A stretch of DNA of 64,000 nt from NCBI GenBank assembly GCA_029261555.1, contig JAJDBB010000031.1, positions 1-64,000 of the forward strand. Reading direction: 5' to 3'. Position 1 is the stretch's first letter. The number at the start of each line of letters is the position of its first letter. Both the position numbers and the translations under genes were made by a program. Below are positions 1-64,000 of the stretch, piece by piece. This DNA comes from Nitrospinaceae bacterium (GTDB lineage: Bacteria; Nitrospinota; Nitrospinia; Nitrospinales; JACRGP01). The notes under the pieces were generated by a model. It did no database searches and was not told the DNA's origin. It saw only the letters and a program-made list of their open reading frames with translations.

Positions 1-247
1 TCGCGTCTCCCGGTTTCACCGTCAAAACGAAAATCGCCAACTCAATGGTTCCGAATATAAAGTTCTGAAACGATACCATTAAAAAACGAACCTCATTCTC
101 CGGAGTCAACCCTAAGGGAACCAAGGGAGCCAGATAAATGAAACCCACCAGGACGGTGTTGAAATTCAGGTTGAGATACAAGGCTCTCCCAAAAACCGCG
201 AGGTACATCACGAAGGCGCTATAAATCCAGAATTCTCCGACGCTCAA
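1..247 (-). CDS. hypothetical integral membrane protein, truncated by left window edge
   Basis: Minus-strand open frame from a TTG at 247 preceded by AGGGGAT; translation LSVGEFWIYSAFVMYLAVFGRALYLNLNFNTVLVGFIYLAPLVPLGLTPENEVRFLMVSFQNFIFGTIELAIFVLTV is hydrophobic throughout. Confidence 0.5.
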   Translation of the reverse strand, partial: MSVGEFWIYSAFVMYLAVFGRALYLNLNFNTVLVGFIYLAPLVPLGLTPENEVRFLMVSFQNFIFGTIELAIFVLTVKPGDA

Positions 248-402
248 GGTTTTATCCCCTATTTTTCCAGTCGCTTTTGGTATATATTAAAATAAAAATT
301 GTGCAAGCGGGTATTTTAGGCGCACAAACCCTGTGATGTAGCCTTCTGGAAGCTCTTTCCAAAAGGTTCCAACTATATATTATAAATATTTGAGGTTTTG
401 TC

Positions 403-2811
403 ATGAATTTGGATTTACGTTCTCTGAACCTTCCTCCGGAAGTCGTCCAGGAAATCGAAGAATTCACCTCGGAGGTCGAACGCCGCAACCGGGGAGAAGC
501 CAACGAAGAGGATTTTAAACGTTTTCGGTTACAGCAGGGCATTTATGGACAGCGCCAGGAAGAGGAACAAATGGTGCGCACCAAACTGCCCTATGGTCGC
601 ATCACCTCCGACCAGATGGCAGTTCTGGCCGAGTACGCGGAAAAATACTCCCACGGTATCCTGCACGTAACGACGCGACAAGACGTCCAGTTTCATTTCG
701 TAAAATTAAAAGACGTGCCGGACGCGATGACCTTTCTGTCCGAGCATGGAATCACCACGCGGGAAGCCTGCGGCAACACCGTGCGCAACGTCACCGGTTG
801 CCATAAATCCGGAACCTGCAAAGAGGAATATTTCGACGTCACCCCCTACGCCCAAGCCGTCTCCGAATATTTACTCCGGCACCAAACGACGCAAAACCTG
901 CCGCGCAAATTCAAAATCAGTTTTGGCGGCTGTCGCGGATGCGGCCTGGCTCCCATTCACGATATCGGGTTGAACGCCAGAATTCAAAATGAAAACGGCA
1001 AGGAAATTCGTGGGTTCCGCGTCCTGATGGGCGGCGGACTGGGTTCCTCCCCGCATTCGGCGAAGTTGCTGACGGAATTTTTACCCGTCGGCGACCTGCT
1101 CCGCACCAGCGAGGCGATCGTCCGCGTTTTCGACAAACACGGCGACAAGCAAAACCGCAACAAAGCGCGGTTCAAATTCGTGATCGACAAACTGGGACTG
1201 GAAAAAGTCCGCGAACTGGTCAAGGAGGAATTCGAGTCGCTGGCCGATACGACCTATCCGAAAATCGCGGTTCCAAAAGAGGAAATACCCGCGACCGCCG
1301 TCGTCGAACCCACCAACGAATTCGACAACGACCCCGATTTCATCAACTGGAAATCCCGCAACACCTGCGCGCAAAAGCAAGACGGGTTTTATAACGTGCA
1401 AGTCAAACTCCTGCTGGGAGACATGACCATTCCGCAGGCCCGCGCCATCGGCAAAATTTCCAAGGATCTGGGCGGCGGCGTCCTGGTGTTCACCGTTCAT
1501 CAAAACGTCATGATTCCCTGGGTTAAAGAAGAAGCCTTCGGCAGAGTGTTTGCCGAGTTGAAAAAAATCGACCTGCACAAATCGGGCACCGAAGAATTGA
1601 AGGATATTACTTGCTGTCCTGGGTCCGAAACCTGCAACCTGGGCATCACCCATTCGCGCGGCCTGGCCGCCACCCTTACGGAAAGCACGATCAACAAGTA
1701 CACGTCCTCGCAGGGAATGGACGGAGTGTCCATTAAAATCAGCGGCTGTCCAAATTCCTGCGGCCAACATCACATCGCCTCCATGGGTTTTAACGGCGGA
1801 GCCAAGAAGGTCAACGGCATATTAACGCCGCACTACGAGGTGATGATGGGCGGAAGGATTACGGACGACAAGGCGGATTTTGGAACTCCGGTCATCAAAA
1901 TTCCCGCGAAGAACGTAGCCTCGGCGGTAAGTCTCTCCATGGACAATTACAAGGAAAACAGAAAGGGAGATGAAACCTTTTCGGATTATTTCGACCGCAT
2001 GGGGAAAAAATATTTCTCCGAATTGCTTGACGACTTAAAGAATCTCCCGGCAATAGAGGAAGCTCCCGATTCCTACATCGATTTCTTCTCGGAGGGGAAA
2101 AAGTTTTCGCTGGACGACCGCGGCCAAGGGGAGTGTGCCGGCGCCTTGACGGACATCATCCAGGACCATATGGCCTTGGGCGACCGCGCCCTGTTCCAGG
2201 CCAAACTGGCGATCGAAAAAGAATCGGTCGCGGACGCCGCGCGGCACTCCAGCCGAGCCATAGCGGCTTACGCGCATGCCTTGTTGATGACGGAAGGAAT
2301 GGACTTTTCCGACGACATGAAAACTCTGGAGAAATTTCAATCGCTTATGGTGGAAACCGGAATCGTTTCGGAAAGTTTTGAAGGAATCGCCGAGCGGTTC
2401 GCCGCAATGCAGGAAGACGCCGACCTGGAGCAAACGCAAGCGGCCTATAAAGAAGCGCAACAACTGGCGCAGGACAGTCAGGAAGCTTACCAAAAAATGA
2501 AGAGCGATAAATCCCTACGCATCCGCGTCGGCTCTACCGGCAATAAGGGAAGCGCCGCTCCAACGACGTCGACCGCGTCTGGAAACGGTAAGGCAAAATC
2601 CGTCGATCTTTTGGGTGAAAAGTATCCCAACAGCTACGTCAAAACCAAGCTTCAGGTTGAAAGTCTGGCGAAGGGCGCCCGCTTGGAAGTGTTGATGGAT
2701 TCGGGAGAATCCTCGGACAACATTCCCGGCAACCTTCAAAAAGAAGGCCACCTCCTGATTTCAATGGACAAGGCGGGCGATCATTTCAAAATGATCATAG
2801 AAAAGGTTTAA
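403..2811 (+). CDS. ferredoxin-type nitrite/sulfite reductase with C-terminal helical (HEPN-like) region and TusA-like domain
   Basis: Siroheme/4Fe-4S motif CPGSETC (CX5C) ... GCPNSC (CX3C); NTVRNVTGC and DIGLNARI typical of NirA/SiR halves; C-terminus GEKYPNSYVKTKLQVESLAKGARLEVLMDSGESSDNIPGNLQKEGH resembles TusA. Confidence 0.9.
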   Translation: MNLDLRSLNLPPEVVQEIEEFTSEVERRNRGEANEEDFKRFRLQQGIYGQRQEEEQMVRTKLPYGRITSDQMAVLAEYAEKYSHGILHVTTRQDVQFHFVKLKDVPDAMTFLSEHGITTREACGNTVRNVTGCHKSGTCKEEYFDVTPYAQAVSEYLLRHQTTQNLPRKFKISFGGCRGCGLAPIHDIGLNARIQNENGKEIRGFRVLMGGGLGSSPHSAKLLTEFLPVGDLLRTSEAIVRVFDKHGDKQNRNKARFKFVIDKLGLEKVRELVKEEFESLADTTYPKIAVPKEEIPATAVVEPTNEFDNDPDFINWKSRNTCAQKQDGFYNVQVKLLLGDMTIPQARAIGKISKDLGGGVLVFTVHQNVMIPWVKEEAFGRVFAELKKIDLHKSGTEELKDITCCPGSETCNLGITHSRGLAATLTESTINKYTSSQGMDGVSIKISGCPNSCGQHHIASMGFNGGAKKVNGILTPHYEVMMGGRITDDKADFGTPVIKIPAKNVASAVSLSMDNYKENRKGDETFSDYFDRMGKKYFSELLDDLKNLPAIEEAPDSYIDFFSEGKKFSLDDRGQGECAGALTDIIQDHMALGDRALFQAKLAIEKESVADAARHSSRAIAAYAHALLMTEGMDFSDDMKTLEKFQSLMVETGIVSESFEGIAERFAAMQEDADLEQTQAAYKEAQQLAQDSQEAYQKMKSDKSLRIRVGSTGNKGSAAPTTSTASGNGKAKSVDLLGEKYPNSYVKTKLQVESLAKGARLEVLMDSGESSDNIPGNLQKEGHLLISMDKAGDHFKMIIEKV

Positions 2812-2817
2812 TGGAGG

Positions 2818-3699
2818 ATGCTTAAAAGCATGACCGGATTTGGCCGGTCTGAACAACAAAACGGGAATGTTTCCTGCAAGGTTGAAATTCGGTCGGTCAA
2901 CAACCGTTTCATTGAGGTCAAAACCCGTCTTCCCAAAAACCTGTCCGCCCTTGAAATAACCGTTCAGAAACTGGTCAAGAGGATTTGCGCGCGCGGGTCG
3001 TTCGACGTTTCCATCAGTATCGACACAACCAACGGCGGGGAAACGGATTGCGAATTGGTCCCCAACCTCGGACTTGCCGCGCAATACGTCCAGGCCGCCG
3101 ACCAGATTCAGAAAGAGTTTGGGTTGCAGGGAAGCCTTGATATCAACTCGCTCCTTTCGATTCGCGACGTCGTAAAGTTTCAACCTGTGGAGGTCGACGA
3201 ATCGCAAAGCGAAATCATTCTCCAATCCGTTGAAACGGCGCTTGGAGCTTTGACACAAATGCGCGAGACGGAAGGCAAAAGCCTGCATCAAGACGTATTG
3301 GGCCGAATTGAATCCATTGAGAAAATATTGGAAACCGTCAAAACCCGGCAACCGGAAATTTTGCAGGAATATCAGACTCGGTTGGGAGAGAAAGTAAAAA
3401 TCCTTAACGAGGGAGTGGACTTGGACCCTGCCAGGCTGGCGCAGGAAGTGGCCGTCATGGCCGACCGATGCGACGTGAGCGAGGAGACCACGCGCTTGGC
3501 CTGCCACCTGGAACAATTTAAAGTTTTGTTGGACAAGGACGAACCGATCGGGAGGAAGCTGGAATTCATCACCCAGGAAATCAACCGCGAGGTCAACACT
3601 ATCGGTTCCAAAACAACCGACTCCGAGGTATCCGGCGGGGTGATCGAGATCAAAAGTCTTCTGGAAAAAATACGCGAGCAATTGGCAAATATAGAGTGA
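2818..3699 (+). CDS. yicC: YicC family protein (putative endoribonuclease)
   Basis: MLKSMTGFGRSE start and EVNTIGSKTTD...EKIREQLANIE end typical of YicC; directly upstream of gmk. Confidence 0.93.
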   Translation: MLKSMTGFGRSEQQNGNVSCKVEIRSVNNRFIEVKTRLPKNLSALEITVQKLVKRICARGSFDVSISIDTTNGGETDCELVPNLGLAAQYVQAADQIQKEFGLQGSLDINSLLSIRDVVKFQPVEVDESQSEIILQSVETALGALTQMRETEGKSLHQDVLGRIESIEKILETVKTRQPEILQEYQTRLGEKVKILNEGVDLDPARLAQEVAVMADRCDVSEETTRLACHLEQFKVLLDKDEPIGRKLEFITQEINREVNTIGSKTTDSEVSGGVIEIKSLLEKIREQLANIE

Positions 3700-3753
3700 G
3701 CCGTTCTGGCTCCTAATAATTCCTTTTCCAAATCCCCTGCATTTCCAAGCGCC

Positions 3754-4383
3754 ATGAAAACCGAAGGCATATCCTACATACTCTCCGCCCCTTCGGGGAC
3801 GGGTAAGAGCACCGTCATCAAGCGACTGCGAGAGCTGGCCCCCAACCTGAAGCTTTCCATTTCCCATACCACCCGCTCCCCACGAAAAAACGAAGTCGAC
3901 GGCGAGGATTATTTTTTCATTTCCGAAGATGAATTCAAAGCCCGCCTAGAAAAAAAAGAATTTCTGGAATGGGCCAGAGTCCACAATAATTATTATGGAA
4001 CCGCGCGGCAAACCGTCGACAAGGCCAGAGAGAACGGCTGGGACGTCTTATTGGAAATCGACGTCCAGGGAGTCCAGACGCTCCGTGACATGACATTTCC
4101 CGGCGTTTATATTTTTATCGTCCCCCCGTCCCTGGACGAATTGCGCAGGCGCCTGGTGAAAAGGGGCACTGAACCGGAAGAAAAAATCGAACAACGTCTC
4201 CAGGTTGGAAAGGAAGAAATCAAACGCTACAAACTGTACGATTATATAGTCGCGAACCACGACGTTGAGGAAACGGCAACCAACATTCTTTCCATCTTCC
4301 GCGCGGCGCCGTGCGAGACCAACCGTTTCCAGGCGCCTTCGGAAGACATCCAGGCTCTTTTGGAATCAGAAGGCGAGAGATAA
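3754..4383 (+). CDS. gmk: guanylate kinase
   Basis: ISYILSAPSGTGKSTVIKRL P-loop, SHTTRSPR, EIDVQGVQ. Confidence 0.96.
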   Translation: MKTEGISYILSAPSGTGKSTVIKRLRELAPNLKLSISHTTRSPRKNEVDGEDYFFISEDEFKARLEKKEFLEWARVHNNYYGTARQTVDKARENGWDVLLEIDVQGVQTLRDMTFPGVYIFIVPPSLDELRRRLVKRGTEPEEKIEQRLQVGKEEIKRYKLYDYIVANHDVEETATNILSIFRAAPCETNRFQAPSEDIQALLESEGER

Positions 4384-4385
4384 TA

Positions 4386-5468
4386 ATGTCGAACATCGAT
4401 TTGGAATCAAAAGTCCGCCCGGCTATAAAAAAACTCAAGGCCTACCATGTCGACGCCTTCGACTGCGAAGTCCAGTTGCACGCCAACGAAAGCCCCTATC
4501 CCCCGCCGCCGGAACTTCTGCAATCTTTGGGAATCCAGTTGGGGGATTTGGAACTGAACCGTTATCCCGATCCCGCCTGCCAGACCTTGCGCGCAACCAT
4601 CGCCAAAAGAATTGGCCTCGCCGCCGGCCAGATCGTCGTCGGCAACGGGTCGGACGAAATGATCCAAATCCTGATGCAAATCTTCTGCGAGAGCGGCGAT
4701 TGCGTCGCCTTCCCCGATCCAACGTTTGCGATGTACTCTATCATCGCGCAAAGCATGGGCGTGGAACCGCTGGCCGTCCCGCTCGACGAGAACTGGGATT
4801 TCACCGCCGAATTTTTTCTTAAAAGCGTCGAATCTAAAAATCCAAAAATTATTTTTTTCAGTTATCCCAACAACCCGACCGGCAACTGTTTCTCCGCGGA
4901 CGCAATCCAAAAGATCATCGAAAGCTTTTCCGGGATTGTCGTGCTGGACGAAGCCTATCAGGATTTCTCCGGCAAAACGTTTGTCGCCGAAATGGCCCGT
5001 CACAATAACCTAGTGATGTTGCGGAGTCTTTCAAAAATTGGGCTGGCGGGTCTGCGCGTGGGATATTGCGCCGCCGACCCCTACGTCGCTGAAAACATCG
5101 ATAAAGTCCGGTTGCCTTACAATTCCAATTCCGTGTCGCAAATTATTTCCGAAAAACTCCTAGCCAATTTTTCGATGATTGAAACTCAAATCGAAGCCAT
5201 AACCAAAGAGAGAGACCGCTTGATGGCGGCGCTCGCGGAACCCCCCGAAGTAACGGTATTCCCCTCGGACTCGAATTTTATTTTATTTCGCGTAAAAGAA
5301 GCGGACGCCTTATTTAAAACTCTTGCCGACCGGGGCGTGTTGATTCGCAACCTGGGTTCCCATCCCCGCCTGACGGGTTGCCTGCGCGTCACCGTTGGAA
5401 CCCGCGAGGAGAACGATCGCTTCCTTTCCAAAATGAAACTTGCGCTTCGAGACTCAACGAACGCCTGA
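4386..5468 (+). CDS. hisC: histidinol-phosphate aminotransferase
   Basis: PLP-fold type I motifs: NESPYPPP, VGNGSDEMIQ, YPNNPTGN, LDEAYQDFSG, RSLSKIGLAGLRVGY; ATG at 4386 in frame within longer ORF. Confidence 0.93.
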   Translation: MSNIDLESKVRPAIKKLKAYHVDAFDCEVQLHANESPYPPPPELLQSLGIQLGDLELNRYPDPACQTLRATIAKRIGLAAGQIVVGNGSDEMIQILMQIFCESGDCVAFPDPTFAMYSIIAQSMGVEPLAVPLDENWDFTAEFFLKSVESKNPKIIFFSYPNNPTGNCFSADAIQKIIESFSGIVVLDEAYQDFSGKTFVAEMARHNNLVMLRSLSKIGLAGLRVGYCAADPYVAENIDKVRLPYNSNSVSQIISEKLLANFSMIETQIEAITKERDRLMAALAEPPEVTVFPSDSNFILFRVKEADALFKTLADRGVLIRNLGSHPRLTGCLRVTVGTREENDRFLSKMKLALRDSTNA

Positions 5469-5500
5469 GAACCCACGTAACGGGAAAGCGGAGAGAGAAG

Positions 5501-6517
5501 ATGAAAGTTTCCAAACCGGCTTTTCTAACCTTTCTGTTTTTGGGAATCAGCTTGGCGTGGTTTTTGGGATGGCGGTTTTATTATGAAGCCCACCGCCCCA
5601 CAAACCCAAAAGGCTCCCCTTTGGTTATAGAAATCAAACAGGGATCGCATTTAAAACAAATCGCCCTCGCACTGGAATCGAAGCGCCTGATTCGAAGCGC
5701 GACCGTATTCCGGATTCTGGCCTACCTTAAAAATAATCAAAACAAAATCAAATCCGGAGAGTATGAATTATCCCCGGCGGATACCGCCGCCGGTATTCTT
5801 CAAAAACTCACCGAAGGCCAAAGCGTCCTGCACCCGGTCACCTTCCCCGAAGGATTTAATCGGCGCGAGATAGCCGGTCTTCTGGAACAAAAGGGACTGG
5901 CCGACTCCGGGAAGTTTCTGAAACTGAGCGCGGACGCCGACTTTATTCGCGCGCTTGGATTTTCAGCGCCGACGTTGGAAGGCTATCTGTTTCCTGAAAC
6001 CTATCATTTCAACAAAACGACGGGCGCAGATAAAATTATCCGGACTATGGCGGACACGTTTAAAAAGCAAACCCGCTCCCTGAATCTGGAAACGCGAGCA
6101 AGAACGTTAAATTTTTCTCCTCATGAAATCGTTACCCTGGCCTCAATCATTGAAAAGGAAACCGGCAAAAATTCCGAGAGACGAGTAATATCCAGCGTGT
6201 TTCACAACCGCCTCAAAAAGAACATGCGCCTGCAATCCGACCCCACGGTCATTTTCGCTATCAAGGATTTCGACGGCAATATCCGCAAAAAGGACCTGTC
6301 GATAGACTCGCCTTACAACACCTACAGATATAAAGGCCTGCCGCCAGGTCCCATTGCCAACCCCGGGATAGAGTCCATTCGAGCCGCTTTGGCCCCCGCG
6401 GAAACAGGTTTTATCTATTTCGTTTCCAAACAGGACGGCAGTCACAAGTTTTCCACCAACCTCATCGAGCACAACCGGGCAGTGAGAAAGTATCAATTGA
6501 AACGAATCCATCGATAA
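5501..6517 (+). CDS. mltG: endolytic murein transglycosylase MltG (YceG-like)
   Basis: N-terminal TM, LEGYLFPETYHF, ASIIEKETG, LQSDPTVIFA, SPYNTYRYKGLPPGPIANPG. Confidence 0.94.
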   Translation: MKVSKPAFLTFLFLGISLAWFLGWRFYYEAHRPTNPKGSPLVIEIKQGSHLKQIALALESKRLIRSATVFRILAYLKNNQNKIKSGEYELSPADTAAGILQKLTEGQSVLHPVTFPEGFNRREIAGLLEQKGLADSGKFLKLSADADFIRALGFSAPTLEGYLFPETYHFNKTTGADKIIRTMADTFKKQTRSLNLETRARTLNFSPHEIVTLASIIEKETGKNSERRVISSVFHNRLKKNMRLQSDPTVIFAIKDFDGNIRKKDLSIDSPYNTYRYKGLPPGPIANPGIESIRAALAPAETGFIYFVSKQDGSHKFSTNLIEHNRAVRKYQLKRIHR

Positions 6518-6747
6518 CCTCCATTCCCTCACTCCTTTATCCCTCCTTAGTAAATTGCCTAAATTTTAGGCGCCTTCGATATACATATTTCCGCAAAACA
6601 ATACCGCTTATTCCCTTTTAATTTGCCTATTTACTTCCTCATCTCTTAAAAAAATGATAAATTAGGGCAGAACTTTTTCAATAAAATTGCCTCTTTTTAT
6701 TTTGGGCAAAATGTCGATAAGAATTCTTATGGAGAAGGGGGAAATCC

Positions 6748-7974
6748 ATGGAGAACACAGTGGCCTTAGAAAATAGCGGCGACGTTCTGTTCATGATGTT
6801 GGGAGCGGTTATGGTATTCGCCATGCACGGAGGGTTTGCGTTCCTGGAAGTGGGAACGGTGAGAAAGAAAAATCAGGTTAACGCCCTGGTAAAAATCATC
6901 GCCGATTTCGCTTTTTCTACCGTCATATATTTTGTCATTGGTTACGCCGTGGCTTACGGAATCTACTTCTACCAGTCCGCCGAGGTTTTGGTAGGCGAAA
7001 CCCGCGGCTACGAGATGGTGCACTTTTTCTTTTTGCTGACCTTCGCGGCGGCGGTTCCCGCAATCATTTCCGGAGGCATCGCCGAACGGGCCAAATTCTG
7101 GACCCAGGCGCTCGCCGCCGGGATATTCGTAGCGTTCGCCTATTCATTGTTTGAAGGCATGGTTTGGGGGCAGATCACTTTTCTGGGACAGGACGGCTCT
7201 TGGCTGGCCAACCTCACCGGCGCTCCGTTTCACGATTACGCCGGTTCCGTGGTGGTGCATTCCATGGGAGGCTGGATCGCTCTGACCGCCGTTTATGTCC
7301 TGGGACCGCGCATAGGACGCTGGACCTCGGATGGACAAAGCCGTCCCATTCCCGTCAGCAACATTCCCTTCCTCGCGTTGGGAAGTTGGATGCTCTGCAT
7401 CGGCTGGTTCGGATTTAACGTCATGTCCGCCGCAACCCTCACGGGCATTACCGGACTCGTGGCCATGAATTCGCTGTTTGCCATGGCGGGGGGAATTATC
7501 TTCGCGCTCGTGGTTTCCAAAAATGATCCGGGGTTTGTGCACAACGGCGCCTTGGCGGGACTCGTCGCCATTTGTGCGGGATCGGACAAGGTTCACCCTC
7601 TCGGCGCTTTCATCATAGGCGGCGTCGCGGCAATAATCTTTGTCAAAGGGTTTACCTGGGAACAGGAAAAATTAAAACTGGACGACGTGCTAGGCGTCTG
7701 GCCCCTGCACGGTCTCGCCGGAACCTGGGGCGGAATCGCCTGCGGCATTTTTGGAAGCAAAGCGTTGGGCGGCATGGGCGGAGTCAGCTTCATGGCCCAG
7801 TTCATCGGATCCCTGATCGCTATCGTCGTGGCGCTGGGTTTCGGGTTGGCGGTTTATAAAACTCTGGATTCTGTTTTCGGCATTCGCCTGTCTCCTGAAG
7901 AAGAAGCTAAAGGCTCTGACTTGACGATTCACAAGGTCAACGCCTATCCGGAAGAGGGCACAACTCGATTTTAG
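6748..7974 (+). CDS. amt: ammonium transporter (Amt family)
   Basis: Multi-TM; HSMGGWIALTAVYVLGPRIGRW and LHGLAGTWGGIACGIFG contain the twin-His pore motifs. Confidence 0.93.
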   Translation: MENTVALENSGDVLFMMLGAVMVFAMHGGFAFLEVGTVRKKNQVNALVKIIADFAFSTVIYFVIGYAVAYGIYFYQSAEVLVGETRGYEMVHFFFLLTFAAAVPAIISGGIAERAKFWTQALAAGIFVAFAYSLFEGMVWGQITFLGQDGSWLANLTGAPFHDYAGSVVVHSMGGWIALTAVYVLGPRIGRWTSDGQSRPIPVSNIPFLALGSWMLCIGWFGFNVMSAATLTGITGLVAMNSLFAMAGGIIFALVVSKNDPGFVHNGALAGLVAICAGSDKVHPLGAFIIGGVAAIIFVKGFTWEQEKLKLDDVLGVWPLHGLAGTWGGIACGIFGSKALGGMGGVSFMAQFIGSLIAIVVALGFGLAVYKTLDSVFGIRLSPEEEAKGSDLTIHKVNAYPEEGTTRF

Positions 7975-8009
7975 GTTCAGGATTTACGGATTTTGACGTT
8001 AATGTACCT

Positions 8010-10343
8010 ATGAAGAGTCTTATTCTAAAAAATCCTATCGCCGCAAGCCTGTTCGTTCTGGTTTTATTCATTGCCGCCCCCTCGGCAAACGGCGAGGACT
8101 CTGCTTTTAATCTACCCCCGGCGGACCCAGACGTCGCCCTGCGTCTTCTGCCGGACCGGTATCAAAAAGCCGTCGAAAACGATCCGCAAAACTATGTCGC
8201 CCTGTTTGCCCTCGGCCAGGCTAACCAAAGCCTGGGCTTACACGAGGAGGCCGTCAAGCTCTTCCAGAAAGTTCTCGAAATCGAACCGCTGTACGCGGCG
8301 GCTTATCATGGAATCGGGAGCAGTTACATTCAAACTGGCAAGCTTGAAAAAGCGCTGGCGTCTTACCGAGAGGCCATGCTTCTCGACCCCTTCTACCCGG
8401 ACGCTCAATATGGAATGGGGTGGGCCTTGAGCCGCATGGGCCGGTTTGAAGAATCCATCGAACCGCTCGAGCGAGCCGTGGAATTGAACCCCAAACACGC
8501 CCCGGCTTTTCTGCTTTTGAGCAAGAGTTATCTGAAAATCAAACAACCGCAAAAGGCGGTGGAAAACGTTCGCGCGTCCGTTCGTCTCATTCCCTATGAC
8601 GCGCAGGCCCATTGGGCGTTGGGCAAAGGCCTGGCCGCCTTGAAAAAGTTTGCTTCGGCGGTGGAATCTTTTCAGGAATCCGTCCGCCTCAATTCAAGTT
8701 TTTACGACGGCTATACCGGGCTTGGAGAAGCCTACATTCAGTCTGAAAAAAACGAACTTGCAGTTTTGGCCCTTAAAGACGCGGTCCGGGTTGAACCCAA
8801 AATCGGGGACGCTTATGAAGCGCTAGGGAGAGCATACAGAAACCTGGGAAAATACAAGGAATCTCTGGACTCCTTCAAGCGATTCTCCCAAATCGAGTTT
8901 AAAAACCCGATGGCTTTTTTCAAACTAGGCAAAGCCCAAGCCCTTTTGGAGTTGCATGCCAAAGCCATTGAGAGTTTCGAAAAGGCTTTAAAGTGGGATC
9001 CCAATTTGGCCAAGAGTCATTATTATATAGGAAAATCTTACGAAGCCCTCGAAGCCTACCCGAAAGCCGTTAAGCATTATAAAAAGGCCGTACAACAGGA
9101 TCCGAACATCATCGAAGCCCAGTACCGGTTGGGAGAACTGGTGGTGAAACGCGACGACTATGAATCGGCGGCGAAAGCCTTTGAAGACGTCGTTCGGGCA
9201 GACCCCAGTCACGTCACCGCGCGGATTCGCCTGGGATGGGCTTACGCGCATCTCGAAAGATACCAAGACGCCCTACAACAATACCTGGAAGCCGCAAGGT
9301 TGAAGCCCAAATCGTCCTCGGTCTATTATCAGCTTGGCGTGGTGTACGGAAAGCTGGAGCGTTTAGGCGACGCGGAAACGGCTCTAAAAGAATCCATCCG
9401 CCTGGATCCCGGATTCTCCTCCGCCTACCTGGAACTGGGCCAAACTTACGTCCGGCAGAACCGTTTTGCGGAAGCCCTGAAACCTTTAACCGTCGCCGTG
9501 GCCGCCTACCCGGAAAACGACCGGGCCTGGTTGGGACTCGGCACGGCCCATTACTCTATCAAGCAATACGTCAAAGCGGTCGAGCCATTGGAAAATGCCG
9601 TCCGGCTCAACCCCAAAAGTCCGCGAGCCAACTTTCTTTTTGGGGAATGCTTGCTGAAACTGGACCGCTACAAAGAAGCCGTTGCCCCGCTAAAAAAAGC
9701 GGTTTCCCTGGAAAATAACCCAGATTTTTCCGAATCCTGGAAGGAGCTGGGAGCCATTTACTGGAGGTTAAAACGTTACGACGAGTCCATTAAAGCCTAC
9801 CGGACAGCGATTCAGTTAAACTCCAACCACGCAGGGGCTTACCACGACTTGGGACTGGTTTATACCGAGCTTGAGAAAACCGCCCTGGCCGTCGACAATT
9901 TTGCTCATGCCGTGCGGATCAATCCCCAATACACGCAAGCCCATTTCAACCTGGGACTGGCTTACGAAATAATAGGGAGACACGAAGAGGCAATCCGTGA
10001 ATATAAAATCACGGCCAAACAAGATCCCATCCGGGAGGAGGTCTATATGAACCTCGGTTGGCTTTATGCTGAAAACCGGCGGTTTGGAGAAGCTCTCCAG
10101 ACATTTAAAACTTCCACTCGTCTGAACCCCATGAACGCGGATGCGCATTTCAGCCTGGGTTGGGTGTTGGGGGAAATGAATCGCGACGCCGAGTCTCTGG
10201 CTCCGTTAAAGATGGCAGTGCGGATCACCCCCAATCATTTGGGCGCCCGGGAACGACTGAAAACCATCTACAAAAAGCTGGGTCCTTCCTTTGAAACAAT
10301 AGGCTCCGTAGCCCTCCCCTCCCTGGAAACTTTGGGCCGGTAA
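8010..10343 (+). CDS. secreted tetratricopeptide repeat (TPR) protein
   Basis: Signal-peptide-like N-terminus followed by many 34-residue TPR units (e.g. YHGIGSSYIQTGKLEKALASYREAMLLDP). Confidence 0.9.
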   Translation: MKSLILKNPIAASLFVLVLFIAAPSANGEDSAFNLPPADPDVALRLLPDRYQKAVENDPQNYVALFALGQANQSLGLHEEAVKLFQKVLEIEPLYAAAYHGIGSSYIQTGKLEKALASYREAMLLDPFYPDAQYGMGWALSRMGRFEESIEPLERAVELNPKHAPAFLLLSKSYLKIKQPQKAVENVRASVRLIPYDAQAHWALGKGLAALKKFASAVESFQESVRLNSSFYDGYTGLGEAYIQSEKNELAVLALKDAVRVEPKIGDAYEALGRAYRNLGKYKESLDSFKRFSQIEFKNPMAFFKLGKAQALLELHAKAIESFEKALKWDPNLAKSHYYIGKSYEALEAYPKAVKHYKKAVQQDPNIIEAQYRLGELVVKRDDYESAAKAFEDVVRADPSHVTARIRLGWAYAHLERYQDALQQYLEAARLKPKSSSVYYQLGVVYGKLERLGDAETALKESIRLDPGFSSAYLELGQTYVRQNRFAEALKPLTVAVAAYPENDRAWLGLGTAHYSIKQYVKAVEPLENAVRLNPKSPRANFLFGECLLKLDRYKEAVAPLKKAVSLENNPDFSESWKELGAIYWRLKRYDESIKAYRTAIQLNSNHAGAYHDLGLVYTELEKTALAVDNFAHAVRINPQYTQAHFNLGLAYEIIGRHEEAIREYKITAKQDPIREEVYMNLGWLYAENRRFGEALQTFKTSTRLNPMNADAHFSLGWVLGEMNRDAESLAPLKMAVRITPNHLGARERLKTIYKKLGPSFETIGSVALPSLETLGR

Positions 10344-10437
10344 TCGACCAAACCTATCATATAGTAATACATAAAATAAATTAATATAATCCATTGTTTT
10401 AAAACATTTTTTTAATTCAATAAAATAGAGCGCCAAC

Positions 10438-10663
10438 AATGCCTCCGGCGGCCGGGCCAGCGCCCGGAGGCAGAGTTTGAGATGCAAACCCCACCCAAAC
10501 TCGTAGCACTCCCCGCATAAGACGCCTACTGCCCCTACGGCGAGTAGCCGGGCCAGCGCTCGGAGACAGAACTTGAGATGTAAATCCACCCAAGCTCGTA
10601 ACGTTCCCTGCGTAAGACGCCTACCGAGTCCAGCGTCACGCTGGCCAGCGCCTGCCTGGCTGT
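10438..10663 (+). repeat. two tandem diverged copies of an intergenic hairpin-containing repeat
   Basis: Copy 1 GCCGGGCCAGCGCCCGGAGGCAGAGTTTGAGATGCAAA...CCAAACTCGTAGCACTCCCCGCATAAGACGCCTAC; copy 2 GCCGGGCCAGCGCTCGGAGACAGAACTTGAGATGTAAA...CCAAGCTCGTAACGTTCCCTGCGTAAGACGCCTAC, followed by CCAGCGTCACGCTGG palindrome. Confidence 0.85.
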
Positions 10664-10773
10664 AAGTTTTGCCGTCCCTGGCTTTCTAAATTCCGGTTTT
10701 CATTTTCTACAATGACCGCGCAAGCTCTTCCATTTAAAGGAGTTAAAATTGGAATTCCAGCCCAACAAATTGG

Positions 10774-10803
10774 TTGACATGGAATCGACCCCGCCTATAT
10801 ACT
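10774..10803 (+). promoter_or_regulatory. candidate sigma70 promoter for nuoE-nuoG-nuoD
   Basis: TTGACA (10774-10779) and TATACT (10798-10803, 18-nt spacer) or TATATA (10796-10801, 16-nt spacer). Confidence 0.6.
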
Positions 10804-10913
10804 GCCTCCTCATTTTTGCCCGGCCAAGCTGGCCTGATACGTTGATTTTTCGTTTCCAAACCGTTTTCTTTTAATTACAATAATCGAAAATAAACCAACC
10901 AAGGGTTCTTCCC

Positions 10914-11435
10914 ATGGAAACAAACGAAGCTGTTGCAGAAGGCTCTTCTCCCGAAGAAGAAACTGCGGAAATCGATTGCGGAGCCGCCGAGGAAATCCTC
11001 AAATCCTTTTCCAATAAAAGGCGGTATTTGATTCCGCTTTTGCAGAAAATCCAGGACGCCTACCGTTTTCTACCGCCAGAGATTGTGGAAATGGTGATGG
11101 AGTTTTTTAATATCTCCAGGGCGGAGGTTTACGGCGTCATTTCCTTTTATCCTCAGTTTCGCACCGAGGAGCCCGGAAAATATATTCTCAAGCTTTGCTA
11201 TGGAACCGCCTGTTTCGTGAAGGGCGCGCCCATCATCGGCGACAAAATCAAAGAGGTCTACCATATCGGCGCGGGTGAAACCGACGCCAAAAAACTTTTC
11301 ACCTTGCAGTTGGCTTCCTGCCTGGGCAACTGCGGAGCGGCGCCCATGGCCATTATCGGCGACGACACGCATGGAACCATCGACCCGGACAAAACCACCG
11401 AATTACTGGCCTCGTACGAAGGCAGGGAAGATTAA
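10914..11435 (+). CDS. nuoE: NADH-quinone oxidoreductase subunit E (NuoE, 2Fe-2S thioredoxin-like)
   Basis: VYGVISFYPQFRTEEPGKYILKLCYGTACFVKGAP...ASCLGNCGAAPMAII: four-Cys 2Fe-2S pattern. Confidence 0.93.
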   Translation: METNEAVAEGSSPEEETAEIDCGAAEEILKSFSNKRRYLIPLLQKIQDAYRFLPPEIVEMVMEFFNISRAEVYGVISFYPQFRTEEPGKYILKLCYGTACFVKGAPIIGDKIKEVYHIGAGETDAKKLFTLQLASCLGNCGAAPMAIIGDDTHGTIDPDKTTELLASYEGRED

Positions 11436-11450
11436 GGAGAGACTTTTCGA

Positions 11451-14081
11451 ATGAGTACTGTTGTCAAAAAACAAGTCGCCGTGAAAGTCGACGGAAAAGA
11501 TATCACCGCTCCCGAGGGAACGGTCATCCTCGACGTCGCGAAAAGAAACAACATTCCCGTCACCAACCTGTGCTCGCATCGCAACCTGAAACCCTTTGCG
11601 GCCTGCCGGACCTGCATGGTCGAAGTCAACGTCAACGGCAAAAAGGAACTGGTTTATTCATGCACCCATCCCATCGAAGAGGGCATGGAGATCAGGACCA
11701 ATACCGAGGAAACCAACCGCTACAACGGCGCTTGTCTGGAAATGCTCTTGGTGGAACACCCGCTGGACTGCCCCATTTGCGACAAGTCCGGCGTCTGCCC
11801 CCTCCAGGACAATACCGAGGAATTGGGGATTTTCAACAACCGGTTTGAAATCAACCGCAGGAACGAACCGAGCATCAAGAGCAATCCGCTAATCGAGTTT
11901 TACCTCAACCGATGCATCATGTGCGGCATGTGCGTGCGCGTCTGCGATGAAATCCAGGGAGTCAAGGCTCTGGACTTCCACAACCGGGGTATGAAAGTGG
12001 GCATTGGCACGGCAAACGACGAGCCTCTCGACTGCGAATTCTGCGGACAGTGCATCACCGTATGCCCCACCGGCGCCTTGATGGACATGAGTTCCGAAGC
12101 GCGCGGCCTGGCCGCCTTGTTCACCAACAACGAATCCACCTGCAACTACTGCTCGTGGGGTTGTACCGTTGACGTGCAAACCAAAAAGGGCAAAGCGACG
12201 CGCATTGAGCCAATCGACGATGAAAACGTCGGTATCAATAACGGCAACCTGTGCGCCAAAGGCCGGTTCGGCCACCACATCATCCACAACCAGGACCGAA
12301 TACAAGCTCCGTTGATGAACGTCGGTGGGTCTTTTAAGGAAGTCACTTGGGACGAGGCATACACTGCCATCGCCGAACGCCTTAAAGCCGCCATCAATCG
12401 CGGCGGACCCGAAACCGTCGCCGGTATCGCCTCGGAAAAATCGACCAACGAGGAAAACTATCTGTTCCAAAAACTGTTTCGCGGGGTTCTGGGAAGCAAT
12501 CAGATCACCAATCTACAACATCTCCGTGCGCCGCATGTCAACCGGTTCATGCTCGGCTGTTTTCAAAACGGGATGACTTCCAAACCTATCCAGGAACTGG
12601 AAGAGGCTGACGTGGTTCTGATTTTCAATTCCGACCTGCCCTCAGAATTCCCTGTTGCCGGCAACGCGATCCGAAAAGCGGCGATAAATTTTCAGACCGA
12701 TATCATGATCGCCAACCCGCGCAACCTGGTTTTCGAGCATGAGTCCAGAAATGAAACCCGGCTGACTTTCCAGCACGGCTCCGACCAGGCAGTCGCTAAC
12801 CGTCTCGCCAAAATTGTGATCGACAATAAGCTCGTCGACCTTGACAAAGCGAAAGGCGGGGTTTCCAATTTCGACGATTACGTTTCGTCCCTGAAAAACT
12901 GCGACGCGGATTTCGCCGAAAAGGCGACCGGAATCGACGATGAAACTTTCACTAAAGCCGCAACCCGGCTGGCGCGCAACGCCGACCGTTTCTTTTTGAT
13001 TGGCAACGACGTTCTGGAAAACGAGGACGGCGAGGACGTTTTGAACGCCCTGCTGAATCTGGGAACCCTGCTCCATTCCGGCGGCGAAGGCAGCGTCAAC
13101 ATCTATCCCCCGCGCGAGCATTGTAACTCCCAGGGAGTCAACGATATGGGATGCGCCCCGGAGTATTTACCGGGTTATAAATGCGCGAAGGATTCCAAGG
13201 CCCTGTCGGCTCTGGCCGAAACCTGGGGCGTCGACGCATTGAACTTTGAGGGACAGGACAAAGCGACGGATCTTTTTGAAAACTGTAATAACGGTTCCAT
13301 TAACTTCCTCTACATCGCCGGGGAAGATCCCATTCACGCCTATTACAAAGGCGCGCAGGTTCAGGAGGCTCTTAAAACGGTTCCTTTTCTGGTCGTGCAG
13401 GACGTCTTTATGACCCAGACCTGCCAAATCGCCGACGTCGTGTTGCCCGCGGCGTCCTGGGCGGAAAAAGACGGAACCTACACCAACATGAGTCGGCACG
13501 TGCAGAGAGTCAAGCGCGCCGTCCTGCCCGAAGGTGAATCCAAACCCGATTTCGATATTTTCTGCGAGTTGGCGGAAGCTTTGGGAAGCCCGTTTCAAAG
13601 CGAGTCCCTGGAGGACGTCCAACAGGAAATTGAATCCGTTGCGCCGATTTACAAAGGCCTGCTTCCCGGCGAGGAATGTCGGCAATGGGCGCCGGAAGGC
13701 TCTTCCGAAAAACCGCAATTTGTTGTTGGCGGAGAGTTCAAAAAAGCGAGTTCAAAGAAAGGCTACCCCCTGTCCTTGATCTCGAACAATCACATGTTTC
13801 ATATTGGATCCTACACTCAACATTCAAAGGTATTGAAGACTTTGGCGACAAATTGTAAAGCGGGGATGAATCCCGCCGACGCAAACAGGCTGGAGGTGAA
13901 AACCGGCGACAAGGTGGTGGTGGAATCCAAAAACCACAAGCTAGAGCTTCCGGTTGAGGTGACTCATGTGGCCGCCAGGGGAACTGTTCATATCCCCAAA
14001 AACTGGCCGGAAATCCCCGTCAACATGTTGCGCAACGGGGAAGAAGGTTTAGTCTCCATCAAGGTTTCCAAAGCGGAATGA
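11451..14081 (+). CDS. nuoG: NADH-quinone oxidoreductase subunit G (NuoG), molybdopterin-oxidoreductase-like
   Basis: N-terminal 2Fe-2S, HPLDCPICDKSGVCPLQD, CIMCGMCVRVC, CEFCGQCITVCPTGAL, CNYCSWGCTVDV; located between nuoE and nuoD. Confidence 0.88.
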   Translation: MSTVVKKQVAVKVDGKDITAPEGTVILDVAKRNNIPVTNLCSHRNLKPFAACRTCMVEVNVNGKKELVYSCTHPIEEGMEIRTNTEETNRYNGACLEMLLVEHPLDCPICDKSGVCPLQDNTEELGIFNNRFEINRRNEPSIKSNPLIEFYLNRCIMCGMCVRVCDEIQGVKALDFHNRGMKVGIGTANDEPLDCEFCGQCITVCPTGALMDMSSEARGLAALFTNNESTCNYCSWGCTVDVQTKKGKATRIEPIDDENVGINNGNLCAKGRFGHHIIHNQDRIQAPLMNVGGSFKEVTWDEAYTAIAERLKAAINRGGPETVAGIASEKSTNEENYLFQKLFRGVLGSNQITNLQHLRAPHVNRFMLGCFQNGMTSKPIQELEEADVVLIFNSDLPSEFPVAGNAIRKAAINFQTDIMIANPRNLVFEHESRNETRLTFQHGSDQAVANRLAKIVIDNKLVDLDKAKGGVSNFDDYVSSLKNCDADFAEKATGIDDETFTKAATRLARNADRFFLIGNDVLENEDGEDVLNALLNLGTLLHSGGEGSVNIYPPREHCNSQGVNDMGCAPEYLPGYKCAKDSKALSALAETWGVDALNFEGQDKATDLFENCNNGSINFLYIAGEDPIHAYYKGAQVQEALKTVPFLVVQDVFMTQTCQIADVVLPAASWAEKDGTYTNMSRHVQRVKRAVLPEGESKPDFDIFCELAEALGSPFQSESLEDVQQEIESVAPIYKGLLPGEECRQWAPEGSSEKPQFVVGGEFKKASSKKGYPLSLISNNHMFHIGSYTQHSKVLKTLATNCKAGMNPADANRLEVKTGDKVVVESKNHKLELPVEVTHVAARGTVHIPKNWPEIPVNMLRNGEEGLVSIKVSKAE

Positions 14082-14137
14082 ACCGGGGCCAGAAACTCCT
14101 GTTTAATATTTCAATTTTTATAGCGGATTAATTTCAA

Positions 14138-15328
14138 ATGGCCGACTTAAAAGAAAATTTACATACCGAGCATCTGGTCCTCAATATGGGTCCTTCCCAT
14201 CCGGCGACTCACGGAACGGTGAAATTCCTCATCACCCTCGACGGCGAAACCATCGTCGACTCCGTAACGGAGATCGGCTATCTGCATCGCGGCTTTGAGA
14301 AAATGTGCGAGAGCGTGACCTGGGCCAGTGTGTTTCCCTACACCGACCGCTTGAATTATTGCTCGGCTATCATGAACAACATCGGTTACGCCCTGGCGGT
14401 GGAGAAACTGCTGGACATTGAGTGTACCGAAAGATGCCAATACATTCGCGTGGTGTCCAACGAGTTGGCGCGCATCTCCGACCATTACACTAATATTGCC
14501 GCAGCGGCTTTGGAACTGGGCGCTTTGACCGCGTTCATTTATTTTGTTGAAGCGCGGGAAATCGTTTGGGATCTTCTGGAAAAACTTTGCGGCGCCAGAT
14601 TGACTTCCAGTTATATCCGCATCGGCGGCTTGATGTGCGATTTGCCTCCCGGCTTCGACGACGACCTTAAGGAAACTTATCCGAAACTGGACGACCTGTT
14701 CGACGACGTCGACAAATTGCTGACCAAGAACCGAATTTTTCTGGATCGAATGCGCGACACCGGCGTCATTTCCAGAGAAGACGCCATTTCCTTTGGCTTC
14801 ACCGGTCCCTGCCTGCGAGCATGCGGGGTGGACTTCGACGTTCGCAAGGCGCATCCCTATCTGGTCTACGACAAAATTGATTTTGACATTCCGATCGGAA
14901 CTACCGGAGATAATTTCGACCGCTACCTGGTACGCATGGAAGAGATCAAACAAAGTCTGAAAATCATCAAGCAGGCGATGCGAGACATGCCAGAGGGACC
15001 GATCAACGTCGAAAACCCTTATCTGCGAGCGCCTTCCAAGCAGGACGTGTACACACGCATGGAAGAAATGATCGCGCATTTCAAAATGGTCATCGAAGGA
15101 TTAAAACCTCCGGTCGGCGAAGTGTATTTCCCCACGGAAGCGGCCAACGGCGAGCTGGGCTTTTATCTGGTGAGCGACGGCGGCGGCAAGCCATACAAGT
15201 GCAGGGTCCGGCCCCCAAGCTTCACCATGACGTCCGCAGTCGACCATATCATGAAGGGCCAGATGCTGGCCGATCTCATTCCCACCTTCGATATGATCAA
15301 CATGATCGGCGGAGAGTGCGACCGCTAA
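14138..15328 (+). CDS. nuoD: NADH-quinone oxidoreductase subunit D
   Basis: LNMGPSHPATHGTVKFLITLDGE, IGYLHRGFEK, DRLNY, YDFD-like FDIPIGTTGDNFDRYLVRMEE. Confidence 0.93.
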   Translation: MADLKENLHTEHLVLNMGPSHPATHGTVKFLITLDGETIVDSVTEIGYLHRGFEKMCESVTWASVFPYTDRLNYCSAIMNNIGYALAVEKLLDIECTERCQYIRVVSNELARISDHYTNIAAAALELGALTAFIYFVEAREIVWDLLEKLCGARLTSSYIRIGGLMCDLPPGFDDDLKETYPKLDDLFDDVDKLLTKNRIFLDRMRDTGVISREDAISFGFTGPCLRACGVDFDVRKAHPYLVYDKIDFDIPIGTTGDNFDRYLVRMEEIKQSLKIIKQAMRDMPEGPINVENPYLRAPSKQDVYTRMEEMIAHFKMVIEGLKPPVGEVYFPTEAANGELGFYLVSDGGGKPYKCRVRPPSFTMTSAVDHIMKGQMLADLIPTFDMINMIGGECDR

Positions 15329-15463
15329 GTCGTTAGCTCGCTAACCGGCGCCCCTTCCCTTTCATAGTTTTCTGCTCGAAGCTATATTACCCCTCCCCCG
15401 ATTTTGCCGTAAAATTCTATTGTTGAGATTATTGATCTCCGCGCTATTCAAACAGAGCCTTCC

Positions 15464-16474
15464 ATGTCGAAAACCCTAAAGTCTATATTTCTGCTTGCCG
15501 GGCTGGGACTCTTTGTCTGGGCCTTGCAAAGCGTCGACCTGAAAACGGTTGGAAGCATGCTTTGGAATCTAGGTTGGGGGTTCGCCGTCATTCTACTCAT
15601 TTACAGCCTGGTCACGGCGCTCGACACACAGGCCTGGAAATTTAATTTCAAACCGGAAGAAGTCCGGGAGGTCTCCTTTGGCCGGCTCTGGCGCATTCGC
15701 CAGATTGGCGAAGCGTTCAACGTCCTAACCCCTTTTGGCGCGATGGGAGGCGAGCCGGTCAAGGCCCAACTGTTAAAGGACTATAACGCGTTGTCATTCA
15801 AGCAGGGCCTGGCTTCCCTGATCATCTGCCGCACCGCCTTTCTGACAGGCCTGATTCTGTTTCTGATCCCCGGAATCATTCTGGTATTCCAATCCGAATT
15901 TGTAACGCCCGCGTTTAAGGAGATCAGCCTGACGGGACTGATCGCGTTTTCATCCGTGATCCTGGCTTTTTTTATTTTTCAAATCACCGGAGGTTTGCCC
16001 AAGGCGGCCCGTTGGGCCTCAAAGCTTCCTCTGCTGGGAACTTTGGTAAAAAATCAACACGACCACATCGTCGTTCTGGACGGAGCCATGTCCCAATATT
16101 ACCGGGAACATCCTCGTCTCTTATTTCAGTCCATTGGGCTGGCGTTTCTTGGATGGGTTGTGGGAATTGGCGAACTCTACGCGACTTTTTATTTCCTGGG
16201 AGTTTCTGTCGACTTCGCGGACGTGTGGGTCATTGAGTCGCTGGCGCAACTGGTAAAGGTGGCAAGCTTTTTTATTCCCATGAACATTGGGGCGCTGGAG
16301 GGGGGGATGGTCCTTATCTTCTCAGCCATGGGGCTGACGCCGGACCTGGGTCTGGCTGTCACATTCGTCCGCCGGATCAAGGAGTTGGCGTGGACCGGGC
16401 TGGGCCTGGCTTTGGGCGCAGGAATGAACGTTAAACAGGCAAATAAAGTTCCGTTCGAGTCGCCGGAAAGTTAA
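15464..16474 (+). CDS. lysylphosphatidylglycerol synthase TM region / flippase-like membrane protein
   Basis: Multi-TM, RIRQIGEAFNVLTPFGAMGGEPVKAQLLK and FFIPMNIGALEGGMVLIFSAMGL typical of this family. Confidence 0.8.
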   Translation: MSKTLKSIFLLAGLGLFVWALQSVDLKTVGSMLWNLGWGFAVILLIYSLVTALDTQAWKFNFKPEEVREVSFGRLWRIRQIGEAFNVLTPFGAMGGEPVKAQLLKDYNALSFKQGLASLIICRTAFLTGLILFLIPGIILVFQSEFVTPAFKEISLTGLIAFSSVILAFFIFQITGGLPKAARWASKLPLLGTLVKNQHDHIVVLDGAMSQYYREHPRLLFQSIGLAFLGWVVGIGELYATFYFLGVSVDFADVWVIESLAQLVKVASFFIPMNIGALEGGMVLIFSAMGLTPDLGLAVTFVRRIKELAWTGLGLALGAGMNVKQANKVPFESPES

Positions 16475-16485
16475 ACCGGCAGCCC

Positions 16486-16512
16486 CTCCAGGCGGCATTG
16501 TTCCGCCTGGAG
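16486..16512. terminator. strong hairpin between convergent genes (no U-tract)
   Basis: CTCCAGGCGG-CATTGTT-CCGCCTGGAG, perfect 10-bp stem. Confidence 0.55.
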
Positions 16513-16529
16513 AGGACTGGGATTGCGTT

Positions 16530-16952
16530 TTAAAACGTGTCCCGGGAAACGCCGCGGTCGGTTCCTTTCATCCCAAAGGGAACCCGCTTGACGGACTCGG
16601 TGAAAACGTCTCGTTCCTGAACCAGACCATCGTGTTTGGTGCGAATGGTCCCAATCCGGTTTTCTGAAAGTTCCTTGGCGAGTTCGTCGATAATATCTTG
16701 TTCCTTTTCATCGGCCGTTTGGGTTTGTTTCGCCTGCGTCTGCCCTTCCTGTTCCGGAGCCGGTTCTTCGCCTTCGGCGAGGGTCGTAGTTTCGGCGGGC
16801 AACTCTTCCTGTTCCGCTTCCTTCATGGACTTCTTGAAATTCTTGATGCTTCTACCAAACGCCGAGCCGATTTCCGGAAGTTTTCCGGCGCCAAAAATAA
16901 TCATGATGATGACCAAAATAATCATCAGTTCCGGGAAGCCTATGCCCATCAT
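16530..16952 (-). CDS. tatA: Sec-independent protein translocase TatA/TatB-type
   Basis: [42 protein letters not shown]. Confidence 0.88.
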
Positions 16953-17039
16953 AAAAAACTCTCCTGTTGAAGGAAGGAATATTACTGGATTAGACGGATT
17001 GTATCACAAAACGCCAACCTGTTTCGGCCTAGGGGCGCA

Positions 17040-17074
17040 AAAAAAAAGAAGCCGGCAAAAACCGGCTTCTCCTT
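17040..17074 (-). terminator. Rho-independent terminator downstream of the 17.1-17.5 kb TPR gene
   Basis: AGAAGCCGG-CAAAAA-CCGGCTTCT hairpin followed on the minus strand by a T-run (plus-strand AAAAAAA). Confidence 0.85.
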
Positions 17075-17108
17075 TTAAATCGAATTATATCCGGCGTATG
17101 TGCAAATA

Positions 17109-17468
17109 TTAATGCCCGATATGAGCATTAAGAATCGGCGACTCCAGAATTTTTTTATCGCCCCCGGCGTTCTTTTTAGCGGCTTTGAAATGCATGGTGG
17201 CGTCCCCATGCTTGCCTAATTTATCGAGACAAATCGCCTCGTTAAAATGCGCCGCGCCCTGGGACTTGTCGATTTTAGAAGCCGCTTGAAAATGTTTGAG
17301 AGCGACGTCGTAATGCCCCTGATTCCAATGATCGATACCTTCCTGATTATGACCTTTGGCGTCGGCGCTGGCTCCTGCGGCCAGATGCATCGGGCCTTCG
17401 CTCGCAAGAGCTGCCATCGGCGCCGCCAGAATAAAAACGGCAACCAAAAGAGTTAATATTTTTTTCAT
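17109..17468 (-). CDS. small secreted TPR protein
   Basis: MKKILTLLVAVFILAAPMAALASEG signal peptide, GGAGGTGG RBS, two TPR-like helices. Confidence 0.78.
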   Translation of the reverse strand: MKKILTLLVAVFILAAPMAALASEGPMHLAAGASADAKGHNQEGIDHWNQGHYDVALKHFQAASKIDKSQGAAHFNEAICLDKLGKHGDATMHFKAAKKNAGGDKKILESPILNAHIGH

Positions 17469-17652
17469 GACCACCTCCAAGTGAAATGACTGAGATATAA
17501 ACGGGGTTGCTTAATAAATCTATCATTTTTGCGTTTGTGGAAACAATACAAATTTATCGCGTCAAATTCTCTCGAACAGACAAGTCTTGAAAGCCGCCGG
17601 GAATTTAAATACACTGGCCTTTTAGTTTTTTAAAGTTCAACAGGGGTTTGCG

Positions 17653-18126
17653 ATGGATTTAAGTTTTGAAGAACGCGTTGAAAAAAGACTGGGGAGCGGG
17701 TCCGTCCTGGATCTGGAAAAAGAAGGCGTGGGCGACGAGGGCGCTAAAACACTGGCCGGAATGGAAATTCTCTCCAAGGTAAAGGAACTCATTTTAGGAG
17801 ACAACGAAATCAGCGACGACGGCGTCGCCGCTTTGGTCCAGTCTCCGCATATAGTCAACCTCAGAGTCTTGAACCTCAAATCAAACGACCTCACCGAAAA
17901 AGGCGCCGAGACACTTTCAATAGCTTCCAACCTGAAAAACCTCGACCAATTGGTCCTGAAATTTAACCGCGTGGGAGAGGCGGGAGCCAGATTCATCGCT
18001 CAATCGGAAACTCTAGCCAATCTGACCACGCTTGACTTATTTCGCAACGACATTGGGAGCGCCGGAGCGTTGGCGATTAAACAATCAAAATTTCTAACTC
18101 GGCTGAGCCGTCTGCGCACAGATTGA
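17653..18126 (+). CDS. leucine-rich-repeat (ribonuclease-inhibitor type) protein
   Basis: Repeated LxxLxLxxNxIxxxGAxxL units (ELILGDNEISDDGVAAL, VLNLKSNDLTEKGAETL, QLVLKFNRVGEAGARFI, TLDLFRNDIGSAGALAI). Confidence 0.8.
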   Translation: MDLSFEERVEKRLGSGSVLDLEKEGVGDEGAKTLAGMEILSKVKELILGDNEISDDGVAALVQSPHIVNLRVLNLKSNDLTEKGAETLSIASNLKNLDQLVLKFNRVGEAGARFIAQSETLANLTTLDLFRNDIGSAGALAIKQSKFLTRLSRLRTD

Positions 18127-18153
18127 TCCCCTATCATTTTTGACTACGCCAAC

Positions 18154-18567
18154 ATGGATCTGACTAAGAATTTCCCAAGGAGTCCAAAAGAAAACCTCGG
18201 TGGACTGGTCCATGTATGGAGAATGGCGGACAAAGCTCGCGCCCTAAAAAACGAAACGCTCGGAGAATATATTTTTCCTTGCCCGTTGGACAAAATTATT
18301 CTCGAATTTTTGGAAGTCGCCCCGGAAGAATTTGCGGATCAAGCGGGGGTCATCGAAGACGAGAGTTTCTCAAAATGGATTCTGGAGAAAATTGCCGAGC
18401 ACAGCGATGAAGAAATAAAATCCATCAACCAACAAATCCTGGAACGCTCCCCGGCCACGGAGGAAAGAAAAAGATATTTTACGGAACTTCGTGATAAAGT
18501 TGACCCAGAAAGAGTCGACGTTAAAACTTGGGTCGACTTGATCGATTTGGAAGAAGGCCGAATTTAA
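18154..18567 (+). CDS. DUF5069-like protein
   Basis: LTKNFPRSPKENLGGLVHVWRMADKARA resembles the DUF5069 N-terminal signature. Confidence 0.7.
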   Translation: MDLTKNFPRSPKENLGGLVHVWRMADKARALKNETLGEYIFPCPLDKIILEFLEVAPEEFADQAGVIEDESFSKWILEKIAEHSDEEIKSINQQILERSPATEERKRYFTELRDKVDPERVDVKTWVDLIDLEEGRI

Positions 18568-18651
18568 CATCCCTTTTTAAACTCGCTTTCCCGCCATTCT
18601 TGCATTCCGGCTCCAAACCATCCCCTACAACTTTAAAAACTGAAAAATAAT

Positions 18652-21039
18652 ATGCCGCCAAAACCAAAAGACGCCCGGCAGGTAACATTTCGCAAGGGCA
18701 AAAAGACCGTAAAACCCGGCAAGGTTTTGTGGTGGAGCGTCTTCGTGGTTTTTTTGTTTACGGTATTGGCGGGTTTCATCGGCGCGGGCTACATTTATTT
18801 TGAATACTCCAAGGATCTCCCCGACGTCCGCCGCCTACGCACCTATCAACCCGCCACCATTACCCGGGTATACTCGGACAGCGATGAATTGATCGCCGAA
18901 TTTTTCGTCGAAAAAAGAACCATCGTGTCCGTGGATAAATTCCCCAAACATTTGATCCAGGCTACCCTGGCGGTTGAAGACTCGAATTTCAACTCTCATT
19001 ACGGAATCGATCCCAAAGCAATCTTTCGCGCCCTGATCACGAACGTTAAGGCGGGGCGCGTAGTGGAGGGCGGGAGCACGATCACGCAGCAGTTGGCCAA
19101 AACGCTTTTCCTTTCTCCTGCCAGAAACCTGGAGCGCAAGATCAAGGAAGCCATCTTGTCGATTCGTCTTGAGATGATATTCACCAAAGACGAAATTCTC
19201 GGTTTTTATTTGAACCAGATTTATTACGGCCACGGCTCTTACGGGGTGGAAGCGGCGGCGCAGACTTATTTTGGAAAACACGTCCAGGACATGACATTGG
19301 AAGAATGCGCCATGATCGCCGGCCTGCCAAAAGCGCCCAACAACTATTCCCCCTATCGTTACCCGGAAAAGGCAAAAATTCGCCGCAACCATTCCGTCCG
19401 TCGCATGGCGACCCTCAATTTTATAAACGAAGAGGAAGCGGTTAGAGCTTTGCAATCGAAGTTTAATTTACGCGGCATCCGGGATCCACTAAACAAGGCG
19501 CCCTACTTTGTCGAGCACATTCGCCAGTTCATTCAGGAAAAATATGGCGCCACCAAACTCTACCGCCACGGATTAAACGTTTACACTACGTTGAATCTGG
19601 ACATGCAAAACAGCGCCCGCGCGGCGGTCCAGGACAACCTGAAGACTTTGGACAAGCGTTACGGTTATCGAGGTCCGCTGGAGCACGTCGATTTCCAGGC
19701 CTCCAGCCCGGGGCTCATCAGTTTTTTAAGTACGTTGAACGATTTCGAAGGGGAAAACCGTCTCATGGAAGGAGCGGTTCTAAAAGGCTTGGTCACGTCC
19801 GTGGACGACGCCCAAGTCTGGGTCCACTTGGGCAACGGCCAGGGAATCATTGATCTCAAGGACATGAGTTGGGCCAAAAAGCCCAACGTGAAAACGGACG
19901 GCAGGTGGCGAAAAATTAATAATCCCAATATGGCCGTCACCGCCGGAGACGTCATTTTGGTCAGAATAAAAGGAGTGCGGGAAGAAGGTTATTGGTCGCT
20001 GGCGCTGGAACAGGACCCGGAGGCGCAAGCCGGTTTGTTGAGTCTGGACCCGCAGGGCCACATCAAAGCCATGATCGGCGGATACGATTTTTCCAAAAGC
20101 CAGTTCAATCGTGCGGTCCAGGCGGTGCGCCAACCTGGGTCAGCTTTTAAACCCATCGTTTTTGCGGCGGCCATTTCCGAAGGCTTTACTCCGGCCAGTA
20201 TCATCATGGACTCCCCCGTAATTTTCAAGGAACGGGAGCAAAATTTCGACAAATGGAAACCGGTGAATTTTGAAGAAAAATTTTACGGTCCCACCCTGCT
20301 GAGAACGGCGCTCGCCCATTCGCGCAACGTTGTATCCATCAAGTTGTTGCAAAACATCGGCGTCAACAAACTCGTCGCTTTTACACGGAAGTTTGGAATC
20401 CGAAGCCCACTGTCGAAAAATCTTTCGATCGCTTTAGGTTCCTCCGGACTCACGCTTTACGAATTGACGTCGGCTTATTCCATTTTCGCAAATTTGGGAA
20501 AGCGAACCGAACCCATCGCCGTGCGGTACATTAACGATCGTGATGGAAAAGTTATTTATACGGCGCAACCGAAAGTCACAGAGGCATTGCCCGCCGGGGT
20601 GGCCAAGGTCGTTTCCAGCATGTTGGAAAGCGTGGTCCAGGAAGGGACGGGAGCCAAGGCCAAAGCCCTCAAGCGCCCCGTAGCCGCCAAAACCGGCACG
20701 ACGAATAATTTTATCGACGCCTGGTTCATGGGGTTCACGCCGGAGTTGACAACGGGAGTGTGGGTGGGAAAGGATAAAGACGAATCGTTGGGCTACAATG
20801 AAACAGGTTCCCGCGCGGCCATTCCCATTTGGCTTCAGTTCATGAAAGAAAGTTTAAAGGACGCCCCGGCGGTCAACTTCCCGACCACTCCGGAGTCCGT
20901 CCATATAAAAATTGATCCTGAAACCGGCTCCTTGGCGGGTTTTGGGAAACCCGGCGCGCGTTTTGACGTCTTTTTGATCGACAACCCCCCGAAAAAAAAT
21001 AACGGAGTCTCACCCAGACTTGCGGGAAAAAACTTTTGA
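18652..21039 (+). CDS. mrcA: penicillin-binding protein 1A (bifunctional transglycosylase/transpeptidase)
   Basis: EDSNFNSHYGID, GGSTITQQLAKTLFLSPARNLERKIKEA, RQPGSAFKPI, AHSRN, KTGTTNNFIDAWFMGFTPELTTGVWVG. Confidence 0.95.
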   Translation: MPPKPKDARQVTFRKGKKTVKPGKVLWWSVFVVFLFTVLAGFIGAGYIYFEYSKDLPDVRRLRTYQPATITRVYSDSDELIAEFFVEKRTIVSVDKFPKHLIQATLAVEDSNFNSHYGIDPKAIFRALITNVKAGRVVEGGSTITQQLAKTLFLSPARNLERKIKEAILSIRLEMIFTKDEILGFYLNQIYYGHGSYGVEAAAQTYFGKHVQDMTLEECAMIAGLPKAPNNYSPYRYPEKAKIRRNHSVRRMATLNFINEEEAVRALQSKFNLRGIRDPLNKAPYFVEHIRQFIQEKYGATKLYRHGLNVYTTLNLDMQNSARAAVQDNLKTLDKRYGYRGPLEHVDFQASSPGLISFLSTLNDFEGENRLMEGAVLKGLVTSVDDAQVWVHLGNGQGIIDLKDMSWAKKPNVKTDGRWRKINNPNMAVTAGDVILVRIKGVREEGYWSLALEQDPEAQAGLLSLDPQGHIKAMIGGYDFSKSQFNRAVQAVRQPGSAFKPIVFAAAISEGFTPASIIMDSPVIFKEREQNFDKWKPVNFEEKFYGPTLLRTALAHSRNVVSIKLLQNIGVNKLVAFTRKFGIRSPLSKNLSIALGSSGLTLYELTSAYSIFANLGKRTEPIAVRYINDRDGKVIYTAQPKVTEALPAGVAKVVSSMLESVVQEGTGAKAKALKRPVAAKTGTTNNFIDAWFMGFTPELTTGVWVGKDKDESLGYNETGSRAAIPIWLQFMKESLKDAPAVNFPTTPESVHIKIDPETGSLAGFGKPGARFDVFLIDNPPKKNNGVSPRLAGKNF

Positions 21040-21052
21040 CCGCCAGCTTTTT

Positions 21053-23050
21053 TTAATTGGCCTGCACGATTTGACGACGCTTCACTTTCATGATGAAAAG
21101 GTTTTTCTCCGAATCGCCAGAACCCAGAATGGAAGCGCTTCCGGAAACGCCGGAGAATTCTTTTACGGAAAACAACCGGTTTCTTAATTGCAGACGATTC
21201 TTCACTCCATTGCGAACGAGGTTTAAAATCATCCTGGCGGCGTCGTAGGATTGGGCGGAGAGGATGGTGGGTTCTTCCCCAAAAGTTTTTTTATAGTTCT
21301 CTACAAAATTCCGGACCTCCGGGCGCTTGGAATCGACAAAAAACCCGTCCACAAAGTAACCGTTCTTTAAATGCTTTCCGGCGTTTTTAACCAGGTCGGG
21401 CGAGTTCCAGCCGTTGCCCCCCAAAAAAGCCACGTCCACGATATTGTAAAAAATAAACTGCGGAATAATAAGCGCTACCTTGTCGTAAAAACCCGGAATA
21501 AAAACCGCGTCGAAATTGAGTTCCAACGATACCCGCAATTTTTCCACCTCGTCGTCTTCCCAAAATCCCTGCTCGATAATGGGTTCGGAAAGCGGCGGGT
21601 CCTCTTTGTAGCGCCCCGGTTTTTGAACCTTCATCACCAGATCCCTGGAAGCCTTTGTCAATTGTTTGTCCGACATACCTCCCATTTCAAGAATCTGCTT
21701 TTTGAAATCAGTTTGCTCTCGATTATAAAAAACCGAAGCCGCCACCTGCGCTCCCAGCTTTTCGACCTCCTCGGAAAAGCTGTCTTTCAATTGAATCCCG
21801 TAGGTTTCGTCCGGGTAGAGAACGACAAACCGACGAAGGCCCAATTGATTCACCGCATACTCAGCGAGAAACTTGGCCTGGTTTGAGCGGGTCATCGCGT
21901 TCCGAAAAACATAATCGCTCATCTCTGGCAAACCCGGCGAGGACGCAGTCGGCGTAAACAAAGGCAGTTGGTATTTTTCCAGCAAGGGAATCGACTCCTT
22001 GACGTGTTCGCTGAAAAGCGGACCCAGGATTCCTAACACTTCGGGATCTCTCGCCAAGTCTTCCACAACGGATTTAACGGATTCCGTTTTTGCGGAATCG
22101 CGGACTTCCAGCTTCAGTGTTTCCCTTTCCTTGAATCCTAACTGGTTCCATGCCAACTGAATTCCCTGCAACACTTGTTGACCCGTCAAAGCGTGCTTTC
22201 CAGTCAGCGGAAGAACCGCCCCCAACTTATATCCACGCCCGCTCAGCGTTTCAATCTGGCTCAGGCTTTTTTCAACTTCGCCCGCCAGCGAATGTTTGGG
22301 AAAGCGCCGGAGGAAATCCTGTAGAGACGCTCTGTACTTTTCAAGGTTTCCATTGACCCGATAAATATCCTGCAATCTCAATAACAGCAAGTCGACCGGA
22401 AACCCCGCCTGGTACCGGGCCGCCAAATCCTCGGCGGATTCTCTCGATAAGTTCTCTCTGATTATTTTTTTTATCGACTGACGAGCGTGGCCTCTTAACT
22501 CTTCCTGAGCGCTATTGTTGTAAACATGAAGAAGTTTGTGGACGGCGTTGCTGAAATCAAAATTTTTCTCATCCAGTTTGCCCAAGAAAAGAATCGTCTC
22601 CCATCGCCTTTTTACGTCCGGATCCGTTTTTAAAAGGCGTTGGAACACTTCATTGGCGCGTTGGTACTGGCCCAATTCAAAATAATTCTTCCCAATATAA
22701 AACAGCGCCTGATGAAGCAGGGAGGCCTCCTTTTCCTGCTTCAAAACCAAGTTGAAATAACGCAGGGCGGTGGCGTAGGATTTTTTGTCGAATTCGATCT
22801 GCCCCAGGCGAAACAGGGCCAAACCGGTTTTGGAAGCGGAGGGGAACAACCGCAGGTATTCGTCGTAGGCCTGAATCGCCTCGAGAAATTTTCCGGCGTG
22901 AAAATAATACTCGGCGCGCAAGAAGGGATCCTGGGAGGAATCGGATGGCGAAATATTTTCCGCGCCTGCGTCTAAAACCAAACAAAATAATAGAACAAGG
23001 AGAATACCCGACCTGAAACTAATCCAACAATTGCTCTCCTTATTTCTCAT
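21053..23050 (-). CDS. TPR plus type I periplasmic-binding-fold protein (LpoA-like / Leu-Ile-Val-binding-like)
   Basis: Signal peptide, N-terminal TPR units, then GYKLGAVLPLTGKHALTGQQVLQGIQLAWNQ and YVFRNAMTRSNQAKFLAEYAV of Peripla_BP_6 type. Confidence 0.78.
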   Translation of the reverse strand: MRNKESNCWISFRSGILLVLLFCLVLDAGAENISPSDSSQDPFLRAEYYFHAGKFLEAIQAYDEYLRLFPSASKTGLALFRLGQIEFDKKSYATALRYFNLVLKQEKEASLLHQALFYIGKNYFELGQYQRANEVFQRLLKTDPDVKRRWETILFLGKLDEKNFDFSNAVHKLLHVYNNSAQEELRGHARQSIKKIIRENLSRESAEDLAARYQAGFPVDLLLLRLQDIYRVNGNLEKYRASLQDFLRRFPKHSLAGEVEKSLSQIETLSGRGYKLGAVLPLTGKHALTGQQVLQGIQLAWNQLGFKERETLKLEVRDSAKTESVKSVVEDLARDPEVLGILGPLFSEHVKESIPLLEKYQLPLFTPTASSPGLPEMSDYVFRNAMTRSNQAKFLAEYAVNQLGLRRFVVLYPDETYGIQLKDSFSEEVEKLGAQVAASVFYNREQTDFKKQILEMGGMSDKQLTKASRDLVMKVQKPGRYKEDPPLSEPIIEQGFWEDDEVEKLRVSLELNFDAVFIPGFYDKVALIIPQFIFYNIVDVAFLGGNGWNSPDLVKNAGKHLKNGYFVDGFFVDSKRPEVRNFVENYKKTFGEEPTILSAQSYDAARMILNLVRNGVKNRLQLRNRLFSVKEFSGVSGSASILGSGDSEKNLFIMKVKRRQIVQAN

Positions 23051-24434
23051 TTAAATCCTTGCCCTTGAGCTTGTGCTTTTGAAGGCGGTAGCGCATGGAA
23101 CGAAAACTGAGGTTCAACAATTTGGCGGCTTTGTTAATGATTCCGTTGGTTTCCTCCAAAGCGCCGAGAAGAATTCTTTTTTCGATTTTTTCCAGTGTCA
23201 TCTCAAGATCGACGGCGGGATTACCCAAAGAGGGCATCAAATCCGCGATAGACGACGATTCTTCCCTGATTTCATCCGTCAGGCTCGTGGCCTGTATCGC
23301 GATTCCAGTCTCCAAAACCACTGAGCGCTCGATGGTATTTTCGAGTTCGCGGACGTTTCCAGGCCAGCGGTAATTTTCCAGAATCTTCATAGCCTCGGGA
23401 GTGATCGATTCTATCGCCGGATTTCGATTGTGCTTTTTATTAAATTTCTGAATAAAATGATTTGCCAAAAGTGGAATATCTTCGATGCGGTCTCTCAACG
23501 GAGGCAGATGAATGGAAATGACCTTGAGCCGGTAAAAAAGATCTTCCCGAAAAGTTTTTTCTTTCACGCCCTGGGCAAGATCCCTGTTGGAAGCAGCGAT
23601 GATGCGCACGTCCACCGGAGTCGGCTTGACGCCCCCCACCCGCGTCAATTCCCTTTCCTGCAAAACGCGCAGAAGCTTTACCTGAATCGAAAGCGGAGCG
23701 TCATAGGCTTCGTCTAAAAAAAAAGTTCCCTCGTGGGCCGTTTCCATCAACCCAATCTTCTTGGAATCTGCATTGGTGAAGGCGCCCTTTTCATGGCCGA
23801 ACAATTCGCTCTCCAGCAGGGTTTCCGGCAAAGCGCCGCAGTTGATCGACACAAAAGGCTTGTCCTTCCTCGGGCTGTTATAGTGCAGGGCCTTGGCCGC
23901 AAGCTCCTTACCCGTTCCGCTTTCCCCTTGGATCAAAACGGTCGCGTTACTCTCCGCCACCTTTTGTATCAAATCGAACACCTTTTGCATGGCGGGGCTT
24001 TTCCCAAAAATATTCGCATACTGATATTTCTCTGAAAGGGCCGATCGAAGCCGGGAATTTTCGCGGGACAAACGCTTTTTTTCTACGGCGTTTTTGAGGA
24101 TGAGTTGAAGCTCTTCAATCTCGAAGGGTTTGGATAAATAATCGAACGCGCCTTTTTTCATCGCCTGAACCGCCGTCTCGGCGGAGGCATAAGCAGTCAT
24201 CATGATCACGGGCGTTTTGGGGTCTTGTAAATTGGCTGCATCCAGAACTACAAGACCATTGGATTTGGGCATTTTAATATCGGTGATCACCGCGTCGAAT
24301 TCATTATTTTGAAGCAACTTCGCCGCAGCCTCGCCATTCCGGGCGGACGACACCTCGTAGCCCTCTTTTTCGAGCATGATGGTGAGAAAATCGCACATGC
24401 TCTTTTCGTCGTCCACAACCAATACCGCGCTCAT
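23040..24434 (-). CDS. sigma54-dependent response regulator (NtrC/AtoC family)
   Basis: Receiver domain (DDEKSM..DVITDIKMP), AAA+ GESGTGKE, ESELFGHEKGAFTNA, FLDEAYDAPLSIQVKLLRVLQE, C-terminal Fis-type HTH. Confidence 0.92.
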   Translation of the reverse strand: MSAVLVVDDEKSMCDFLTIMLEKEGYEVSSARNGEAAAKLLQNNEFDAVITDIKMPKSNGLVVLDAANLQDPKTPVIMMTAYASAETAVQAMKKGAFDYLSKPFEIEELQLILKNAVEKKRLSRENSRLRSALSEKYQYANIFGKSPAMQKVFDLIQKVAESNATVLIQGESGTGKELAAKALHYNSPRKDKPFVSINCGALPETLLESELFGHEKGAFTNADSKKIGLMETAHEGTFFLDEAYDAPLSIQVKLLRVLQERELTRVGGVKPTPVDVRIIAASNRDLAQGVKEKTFREDLFYRLKVISIHLPPLRDRIEDIPLLANHFIQKFNKKHNRNPAIESITPEAMKILENYRWPGNVRELENTIERSVVLETGIAIQATSLTDEIREESSSIADLMPSLGNPAVDLEMTLEKIEKRILLGALEETNGIINKAAKLLNLSFRSMRYRLQKHKLKGKDLNEK

Positions 24435-24554
24435 ATTTTTTCCAGGGAGTTTATAAGAAATTATTCCGCAAAGGCCTCATCAAGTGGCTATAAAATTTTA
24501 AACGGAAAGTCTTTAAAAACAAAACTATAATTTAAATTCCCCAAAACCGTCGGA

Positions 24555-25655
24555 TCAACAAGCCTCTACCTCGGGATATTTTTTACAGAGCGTTTCCAAA
24601 CTGGAATCTATATCGGCAATAGAAACCATTCTAGCAGAACCTTCCACAAGCTTTTTCGCCTCGCCCATGTAATGGATCGCTTTGACGCCGTCTCCAAGCA
24701 AATCGTATAACCGGCCTAGGTTGATATACGTTTCCACAACATTTGGATTGATTTTCAACGATTCTAAAAAAACCGTCAACGCATCCTGCATCATTCCTTT
24801 TCTAAAATAAACTTCTCCAATAGCATTTTGGACCCATATGGAACCGCCGTACAATCCATCTGCCTTAAGAAAATGCGCAAGGGCTTTGTCCAGTTGATTC
24901 AATTTCAGATAGGTCAATCCCAATTCAAAATGAAAAAGAATATTTCGCGGTTGGCCGGCAAGATCCCACTTCAAAAGCTCAATTTTCGAGGCCGCTTCCA
25001 AATCCGCAGGATCGGCAATTTGGTTTTTAAATTTGTCCGGATTGAGATCGCCGGCATAAACCGCAATTAATTTTGCGACGCCACTATTATTTTTTTTAGA
25101 TTGCCGCAAAATTTCCTTGGCGGCCAAAAAGTCCAACATTGCCTGCTCCGGTTCCCCCAATTCACCATAGGCAATACCGCGATTTACATAGGCGGGAACA
25201 AAATCAGGTTGTATTTTTAGGGCCTTATCAAGCCATGGCAACGCATCCAGAAAGTTCTTCTGGGCCAAATAAATAATTCCCGTGTCATTTAAAAGAGACG
25301 CACTTTCTGGCTGATACTCGAGGAGTTGCTTATAATGAAAAAAAGACTTTTTAAAGTCGCCCCAAGTTTTATAAAGTTCCGCCAACATGAACCGGGCGCT
25401 CTGATGTCGGGGGTTTATTTCAAGAGCTTTTTCAAAACTCTGAGCGGCCTCTTTGTCTGATCCTTCCAGGTGGTAGGTCAATCCAAGATTATAATGGGCT
25501 TCCGCATCGCCCGGCTCCATTTGAACCGCATTTTGATAGTCCTCCAAGCTCAAATCGACAAAACTTGAAGACGCCGCCATCCCGCAAAATATCGTCGCCC
25601 CAAATAGGACGGCTATAAGTAAATATTTAGGAAGTTTTACAGCTAGCATGATCAA
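24555..25655 (-). CDS. TPR protein with signal peptide
   Basis: Repeats such as AEAHYNLGLTYHLEGSDKEAAQSFEKALEINPRHQSARFMLAELYK. Confidence 0.85.
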   Translation of the reverse strand: MIMLAVKLPKYLLIAVLFGATIFCGMAASSSFVDLSLEDYQNAVQMEPGDAEAHYNLGLTYHLEGSDKEAAQSFEKALEINPRHQSARFMLAELYKTWGDFKKSFFHYKQLLEYQPESASLLNDTGIIYLAQKNFLDALPWLDKALKIQPDFVPAYVNRGIAYGELGEPEQAMLDFLAAKEILRQSKKNNSGVAKLIAVYAGDLNPDKFKNQIADPADLEAASKIELLKWDLAGQPRNILFHFELGLTYLKLNQLDKALAHFLKADGLYGGSIWVQNAIGEVYFRKGMMQDALTVFLESLKINPNVVETYINLGRLYDLLGDGVKAIHYMGEAKKLVEGSARMVSIADIDSSLETLCKKYPEVEAC

Positions 25656-25682
25656 GGCCTAAAAAGCCGCTTATAGAAAAAC

Positions 25683-26762
25683 TTAATGATCCTCAATTTC
25701 CTTCAAACGTCTCGATATAGTTTCAGCCAACAGTTCGTTCCCCAAAGGGGAATAATGATGCGAATCTTTTCCAGATTGGCGGTAAAAACTCTCCAGGACG
25801 TTATCCCTAGACTTTAAAATCAGTTCGTTTTTAAAGTCGATATATTCAAAACGATTCCTTCTTATTCGCTTGAGAAACCTCTCGTAGCTCTCTGCAAACC
25901 CACTATCAAGGGTTTCACAATCAAAAGGCTTTCCCTTCAATTCACAAATCGAATGCTTCACAGCGCCCATCGATGGCGAAAGAACAAATAACGGTTTGGC
26001 GCCATACTGGAACGCTAGATTTCTAATTTTAATGAAAAGGGAAAAAACGACCCAAAAGCCTTCCCTATTGATCAAATTTCTTTCCCCGCAAATTTCTTTG
26101 CCGCGACCATTCATTCCCAGTTGCTCCAATATCCAGCTTTTGGCAAAAATATTTTGACAGGAAAATCTTGAAAGTTTTCCTGTCATATTGACCAGACGTC
26201 CTTGGTCCTCAACGAAAAATGGCTTCTGTATACCGTTAAGATTATCTCTTCTTGTATCGTTCAAATCATTGGTTGGGAAAAGAACTGCAACCACATATTT
26301 TGGGCGGGTCTTTCCAATATGTCTTCTCAGGGCAAGATAATATTGATCGATCCCATACCCAGACACTGCCAGATTGAGCGTCTGATACTTTTTAAATTCC
26401 TGGCCCAAAATATATGAAGCCGCTTCATCATCGTTCACGCCAAGTCCAAACGCCACCGAATCTCCTAAAATCAATATATGTTCTCTGGCGAGATCAATTT
26501 CTTCCGATCGGAATCCAAGCGCGTTGCCGGTGTACGTTACGTTTTCAAATACGGTCTTGGTATTTACAGGATTAGCCCATCCCAATTCGGGATCAAAAAT
26601 GGTATGCGGGACCACCCATGAATTGCTTCGCTTATACCAAAAATACGTCTCAACGAAGGGGAGGCAAAACAAAAAAGCGAAGAGAATGGCGAAGAGGGAG
26701 AGGATTATTTCTTTTTTTCGAGATTGGAAAAAACCTTGGACGGAGACCAGATTTCCAGTCAT
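25683..26762 (-). CDS. SGNH/GDSL-hydrolase-like membrane-anchored protein
   Basis: [14 protein letters not shown] (GDS block), [22 protein letters not shown]. Confidence 0.72.
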
Positions 26763-27967
26763 TGTTCCCTGAATGTTCTCGAATGGATTTTCAACCGCAG
26801 TGCGTTGAGGCGAATAAAACCCGTAGCGTCGTCCTGATTATAAGCCTCGTCTTCTTCGAACGTGGCGACGTCGGAATGATACAATGATCTTGGAGCCTTC
26901 CTGCCCACCACTCGGCAGGTTCCCTTGTAAAGTTTTAAACGCACCGTACCGGACACGCACTTTTGCGCGGCGTCCATGGTTTCCTGCAACCACGTTCTTT
27001 CAGGCGAATACCAGAAACCGTTGTAAATCATCTTCGCGTACTTGGAAATCAGGGAGTCGCGCAGGGACATCACTTCGCGGTCCATGGTGATCGATTCGAT
27101 ATCCCGGTGGGCAACATGGAGAATAGTCCCTCCCGGCGTTTCATAAACGCCGCGCGATTTCATTCCGACAAAGCGGCTCTCGACAATGTCGATGCGCCCG
27201 ACGCCGTTTTCCCCGCCCAACTGGTTCAACCGTTCCAGAAGGCGGGCGGGCGAAAGCCGCTCTCCATCTATCCCAACGGGGTTTCCCTCCTCGTATTCGA
27301 TCTCAACCGCAGTCGCCTTGTCGGGCGCGTGTTCCGGCGAAACCGACATTTGAAACATATCCTCGTGCGGTTCGTACCAGGGATCCTCCAAAACTCCGCC
27401 CTCGTAGCTGACATGGAACATGTTTCGGTCCATGCTGTACGGCTTGTCCTTGGTAACGGGAACGGGGATGCCATGGGTTTTTGCGTAATCGATCAATGCC
27501 GTTCTGGAATTTAAATCCCAATCCCGCCAAGGAGCAATGATTTGAATTTCGGGATTTAACGTTTGGAAAGCCAGCTCAAAGCGCACCTGATCGTTGCCCT
27601 TGCCCGTAGCGCCATGCGATACGCCGTCGGCGCCCTCTTTTTCGGCGATGCGGATTTGCTCTTTTGCAATCAGGGGCCGGGCGATGGCAGTTCCCAGTAA
27701 ATAATTATTTTCGTAAAACGCGTTTGCCCGCAACATGGGAAACACAAAGTCGCGCACAAACTCCTCGCGCAAATCTTCAATGTAAACTTTGGACGCTCCA
27801 GTGGCCAGGGCCTTTTCACGGACGGGATCCAACTCCTGACCCTGCCCGACGTCGGCGGCGTAAGCGATAATTTCGCAATCGTACTGCTCCTTCAACCACT
27901 TGATAATCACGGAGGTGTCCAGGCCGCCGGAATAGGCCAAAACAATTTTTTTGATTTTAGTTTTCAT
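26759..27967 (-). CDS. argG: argininosuccinate synthase
   Basis: [46 protein letters not shown]. Confidence 0.97.
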
Positions 27968-28018
27968 GGTTTAAATTTCAATTCCAAATGGGTATCAATT
28001 TTATTTATCTACGCCGCT

Positions 28019-29011
28019 TCAACGCTCCACCAAAAAAGTATCCGGAGAATACCTGGCGGCGCCCCAAAGTGCGGCTTTATCGTCGAGAATCATATGAACG
28101 GGAACGCTTTCCAGAAAACTCCGAAACGTACCCTTGGATAAAAAGGAATCCAAAAATACTTCCTCACCCATGAGTGAGGCGAGCCGGGGAGCGATTCCGC
28201 CGCCGATATAAATTCCGCCCCTGGTATTTATTTGTAGAGCCAAGTTACCAGCCGCCGCGCCATATATAGACACGAATAGTTCCAAGGCTTGCCCGCACAG
28301 CGCGGATTTTTTGTTCAAACCGTATTGGACGATCACAGCAGGCGGATCTTGGCGCTTAAACTCCTGCGTCAACCATTCCGGCTCGGACGCAGAATTATAC
28401 AACTTTACAAACTCATAGATAGCTAAAAGTCCCGGCCCGGAAACAATTTCTTCCGCCTTCACCCGTTCCTCTTTTTCCAGCAGATGCAGGAGCAGTTGCG
28501 CCGACATTTTACAGTGAGGAGAAAAATCCGCCTGCCCGCCCTCGGAACTCAATACGCGAAATTTTTCCGACTCTCCGGGAACCAGAAACGCCTGCCCCAA
28601 CCCCGTGCCGGCGGCGATAACGCCGATGGGGCCTTTGGAATGCGGCCGCCCCTGCTGAAGGGTCAGAGTTTGGTCGGGTTTCAAAAAAGGAACGACGCAG
28701 GCCAGAGCAGCCAGGTCGTTGAGCAAAAAAACTTTTGAAATCCCAAGGCGCTTTTTTAAATCCTCAACGCAAATTTCCCAAGGATGATTGGTCACCTGGC
28801 AACGCTCGTTTATTACCGGTCCGGCGGCGCCGAAGCTGGCGCGGTCAATTGCAATGGAACGGCCCGCCAGGAATTCCCGAAGCGTGGCGGCGAAGTCCGG
28901 ATAGTCCGCAACGCGAAATTCTCCGATTTCGGCCAACTCAAGAGAGCCGTCGCGCTCCTGGAAAAGAGCCAAGTTCGCCTTGGTGCCGCCAATGTCCCCC
29001 GCGAGAATCAT
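28019..29011 (-). CDS. glk: glucokinase
   Basis: MILAGDIGGTKANLALF, FLLNDLAALA, GVIAAGTGLGQAF, GGIYIGGGIAPRL. Confidence 0.93.
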   Translation of the reverse strand: MILAGDIGGTKANLALFQERDGSLELAEIGEFRVADYPDFAATLREFLAGRSIAIDRASFGAAGPVINERCQVTNHPWEICVEDLKKRLGISKVFLLNDLAALACVVPFLKPDQTLTLQQGRPHSKGPIGVIAAGTGLGQAFLVPGESEKFRVLSSEGGQADFSPHCKMSAQLLLHLLEKEERVKAEEIVSGPGLLAIYEFVKLYNSASEPEWLTQEFKRQDPPAVIVQYGLNKKSALCGQALELFVSIYGAAAGNLALQINTRGGIYIGGGIAPRLASLMGEEVFLDSFLSKGTFRSFLESVPVHMILDDKAALWGAARYSPDTFLVER

Positions 29012-29014
29012 ACG

Positions 29015-30262
29015 TTACTTTATAAAAGATCGAATTCTTTCGTCGAGCGCGTCCTGATCCTTGGCAAACGATTGCAGAGCCGATTGGGTCATGAGATCGT
29101 CCAAAGCGACGCCGCCGGGCCAGTCGGTCAGACGCGGAATTTTCCCATGGTCGTAAATTTTCTTTAGATCATCCTCAGTGAAATTGTAAAACAGATCCAC
29201 GCCGTGCTTCTCGCAATACCGTACCAAGTCTTCGCCGATGAGTTCGTCCACAGGAGTGTGGTTCAACAAATTATCGACGAACGTCTTAAAAGTATCGGGG
29301 ACCTCCCAGAGCTGGGGAAAGCGCGCGCCCAACGAATTAAAAGCGTTAATCCCGGTTTCCGTTTCGGGATCCAAATCCTTTTGAACCTCGTCCGCAGATT
29401 TTCCGGACTCCAGAAATTCCTGCATCGCGGGTGGAGGGATGGTCAAGACGTCCAGTCCGGACAGAGTCCCCACCTGCGCTCCGTTACGAATGCTGGCGCC
29501 AATCAATTTTGTGTGAGACTTCCCGGCCTGCCGCAATTCAATCAAGGCGCGTTGCGTGGCGAGCGTGACCTTTTCGCCGACGAAATCTCCGCTCCCCAAC
29601 CCATTGTCTTTCACCACGGCGTTGAGCCGACCCAGGAAAACGTTTGTATAGGCGGGGTTCGACAAACGGCCAGCGAGGTAGTTTTGCCGCGCAGAAAACC
29701 CCAGCGTAAAGTTCACCGGCATGCCTTCCTGGGAAAGTTTCCGCACTGCCAGATAACCCTCCGGCGTGAGCGGAAGCTTCAGGATAAAAAACTCCGGGCA
29801 AACTTTAAAATACCGCCTGGCGAAGGCGAGGGACTTTTCCATGTCCCAGGCCATCGAAGGATGCAACTCCACGCTGACCTTGACGCGAAACGCCTCCACT
29901 AATCGAAGGGCGATGCGGCAATTAATGACGAAACCAATTTCCAGAACCAGGTCCTCGTCGCTCAGCGTTACGCCCGAATCCTTAATTTTTTTCAGCGCGT
30001 CTTCGATGACCTCGTCCATAATCCCGCTCTGCACCACCTGATTGGCCAGGGTGTTATTGGTCGTCAACGCGCTCAACTCTTTTTTCCAAACCGATTCCGC
30101 CTTTTCCAAATCTCCCGTGTCGATCCACAATTCCGACCCCAGAGTTTTTAACTTTGCCAAAAGCGGATGCGATTCGCGGGCCTCCAATTTTTTATCCGCT
30201 AATAATTCCCTGCAGGCGATCTGATGAATTATTTCATCCAGGTTTTTGCTCGTCGCGGTCAT
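29015..30262 (-). CDS. tal: transaldolase
   Basis: LGSELWIDTGDL, NPTLANQ-like NNTLANQVV, FILKLPLTPEGYLAVRKLSQEGMPVNFTLGFSARQ. Confidence 0.86.
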   Translation of the reverse strand: MTATSKNLDEIIHQIACRELLADKKLEARESHPLLAKLKTLGSELWIDTGDLEKAESVWKKELSALTTNNTLANQVVQSGIMDEVIEDALKKIKDSGVTLSDEDLVLEIGFVINCRIALRLVEAFRVKVSVELHPSMAWDMEKSLAFARRYFKVCPEFFILKLPLTPEGYLAVRKLSQEGMPVNFTLGFSARQNYLAGRLSNPAYTNVFLGRLNAVVKDNGLGSGDFVGEKVTLATQRALIELRQAGKSHTKLIGASIRNGAQVGTLSGLDVLTIPPPAMQEFLESGKSADEVQKDLDPETETGINAFNSLGARFPQLWEVPDTFKTFVDNLLNHTPVDELIGEDLVRYCEKHGVDLFYNFTEDDLKKIYDHGKIPRLTDWPGGVALDDLMTQSALQSFAKDQDALDERIRSFIK

Positions 30263-31587
30263 GATCCGTTTCCTTTCCCGTATCCGGGTTTATTGAGGAG
30301 GGCAAACATATTTTTTTTATAAAACTCGACTCCGGGTTGATCAAAGGGATTGATCCCCATCAAGTATCCGGTAAGGGCGACTCCGCGCTCAAAAAAATAA
30401 AACAAACGACCCAAAGTATAGGGCGAGCGGTCCTCTATTCTCAATGTCATGTTGGGAGTCTCCCCTTCCCTGTGGGCAAGCGCGACGCCTTCATAAGCCT
30501 TTTCATTGACAAAGTCGAGCGGCTTTCCGGCCAGATAGTTCAATCCATCCAAATCGTCCTCAAACTTCGGAACCTTCACCTCCCGGTTGGAAGATTCGAC
30601 GATTAAAAAAGTTTCAAATACGATCCGGTTCCCCTCCTGAACCCATTGTCCCAGGGAATGCAGGTCGGTGGTGTATTGAACGGACGCAGGGAAAATTCCG
30701 CCTTGATTTTTGCCTTCGCTTTCGCCTGCGAGTTGCTTCCACCACTCCATCAACGAACCCAGCGCAGGTTGAAACGAGGCCATGATCTCTATCGACTTGC
30801 CTTTACTGTAAAGTAAATGTCGCAATACGGCGTAAAGGCAGGTGGGGTTTTCGCGAATGGAGGAAGCGCCCGAATAAATGGATTCGGCATTTTTTGCGCC
30901 GTCGAGCAAGCCACGAATATCCAATCCTGCGACCGCGATAGGCAAGAGGCCGACGGGAGTCAACACGGAAAATCGCCCGCCAACGTCGTCGGGAATAACA
31001 AAAGTTTTGTAGCCCTCCTGGTCGGCCAGTTTTTTTAAAGCGCCTTTGGCGCGGTCGGTTGTAGCGTAAATACGGTCTCTGGCGCCCTCGGCTCCGTATC
31101 TTTTTTCCATCGCCTCCTTGAGCAAACGAAAAGCGATGGCCGGTTCCGTGGTGGTCCCGGATTTGGAAATCACGTTCAGGCAAACGTCTTTATCGGCAAT
31201 CAAATCCAGGAGGTCGGCCATGTAATCCGAACTGATATTGTGCCCGGCAAAATAAATTTCCGGTCCAGGGCGGTTGGCTTGCTGATTGTAAAAATTGGGA
31301 AGGACAAAATCGATCGCCGCCTTGCTTCCCAGATAAGAACCGCCAATGCCAATGCAAATAAAAACCTGCGCGGAGTTTTGAATTTCGCGCGCGGTCTTTT
31401 CAAGGTCGCATAAAATGTCGTCCTCGGTAGAGGAAGGCAAACGCAACCAACCGAGAAATTCGTTTCCCGGTCCCGTCCCTTTCTCCAGCATCAGGCAGAC
31501 CCTATCCATCTCCGGTTGAAATTCATCAATCTCCTGCTCGGAAATCAGCGACTTGAAGTTTTCATAATTAATTTTGGGAAAGGTCAT
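30259..31587 (-). CDS. pgi: glucose-6-phosphate isomerase
   Basis: FICIGIGGSYLGSKAAIDFVLP, VISKSGTTTEPAIAFRLL, GGRFSVLTPVGLLP, FDQPGVEFYKK. Confidence 0.95.
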   Translation of the reverse strand: MTFPKINYENFKSLISEQEIDEFQPEMDRVCLMLEKGTGPGNEFLGWLRLPSSTEDDILCDLEKTAREIQNSAQVFICIGIGGSYLGSKAAIDFVLPNFYNQQANRPGPEIYFAGHNISSDYMADLLDLIADKDVCLNVISKSGTTTEPAIAFRLLKEAMEKRYGAEGARDRIYATTDRAKGALKKLADQEGYKTFVIPDDVGGRFSVLTPVGLLPIAVAGLDIRGLLDGAKNAESIYSGASSIRENPTCLYAVLRHLLYSKGKSIEIMASFQPALGSLMEWWKQLAGESEGKNQGGIFPASVQYTTDLHSLGQWVQEGNRIVFETFLIVESSNREVKVPKFEDDLDGLNYLAGKPLDFVNEKAYEGVALAHREGETPNMTLRIEDRSPYTLGRLFYFFERGVALTGYLMGINPFDQPGVEFYKKNMFALLNKPGYGKGNGS

Positions 31588-31696
31588 GAAATTTCTCTTG
31601 AGGGACGCGAAAATTTTTTTCCCGTTTGTGCTGAACGGGAAAATCATTATACAATTTAATTTATCAATCGGAACCTGAACAATCGGGCAATTTAAT

Positions 31697-32053
31697 ATGA
31701 AATACTTTTACTGGGATTTCGCCATAGGAATTGGCGCCGGAGCGCTCATCGCCTGCGTTTCCGCGTGGGCCGTACCGGGAAACATCCACCCGCTCGCGGC
31801 CATGTTTTTGGGCGGGCTCTGCGGCATGGTTGTTCAATCATTTCTGTCCATTGTACTGCTACCCATTTTCGGCGCGTTCGAGGTCATGATTCCGCTCCAC
31901 ATCATCGGCATGCTTGCGGGAATGCTAGGCGGTATGGCCGCCTCAATACAAAATGCTCCGGCTTATTACATCTTGTCGGCGGGCGCCGCGACCGGGTTCG
32001 GCGTAGCCTTGATCGTCTTTTTATCCAACCGCAAACTCACGCGGGCGGCGTAA
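31697..32053 (+). CDS. small hypothetical membrane protein
   Basis: 118 aa with three to four TM segments; immediately upstream of a methyltransferase gene. Confidence 0.7.
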   Translation: MKYFYWDFAIGIGAGALIACVSAWAVPGNIHPLAAMFLGGLCGMVVQSFLSIVLLPIFGAFEVMIPLHIIGMLAGMLGGMAASIQNAPAYYILSAGAATGFGVALIVFLSNRKLTRAA

Positions 32054-32054
32054 A

Positions 32055-32651
32055 ATGAGCGTACGCGAAAAGTACAATCGCATTTCCCGGTTTTACGAAT
32101 TTTTAAAAACCGGGGACACACGGCGTTGGGAAAAATCCCAGCGGGAATTTTTTCAAAAACTCCGCGGCAAAGTTCTTTATATAGGCATTGGACCCGGACC
32201 GGAGATCGCAAACTTTCCTCCCGGCCTGGAAATTGTCGCCATTGATCTGAGCGAAAAAATGATGGCGCAGTCGCAAAGGCGAGCGGAGGCCTATTCCGGA
32301 AACATCCGGCTCGCCAACATGAACGTCGAAGACCTAGGTTTCGCCGACGGCGTTTTCGATTGCGTTTTAGCCGTTTGCGTATTCTGCACGGTGGAGGCGC
32401 CGGTAAAAGGTTTGCAAGAGGTTCGCCGGGTATTGAAGCCCAGCGGCAAATTACTGATGTTTGAACACGTGTTGAGCCAAAACCCAGTGTACGCTCTTAT
32501 TCTTAAAGGAATGAATCTGGTCACTAAAAGACTTTCCGGAACCTATCTGGACCGGAACACCGCAGCCAACGTGGAAAAAGCCGGATTCTGGATCGAATCG
32601 AACCGCAACGTCTATCTGGATATCGTAAAGACCATCGAAGCAAATCCTTAA
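32055..32651 (+). CDS. class I SAM-dependent methyltransferase (UbiE-like)
   Basis: VLYIGIGPGPEIANFPPGLEIVAIDLSEKMMAQS, GVFDCVLAVCVFCTVEAP, LKPSGKLLMFEHV. Confidence 0.87.
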   Translation: MSVREKYNRISRFYEFLKTGDTRRWEKSQREFFQKLRGKVLYIGIGPGPEIANFPPGLEIVAIDLSEKMMAQSQRRAEAYSGNIRLANMNVEDLGFADGVFDCVLAVCVFCTVEAPVKGLQEVRRVLKPSGKLLMFEHVLSQNPVYALILKGMNLVTKRLSGTYLDRNTAANVEKAGFWIESNRNVYLDIVKTIEANP

Positions 32652-34219
32652 TTTTTTGCGCCAATTGTCTTCGGTTTGACCGCCGTTTCTTTTTTGGGAA
32701 ATGAAATAAGAAAATAGTTTTTAATGATTTTCTGGCGTATCAACTCATTGGCAAAACTCGTGGCCTGGTTTTTTCCGTCAAAGCGACCGACGCGAATTTT
32801 GTACCAATGCCCGCCGGAACTTCTCGGATCCTTAATCACATAAACCCCGGCGATTTTTTTCTTTTTAAACCTGGCATTCAATCGCTCCGCCTGCTTTTTC
32901 GTATTGAACGCCGCTACTTGAATGGTATAGAGCCGGTCGGCTTTTCGCCGAACCCGATCCTTCTTGACCCCACCTTTTTCTGCCATTTCCGGAGTCAGAG
33001 TTTCTTTGACGTCTTTTTTCGACCCTTTGTCGGCGGTCAATCCAATCGCCCCTAATATAAAAATGCCCGCAATGATGGAACCCTTGACCCACAACTCAAG
33101 TTTCCCAAATTGCGACAGACCTTCCAGAAAAATCAAAGCGATCTTTTTAATCAGTCCCAAGAAGAGGCGAACGATCCAGTTAAATGCGTTGCGAAAATTT
33201 TCGCCCCAGGAGGGAGCCAGTCCCAGCCGGACTTTTAAACGGTCCAAGGTTTGGGCGTCATTCCGGGTGAACAAACGAATTTTTTTCACCTTGTGGAACA
33301 GGGAAAGTTCGTCGACCGAATTTTGTATGGATTGCCGGCGTGCGGGGTCCAGGGCGGAAAAGATTTTGCCGCATCTCTCGTGCAAACCGGGATCGGAAGT
33401 TTTCCAGCGTTCCTGACAATAGCATCTGCCAATGATTCCCTGCGCCTGGCTTTCTCCCGGCAGATGAAAGGTCAGGGCCTGTAGGTAAAACCTGACGGCA
33501 AAGGCGTCGGAACGACGCTTGCCCAACAAAACGGGTAAAATATATTCGACGATTTCCCGAGAGTCCGGGCCTCCATATTCCAACGCTTTCAGATAGAGCG
33601 TTTCGACTTTTCGGTTCAAACTGCGTTTCTTCAAATACAATGAGGCGAGACGCCCGATTAGGATTTCGTCTTTATAATCGTTGGCATGAACGGCGACCAG
33701 GAGAAGGTCTATTTCGTTTCGACTCAAATCCTCGCCCCGCCCCAGCAACGACAACAGCGGGGAGCGGTACAAGGAATCTTTGGGGTCGATTAAAAAAGCC
33801 TTTAAAAAAACCTTCATGCAGGCCGGGTCTTCCCGGCCAATCGAAAGCAGGTAGTCCGCATACCGGCAATAAACCTCTTCGCGAAACCTTTTTCCCTTCC
33901 CCGGCAAAAAGAACGAGGACTCGGTCAAACTCAGCAAGTTTTCAAACCGGGCAACCACCTCGTTCTCGTCCGACTTTAAATCGACGTCCCGGAGACTCTG
34001 CATCCGGTCTCGGTAAACCTGCTCGCCGAACATCCCGTAAACCAGAAACCCAAAAAACAGACAGACGCACGCCAAGATCCATTGAAGGACGGTGTCGTTC
34101 ACATAAACGTTGGGCATGGCGACTTCATGGATGAAATATAAAACCGCAAACCCAAAGGAGACCATCAGGAATATCGACAACCCGACCCGGGAAAGATAAA
34201 ATTTAAAAGTTTGATACAT
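32648..34219 (-). CDS. membrane protein with TPR-like region and C-terminal SPOR domain
   Basis: LYTIQVAAFNTKKQAERLNARFKKKKIAGVYVIKDPRSSGGHWYKIRVGRFDGKNQATSFANELIRQ is SPOR-like; three hydrophobic segments. Confidence 0.78.
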   Translation of the reverse strand: MYQTFKFYLSRVGLSIFLMVSFGFAVLYFIHEVAMPNVYVNDTVLQWILACVCLFFGFLVYGMFGEQVYRDRMQSLRDVDLKSDENEVVARFENLLSLTESSFFLPGKGKRFREEVYCRYADYLLSIGREDPACMKVFLKAFLIDPKDSLYRSPLLSLLGRGEDLSRNEIDLLLVAVHANDYKDEILIGRLASLYLKKRSLNRKVETLYLKALEYGGPDSREIVEYILPVLLGKRRSDAFAVRFYLQALTFHLPGESQAQGIIGRCYCQERWKTSDPGLHERCGKIFSALDPARRQSIQNSVDELSLFHKVKKIRLFTRNDAQTLDRLKVRLGLAPSWGENFRNAFNWIVRLFLGLIKKIALIFLEGLSQFGKLELWVKGSIIAGIFILGAIGLTADKGSKKDVKETLTPEMAEKGGVKKDRVRRKADRLYTIQVAAFNTKKQAERLNARFKKKKIAGVYVIKDPRSSGGHWYKIRVGRFDGKNQATSFANELIRQKIIKNYFLISFPKKETAVKPKTIGAKN

Positions 34220-36281
34220 CGTTTATCTTTTTCAGTTGTTGCAGGATGGACAATTCCTCCGGGGAGGAAAAGTCCAGCGGCGGAGCCTGAGGCAAGGGGG
34301 GAAGGGTTAAAACCGTCTCATCCTTGACGGCCACCTGCATTCCGGGTTGGTTCGATCCTTCCTCCAGCAAATAGCCGGTGGTCGCATTCACCCGAACGGT
34401 CCGCACGCCGTCGGGAACCGTGAATTTGACTCGGCTTTTATTTTCCAGCGCCTTTTCCATAAAAAACGCCCAGATGGGAGCCGCCGCGCCGCTTCCGGTC
34501 AACCCTTTGCCTCTTGGGTCGACCATGGACTCGTTGCTGTCGTAGCCCACCCAAACGGAAGTGGAATAGTCGCGGGTGAATCCGGTGAACCAGGCATCCT
34601 TGAAATTATTTGTGGTCCCGGTCTTGCCCCCAGCGGGGTGTTTGAATCCCATACGCCGGACGATTCTCCCGGTTCCGCCGTCCACCACGCCTTGCATCAT
34701 GTCCAGCAAAGGATAAATGGATTTAGCGGGGAAGCGCGTTTCGGCCCGGTAAAACCGCTCATAAATTACGCGCCCGTTAAAGTTTTCGATTTTCTGGATC
34801 GCGTAAGGCTGAACGTACATTCCCAATCGCGCGATAACGCTGTAGGCGGAAGCCATTTCCAGGGGCGAAACTCCGGAGGTGCCAAGAGCCAGGGACATGT
34901 GGGCGCCCAAGGGACTGGTCACGCCAAATTTGCGGGCGGTTTTTATCACTTCCTTCGGCCCAACTTGCTGGATCAGCTTGGCGGAAATCACATTGATGGA
35001 TTTCATCAACGCTTTTTTGAGGATCAAATCTCCGGCGTAATCCTCTTTGAAATTTTTTGGTTCCCAGGGCTGGGTTCCCTTTATTTCTATAGTGATAGGT
35101 TCGTCGCGCACCATGGAAGCGGGGGAGTATCCCAGTTTTTCCATGGCCGTGAAGTACACGAACGGCTTGAAGGAGGAGCCTGGCATTCGGTTGTTGGAAA
35201 CGGCGCGGTTGAACTGGCTGAGAGAGAAATTTCGCCCGCCCAGTAAAACCCGAATAGCGCCGGTTTTATTTTCAATGGAGACCAACGAGACTTGCAGGCG
35301 CTCGGGTTGGGATCTCTCAGATTTGGCGGGCTTTCCCATGCGTTTGTCCAAAGCTTCCAAATGTGATCGCGCGGCCTTTTGCGCTTCTATTTGCAGGCGG
35401 GAGTCCAGGGTCGTGAATATCTTCAAGCCGCCAAAATAAACGAATTCCTTGCCGTAGGTTTTTTCAAGATCTTCGAGGATAAAGTTTACAAAGTACTGGT
35501 GGGGATTGTTCGCCTCCACCGGGGAAGCCAGTTCCAGGCTGGAACTCAAGGCTTCCTCCTTTTGAGCTACGCCGATCATGCGCTCCTTGACCATGCGGTC
35601 CAAAACAAATCCTGCGCGGGTCATGGCGCGTTCGTAGTTGGTGAAGGGGTTGGCGTTATTGGGAGAGTTGGGGAGTCCGGCCAACAGAGCGGCCTGCAGG
35701 GAGCTTAGGTTTTCCGCCGATTTGCCAAAATAAATATGGCTGGCTTCTTCTACGCCGTAGGCGCCGTTGCCAAAATAAATCTGGTTGCAATAGGCTTCCA
35801 AAATCTGATCCTTGCTGAAGGAGGCCTCCATCTGCAAGGCGATCAGGATTTCTTTAAACTTGCGTACCCATTTTCTTTCAAACGAAAAAAACAGGTTCTT
35901 GGCCAGTTGCTGGGTAATCGTGCTACCGCCCTGCGCGATTCGCTTCGCTTTAAAATTGCTGATCAGCGCTCGCACCAGAGCCTTGTGATCGACGCCTTGA
36001 TGCTCGTGGAAATGTGCGTCCTCAACCGCAACGACGGCTTTTAAGAAAAACGGCGAGATTTTTTCGAGTGGCACGGGAAGCCGCTCTCCGAAAATTTTCA
36101 ACAACTCTCCGTCGCTGGAATAAATTTCCGTGGGTAGGCTGAGGTTGATATTTTCCAGGCGCTGGGGCAGTTGGGGAAGCTCTCCGCTCAAGCCAAAGTA
36201 AACTCCGGCCACGGAAAACGCCAGCAGAAGGAGCGCCGCGTAAAAGGCGAATAGAATTTTTTCAAAAAACCGGCGGATCAA
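34203..36281 (-). CDS. penicillin-binding protein 1A, second paralog
   Basis: EDAHFHEHQGVDHKALVRALISN, GGSTITQQLAKNLFFSFERKWVRKFKE, RMPGSSFKPFVY, GGKTGTTNNFKDAWFTGFTRDYSTSVWVGYD. Confidence 0.94.
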   Translation of the reverse strand: MIRRFFEKILFAFYAALLLLAFSVAGVYFGLSGELPQLPQRLENINLSLPTEIYSSDGELLKIFGERLPVPLEKISPFFLKAVVAVEDAHFHEHQGVDHKALVRALISNFKAKRIAQGGSTITQQLAKNLFFSFERKWVRKFKEILIALQMEASFSKDQILEAYCNQIYFGNGAYGVEEASHIYFGKSAENLSSLQAALLAGLPNSPNNANPFTNYERAMTRAGFVLDRMVKERMIGVAQKEEALSSSLELASPVEANNPHQYFVNFILEDLEKTYGKEFVYFGGLKIFTTLDSRLQIEAQKAARSHLEALDKRMGKPAKSERSQPERLQVSLVSIENKTGAIRVLLGGRNFSLSQFNRAVSNNRMPGSSFKPFVYFTAMEKLGYSPASMVRDEPITIEIKGTQPWEPKNFKEDYAGDLILKKALMKSINVISAKLIQQVGPKEVIKTARKFGVTSPLGAHMSLALGTSGVSPLEMASAYSVIARLGMYVQPYAIQKIENFNGRVIYERFYRAETRFPAKSIYPLLDMMQGVVDGGTGRIVRRMGFKHPAGGKTGTTNNFKDAWFTGFTRDYSTSVWVGYDSNESMVDPRGKGLTGSGAAAPIWAFFMEKALENKSRVKFTVPDGVRTVRVNATTGYLLEEGSNQPGMQVAVKDETVLTLPPLPQAPPLDFSSPEELSILQQLKKINDVSNF

Positions 36282-36354
36282 GGTTTTGGCGATTGGATTG
36301 AGGTTAACGTCGAGGGGCGGGCCGAAAAACCGGCGGACAATAAAAATTCGCCGG

Positions 36355-37242
36355 CTATTGCGAATCTCCCGCCTGGTTGTACAGGCCGGCGGATTCTCCA
36401 GAGTCGGCCTGCTCTATTTGGGACAAAATATTGTTGGACGTCTCCAAGGGAACGGGTATCAACAGCACGTTACTATAATAATCGGTTTTGTACTCAATCC
36501 CAAACAGGGCGACGTCGGGGCGGTCCTGCAAAGGCTCCGAGGAAATGCCCACGCGGGTGACGTGGTAATCTTTTTGCAAAAACCACTCTGGGTCGGGAAA
36601 CAGGTTTTTTTGTGTCGCGGGATCCAGGGTTTGCAAAAGCGGTAAAAATTCCCCTATGGAAAAAATCCGTTTCTCCTCAAAATCCGCATCCTCCAGAAAA
36701 CCGCGTTGAATGGTCCGCGTGGATTGCACCTCATAAAGAATATCCAGCCTCAAGAACACCTCGTGAATGGGGTGGTTTTGCGGATCGATAAAACTCAGGG
36801 TGATCCATTGTCCCGAACGGTTTAACAGAACCCGGTCCCAGTCCTTGTTGGCGTCGATTTTTAACAGCTCCCAAGGGTCGATGATGCGCTTCGCCCACTG
36901 CCCGGGATAATCGAAATACAATTGCAAAAATTTCTTTCGGGACACCAGGTTGGAGGGATTCAGGGTCTCGACGAGGGTTTTTAACGTGTCGATGGACTCG
37001 CTATTTTTTTCCTTGGTATTCAAGGAAGTCAGCAAGGACTGTACTTGCCTCTGGGCCAGGGTGTTCTCATGCTCGGTTTCCCAGGCCCGGCCCAGTTGAC
37101 GGCGCGTGGGATTCTGCCATTTTAAATAGTAGCCGATCCCTTTTTCAAATATGTGCCCGTAGAACTCGAACGTCGCTACCGAGGCCAACATAAAAAAAAG
37201 AATCGCGCCGCTTCCAAACAGTCTGAAGACGCTGGAATTCAC
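36355..37242 (-). CDS. hypothetical protein with N-terminal TM segment
   Basis: MNSSVFRLFGSGAILFFMLASVATFEF followed by a soluble region; 3 bp downstream of the XRE gene. Confidence 0.65.
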   Translation of the reverse strand: MNSSVFRLFGSGAILFFMLASVATFEFYGHIFEKGIGYYLKWQNPTRRQLGRAWETEHENTLAQRQVQSLLTSLNTKEKNSESIDTLKTLVETLNPSNLVSRKKFLQLYFDYPGQWAKRIIDPWELLKIDANKDWDRVLLNRSGQWITLSFIDPQNHPIHEVFLRLDILYEVQSTRTIQRGFLEDADFEEKRIFSIGEFLPLLQTLDPATQKNLFPDPEWFLQKDYHVTRVGISSEPLQDRPDVALFGIEYKTDYYSNVLLIPVPLETSNNILSQIEQADSGESAGLYNQAGDSQ

Positions 37243-37245
37243 TGT

Positions 37246-37905
37246 TCAGCTCACCGTGATTTTGTTGACGGAACGGGCGATCATTTTCAGGCGCTTGACT
37301 TTGTCCCGCAGGATTTTTTGATCGACTTTTTTGCTCTCTGCGCGGATTTCCGATCCCGGCTTTGAATCCGGTCCGCGGTTTTTTTTATGTTCTTCATCCG
37401 TATTTTTGGCGAATTTTTCGGGGCGGGATCTGGGTACGCTTTTGGAAACGCCTATGGGTCTTCCGGCTCTTTTCCCCGAATTTTTTAACAGGCTTCCCAG
37501 GTTTTCCACTAGTTTTTCCTGGGCCGCGAAATCCAGTTTTCTGAAAATCGAGACGAGTCGGTATTCAGTATCATCCAAAGGAATCAGGCCCTGAACGGGA
37601 AGGTTTGTAAAGGAAATTTGCCCGTTTTGAAAATCGACCCTTTTAACTTCTGGAACCTGAGAGGGCGCGCTGAAATTTTTTATGGGCAGGACGTCGTATT
37701 CGGTCAATTCCGCGGTCAATAGTTTTTCCAGGGAAAGGTTCCCCAACCGTGCCATTTTAACGAGGGTGGAAACAGGAGCGTCCCTCTCCCCCGCTTCGTA
37801 CCTCACATACGTTCTGAACCCAACCTTTAAAATATCGGCCATGGCCGATTGGGTGCACTTCAACGACTTTCTCAACACCCTGAGATTTTTGGCCAAAACT
37901 GACAT
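37246..37905 (-). CDS. XRE-family helix-turn-helix protein with basic C-terminal extension
   Basis: LRVLRKSLKCTQSAMADILKVGFRTYVRYEAGERDAPVSTLVKMARLGN HTH, then Lys/Arg-rich tail. Confidence 0.78.
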   Translation of the reverse strand: MSVLAKNLRVLRKSLKCTQSAMADILKVGFRTYVRYEAGERDAPVSTLVKMARLGNLSLEKLLTAELTEYDVLPIKNFSAPSQVPEVKRVDFQNGQISFTNLPVQGLIPLDDTEYRLVSIFRKLDFAAQEKLVENLGSLLKNSGKRAGRPIGVSKSVPRSRPEKFAKNTDEEHKKNRGPDSKPGSEIRAESKKVDQKILRDKVKRLKMIARSVNKITVS

Positions 37906-38027
37906 AATGAAACCTCCTCAGGCCCGCTTTTAACTATACACCCTTATCAAATATTTTTCCAAAAAGATAATATTGGGACGGAAACATCCGAGGGAGGAAC
38001 TGCGAGGCTGAGAACCAAATTGCGGGA

Positions 38028-39014
38028 TTATTTGCCCTGGCGACGGGCGAGAATCTCCGCCGCTTCCTTGGCGAAATAGGTCAATATCATCTTAGCGCCG
38101 GCACGCCGGATGGAGAGGAGGGTCTCCATAATGATTCTCTCCCGGTCCACCCATCCATTTTGCGACGCCGCAACGATCAGCGAATATTCCCCGCTGACGT
38201 TGTAGGCGGCCAGGGGAACGTTGATCTCCTGGCGGACTCGGTAAATGATATCCAGATACGCCAGGGCGGGCTTGACCATGACCATATCGGCGCCTTCCTC
38301 AATGTCCTGCAAGACTTCGCGAATGGCTTCGTCGCTATTGGCCGGATCCATTTGATAGGTGGAGCGGTCGCCAAACTTGGGAGAGGAGTCGGCGGCCTCG
38401 CGAAATGGACCGTAATAGGCGGAGGCGTATTTTGCCGAATAGGCTAAAATCAGGGTCTCGTTAAATCCGGACTGGTCCAGGGCTTTCCGAATAGCCCCAA
38501 CCCGTCCGTCCATCATGTCCGAAGGGGCTACGATATCTGCTCCGGCCTGAGCGTGGGTCTGCGCCATTTTAGCGAGTAATTCCAGGGTGGCGTCGTTCAG
38601 GATTTTTCCATCTTCCACCAGACCACAATGCCCGTGGTCCGTGTATTCGTCGATACAAACGTCGGTGATCACGATCATTTCCGGAATCGCCGCTTTTATC
38701 TCCCGTACCGCGCGTTGAACGATTCCATCCGGATTATAGGCTTCGCTTCCTACTGCGTCCTTTTTGTCCGGAATACCAAACAATATCACCGCTGGAATTC
38801 CCAGATCCGCCGCTTCCTGGACGTCCAGGATCATCCGGTCAAGCGAGAAACGAAAAATCCCCGGCATAGAGCTTATCTCGGTTTTCACGTCCTTGCCCTC
38901 GCAGACGAAAAGGGGATAAATAAGATCGTTTACGGAAAGGGAAGTCTCCTCCACCATTCGCAAAATGGCGGAATTTTTTCTCAGTCGTCGGGATCGATGG
39001 GTTGGAAATGGCAT
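38028..39014 (-). CDS. hemB: porphobilinogen synthase (delta-aminolevulinic acid dehydratase)
   Basis: [70 protein letters not shown]. Confidence 0.96.
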
Positions 39015-39300
39015 GAGAGCTTAACCTGAAGATTTGAATTTCGTTGAATAATCTATCCGGAAGCGGGCGGGCTTTGAGGATAAAAGAACTTGCAGACGGC
39101 TTATATTAGCACAGGAAGGTGGGTCAAACAATTCGGGCCGCGCCGGGTTTTTGACGCAACCGACAGACAAACCGACCTCTAAAAAAACACAAAATAAACA
39201 AGTTATTTCAAATAGTTAACAAAATACTTCTAAATTAAAATCTAGCGGTATTGTTTTTGCTTTATTACTTTTATAACAAAAATTTATGGAGGATCTACTC

Positions 39301-39516
39301 ATGAATATCGCGGAAACGACAACGGACCAAGGCTACGAAAAACTGAATGCGGCAATTTTAAAGGCACTTTCTTCTTCCGACGAGGTGAAGCAAATATTGA
39401 CAGATTTTCAGGAAAAAAACCTGATCGATGAAATCGCCGCGGTCAACCTGGTTTTGAGCCTGGAGGAATTGGAAAGCCTGATCCCGGAGCAAAACGCAAA
39501 CAGCGCCTCTCTTTAA
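39301..39516 (+). CDS. small hypothetical protein (71 aa)
   Basis: GGAGGATCTACTC-ATG strong RBS; MNIAETTTDQGYEKLNAAILKALSSSDEVKQILTDFQEKNLIDEIAAVNLVLSLEELESLIPEQNANSASL. Confidence 0.68.
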   Translation: MNIAETTTDQGYEKLNAAILKALSSSDEVKQILTDFQEKNLIDEIAAVNLVLSLEELESLIPEQNANSASL

Positions 39517-39537
39517 CACTCTAGGAGACGCTCGCCT

Positions 39538-39720
39538 TTAATTCTTAAAAATCTTGCTGTCGCAGGAAATATATTTTATTTGTCTCATGGGAATGATCAA
39601 CACTTCGTCCTGAGTGGTCACCTCCAGAACTTCCAGGTCGTCGCTGATATAGTGCTTTTCCGTTTTTTCCAGCTCCAACTCCTGATTATCCACAAAAACA
39701 ACTTTTAGCTTGTATTGCAT
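39538..39720 (-). CDS. small hypothetical protein (60 aa), beta-rich
   Basis: GGGAGAG RBS; MQYKLKVVFVDNQELELEKTEKHYISDDLEVLEVTTQDEVLIIPMRQIKYISCDSKIFKN; 20 bp downstream of radical SAM gene. Confidence 0.7.
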   Translation of the reverse strand: MQYKLKVVFVDNQELELEKTEKHYISDDLEVLEVTTQDEVLIIPMRQIKYISCDSKIFKN

Positions 39721-39740
39721 GTTCTCTCCCGGGACTTCAA

Positions 39741-40949
39741 TTAATTAGGCAGAACGACGGCCTCGAATTTTTTAGCCAGCGGTTCGTTTAAATAATCTTC
39801 CACGTAATTTTTAAGGTAACCCTTCTCGTACAGTTTTTTGTTGGAAAGGTGGGAGTTGATTTTATGCAGGATACGAAACCGTTTGCGGGGAAACTCAGCC
39901 TTGAACTCCTCGAAAGATTCGCCGGAGATATCCCGGTAATCGTTGGAGGAGCGTTCCATAATGACCTTGGGAAGATACACCATGGTCTCGTTGGTCAACC
40001 GCCGCGCCACGTCGCGGAAAGTCAAAAGGGTTGAGCAGTCGGAATCCCCCCCCAAAGTGGCGTTGGGAACGTAAAGATATCTGGCCCGGTTTTTCCTGAA
40101 TAATTTGAGAACGCGGTAAACGTTTCCCGCCATCGCCACCGTATCTTTCTTCTCCAATTCGCAGGCGTCGAACGCTTTGAGAATTCGCTTCCGGTTCAAA
40201 AAAGCGGTGATGTAGGATTCCGTGTGAATCATTTGAGTGTTGGGCAACTCCGCCTGATAAATAGCTCTGGCCTCGCCGGCCAGAGAGTTCCTGCCAGTCC
40301 GCATCAGGGCGCAGGTATCGTCGTCGATATATTTCAAAGCCGTCAGGCATCCCATCCACAACAACACGTTCGGGTTGATCCGGGAAATGGCCTTAGCGTC
40401 CTGGGACATGGTGTTGGGTCCAAAGGAATAAAAATTAGCCGAGGTAACCGCCGGACCGTCCAGCACCTTATACACTTGCTCCACAGTCGGCGCATGCGGC
40501 ATCAATTTTTTTCGCGGCTCGGACAAGGTGATGACGGAAAGCTCGAAATTGATTCGCCCCGGATATTTCTCAGCCAAACGATTGATTCTCTCCGGCTCCG
40601 CATAACCCACCGTGAAAAAAATCACGTCCTTGTCGGTGGTATCCAGAAACTCCTCCAACCAGTACATGGCCTTGGGATGAAGAAACAAATCCGTCCACTC
40701 CATGTACTCGTTGCCGCCAATGATCCAGGATTCGCCTTTTTTGGTCGGCTGTTTTTTAACTTCGTTCAGAATGAATTCCCAATGCTCTTGGGTGGTGAGG
40801 GGGACGGGGAAGGTTTCACGATAGCTGATATCTTTTTCGTAGCAAAAGGCGCATTTGACCGGACAGGTTTTTCCAAGGCTGATGGGGATTTTCCGGTCGT
40901 TAATTTCTCTGCGAAAGATTTCGTAAAGTTGCGCCGTATCCTGCGACAT
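39741..40949 (-). CDS. radical SAM protein of unknown function
   Basis: CX3CX2C motif in GKTCPVKCAFCYEKD; C-terminal NATLGGDSDCSTLLTFRDVARRL...VYLPKVIMER faintly reminiscent of DUF512. Confidence 0.85.
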   Translation of the reverse strand: MSQDTAQLYEIFRREINDRKIPISLGKTCPVKCAFCYEKDISYRETFPVPLTTQEHWEFILNEVKKQPTKKGESWIIGGNEYMEWTDLFLHPKAMYWLEEFLDTTDKDVIFFTVGYAEPERINRLAEKYPGRINFELSVITLSEPRKKLMPHAPTVEQVYKVLDGPAVTSANFYSFGPNTMSQDAKAISRINPNVLLWMGCLTALKYIDDDTCALMRTGRNSLAGEARAIYQAELPNTQMIHTESYITAFLNRKRILKAFDACELEKKDTVAMAGNVYRVLKLFRKNRARYLYVPNATLGGDSDCSTLLTFRDVARRLTNETMVYLPKVIMERSSNDYRDISGESFEEFKAEFPRKRFRILHKINSHLSNKKLYEKGYLKNYVEDYLNEPLAKKFEAVVLPN

Positions 40950-41024
40950 GCCATCCTCCGAAATTCCAGAAAAATACGGTCAATAGAAAAGACGATCAAC
41001 CGCCAAAAAAGAGGCCCGTAAAAA

Positions 41025-41357
41025 TCACCCCCAGGCTTCAAAGGCTTCTTTAAGGGATTTGTCCATTTCTATTTTTTGCCGGTCGCTTTCGTCCAATTCG
41101 TCCAGTAAGCTTTTGAGGTGCTCGGCGGCGCAACCCATGTGAGCGATACTCTCCTGGATCAGTTTAAAACCTCCGGCCTTGAGCTTTTTGATCAACTCCT
41201 TTAAATGCGCTTCTTCATAGGGGTTGACGGAACTGCACTTTTGAAAGCTTTCGATGGCTTCCTTATATTTTTTGTCCTGATGAAATCCATAACCGCTTTT
41301 AAAATATTCCAAGGCCTCGACAACCTGAAAAACGGTGGATAATTTTCGATCACTCAT
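41025..41357 (-). CDS. small hypothetical protein with TPR-like helix pair (110 aa)
   Basis: YFKSGYGFHQDKKYKEAIESFQKCSSVNPYEEAHLKELIKKL. Confidence 0.66.
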   Translation of the reverse strand: MSDRKLSTVFQVVEALEYFKSGYGFHQDKKYKEAIESFQKCSSVNPYEEAHLKELIKKLKAGGFKLIQESIAHMGCAAEHLKSLLDELDESDRQKIEMDKSLKEAFEAWG

Positions 41358-41400
41358 TTTACATCACCCGGTTCAATAAGGGTTAGTTTTCACGCGGTCC

Positions 41401-41479
41401 CCGCCAAGCTCGTAACGTTCGCCGAATAAGTTAAGCCTACTGGGCCCAGCGTCACGCTGGCCGACGCTTGCCCGGCTGG
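41401..41479 (+). repeat. dispersed intergenic repeat copy
   Basis: CCAAGCTCGTAACGTTCGCCGAATAAG...GCCTACTGGGCCCAGCGTCACGCTGGCCGACGCTTGCCCGGCTGG shares long blocks with 10.6 kb copy. Confidence 0.85.
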
Positions 41480-41482
41480 AAC

Positions 41483-41509
41483 CAAAAAAGGCGGAGCGTT
41501 AACTCCGCC
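41483..41509 (-). terminator. Rho-independent terminator (minus strand)
   Basis: GGCGGAG-CGTTAA-CTCCGCC hairpin with plus-strand A-run 41484-41489 (U-run on minus strand). Confidence 0.75.
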
Positions 41510-41616
41510 TTCCAAGGTATCTTCAATTCCCGATCTAAAAAATACCTAACTGCATTTCCAATGCACAAGCGCTTTTGAAAACTCGCCTCGCGCGCTTGAT
41601 TCATCCCAAAAAATAA

Positions 41617-41736
41617 TTACGGGCCTTTGGGGCTGTTCTCTTCGTTGCAAGTTCCATGAGGGCATTTTGAATCCATGCACCCGGAGGTAGAAATCAGGAC
41701 AATCCCCAGAATCAACATCATCACAAACTTCTTCAT
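41617..41736 (-). CDS. 39-aa Cys-containing lipoprotein
   Basis: Read by hand: MKKFVMMLILGIVLISTSGCMDSKCPHGTCNEENSPKGP*; RBS AGGGAGATGAG; lipobox-like TSGC; below the ORF-track size cut-off. Confidence 0.62.
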   Translation of the reverse strand: MKKFVMMLILGIVLISTSGCMDSKCPHGTCNEENSPKGP

Positions 41737-41884
41737 ATAACTCATCTCCCTTTTTAAGTGCTTCTAATTGAAAATATTACAATTCGGAGTAAAAGTCGAT
41801 TTTTTGTTAATGCTTTTTAACATATTTTAATAACATTTCAATATTTTTTTTGAATTTGCGGCCTTTCCAGCCCATATTACTTAC

Positions 41885-42682
41885 ATGGATACTGAAATGT
41901 TCCCAAATGCAGAAGAAATCCAAGCCTGCCTCAATACCGTTTCCATCGGCAAAAAGATGGTGGTTATGGAATCCGTAGGTTCCACCAACGATTTTATCAA
42001 ACGTAAAATCAAAGCCGGAGAACCAGCGGGACTGTGCGTATTGGCGCATCGCCAAACCCATGGCCGAGGGCGGATGGGCCGGTCCTGGATTTCGGAACCC
42101 GCCGTAGGCCTTTATTTTTCCATTTACCTGAAGCCTGAATTGAGTCTGGAACACCTTCCCCGCCTCACTCTCATGACCTCGGTGGCCATGGCCCGGGCGA
42201 TTGACCCGTTCTGCCCTACGCCGTGTCGCCTGAAATGGCCAAACGACTTGTTGATAAACGGTAAGAAGATTTGCGGTATTTTATCGGAATATTGCGCTCC
42301 GCCGGACCCGGAAGGGGTGATATTGGGAATCGGCATCAATGTTAACCAGGACGCCGAACGCTTCCCCGCTGAATTTCGCGATACGGCCACTTCGCTCAAA
42401 GCGGAAACCGGCGCGACGGTCGACCGGTCGGCTCTCTTCATTGCAATCCTTCAACAACTGGACCGGGAGTACCAAACCTTTCTTTACGAGGGCGAATGCA
42501 AACTTGCTCAGGAATGGGAACGCCACAGCGATATGTTGGGACGAGAAATCACCCTGAACCAATCCGGAACCCAATTTCAGGGCGTCGCCAGGGGCCTCGA
42601 TAAAATGGGGAATTTGATGCTGGAAACTCCGGAAGGCCAACTCATAAGTTTTGACGCGGGCGAGGTCACGTTGAGAACCTGA
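41885..42682 (+). CDS. birA: biotin--[acetyl-CoA-carboxylase] ligase
   Basis: ESVGSTNDFIKRK, THGRGRMGRSWISEPAVGLYFSI, LKWPNDLLINGKKICGIL, GIGINVN. Confidence 0.95.
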   Translation: MDTEMFPNAEEIQACLNTVSIGKKMVVMESVGSTNDFIKRKIKAGEPAGLCVLAHRQTHGRGRMGRSWISEPAVGLYFSIYLKPELSLEHLPRLTLMTSVAMARAIDPFCPTPCRLKWPNDLLINGKKICGILSEYCAPPDPEGVILGIGINVNQDAERFPAEFRDTATSLKAETGATVDRSALFIAILQQLDREYQTFLYEGECKLAQEWERHSDMLGREITLNQSGTQFQGVARGLDKMGNLMLETPEGQLISFDAGEVTLRT

Positions 42683-42684
42683 TT

Positions 42685-43197
42685 TTAAAACGAACCAAAA
42701 ACCCCCACTCCGATATTAAACCTGGGTCCGTATCTCAAAGTAGAAGCCGTAGGCCAAAGGTGATCCTCTTTGTGGATCAACACGGGATATTGGTAGGAAG
42801 AAAGGCCCACCTGCCCCGTTTCGCTTCCCTTCACTTCGCCGGCGATGGTGATGCGGCGATTTTTTTTATAAATGTCCGGGTCCAAATTTTTGTCGACGGT
42901 CACGAGAAAGCGTCCCAAAGTTCGGTCGTCAACCTGCGGTTCGTAATAGTAATCCAGCGGCCTTTGCAAAACCTCCAGAACATTTCGCGAGCCTTCGGCG
43001 CTTACCTTGATAATCGTCCCACCATAAATCACCGTCCGCCCCTTGTACTTTTCCGGATCACCTAGCAAGTCCGAAAACTCCACCTTGGGAACGCTTTGGC
43101 TAACGAGCGGATCTGAAATTACTTTGGCGCAACCGGATAAAACCAGCAAGCAGACCGCCGTCAACAGACCAGTTCCTTTTTTCAAGCAATCTCGCAA
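42685..43197 (-). CDS. Slp-family outer membrane lipoprotein
   Basis: Lipobox LVLSGC; F(S/G)xLLGDPEKYKGRTVIYGGTIIKV and RPLDYYYEPQVDDRTLGRFLV typical of Slp. Confidence 0.8.
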   Translation of the reverse strand: MRDCLKKGTGLLTAVCLLVLSGCAKVISDPLVSQSVPKVEFSDLLGDPEKYKGRTVIYGGTIIKVSAEGSRNVLEVLQRPLDYYYEPQVDDRTLGRFLVTVDKNLDPDIYKKNRRITIAGEVKGSETGQVGLSSYQYPVLIHKEDHLWPTASTLRYGPRFNIGVGVFGSF

Positions 43198-43224
43198 GGC
43201 GAATGCTCCGTATACTTATCTGGA

Positions 43225-43863
43225 TTAATGGCGATGATGACGGTGGTGGCGGTGGCGAAAATAATAACGGCCGTAACCCAATCCGTAAGAATTCGGGTAG
43301 GGATACCACCAGGGTCCGTAATAAAACGAAGGATAATAGGGATAGGAATCGTATTGCGGAGTCTCCGGCCACAAATACAACTCTTCAAGTTCTACCAGCG
43401 GGTACAGGTATTCCTTCTCTCCGACCGCACCCAGACGACTGCCGACAATTTTGCCCGCCCCGGTCACGCGCCTGCCTTTAGAGTATATTTCCGGCTCCAG
43501 ATAGCCTGGCTGCATTAAAATGAACCGCCCGCCGGAATTGTCTCCCTGCCTTGGTTCCCCCGCGCTGTCCAGAGTTTTCTGGATCACCTCGATCTCCACC
43601 TGATCGGATTGATTTTGGGTCGCCACAATTTCCCCGCCCCAAATAATCCTCTTGCCCGCATGGTCTCCCGGCGATTGCAATACCTGGCCGAATGTCGTGC
43701 CCGCGTCCACCCCTTGGCGAACGGTGGGGGAAATGGCATGCGAACACCCCAGACCGATCAATAAAACCGCTCCAACGAGACCCCGCTTCCAATGAGGCGT
43801 CGGAACGCTAAATATCCTGTGTCTTGAGGCGTGGAAGTTTTTGTAAAAATTCATTAAATTCAT
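43225..43863 (-). CDS. second Slp-family lipoprotein with aromatic/His-rich C-terminal tail
   Basis: LLIGLGC lipobox; GKRIIWGGEIVATQNQ...DSAGEPRQGDNSGGRFILM; tail YPYYPSFYYGPWWYPYPNSYGLGYGRYYFRHRHHRHHRH. Confidence 0.78.
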   Translation of the reverse strand: MNLMNFYKNFHASRHRIFSVPTPHWKRGLVGAVLLIGLGCSHAISPTVRQGVDAGTTFGQVLQSPGDHAGKRIIWGGEIVATQNQSDQVEIEVIQKTLDSAGEPRQGDNSGGRFILMQPGYLEPEIYSKGRRVTGAGKIVGSRLGAVGEKEYLYPLVELEELYLWPETPQYDSYPYYPSFYYGPWWYPYPNSYGLGYGRYYFRHRHHRHHRH

Positions 43864-44329
43864 CGCGGCATTGGCGGGTGAAATCGTCAAAGTTCTGGCC
43901 CCCCATCGACCTTGGGGAATAAAATTTGGGCTGAGTCTTCGTCGGCGAACCGGTTTCCAAAAAACGTTGAAAACTTTCCCGGCACTCCTCGACAAACAAG
44001 TCGAACTCCGCGTCCATCCCAGGTTGGGGAGAGTATATAGTCGGGCCGCCCGGCGCTCGATTCCGCTTCTTTGGGTTTAACGGTCGGGAGCTTTCTCGTT
44101 TCAAAAAATAATCGTAGGTCTGCCGCCGGTCGGCGTCTTTCAAAAAAATATACGCCTCGGCGCCCAGTTTGAACCGGGCGTCTGAATCAATATCCTCAGG
44201 AAAACGGTCGGGGTGATGCTTCAAGGCGAATTTCCTGAAACCCCGCTTGATCTCTTCGGAACCTGAAAAGCTCTCGATTTCCAAAAGACGGTAAAGATTA
44301 TAAGACTGGAGACTGGAAGGAAGTTTCAT
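43808..44329 (-). CDS. J-domain protein with duplicated C-terminal motif
   Basis: NLYRLLEIESFSGSEEIKRGFRKFALKHHPDRFPED (HPD); two copies of FDxFxxxCRxxFxxFL. Confidence 0.82.
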   Translation of the reverse strand: MKLPSSLQSYNLYRLLEIESFSGSEEIKRGFRKFALKHHPDRFPEDIDSDARFKLGAEAYIFLKDADRRQTYDYFLKRESSRPLNPKKRNRAPGGPTIYSPQPGMDAEFDLFVEECRESFQRFLETGSPTKTQPKFYSPRSMGGQNFDDFTRQCRDEFNEFLQKLPRLKTQDI

Positions 44330-44414
44330 GGCGTCGATTGAAAAACCCGAAAAATTTTATGCCTGTCTATAAAATTATACACGGTTTATTCCCGTTTCAT
44401 ATAAAATCCACTAC

Positions 44415-45164
44415 ATGCTGGAACTTCTAATTATCGCCTATATCCTGCTTGTTTTCATCTTCCCTATTCCCATGCTATCGGTCACTCTGGGCTTGGGAAC
44501 CGCCTGGCTTTTGTACCGTAAAGCTCAACGCCTGAGCGCGCAACCCAGAGAAGGAAAAAAGGTTTTGGTATTGGCGACCGTCTCCCGCGCGGCCAATCTA
44601 GTCCTTGGTTTTTTTTTAAGTTTGAGCATTGCCGCGCTGGTCCATCTGGCGATATTTTCCTTCCGGTATTTGTTGATCTTTAATTTCATTTTTTGCCTGT
44701 TCATCTCCGCCCGCTGGTTCGACTTTACCCACGCCATTTTCCGCCATTACGTTTATAAACTCCGCCCCGAACTCCGTAACGATTCCACTCCCGATCATAA
44801 ACCTTCCCATTTTGTGGTATTCCAAGGATTGAAAAAAAACGCCGGTTCCAGTCCAGAGTCGCTGTATACGGACGCCGGGCTTTTAAACATAAACAGTCAG
44901 GCCCTCGTTCTGGAAGGCTCCTTTTTGAATCAATCTTTGCAATGGAATCAGGTTTCCCGCGTTGAAAAAATCAGTTCGGAGAAGATTAAAATCTGGATTC
45001 GAGGCGGCCTTCCGCCCTTTTATCCGGAAGCCATAATTATCGTGCTCAAGGAACAGTTTTATCCTTTCAAAAGCCGCCATACCCGCGACCAGATTGCCGT
45101 CCAAATTCTGGAAACGGCAAACGCCGGGAAACGGCGCCCGATTTCCGCAAAAGAGACGGCTTGA
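44415..45164 (+). CDS. hypothetical membrane protein
   Basis: Two hydrophobic hairpins then soluble C-terminal domain; no family recognised. Confidence 0.68.
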   Translation: MLELLIIAYILLVFIFPIPMLSVTLGLGTAWLLYRKAQRLSAQPREGKKVLVLATVSRAANLVLGFFLSLSIAALVHLAIFSFRYLLIFNFIFCLFISARWFDFTHAIFRHYVYKLRPELRNDSTPDHKPSHFVVFQGLKKNAGSSPESLYTDAGLLNINSQALVLEGSFLNQSLQWNQVSRVEKISSEKIKIWIRGGLPPFYPEAIIIVLKEQFYPFKSRHTRDQIAVQILETANAGKRRPISAKETA

Positions 45165-45228
45165 TTCCCCCCGTCCCTAAAGGATAAAATAGATTCCATA
45201 AACTCTCCGGCAAGGAAATCCAGGAACA

Positions 45229-46167
45229 ATGGCGGTAAAAGATTATTACAAGGTTTTGGGAGCGGCGCTGAAAGACGCGGCGGGCGCGATCAAAAAAAAA
45301 TACCGCGCTCTGGCCAAGGAGCACCATCCTGACGCAAACAACGGCGATAAAAAGTCGGAAGAACTTTTTAAAAAAATCACCGAAGCTTACGAAGTCCTCT
45401 CCGACGATAAAAAACGCAAAGCTTACGACCGCGAACGCGTCGCCGCCAAATCGCGGCAAAGTTATAGCGGAGGAGGGTCCGCCGGTAACAGCTCCGGCGC
45501 CGAAGGCAAATACGGTCCTTACGATCACTCCAGAAGCGGTCCGCGCCAGGATTGGCGGCAACAACAAGACCCCTTTTCCCAATCCAATTTCACCGAGGAC
45601 GAACCGCCCGATCCCAACATGCCGATGCAGGGATTTGATCTGCAGTTCATGGCGGAACTTCCTCTGGTCACCGTGGCGCTCGGCGGTAAAATTGACTACG
45701 CGTATGAAAAATTCGTGCAATGCCCGGAGTGCGAAGGGATGGGAACCGACGACGAGGGCGATTGCCCCGAATGCAAGGGCAAGCGGCAGGTGGTCAAACA
45801 GATCGTCCTTGAGGTTGATATCCCGCCGGGGCTGGTCGACAATTACACCTACCGGGTAAAAGACCAGGGAGGCGAAGGGCGAAACGGCGGCCCGCCGGGC
45901 GACCTGCTATTGAAAATCACTCCTCAGCCCCACCCCACCATGAAACGAATCAAAAACGATATCTACGCGCAGGTGAACATTTCCCAAAAGCTGGCGGACG
46001 AAGGCGGCTCCTTACAAGTACAAACCCTGGATTCCCTTGAGACCATCGAAGTGGAAGACGGCACGTTGACAGGCGAGGAATATCGCCTCGTGGGCAAAGG
46101 CGGATGTTTCCCCTGGGACAAAAAACGCGGGGACTTCATCGTCAAGTTTTTTATATTAGAGGATTGA
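45229..46167 (+). CDS. DnaJ-type chaperone with reduced zinc-binding region
   Basis: J-domain with HPD (EHHPDAN), single CPECEGMG/CPECKGKR pair, CTD LEVDIPPGLVDNYTYRVKDQGGEG. Confidence 0.88.
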   Translation: MAVKDYYKVLGAALKDAAGAIKKKYRALAKEHHPDANNGDKKSEELFKKITEAYEVLSDDKKRKAYDRERVAAKSRQSYSGGGSAGNSSGAEGKYGPYDHSRSGPRQDWRQQQDPFSQSNFTEDEPPDPNMPMQGFDLQFMAELPLVTVALGGKIDYAYEKFVQCPECEGMGTDDEGDCPECKGKRQVVKQIVLEVDIPPGLVDNYTYRVKDQGGEGRNGGPPGDLLLKITPQPHPTMKRIKNDIYAQVNISQKLADEGGSLQVQTLDSLETIEVEDGTLTGEEYRLVGKGGCFPWDKKRGDFIVKFFILED

Positions 46168-46169
46168 TT

Positions 46170-46694
46170 ATGACTCAATGGTACATGCTCACCTTCGTGG
46201 GTAAAGATCGTGCGGGGATTGTCGCCAATGTAACTCGCGCTCTATTCGAGGGCGGATGCAATCTTGGCGAGGCCTCCATGGCCCGGCTAGGCGGCAACTT
46301 CACCATCATGCTCATGGTGCAGTCGTCCGGAAGCCTCGAAAAATTGAAAGACATGATGGCGCCCATCGCGGAAAAGCAAGGCCTGCGCCTTCATGTGGAC
46401 GCCATTGAAGGAGAGCTGCATCATCACGAGGAACCCGACGTCCGCATCAGCGTTTACGGCGCAGACCGGGTCGGCGTCGTCGCCGACGTTACCGGAGCGC
46501 TGGCCGAGGCGGGACTGAATATTCTCAACCTCGAAACGGACGTTGGAGGAACCTCCGCCGCTCCAATTTACATTGTTTACCTGGATGGAATAGCCGGCAA
46601 GGGCGTCGAAAAGCTGGAACAGGCTTTGGAAACGCTTCGCAAAGAAAAAAAGCTGGACGCCAATCTGACCCCCATCGACCCCCTGACCGCGTGA
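46170..46694 (+). CDS. two-ACT-domain protein (GcvR-like)
   Basis: MTQWYMLTFVGKDRAGIVANVTRALFEGGCNLGEASMARLGGNFTIMLMV and second ACT DVRISVYGADRVGVVADVTGALAEAGLNI. Confidence 0.87.
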   Translation: MTQWYMLTFVGKDRAGIVANVTRALFEGGCNLGEASMARLGGNFTIMLMVQSSGSLEKLKDMMAPIAEKQGLRLHVDAIEGELHHHEEPDVRISVYGADRVGVVADVTGALAEAGLNILNLETDVGGTSAAPIYIVYLDGIAGKGVEKLEQALETLRKEKKLDANLTPIDPLTA

Positions 46695-46695
46695 C

Positions 46696-47220
46696 ATGGC
46701 CGTTCTCGAAGTTCTCGTTTACCCAAACCCTGGATTAAAACAAGTCTCAAAGGCCGTCGAAACTTTCGACGCCGCCCTGCGCGATTTTATCGCCGACTTG
46801 AAGGAAACCATGTTGACCGGTCCTCCCAGCGTAGGAATCGCGGCGCCACAGACCGGGCGCCTGGAGCGCATCGTTCTGGTGGACGTCTCCGGCAAACCCA
46901 AAACGCCCAATCATGGTTTCATGATCCTTATCAACCCGAATATCACCGGTAGCGAGGGATCCGTTATTGGCCGCGAAGGATGCCTTTCGGTTCCCGATTA
47001 CACTGGCAACGTCTACCGCGCCGAGAGGATTGCGTTGACCGCTCAGAACGAGTTTGGCCGCACCCACCACTTTAATTTTAGCGGATTCGAAGCCCGGGCG
47101 GTCCAGCACGAAATGGACCATTTGGATGGATTACTTTTTCTCGACCGGCTGGTCAGCCGAAGGGATCGGTTCCGAAGAAAGGTATATAAAGCGCCTGCCT
47201 CGCAGACGCAGAACTCTTAA
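46696..47220 (+). CDS. def: peptide deformylase
   Basis: VGIAAPQTG, EGCLSVPDY, QHEMDHLDGLLFLDRL (three deformylase motifs). Confidence 0.96.
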   Translation: MAVLEVLVYPNPGLKQVSKAVETFDAALRDFIADLKETMLTGPPSVGIAAPQTGRLERIVLVDVSGKPKTPNHGFMILINPNITGSEGSVIGREGCLSVPDYTGNVYRAERIALTAQNEFGRTHHFNFSGFEARAVQHEMDHLDGLLFLDRLVSRRDRFRRKVYKAPASQTQNS

Positions 47221-47232
47221 GGTAGGACGGGT

Positions 47233-47859
47233 TTATTCCGGAGTAGCCGCTTTTTCGGGTTCTGCTTTTTCCACCGACTCTTCTTTCTTTGGAGCGGCAG
47301 GAGCGACGGAGCGGCACAGCCAGATCGAAGACCAGACGTCCGAGGGAGGATAAGCCGTATCCACCCCATTTTTCAAATCGAACCGCCGAATTTCCGTGTC
47401 GGAACAGTCGCTAGTCCAGGTCGAGGCAAAACAACCTTCGGAAAAGGTTGGATCAACGGGAATGGTCGTACCGTTTTTGTCGATCAGGCTTTTGGTTTTA
47501 TCGACCAGGGTTCCCGCTTCTTTGGAGTCGGGCAACCGCCAATCGTCGTAACCGGCAAATTTGGCTGAATTGATTTCGTCAATGTATTCCTTATTATCTT
47601 TCCACAGGAAGAATCTCTTTTTGTCCAACCAGGCGTCGCTTTGCTTCCACATCAGGTTGGCATTGGGATCGGTGACCGTCCCGTCCCCGTTGTCAACCAG
47701 GGGATCCTTGGGTTTCGCCGCGGGCTTTTTAGGCGCAGGCTTTTTGGCCGCAGGAGCGGGCGCGGGTTTGGCCTTCGCCTCTCCCTCCGCAGGTTTTGCG
47801 ACGGGCGCGGGCTTGACCGGCTCTTTCTTTTCTTCGCTCGGCGTTTCCTTATCGCTCAT
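47233..47859 (-). CDS. DUF1566 (Lcl C-terminal-like) protein with Pro/Ala/Lys-rich N-terminal region
   Basis: VDNGDGTVTDPNANLMWKQSD and FAGYDDWRLPDSKEAGTLVD...IWLCRSV. Confidence 0.8.
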   Translation of the reverse strand: MSDKETPSEEKKEPVKPAPVAKPAEGEAKAKPAPAPAAKKPAPKKPAAKPKDPLVDNGDGTVTDPNANLMWKQSDAWLDKKRFFLWKDNKEYIDEINSAKFAGYDDWRLPDSKEAGTLVDKTKSLIDKNGTTIPVDPTFSEGCFASTWTSDCSDTEIRRFDLKNGVDTAYPPSDVWSSIWLCRSVAPAAPKKEESVEKAEPEKAATPE

Positions 47860-47890
47860 AATAAATCCCTGATCCAAAATCCCTTGCCGA

Positions 47891-48193
47891 TTAAATCTTC
47901 TGGTCGTTTTCCTGTTCAAAATGAACCGGACAGTTTTCTAAAATCCGGCTCAACTCGCTTTGCGGGTTGTCCTTCAACTTTCTCAACAAAGAACCCAACT
48001 CAGTGGGGGAAAGCTCTTCCAAACGATCGCCAAAAAAACTCCGGTATTCCGCCGCATGCTGTTGGATCCATGCCAGAATCCCAGCGTCGTCCTCCTCGCA
48101 GTCGCTATCGCTTTCGGTTCTCTTTTTTTCTAAAAGATTGGTTTGCGAAGTCCTGATGATTTCACAAATCAAATCCTTTTTTAAAGGACTCAT
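47891..48193 (-). CDS. small hypothetical protein (100 aa)
   Basis: Non-overlapping minus-strand ORF upstream of DUF1566 gene; no recognisable family. Confidence 0.5.
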   Translation of the reverse strand: MSPLKKDLICEIIRTSQTNLLEKKRTESDSDCEEDDAGILAWIQQHAAEYRSFFGDRLEELSPTELGSLLRKLKDNPQSELSRILENCPVHFEQENDQKI

Positions 48194-48411
48194 AAGAAAA
48201 AATTCCCAAACTCACGAAACCCAAAAATAAAGCGGATACTTTATAATCACTTCTTTGACTTGTCAACCCGTTAACGCTTGTCCCTGCAGCGTCCAAAATA
48301 AAATAAACCGGACCCGCCTTAACCGCCAGCATCAATGGGTTTACATAAGAATATTTTATTACATTTTCGCAACGGATAAAACCCTATAAAGATTTGATTT
48401 TTAAACCTCCA

Positions 48412-49236
48412 CTAAACTCTAGTGGCTCCTTTGGGATCCCATCGGTCCCGCAAACCCTCGCCCAGGAAATTAAAAGACAAAATCGTCAGAAAAATGGCCA
48501 GCGAAGGAAACAAGATCAGGTGAGGATAAAATTTAATCGCCGTCCACCCGTCGTTGGCCAAAGTTCCCCAACTGCTCAACGGAGGGCTGACGCCAAGGCC
48601 GATAAAACCCAGGGTCGACTCCGCGAGAATGGCCAGGGGGATGCGGAAGCTCAGCGTCACAACGAGGATACCAATGATGTTGGGAAGAATGTCCTGCGTC
48701 ATGATCCGGATATGCCCCGCCCCCAACGCCCGCGACGCCTCCACAAAAGGAAATTCCTTGAGCCGCAACACTTCGCCTCGGACCAGCCGCGCCACCGTCA
48801 CCCAACTCACCAGGGTCAGCGCCAAAAAAATGCCCGCCATTCCCCGACCCATGATCACCGTCAGAAGAATGATTAACAACAAATCCGGAAGCGAAAAAAC
48901 GACGTCCACAATCCGCATCATGTATTGATCGGTCTTTCCTCCCACATAACCGGAAACCGCTCCGTAAATCGTACCGATAATGATCGCCACAAAAGTGGTC
49001 GCAAACCCAATGAACAGGGAAATTCTGGCTCCGTAAACGACGCGTGAAAATAAATCCCGACCCAAACGGTCCGTCCCCATCCAATGGTCCACAGTGGGAG
49101 CGGAAAGAATGTTCATGGAATCTTGCGCGTCGTAAGCGTAGGGTGCCGTCCATGGCGCGAAACAGGCCGCCACTAAAACGATCAATAAAAATCCTCCGCT
49201 CAAACGCGCCGGCCAGGGAAAACGCATTGCAGTCAA
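48412..49236 (-). CDS. ABC transporter permease, OppC/DppC family
   Basis: HWMGTDRLGRDLFSRVVYGARISLFIGF; EAxxxxGxxxxxI loop EASRALGAGHIRIMTQDILPN. Confidence 0.91.
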   Translation of the reverse strand: MTAMRFPWPARLSGGFLLIVLVAACFAPWTAPYAYDAQDSMNILSAPTVDHWMGTDRLGRDLFSRVVYGARISLFIGFATTFVAIIIGTIYGAVSGYVGGKTDQYMMRIVDVVFSLPDLLLIILLTVIMGRGMAGIFLALTLVSWVTVARLVRGEVLRLKEFPFVEASRALGAGHIRIMTQDILPNIIGILVVTLSFRIPLAILAESTLGFIGLGVSPPLSSWGTLANDGWTAIKFYPHLILFPSLAIFLTILSFNFLGEGLRDRWDPKGATRV

Positions 49237-50147
49237 GCCCTCACTCTCGGATCGAGTTTCATATAAATCAAGTCCACCATAATATTCGCTAGGACGATCA
49301 ACACCGCATAAACCAGCGTCACCCCCATGATCAGCGGATAATCCCGGTTCGACACGGCAGTGATGAAAAAATTCCCCATCCCCGGAACAGAAAAAATAAA
49401 CTCGATCACAAACGAACCGGTGACCAACCCCGCCGCCAGGGGACCCAGAACGGACACGACCGGGGAAATGGAGTTTTTCAACGCGTGTTTCAGCAGGACG
49501 GCGCCCTCTCCCAGGCCCTTGGCCCGCGCGGTGCGAATGTAATCGGCGGATAAAACTTCCAGCAACGAGTTACGCGTCAGGCGAGCCACATAGCCCGCAA
49601 ACCCCGCGCCCAGCGCGAAAGCCGGCATCACCACGTGACGCGGTCCCTCCCACAACGCCGGCGGCAACAAATGCAGATAGTGCGACAGGACGAGGACCAG
49701 CACAGACCCCAGCACAAAGTTGGGAAGCGAAATCCCCAGCGTCGCTAAAAAAATAACGCCCCGGTCCCACCCGCTGTTGTATTTCCAGGCGGAAAAAATC
49801 CCTGCCGGAATCCCAATCCCCAGGCTCACCGCCAAAGCGCATAAGCCCAAAACGGCGGACACGGGAAACGTGTCGGCGATAATGTCCGCGACGTCCCGCC
49901 CGACATATTTATACGACGGCCCAAGATCGCCTCGCGCAACTTGTCCGACATACAAAATAAACTGCCGCCACACCGGCTGGTCCAGATGATATTTGGCCTC
50001 GATATTGGCGATGATTTCCGGAGGTAGTTTTTTATCGCGGTCGAACGGTCCGCCGGGCACGCTGTGCATGATAAAAAACGTGAGCGCGATCACCACGAAC
50101 AATACCGGGATCCCCTGTAACAGGCGCTTGATCGTAAAAATCCACAT
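49233..50147 (-). CDS. ABC transporter permease, OppB/DppB family
   Basis: IKRLLQGIPVLFVVIALTFFIMHSVPGGPFD; DYIRTARAKGLGEGAVLLKHALKN. Confidence 0.92.
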   Translation of the reverse strand: MWIFTIKRLLQGIPVLFVVIALTFFIMHSVPGGPFDRDKKLPPEIIANIEAKYHLDQPVWRQFILYVGQVARGDLGPSYKYVGRDVADIIADTFPVSAVLGLCALAVSLGIGIPAGIFSAWKYNSGWDRGVIFLATLGISLPNFVLGSVLVLVLSHYLHLLPPALWEGPRHVVMPAFALGAGFAGYVARLTRNSLLEVLSADYIRTARAKGLGEGAVLLKHALKNSISPVVSVLGPLAAGLVTGSFVIEFIFSVPGMGNFFITAVSNRDYPLIMGVTLVYAVLIVLANIMVDLIYMKLDPRVRA

Positions 50148-50285
50148 GGTCGGATTTTATCACAGTATGCCCAAGCTCCGTCCAGCGCGGCGGCTTACAA
50201 GATTTTTACCGAACACCGGCGGGCTGGTATATAATGACCGTTTGTCCAGTTTCGGGTTGAAGCCCGGCGCCTATAAAAAAAATAA

Positions 50286-50416
50286 TCATAGCCGTGAGCG
50301 GCTCTTATGCCGGGCAAGCGCCCGGTGGCAATATTGATTTGCAAACCTAACGTCGCTTTAGCGCTCACCGTATGAGCAACTCCTACTGGGTCCAGCGGCA
50401 CGCTGGCCAGCGAGTT
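50286..50416 (+). repeat. dispersed intergenic repeat copy
   Basis: ATCATAGCCGTGAGCGGCTCTTATG; CCGGGCAAGCGCCCGG hairpin; CCTACTGGGTCCAGCGGCACGCTGGCCAGCG. Confidence 0.8.
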
Positions 50417-50452
50417 GCTGAGAACTAAAATATCCAATTAATAAAGATCCCC

Positions 50453-52273
50453 GTGAAATACTATTCCCTGCGCGAGTTCATAGAACGGTTAGAGTTTGAA
50501 AACGAGTTAGTCCGCATCGCGGAACCGGTCTCGCCCGTTCTGGAGATTGCGGAGATCGCCGACCGTGTATCCAAACAACCCGGCGGCGGCAAGGCCCTGC
50601 TGTTTGAAAACGTCGAAGGCTCCGACATGCCCGTCCTCATCAATGCCTTTGGCAGTCATAAACGCATAAACGCCGCGTTGGGCGTTCACGATATCGAAGA
50701 AATCCCCAAAGAGATAGAACGCTTTATCAAACTGTCCCCGCCGCAATCCTTGTTCGATAAAGTCAAATTACTCCCCATGTTGCTGGAAGCGAGCGCGTTT
50801 CCCCCAAAATTGATCGGGGCAAACAAAGCGCCCTGCCAGGAGATCGTTCATCTTGGCGACGACGTCGATTTGAGCCGCATTCCCATCCTGCAATGCTGGC
50901 CGAACGACGCCGGACGCTTCATCACCTTCCCAATGGTGATCAATCGCGATTACGAGCGCCGGGTCCGCAACGTCGGCCTCTACCGAATGCAAGTGTTCGA
51001 CGACAAAACCACCGCCATGCACTGGCATATTCACAAGGACGGCGCGCATTTTTTTCACGAGTACCGGCGCCAGAATAAAATCATGGAAGTGGCCGTCGCC
51101 ATCGGCGGCGATCCCGCGGCATGCTACTCGGCTTCCGCTCCCCTACCCTACGGGATCGACGAATTTCTGCTCGCGGGATTCATCCGCAAGGCTCCCGTCG
51201 AATTGGTCAAATGTAAAACCGTGGAGTTGGAAGTTCCGGCCAGCGCTGAAATCATTCTTGAAGGTTTCATCGACCCCGCCGAGCTTAGAAAAGAAGGCCC
51301 CTTTGGGGACCACACGGGTTATTACTCCCAGGACGGCGATTATCCGGTCCTGCATTTAACCGCGATCACGCATCGCAAAGATCCCATCTATCTCACCACC
51401 ATCGTGGGCAAACCGCCACAGGAGGATTTTTATCTCGGCAACGCCACGGAACGAATCTTCATGCCTCTATTAAAAACCCAGGCGCCGGAAATTGTCGACA
51501 TGCATATGCCGGTCGAAGGCGTGTTCCACAATTGCGTGATCGTCTCCATCGACAAACGCTATCCCCTGCAGGCGCGCCGCCTGATGAGCGCCTTTTGGGG
51601 ACTGGGCCAGATGAGTTTCGTCAAAACCATTCTGGTCGTCGACGCCGCAGTCGACGTTAAAAACGTTGAAAGCGTTTTGCGCGTACTGCTGGATACAGTG
51701 GACATGGACCGCGACCTGTTTTTTGCCGACGGCGTTCTCGACGTGCTCAACCACGCTTCAGATAATTTTCTGTACGGATCAAAACTGGGAATCGATGCAA
51801 CGACCAAGATCGAAGGCGAACCCGGCTTTGGCGCGACTATTGAACCGCTGGAAGCGCCTGCCCCGGATATTACCGACTCCGTCGTGAAACAATTTCCTGA
51901 AGTCCGGGCCGCGCGCCTTTTGGAATTGCAGGTCAAGCATCCGGTCCTACTGGTCGCCCGCGAAAAAACCGGCCCCTTTCAAACCGCCGAATTCATCCGG
52001 AAGTTTTTACAACAAGCTGATTCTAACGGCGTCGCCATTGTTATCGTATTTGAAGGACACGTGGACGTCCAAAACTACTCCGAAGCGATGTGGAAATTTT
52101 TCAACAACATCGACCCACGCCGCGATTTTCATTTCCACGACGGGCGATTGGGAATAGACGCTGGGAAAAAGTTTCCCGAAGAAGGTTACAAACAAGAGTG
52201 GCCCGACGAAATTGAAATGTCCGAAGAAATAAAAAACCGCGTCGATAAAAAATGGGGCCGCTTATTCCCATGA
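50453..52273 (+). CDS. ubiD: UbiD-family decarboxylase
   Basis: GTG start; YSLREFIERLEFENELVRI, GDDVDLSRIPILQCWPNDAGRFITFP, EGPFGDHTGYYSQDGDYPVL. Confidence 0.9.
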   Translation: MKYYSLREFIERLEFENELVRIAEPVSPVLEIAEIADRVSKQPGGGKALLFENVEGSDMPVLINAFGSHKRINAALGVHDIEEIPKEIERFIKLSPPQSLFDKVKLLPMLLEASAFPPKLIGANKAPCQEIVHLGDDVDLSRIPILQCWPNDAGRFITFPMVINRDYERRVRNVGLYRMQVFDDKTTAMHWHIHKDGAHFFHEYRRQNKIMEVAVAIGGDPAACYSASAPLPYGIDEFLLAGFIRKAPVELVKCKTVELEVPASAEIILEGFIDPAELRKEGPFGDHTGYYSQDGDYPVLHLTAITHRKDPIYLTTIVGKPPQEDFYLGNATERIFMPLLKTQAPEIVDMHMPVEGVFHNCVIVSIDKRYPLQARRLMSAFWGLGQMSFVKTILVVDAAVDVKNVESVLRVLLDTVDMDRDLFFADGVLDVLNHASDNFLYGSKLGIDATTKIEGEPGFGATIEPLEAPAPDITDSVVKQFPEVRAARLLELQVKHPVLLVAREKTGPFQTAEFIRKFLQQADSNGVAIVIVFEGHVDVQNYSEAMWKFFNNIDPRRDFHFHDGRLGIDAGKKFPEEGYKQEWPDEIEMSEEIKNRVDKKWGRLFP

Positions 52274-52302
52274 ACCTATCCTTGGAAAAATAATAAACCA
52301 AC

Positions 52303-55134
<2,832 letters not shown>

Positions 55135-55148
55135 TCGGGGAAGCACCG

Positions 55149-55218
55149 GCAATCCAGAAGCGTTGGGTTGCTTCACTTCGTTCGCAATGACGTAATTCCT
55201 GCCCCCACGGCGAGTGGC
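55149..55218. repeat. short intergenic repeat modules between convergent uvrA and atpC
   Basis: TTGCTTCACTTCGTTCGCAATGACG motif plus GCCCCCACGGCGAGTGGC matching GCCCCTACGGCGAGTAGC at about 10531-10548. Confidence 0.65.
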
Positions 55219-55220
55219 GG

Positions 55221-55631
55221 TTAATTCTTGGAAGGGGTTTCCAGGCGGGCGATTGCGCGGAACAGTTTCAACTGTGTCGCCTCGAACTCGTCCTCGGAAA
55301 GGTCGGCCTTAGCCAGTTTGGCTTCGGCGTCTGCCTTGGCGGCCTCGGCGCGGGTGCGGTCGATTTCATCCAGAAACTCGGCGGTTTCAGCGAGCACGGT
55401 CACGCGATTATCGGTGACTTCCATGTAGCCGCCGCTCACCACCATTTGCACGACGTCGTCGCCTTTTTCGTAGGACAAGGGTCCGGATCGAAGCGTGGTG
55501 ATCAACGGCGCGTGGTCCGCCAGAACGCCCAAGTCCCCGTCTTCTCCGGGAACGTTGACCTGGTCGACTTCCTCGTTGACCACGTTTTTAGCGGGCGTGA
55601 CTATTGATAGCTGGATTTTATTTTCGGCCAT
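55221..55631 (-). CDS. atpC: ATP synthase epsilon subunit
   Basis: IQLSIVTPAKNVVNEEVDQVNVPGEDGDLGVLADHAPLITTL. Confidence 0.96.
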   Translation of the reverse strand: MAENKIQLSIVTPAKNVVNEEVDQVNVPGEDGDLGVLADHAPLITTLRSGPLSYEKGDDVVQMVVSGGYMEVTDNRVTVLAETAEFLDEIDRTRAEAAKADAEAKLAKADLSEDEFEATQLKLFRAIARLETPSKN

Positions 55632-55633
55632 GA

Positions 55634-57076
<1,443 letters not shown>

Positions 57077-57949
57077 TTATCCTTTGAGGGCTTCGGCCCC
57101 GTTCACCACTTCTATCAATTCTTTCGTAATATAAGCCTGTCGCGCTCGGTTATAAAACAGGGTGAGATCGTCGATCATTTCCCCCGCGTTCCGGGTGGCG
57201 CTGTCCATCGCCGTCATGCGCGCGCCGTGTTCGCTGGCGGTGGACTCCAGACAGGCCCGGTAAATTTCCACGGCCATGTAACGGCCCAAAAGTGTTTCCA
57301 GAATAGACTCTTCGTCCGGCTCATAGATATAATCGACGTCATGCATTTTACCGTCGGAGTCGGTCGCCATGTCTTCCGGAACGATGGGCAGTAATTGCTC
57401 CAGAATCACCTCTTGCTGAATGACGGATTTGAATTCGTTATAGACCAGGCTGACTTTATCCACCTTGCCATCGACGAACATTTCAGAAATGAACTTGGCC
57501 ATTTCGGCGGCTCTCTGGTACTCAAAATCTTTGCCCCAGTTCAGGTACTCGCGCTCGATCTTCAATCCTCTCGAGCGGCAAATGTCCCTTCCCTTTTTGC
57601 CCATTGCGACGACGGAAATCTCCTTGCCGGCGTTTTCCTCAACGGCGGCCATCAACCTTTTGAGCACGTTGCCGTTGAACCCGCCGCACAAGCCTTTGTC
57701 GGAGGTGACAACGATAAAGAGAACTTTTTTCTCCTCGCGCTGGTTCAATAGCGGATGCAGATCCTTGTTGCACCGGGCGGCGAGGTGATGGAGCACTTCC
57801 ATCAGCTTGACGGCGTAGGGACGCTCGTTGAGGATCGCCTCCTGGGCCTTGCGAAGCTTGGACGCGGCCACCAGTTTCATCGCCTTGGTGATCTGCTGGG
57901 TGTTCTTAACGCTTCCTATTCTTCTTTTTATGTCTCGTAGGTTTGGCAT
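57077..57949 (-). CDS. atpG: ATP synthase gamma subunit
   Basis: LRDIKRRIGSVKNTQQITKAMKLVAASKLRKAQ, TSDKGLCGGFN. Confidence 0.97.
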   Translation of the reverse strand: MPNLRDIKRRIGSVKNTQQITKAMKLVAASKLRKAQEAILNERPYAVKLMEVLHHLAARCNKDLHPLLNQREEKKVLFIVVTSDKGLCGGFNGNVLKRLMAAVEENAGKEISVVAMGKKGRDICRSRGLKIEREYLNWGKDFEYQRAAEMAKFISEMFVDGKVDKVSLVYNEFKSVIQQEVILEQLLPIVPEDMATDSDGKMHDVDYIYEPDEESILETLLGRYMAVEIYRACLESTASEHGARMTAMDSATRNAGEMIDDLTLFYNRARQAYITKELIEVVNGAEALKG

Positions 57950-57957
57950 ACGCGGCT

Positions 57958-59460
57958 TTAAAAGATTTCCTTGTATTTGTTGACGGCGTCCTTGAGCTGG
58001 CTTTCGATATCGTCGTCCAGTTTTTTGGCCGATTCAATTTTGTCCATAATATCCTTATGCTTTTCCTGAACGTAATTCAAAATCCCCGTGATGAACCGCT
58101 GGACGTCTGCGGTGGGAATATCGTCCATCAACCCGCGCACTCCGCAAAAAATCTGGATGACCTGTTCGACAAACGTCAACGGCTTGTACTGTCCCTGTTT
58201 CAATAACTCCACCAGCCGTTCGCCGCGCAATAGTTGAGCCTGGGTTGTGGGGTCGAGATCGGACCCGAACTGGGCAAAAGCCGCCAGTTCCCGATACTGG
58301 GCAAGGTCCAGACGAAGCTGTCCGGCGACCTGCTTCATCGCCTTGGTCTGAGCGGCGCCGCCGACCCTGGAAACGGACAGACCGACGTTGATCGCCGGGC
58401 GTACGCCGGAATAAAACAGGTCGGTTTCCAGAAAAATCTGCCCGTCGGTGATGGAGATGACGTTGGTCGGAATATAAGCCGAAACGTCTCCCGCCTGGGT
58501 TTCGATGATCGGCAAGGCCGTGAGCGAACCGGCGCCGAGTTCGTCGCTCACCTTGGCGGAGCGCTCCAGCAAGCGTGAATGCAAGTAGAAAACGTCGCCG
58601 GGATACGCCTCGCGTCCCGGAGGCCGACGCAGAAGCAAAGACAGTTGCCGGTAAGCCGCGGCTTGCTTGGATAAATCGTCGTAAACAATGAGTCCGTGCT
58701 GTCCGTTGTCGCGGAAATACTCGCCCATGGCGCAACCGGTGTACGGGGCGATATACTGCATGGGAGCCGGGTCGCTCGCGGTAGCGGCCACCACGATGGT
58801 GTATTTCATCGCGTCGTTTTGCTCCAACGTTTTAACCACGCGGGCGACGGTGGATCGTTTTTGCCCGACGGCGACGTATACGCAAATAACGTTTTCGGAT
58901 TTCTGGTTGAGGATGGCGTCGATGGCGACGGCGGTTTTACCCGTTTGCCGGTCGCCGATAATCAATTCGCGCTGTCCGCGTCCGACGGGAATCATCCCGT
59001 CGATCGCCTTGATCCCGGTTTGCAAAGGTTCGTGAACGGACTTGCGGTCGATAACGCCGGGCGCGACGCGCTCGATGGGTCCAAATTGTTTCGCGTTGAT
59101 GGGACCCTTGCCGTCGATAGGCTCGCCGAGACCATTGACCACGCGCCCGACCAGCTCCGGTCCAACAGGAACTTCCATAACGCGATTGGTCCGCTTGACC
59201 TCGTCGCCCTCTTTGACGTTGCTGTCGAAACCAAACAAAACGGAACCGATATTATCTTCCTCCAGGTTCAACACCATTCCCATGACGTCGCCCGGAAACT
59301 CTAACAGTTCTCCGGCCATGGCGTTTTCCAAGCCGTAGATACGGGCGATGCCGTCTCCGACGGAAATGACCCGACCGGTTTCCTTGAGTTCCACGCTTTC
59401 GTCGAAGCCCTGAATTTGTTTTTGTATCAGGGTGCTGATCTCATCGGCGCGCAAATTCAC
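57958..59460 (-). CDS. atpA: ATP synthase alpha subunit
   Basis: [51 protein letters not shown]. Confidence 0.98.
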
Positions 59461-60012
59461 TTAAACAACCTCCTCTTTTTCGATAGCCTGTTTTAGCAAG
59501 GCCAGACGGTTTTTGATCGACCCGTCCAAAACCAGGCCTTCAATCTGCAGAACCATCCCGCCTATGAGGGATTCGTCCACTTGAGTTTCCAATAGAATGT
59601 CTTTTTTATATATTCGCCCCAGGGACTCCCGCAGTTTCCCGGTTTGCTCGGAGCTTAACTCGCTGGCGGAAGTAACGCCGGCGCGGGCGCGGCCTAATCG
59701 CGCGTCCACGACTTTCTCGAAATATTCCCGGATGGGATCGAGAAAAAGTATTTTTTTCCTCTCGGTCAGCAACTGAACGAGGTTGCGAACGGTTTTCTCT
59801 ACCTGAAAGCGATCGCATAACTCATCGACCATGCCCGCCTTGTTTTCTTGCGGAATGGAAGGGTGGGCGAAAAAGTTTTTTAATTTGGGTTCCGTCCGAA
59901 AGGTTTCGCAAAACGAACCCAAACCTTCCAGAGCCTTCGACAACCCGGCGTCGTCGCTTATGGAGTTTGCCAGGGCTACGGCGTAACGTTTTCCAACTAT
60001 ATTTTCCAGCAT
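59461..60012 (-). CDS. atpH: ATP synthase delta subunit
   Basis: GKRYAVALANS ... SLIGGMVLQIEGLVLDGSIKNRL; track start 60030 is a TTG, ATG at 60012 preferred. Confidence 0.93.
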   Translation of the reverse strand: MLENIVGKRYAVALANSISDDAGLSKALEGLGSFCETFRTEPKLKNFFAHPSIPQENKAGMVDELCDRFQVEKTVRNLVQLLTERKKILFLDPIREYFEKVVDARLGRARAGVTSASELSSEQTGKLRESLGRIYKKDILLETQVDESLIGGMVLQIEGLVLDGSIKNRLALLKQAIEKEEVV

Positions 60013-60083
60013 GCGGTATTGGGTTTCCAAAAAGCCCGCAACGGCGGGCGAATTCTAAATGCGTTAAAAGCAACGGGACGTTA

Positions 60084-60599
60084 TCAGGCCCTCTTTTCCA
60101 ACTCCTGAATCACTTCCTCGATGGTTTCGTCCACGACGCGTTTTTGTTCCTTTTCGTCCATCGCCTTTTTCAGAATCCTCTCGGTCGAGGCGATGGTGAG
60201 AGCGGCGGTGTAGCTTCGAATTTCGCTCAACAATTTGTTCCGGGAAGCCTGGATTTCATGCTCGGCCTCTTTAATCATCTGGCGCACCTTGCCCTGCGTA
60301 TCCTGCAGGGATTTCTCGGTTTCCTTTTTGGACGAATCATGGGCCAATTGAATAATATCGTTGGCCTTCTCATGAGCGGTTTTCAATTGTCGATCAAAGT
60401 CGGCCTTTAACTTTTCGGCGTCCTGATTAATTTTCTCTGCGCCTTCAATGTCGTCGCGAATTTTCTTTTCGCGCGCGTCGAGGATTTCGAGAATCGGCGG
60501 AAAGGCGAATTTCTTTAACAGAAACAGCAGGGCGACAAATGAAATCACCGACCAAAAGATCAGGGAACTGAAGACTGAAACTTGCTCAAATTGTGGCAT
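60084..60599 (-). CDS. atpF: ATP synthase b subunit
   Basis: SLIFWSVISFVALLFLLKKFAFPPILEILDAREKKI then long coiled-coil helix. Confidence 0.94.
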   Translation of the reverse strand: MPQFEQVSVFSSLIFWSVISFVALLFLLKKFAFPPILEILDAREKKIRDDIEGAEKINQDAEKLKADFDRQLKTAHEKANDIIQLAHDSSKKETEKSLQDTQGKVRQMIKEAEHEIQASRNKLLSEIRSYTAALTIASTERILKKAMDEKEQKRVVDETIEEVIQELEKRA

Positions 60600-60681
60600 C
60601 GTTCGTTGGAATCCGTAAAAGGTTCACTAATCGGGGGAAACCCGGCGCAACGCGCGTCCCCCGTCCCAGGCGCGAAGGCCT

Positions 60682-60903
60682 TCAGGGCATGATGATAAAG
60701 GCGATGACCAGGGCGTAAAGCGCGATAGCTTCTACCAGCGCGAACCCGATCCAACAATATTTGGCCACACGGGCTTCGGCGTTGGGCTGTCGGCCTACGG
60801 TCTCAATGGTCTTGGCGAAAATGTAGGCGATCCCGATAGCGGCTCCAAAAAATCCGGCCGCGCACAATCCCATTCCTATATAAGCTGCCGATGTTGCATC
60901 CAT
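60682..60903 (-). CDS. atpE: ATP synthase c subunit
   Basis: Two TM helices, polar loop ETVGRQPNAEA, conserved Glu in GFALVEAIALYALVIAF. Confidence 0.95.
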   Translation of the reverse strand: MDATSAAYIGMGLCAAGFFGAAIGIAYIFAKTIETVGRQPNAEARVAKYCWIGFALVEAIALYALVIAFIIMP

Positions 60904-60930
60904 TCCCTTTTCTCCTGTAAGTAAAGTTAA

Positions 60931-61668
60931 CTAATGTAATTTGATAACGTCGCCAATATAAACGCAGGTCAGCGTGGTAAATATATACGCCTGGATGACG
61001 GCGATCGCGATTTCTAGTCCATTAATAATAACGGTGAATCCCAAGGGCAACCAGCCAATCCACATGGGGGCCGAAAGACCAAGCCCGAACAGCACGGCCA
61101 AAACCGTATGCCCCGCCGTCATATTGGCAAACAGCCGGACGGACAACGAGATGGGCCGGGCAAGCATGCTTATGATCTCGATGGGAACCATGACGGGTAT
61201 CATTATTTTCGGCACGCCGGGCGGCACAAGGATCGAGAAAAAATGCCCGCCATGCTTGCTGATACCGATGATTAGTGTCATCACAAAAATGATCACCGCA
61301 AAAGTTCCGGTGACTACCAGTTGACTGGTAATGGTGTAGGAACCGGGGATCAACCCGATCAGATTGCAACAAAGAATGAAGAAGAACAGCGTTCCCACGA
61401 AATTAAAATACTTCATCCCTTCGTCGCCGATAAATTCCTTGACCATTCCCTTTATGAATTCGAGCGACATTTCCAGCATGCTCTGCAGTTTGCCGGGAAT
61501 CATGGACGTGCCCTTTTTGCCTACGAGCATGAACAATCCGTAAACCACGGCCATGCCAATCCACATGGCAATGACAGCCTTGTTGATCGACAGGTCCAAT
61601 CCGCCCAGATGAATATCTACGATGGGGTGAAGCTCAAAATGATGTAGTGGACTTTCTTTCTCTGCCAT
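60931..61668 (-). CDS. atpB: ATP synthase a subunit
   Basis: ARPISLSVRLFANMTAGHTVLAVL and LEIAIAVIQAYIFTTLTCVYI. Confidence 0.96.
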   Translation of the reverse strand: MAEKESPLHHFELHPIVDIHLGGLDLSINKAVIAMWIGMAVVYGLFMLVGKKGTSMIPGKLQSMLEMSLEFIKGMVKEFIGDEGMKYFNFVGTLFFFILCCNLIGLIPGSYTITSQLVVTGTFAVIIFVMTLIIGISKHGGHFFSILVPPGVPKIMIPVMVPIEIISMLARPISLSVRLFANMTAGHTVLAVLFGLGLSAPMWIGWLPLGFTVIINGLEIAIAVIQAYIFTTLTCVYIGDVIKLH

Positions 61669-61922
61669 TAGGGGTTTGAATCCGTTTCGTTGTTATCGTT
61701 TTCGTTATTTTCGTTAATAGTTTGCATTGCAGTGCGATACACGCCCAGGCAACCCGCCGCCCCGCCAAAGATAACGCCTAGCGCCAAAAACCAGGGTCGG
61801 GTTCCAAATAACCAGTCCAGAGCGTATCCCATACCGGCTCCTATCAAGGTGGCCGCAACCATTTCCGTGCCCAGCCTGGCCGCAAAGCCCATTCCTTGAT
61901 GAAACCCGTTATCCTGACCCAT
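61668..61922 (-). CDS. atpZ: AtpZ/AtpI family protein
   Basis: GFAARLGTEMVAATLIGAGMGYALDWLFGTRPWFLALGVIFGGAAGCLGVYR; first gene of atp operon. Confidence 0.86.
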   Translation of the reverse strand: MGQDNGFHQGMGFAARLGTEMVAATLIGAGMGYALDWLFGTRPWFLALGVIFGGAAGCLGVYRTAMQTINENNENDNNETDSNP

Positions 61923-62069
61923 GAATCCCCATGCTTTTACCCCATTGGGTAAAAAACCGCCCTCTATTTTGAACCATTTCAATAAAAATTATATTGAAAC
62001 AAAACTGCGGGGGGATTTCAGGAGTCTCTATTAATTGGATACTTCTATTTTCGGCAATTCGCCGCCCTT

Positions 62070-62096
62070 ATAAAGGGCCGCTCACGGCCATGATCC
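62070..62096 (-). repeat. dispersed intergenic repeat module, inverted relative to the 50.3 kb copy
   Basis: Reverse complement ATCATGGCCGTGAGCGGCCCTTTAT versus ATCATAGCCGTGAGCGGCTCTTAT at 50286. Confidence 0.65.
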
Positions 62097-62145
62097 ATTT
62101 CTAGAGACGCCCTCGGCAAAAGGCGCCAGTCGCCGATGCTAACCA

Positions 62146-62472
62146 TCAATAGGGCAGTTCCCCATGGGTCGCCTCGAACTCTTCCAGCGAAACCATATCA
62201 ATGGCGTCCCAGGGGCAACCTTCCAAATAGGTGTCCATGGGTCCCGATGAAATGCATTTCTTGCACCCGATGCAGAGCAAGTGGTCCACCTCGACCCGAT
62301 TAAAAATTTTTGCGTCGGGGTTTTGCACCTCGTACATGCAACTATCCACCGGGCATTCGGTAATGCATATCGGCGAACCGCCGCAACCCGTGCAGGCGTC
62401 GTTGATAACGGCCAGAATCTTAGGCTTGCGTTTCCTTTGGACGTTTCTTTTTGTTTTCTCTTTGACTGCCAT
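62146..62472 (-). CDS. 2[4Fe-4S]-type ferredoxin with non-canonical Cys spacing
   Basis: CTGCGGSPICITECPVDSCMY and CIGCKKCISSGPMDTYLEGCPWDAI. Confidence 0.86.
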   Translation of the reverse strand: MAVKEKTKRNVQRKRKPKILAVINDACTGCGGSPICITECPVDSCMYEVQNPDAKIFNRVEVDHLLCIGCKKCISSGPMDTYLEGCPWDAIDMVSLEEFEATHGELPY

Positions 62473-62741
62473 AAACCTATTCAAAAGAATGAGGTTAAAT
62501 CATCAAATAAATTGTGAGGGCTTTATATCAAAATCCGCATCAATTTGCAAAAAATACTTTCCAGAGGGAAAGATTCGACGCAAAGCGCCGGGAAGCAGGC
62601 CTAAAAATCAAAATTATTTACCTTTTCCATGGCCTGTGTATTAAGATTGAATAAGCTTCAATTGGATTTAACTATTTAGCTATACAACTTAATCATTTTT
62701 CAAACCGTCCTCCGTTTATTGGAACGGTTCGACAATATTTT

Positions 62742-63746
62742 ATGGCATTTAAAGACATTCTGGGTCAGGAACTGCCCAAACAAATTTTAAGCAAGGCTCT
62801 GAAAAACCAGACGGTCGCCAATTCATACCTGTTTTACGGTCCGGAGAGCGTCGGTAAAAAGCTGTTGGCGCTGGAACTTGCCAAATCCCTGAATTGCGGA
62901 GAACCCGGCCCCGGCGGCTCCTGCGGAGCTTGCGTTTCTTGTCAAAAAATCCAGCAAGGAACGCATCCCGACGTATTCCTGTTGGAGCCGTCCAAAAGCA
63001 GCCCCACCGTTCGGGAAGGCGCTATCCGCATCGACGACGTTCGCGGTCTGCAAAAAAAACTTGGGTACCTCCCTTACGAGGGGATGTATAAAGTCGCCGT
63101 GGTGAACGACGCGGAACTCATGAACCTCCAGGCGGCGAACTCCTTTTTAAAAACATTAGAAGACCCGCCCGGCCAGACCGTGATCATTCTGATCGCCGCC
63201 AACCCGTTCAAACTCCTGCCCACCATTGTCTCGCGTTGCCAGGGCGTCAAATTTCATCCCCTGTCCGCGGAGGCGATCAAAAATATTCTTTCAGGACACG
63301 AAGACGTTTCGGCGGAAGAACTGGAAACGCGGGCGACGCTTTCCCAGGGACAGGTCGACCGCGCTCTCGACCCCGACTTGCTGGAGACGGCTCAATGCCG
63401 GGAGGGGTTGCTGGATATGATCGAAACGGTTTCCTTCAAAAAAATGGACGTGTTGTTTGAATGGACCAAAACCTGGGCCAAAAACTCAGCTCGGCTCCCC
63501 ACCCTGCTGGATCAATTGACCGTTCTGCTGAGAGATCTGGCTTATGCGAAATCCTGCGGCGATTCCGGCCTGATTAAAAACGCAGATTTGAACGCGCGCC
63601 TCCAGGCGGTCGCGGCGAAGAAAAAACTGTCTAGCATTTTGAACATGTTTGAAAACGTCCAGCAAACTCAATTCGCCCTGTCGGGCAACGCCAACGTTCA
63701 ACTGGCGCTGGAGAATATGCTGTTAAATTTTTGCTCGACTCGTTAA
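62742..63746 (+). CDS. holB: DNA polymerase III delta' subunit
   Basis: LGQELPKQILSKALKNQTVANSYLFYGPESVGKKLLALELAKSLNC, SFLKTLEDPPGQTVIILIAANP, LPTIVSRCQ. Confidence 0.93.
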   Translation: MAFKDILGQELPKQILSKALKNQTVANSYLFYGPESVGKKLLALELAKSLNCGEPGPGGSCGACVSCQKIQQGTHPDVFLLEPSKSSPTVREGAIRIDDVRGLQKKLGYLPYEGMYKVAVVNDAELMNLQAANSFLKTLEDPPGQTVIILIAANPFKLLPTIVSRCQGVKFHPLSAEAIKNILSGHEDVSAEELETRATLSQGQVDRALDPDLLETAQCREGLLDMIETVSFKKMDVLFEWTKTWAKNSARLPTLLDQLTVLLRDLAYAKSCGDSGLIKNADLNARLQAVAAKKKLSSILNMFENVQQTQFALSGNANVQLALENMLLNFCSTR

Positions 63747-63759
63747 CCGGAACAGTCTA

Positions 63760-64000
63760 TTGAAAACCTGCGAACAACAAAAACCGAATTCCGACAGCGA
63801 GAGCCGGGAACGTTCAAAATTTTATGTTGGGGTGCGCATTGCCGGACTGAATAAAACCGAACCGTTCGATCCCGACGGGATGGCTTTGAGAGTGGGAGCC
63901 GAAGTCGTCGTTGAAACCCCGCAAGGCGAAAAGTGGGGCGTTGCCGCCTCCAACAAAATCGTCAATTTTCGCAAGGATTTAAACAAACCGCTTCCCCGAA
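63760..64000 (+). CDS. PSP1/RicT-like protein, truncated by right window edge
   Basis: TTG start; ...KFYVGVRIAGLNKTEPFDPDGMALRVGAEVVVETPQGEKWGVAASNKIV; position next to holB is typical for PSP1-domain genes. Confidence 0.72.
   Translation, partial: MKTCEQQKPNSDSESRERSKFYVGVRIAGLNKTEPFDPDGMALRVGAEVVVETPQGEKWGVAASNKIVNFRKDLNKPLPR

Follow-up and report, generated by a model that had tools for sequence, protein, structure and literature searches.

A DUF512-like radical SAM enzyme and a co-inherited 60-residue partner point to an undescribed two-part modification system in Nitrospinota and Nitrospirota

The DNA analysed here, a 64,000-nt stretch from the MAG of a Nitrospinaceae bacterium (Nitrospinota) that is referred to as the window, carries the gene of a 402-amino-acid radical SAM enzyme, present as a single copy in the genome, together with three small genes (Table 1). 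The coordinates of the four open reading frames agree with the layout described in the original prediction. The ORF of the 60-amino-acid protein, designated b60, lies 20 nt downstream of the enzyme ORF, and that of a 110-amino-acid TPR-like protein lies 75 nt upstream of it. The ORF of a 71-amino-acid protein converges on b60 and has GGAGG ahead of its ATG at 39301, in line with the strong ribosome binding site expected there; an alternative in-frame ATG at 39286 would give 76 amino acids, but the relatives favour 39301. The enzyme gene is flanked by hemB and a biotin ligase gene. The dispersed repeat and the AT-rich leader noticed earlier are both present, and nothing links either of them to the enzyme and b60. 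The repeat measures 50–78 nt in its three copies, which are 78–81% alike and share the palindromic core CCAGCGTCACGCTGG; the core pattern has five matches against 0.04 expected. Searches of Rfam and of anti-phage defence families gave no match.

Table 1. Features of the locus and its surroundings (window positions)
Feature	Position	Strand	Basis or remark
hemB	38028-39014		Flanking gene
AT-rich leader of the convergent gene	39180..39285	+	82% A+T
Convergent helical protein, 71 aa	39301..39516	+	Not a core component
b60, 60-aa Sm-like five-stranded barrel	39538..39720	-	Adjacency, co-occurrence, model
Radical SAM enzyme, 402 aa	39741..40949	-	ORF; CX3CX2C, Pfam, fold and hhalign matches; putative C-terminal cobalamin-binding, DUF512-like domain
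N296-x3-G300-x7-L308-L309-T310-x2-D313	40011..40064	-	Matches DUF512 N-x-F-F-G...G-L-L-T-G-x-D, ungapped in hhalign
G78-G79-N80-E81, SAM-binding 'GGE'-type motif	40707..40718	-	Invariant
[4Fe-4S] motif C29-x3-C33-x2-C36, then Y37	40842..40865	-	Invariant in 80 relatives, Y37 included
110-aa protein, one TPR-like hairpin and conserved QESIAxMGCAAxHL motif	41025..41357	-	Operon partner in Nitrospinales only
Dispersed repeat	41404-41481; 10590-10665; 50359-50408		Three copies
Biotin ligase gene	41885-42682		Flanking gene

The neighbours of the enzyme gene were counted in 49 other Nitrospinota loci, several of the misses being due to the end of a contig. The b60 gene was found downstream and on the same strand in 48 of them, the exception being interrupted by a contig end, and the convergent gene in 42. 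The TPR-like gene was directly upstream in 46, and it often overlaps the enzyme gene by 4 nt, which suggests co-translation. Since the small ORFs are conserved in position across these loci, they were taken to be genes, and all four genes are kept across Nitrospinales. Thus, the proposal of a radical SAM system accompanied by conserved small proteins was borne out, and the enzyme falls outside the characterised families with a known substrate. The convergent protein, 71 amino acids long here, has about 130 in most Nitrospinales, where a conserved C-terminal stretch follows a variable linker. As a single set, however, the four genes hold together within Nitrospinales only; the enzyme and b60 alone are common to Nitrospinota and Nitrospirota, and b60 is the sole small protein that the two phyla share. 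The 71- and 110-amino-acid proteins are Nitrospinales add-ons, their genes being missing from the Nitrospirota loci. The Nitrospirota have no true homologue of the 110-amino-acid protein: the matches are generic TPR stretches that mostly end before the signature motif. The TPR-like protein was therefore rejected as a core part, and it may at most be a clade-specific adaptor in Nitrospinales.

The amino acid sequences of the enzyme and 80 relatives, its predicted structure and the Foldseek matches place it in the radical SAM superfamily, with the CX3CX2C motif (C29-P-V-K-C33-A-F-C36) in a partial TIM barrel, although the Pfam Radical_SAM match is below threshold (5.2e-5). Apart from the motif cysteines, C305 is the only cysteine invariant in the 80 relatives, so that the SPASM cysteine cluster is absent, as had been supposed. 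The faint resemblance of the C-terminus to DUF512 proteins and Mmp10 that had been noticed proved correct. Pfam DUF512 was matched by 16 of 27 relatives (best 3.4e-4), and its cut-off was exceeded in one of the genomes checked, G147 (25.3 versus 25 bits). The AlphaFold2 model, built from a 27-row alignment, has a pLDDT of 87.9 and a pTM of 0.85. When it was compared with 350,542 PDB chains using Foldseek, nine matches had E < 1e-3, all of them pfDUF512 (9cg2, 4.8e-10), Mmp10 (7qbs-7qbv, about 1e-8) or csDUF512 (9cg1, 2e-7). An hhalign comparison with canonical DUF512 proteins from Nitrospirota gave a probability of 95.5% (E 1.6e-8) over 285 columns. No match came from searching PDB sequences with the enzyme, its profile or b60, or from a plasmid tblastn search, and a viral fold search at E < 0.001 returned generic radical SAM proteins alone. 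We found no paper naming this enzyme family in Nitrospina or Nitrospira.

Experiments have established that DUF512 binds cobalamin and that four proteins carrying it make methylcobalamin (PMC11659888). Mmp10 and the DUF512 enzymes have been named class 2 cobalamin radical SAM enzymes (PMC13331322). The enzyme described here has the architecture of this class, a radical SAM domain followed by a C-terminal DUF512-type domain, and it shares the fold of the DUF512 proteins (PF04459; csDUF512 and pfDUF512) and their N...G...LLT..D motif. In csDUF512, the residue under the cobalt is L366 (PMC11659888), which is the first leucine of the LL/LI pair in the DUF512 signature. By alignment alone, the invariant L308 corresponds to it and is the predicted lower-axial residue. 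The fold match, the DUF512 profile match and the invariant L308 led us to infer a class 2 cobalamin-dependent radical SAM methylase. There are also differences from the DUF512 proteins. The enzyme has no PDZ domain, it has a dedicated partner in b60, and identity to the window's copy is at least 56% inside the family but 11–17% to the solved class 2 enzymes (TM 0.5–0.57). The family and canonical DUF512 proteins were never found together among the 158 Nitrospirota genomes sampled (G083-G239), 27 having the former and 94 the latter, an exclusion that partly reflects clade membership.

Comparison with Mmp10, the McrA arginine C-methyltransferase, showed a common fold, a leucine below the cobalt and an aromatic residue right after the third cysteine (Y37 in the enzyme, Y23 in Mmp10). 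Where the enzyme has GGNE, Mmp10 carries GGD (PMC11659888). The iron loop of Mmp10 consists of four conserved cysteines, C35, C38, C45 and C48 (PMC8828468). Because these are absent from the enzyme, whose invariant cysteines are C29, C33, C36 and C305, it is not an Mmp10. Equivalents of the cluster ligands, the Mmp10 tyrosine and the csDUF512 aspartate, are not clearly conserved. To our knowledge, there is no MCR in these bacteria. The class 1 B12-binding radical SAM methylases, such as PhpK, TsrM and TokK, presumably share its chemistry, methyl transfer via methylcobalamin, but have an N-terminal B12-binding Rossmann domain that the enzyme lacks.

The model of b60 (pLDDT 91.5) is a closed five-stranded Sm-like barrel. 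Its fold matches, YgdR-type lipoproteins and Hfq, are weak (best Foldseek E 0.011). It resembles Sm-like/Hfq, ROF (YaeO; E 0.057) and YgdR/DUF903 proteins in being a five-stranded small barrel, but it has no sequence similarity to any PDB chain and no apparent signal sequence. Conservation is even along its length, with 13 invariant residues in 60. Y3, D11, H23, S26, D28, E30, P44, Q47, K49 and C53 are invariant across both phyla in a 50-row alignment that includes some repeat copies.

The distribution of the enzyme was surveyed in 77 Nitrospinota and 396 Nitrospirota genomes. It was found in 59 of the former (28 of the 31 good ones), including one genome outside Nitrospinales; all 12 genomes from the other families lack it. 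Convincing matches were found in 83 Nitrospirota genomes, two weaker ones (E about 1e-3) being set aside. Identity is about 70% within Nitrospinales and 56–60% to the copies from Nitrospirales, and the gene tree splits cleanly by phylum, except for a few MAGs titled as the other phylum. Among the Nitrospirota, 82 genomes have the enzyme and b60, one has the enzyme alone, four have b60 alone and 309 have neither, and the associated Fisher p value of 7e-79 overstates the case because there were few independent gain or loss events and the 396 genomes are by no means independent samples. In Nitrospira, the genomes without the enzyme group together on the tree, and a tree of a neighbouring gene requires at least two gain or loss changes. 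The association does not depend on adjacency: the two genes are side by side in only three of the 82 genomes (G079, G367 and G455) and apart in the rest, for example by 1.15 Mb in G137. In a midpoint-rooted tree, the lineage in which they are neighbours (L064, L071) diverges at the base of the Nitrospirota part. In L071, proC directly precedes the pair, and in many of the other Nitrospirota loci examined it adjoins b60 alone. This context suggests that b60 kept its place and the enzyme gene relocated. The eight enzyme-minus Nitrospira genomes examined also lack b60.

Nearly all occurrences of the enzyme are in lineages that have nitrite oxidoreductase (NXR), yet about half of those lack it. 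This distribution could mean that the NXR lifestyle and the system are linked, with b60 as an accessory or licensing protein and the enzyme modifying something else, such as a respiratory or nitrite-oxidation protein. NxrA is present in 72 of the 83 enzyme-positive Nitrospirota genomes, and the absence from the 12 Nitrospinota genomes of other families fits as well. However, the enzyme is absent from 69 of 141 NxrA-positive Nitrospirota genomes, a set that takes in some lower-identity homologues, and from two Nitrospinota genomes with an NXR-like protein, and NXR and the enzyme could share clades with no functional link. We regard this explanation as possible but doubtful. Since NXR does not depend on the enzyme in those 69 genomes, a role as an obligatory NXR maturation factor was rejected. 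The NXR-like protein of the Nitrospinota outside Nitrospinales (G002 and G003; L128) is a molybdoprotein of 1170 amino acids, just 38% identical to the NxrA of Nitrospinales in the one compared, and possibly belongs to a distinct clade.

A second explanation holds that the C-terminal domain has degenerated from a DUF512 and lost cobalamin binding, the enzyme being an ordinary radical SAM enzyme. In csDUF512, the cobalamin base is contacted by T323, a threonine whose counterpart in the alignment is A274, which is variable in the family. Three residues ahead of the axial leucine, there is an odd loop, G301-D302-S303-x-C305, that is absent from canonical DUF512 proteins; S303 is invariant in the 27-row alignment and the other loop residues in all 80 sequences. 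Serine takes the base-contact role of this threonine in some class 1 enzymes, so A274 weakens the case for cobalamin binding and does not exclude it. The fold is retained, and N296, L308, L309, T310 and D313 are invariant, which makes a degenerate domain unlikely. Judging from the alignment, C305 would be near the corrin.

It was also considered that the enzyme may be a step in a small-molecule pathway, together with the tandem B12-binding radical SAM enzymes and the PhzF-like isomerase encoded beside it in Nitrospira. This neighbourhood is conserved in most Nitrospirota loci. Nonetheless, the block is intact in all eight of the enzyme-minus Nitrospira genomes, where only the enzyme gene is missing, members of the B12 radical SAM family occur in all of 19 enzyme-minus genomes, and the pair is not adjacent to the enzyme in the window. 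Such a pathway is improbable, and a three-enzyme biosynthetic cluster was rejected because the pair persists without the enzyme gene. The tandem enzymes (634 and 653 amino acids; L053:5650-9671 and relatives), followed by the PhzF-like gene in Nitrospirales, score below the cut-offs of every NCBIfam radical SAM family that they matched, and nearly all Nitrospinales, the source genome among them (G000:C127, G000:C54), carry more than one or two members of the family. Finally, the RiPP locus originally suggested by an orphan radical SAM gene flanked by small conserved ORFs, with one small protein as precursor peptide, another as recognition element and the enzyme as maturase, is very improbable and was rejected on the fold and conservation of b60, an evenly conserved, predicted folded barrel with no leader and variable core and no PqqD-type winged helix, while the enzyme has no SPASM or twitch cluster, the Nitrospirota loci lack the 71- and 110-amino-acid genes, and the identified neighbours are hemB, a regulator and the biotin ligase gene, with no exporter or protease.

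The enzyme represents a family that is new and well supported, belongs to an enzyme class defined only recently and has a co-inherited partner and a predicted chemistry, and the evidence points to an undescribed two-part modification system formed by the enzyme and b60. We consider it probable that it is a class 2 cobalamin-dependent radical SAM enzyme (Mmp10/DUF512 type), most likely C-methylating a protein residue, that works only with b60. By analogy with the class, C29, C33 and C36 would hold the [4Fe-4S] cluster, GGNE would bind SAM and the C-terminal domain would bind base-off cobalamin above L308. A first SAM would methylate cob(I)alamin, and a second one would give rise to the 5′-deoxyadenosyl radical, which would abstract a hydrogen from an unactivated carbon, and the methyl group would then be transferred to this carbon. 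In Nitrospinales, the TPR-like protein, presumably co-translated with the enzyme, may act as an adaptor. The role of b60 is a guess: it could quite conceivably be the methylated protein itself, something short of an even chance, or, with somewhat less confidence, a subunit that presents or licenses the substrate. A more specific version, in which C-methylation of the Sm-like b60 by the enzyme would place a protein with a possible RNA-binding or regulatory role under B12 gating, in nitrite oxidisers that are auxotrophic for B12, is speculative and, as a whole, rather unlikely. If true, the enzyme methylating b60 would be a bacterial counterpart of the Mmp10–MCR pair.

Among the class 2 enzymes covered in two recent publications, the substrate is known for Mmp10 alone, and about 6000 DUF512 proteins have no known substrate (PMC11659888, PMC13331322). 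The family described here has a genetically tied 60-residue partner, which turns the substrate question into a two-protein test in the tube. Its presence in aerobic nitrite oxidisers bears on whether the choice of fold follows lifestyle, a question raised in PMC13331322. Marine Nitrospina and Nitrospira marina depend on B12 from outside (PMC8115632; for Nitrospinae auxotrophy, PMC8026999), a need that in N. marina has been attributed to ribonucleotide reductase, MetH and methylmalonyl-CoA mutase (PMC8115632). The enzyme would add another step that consumes B12 in the dominant nitrifiers of the ocean.
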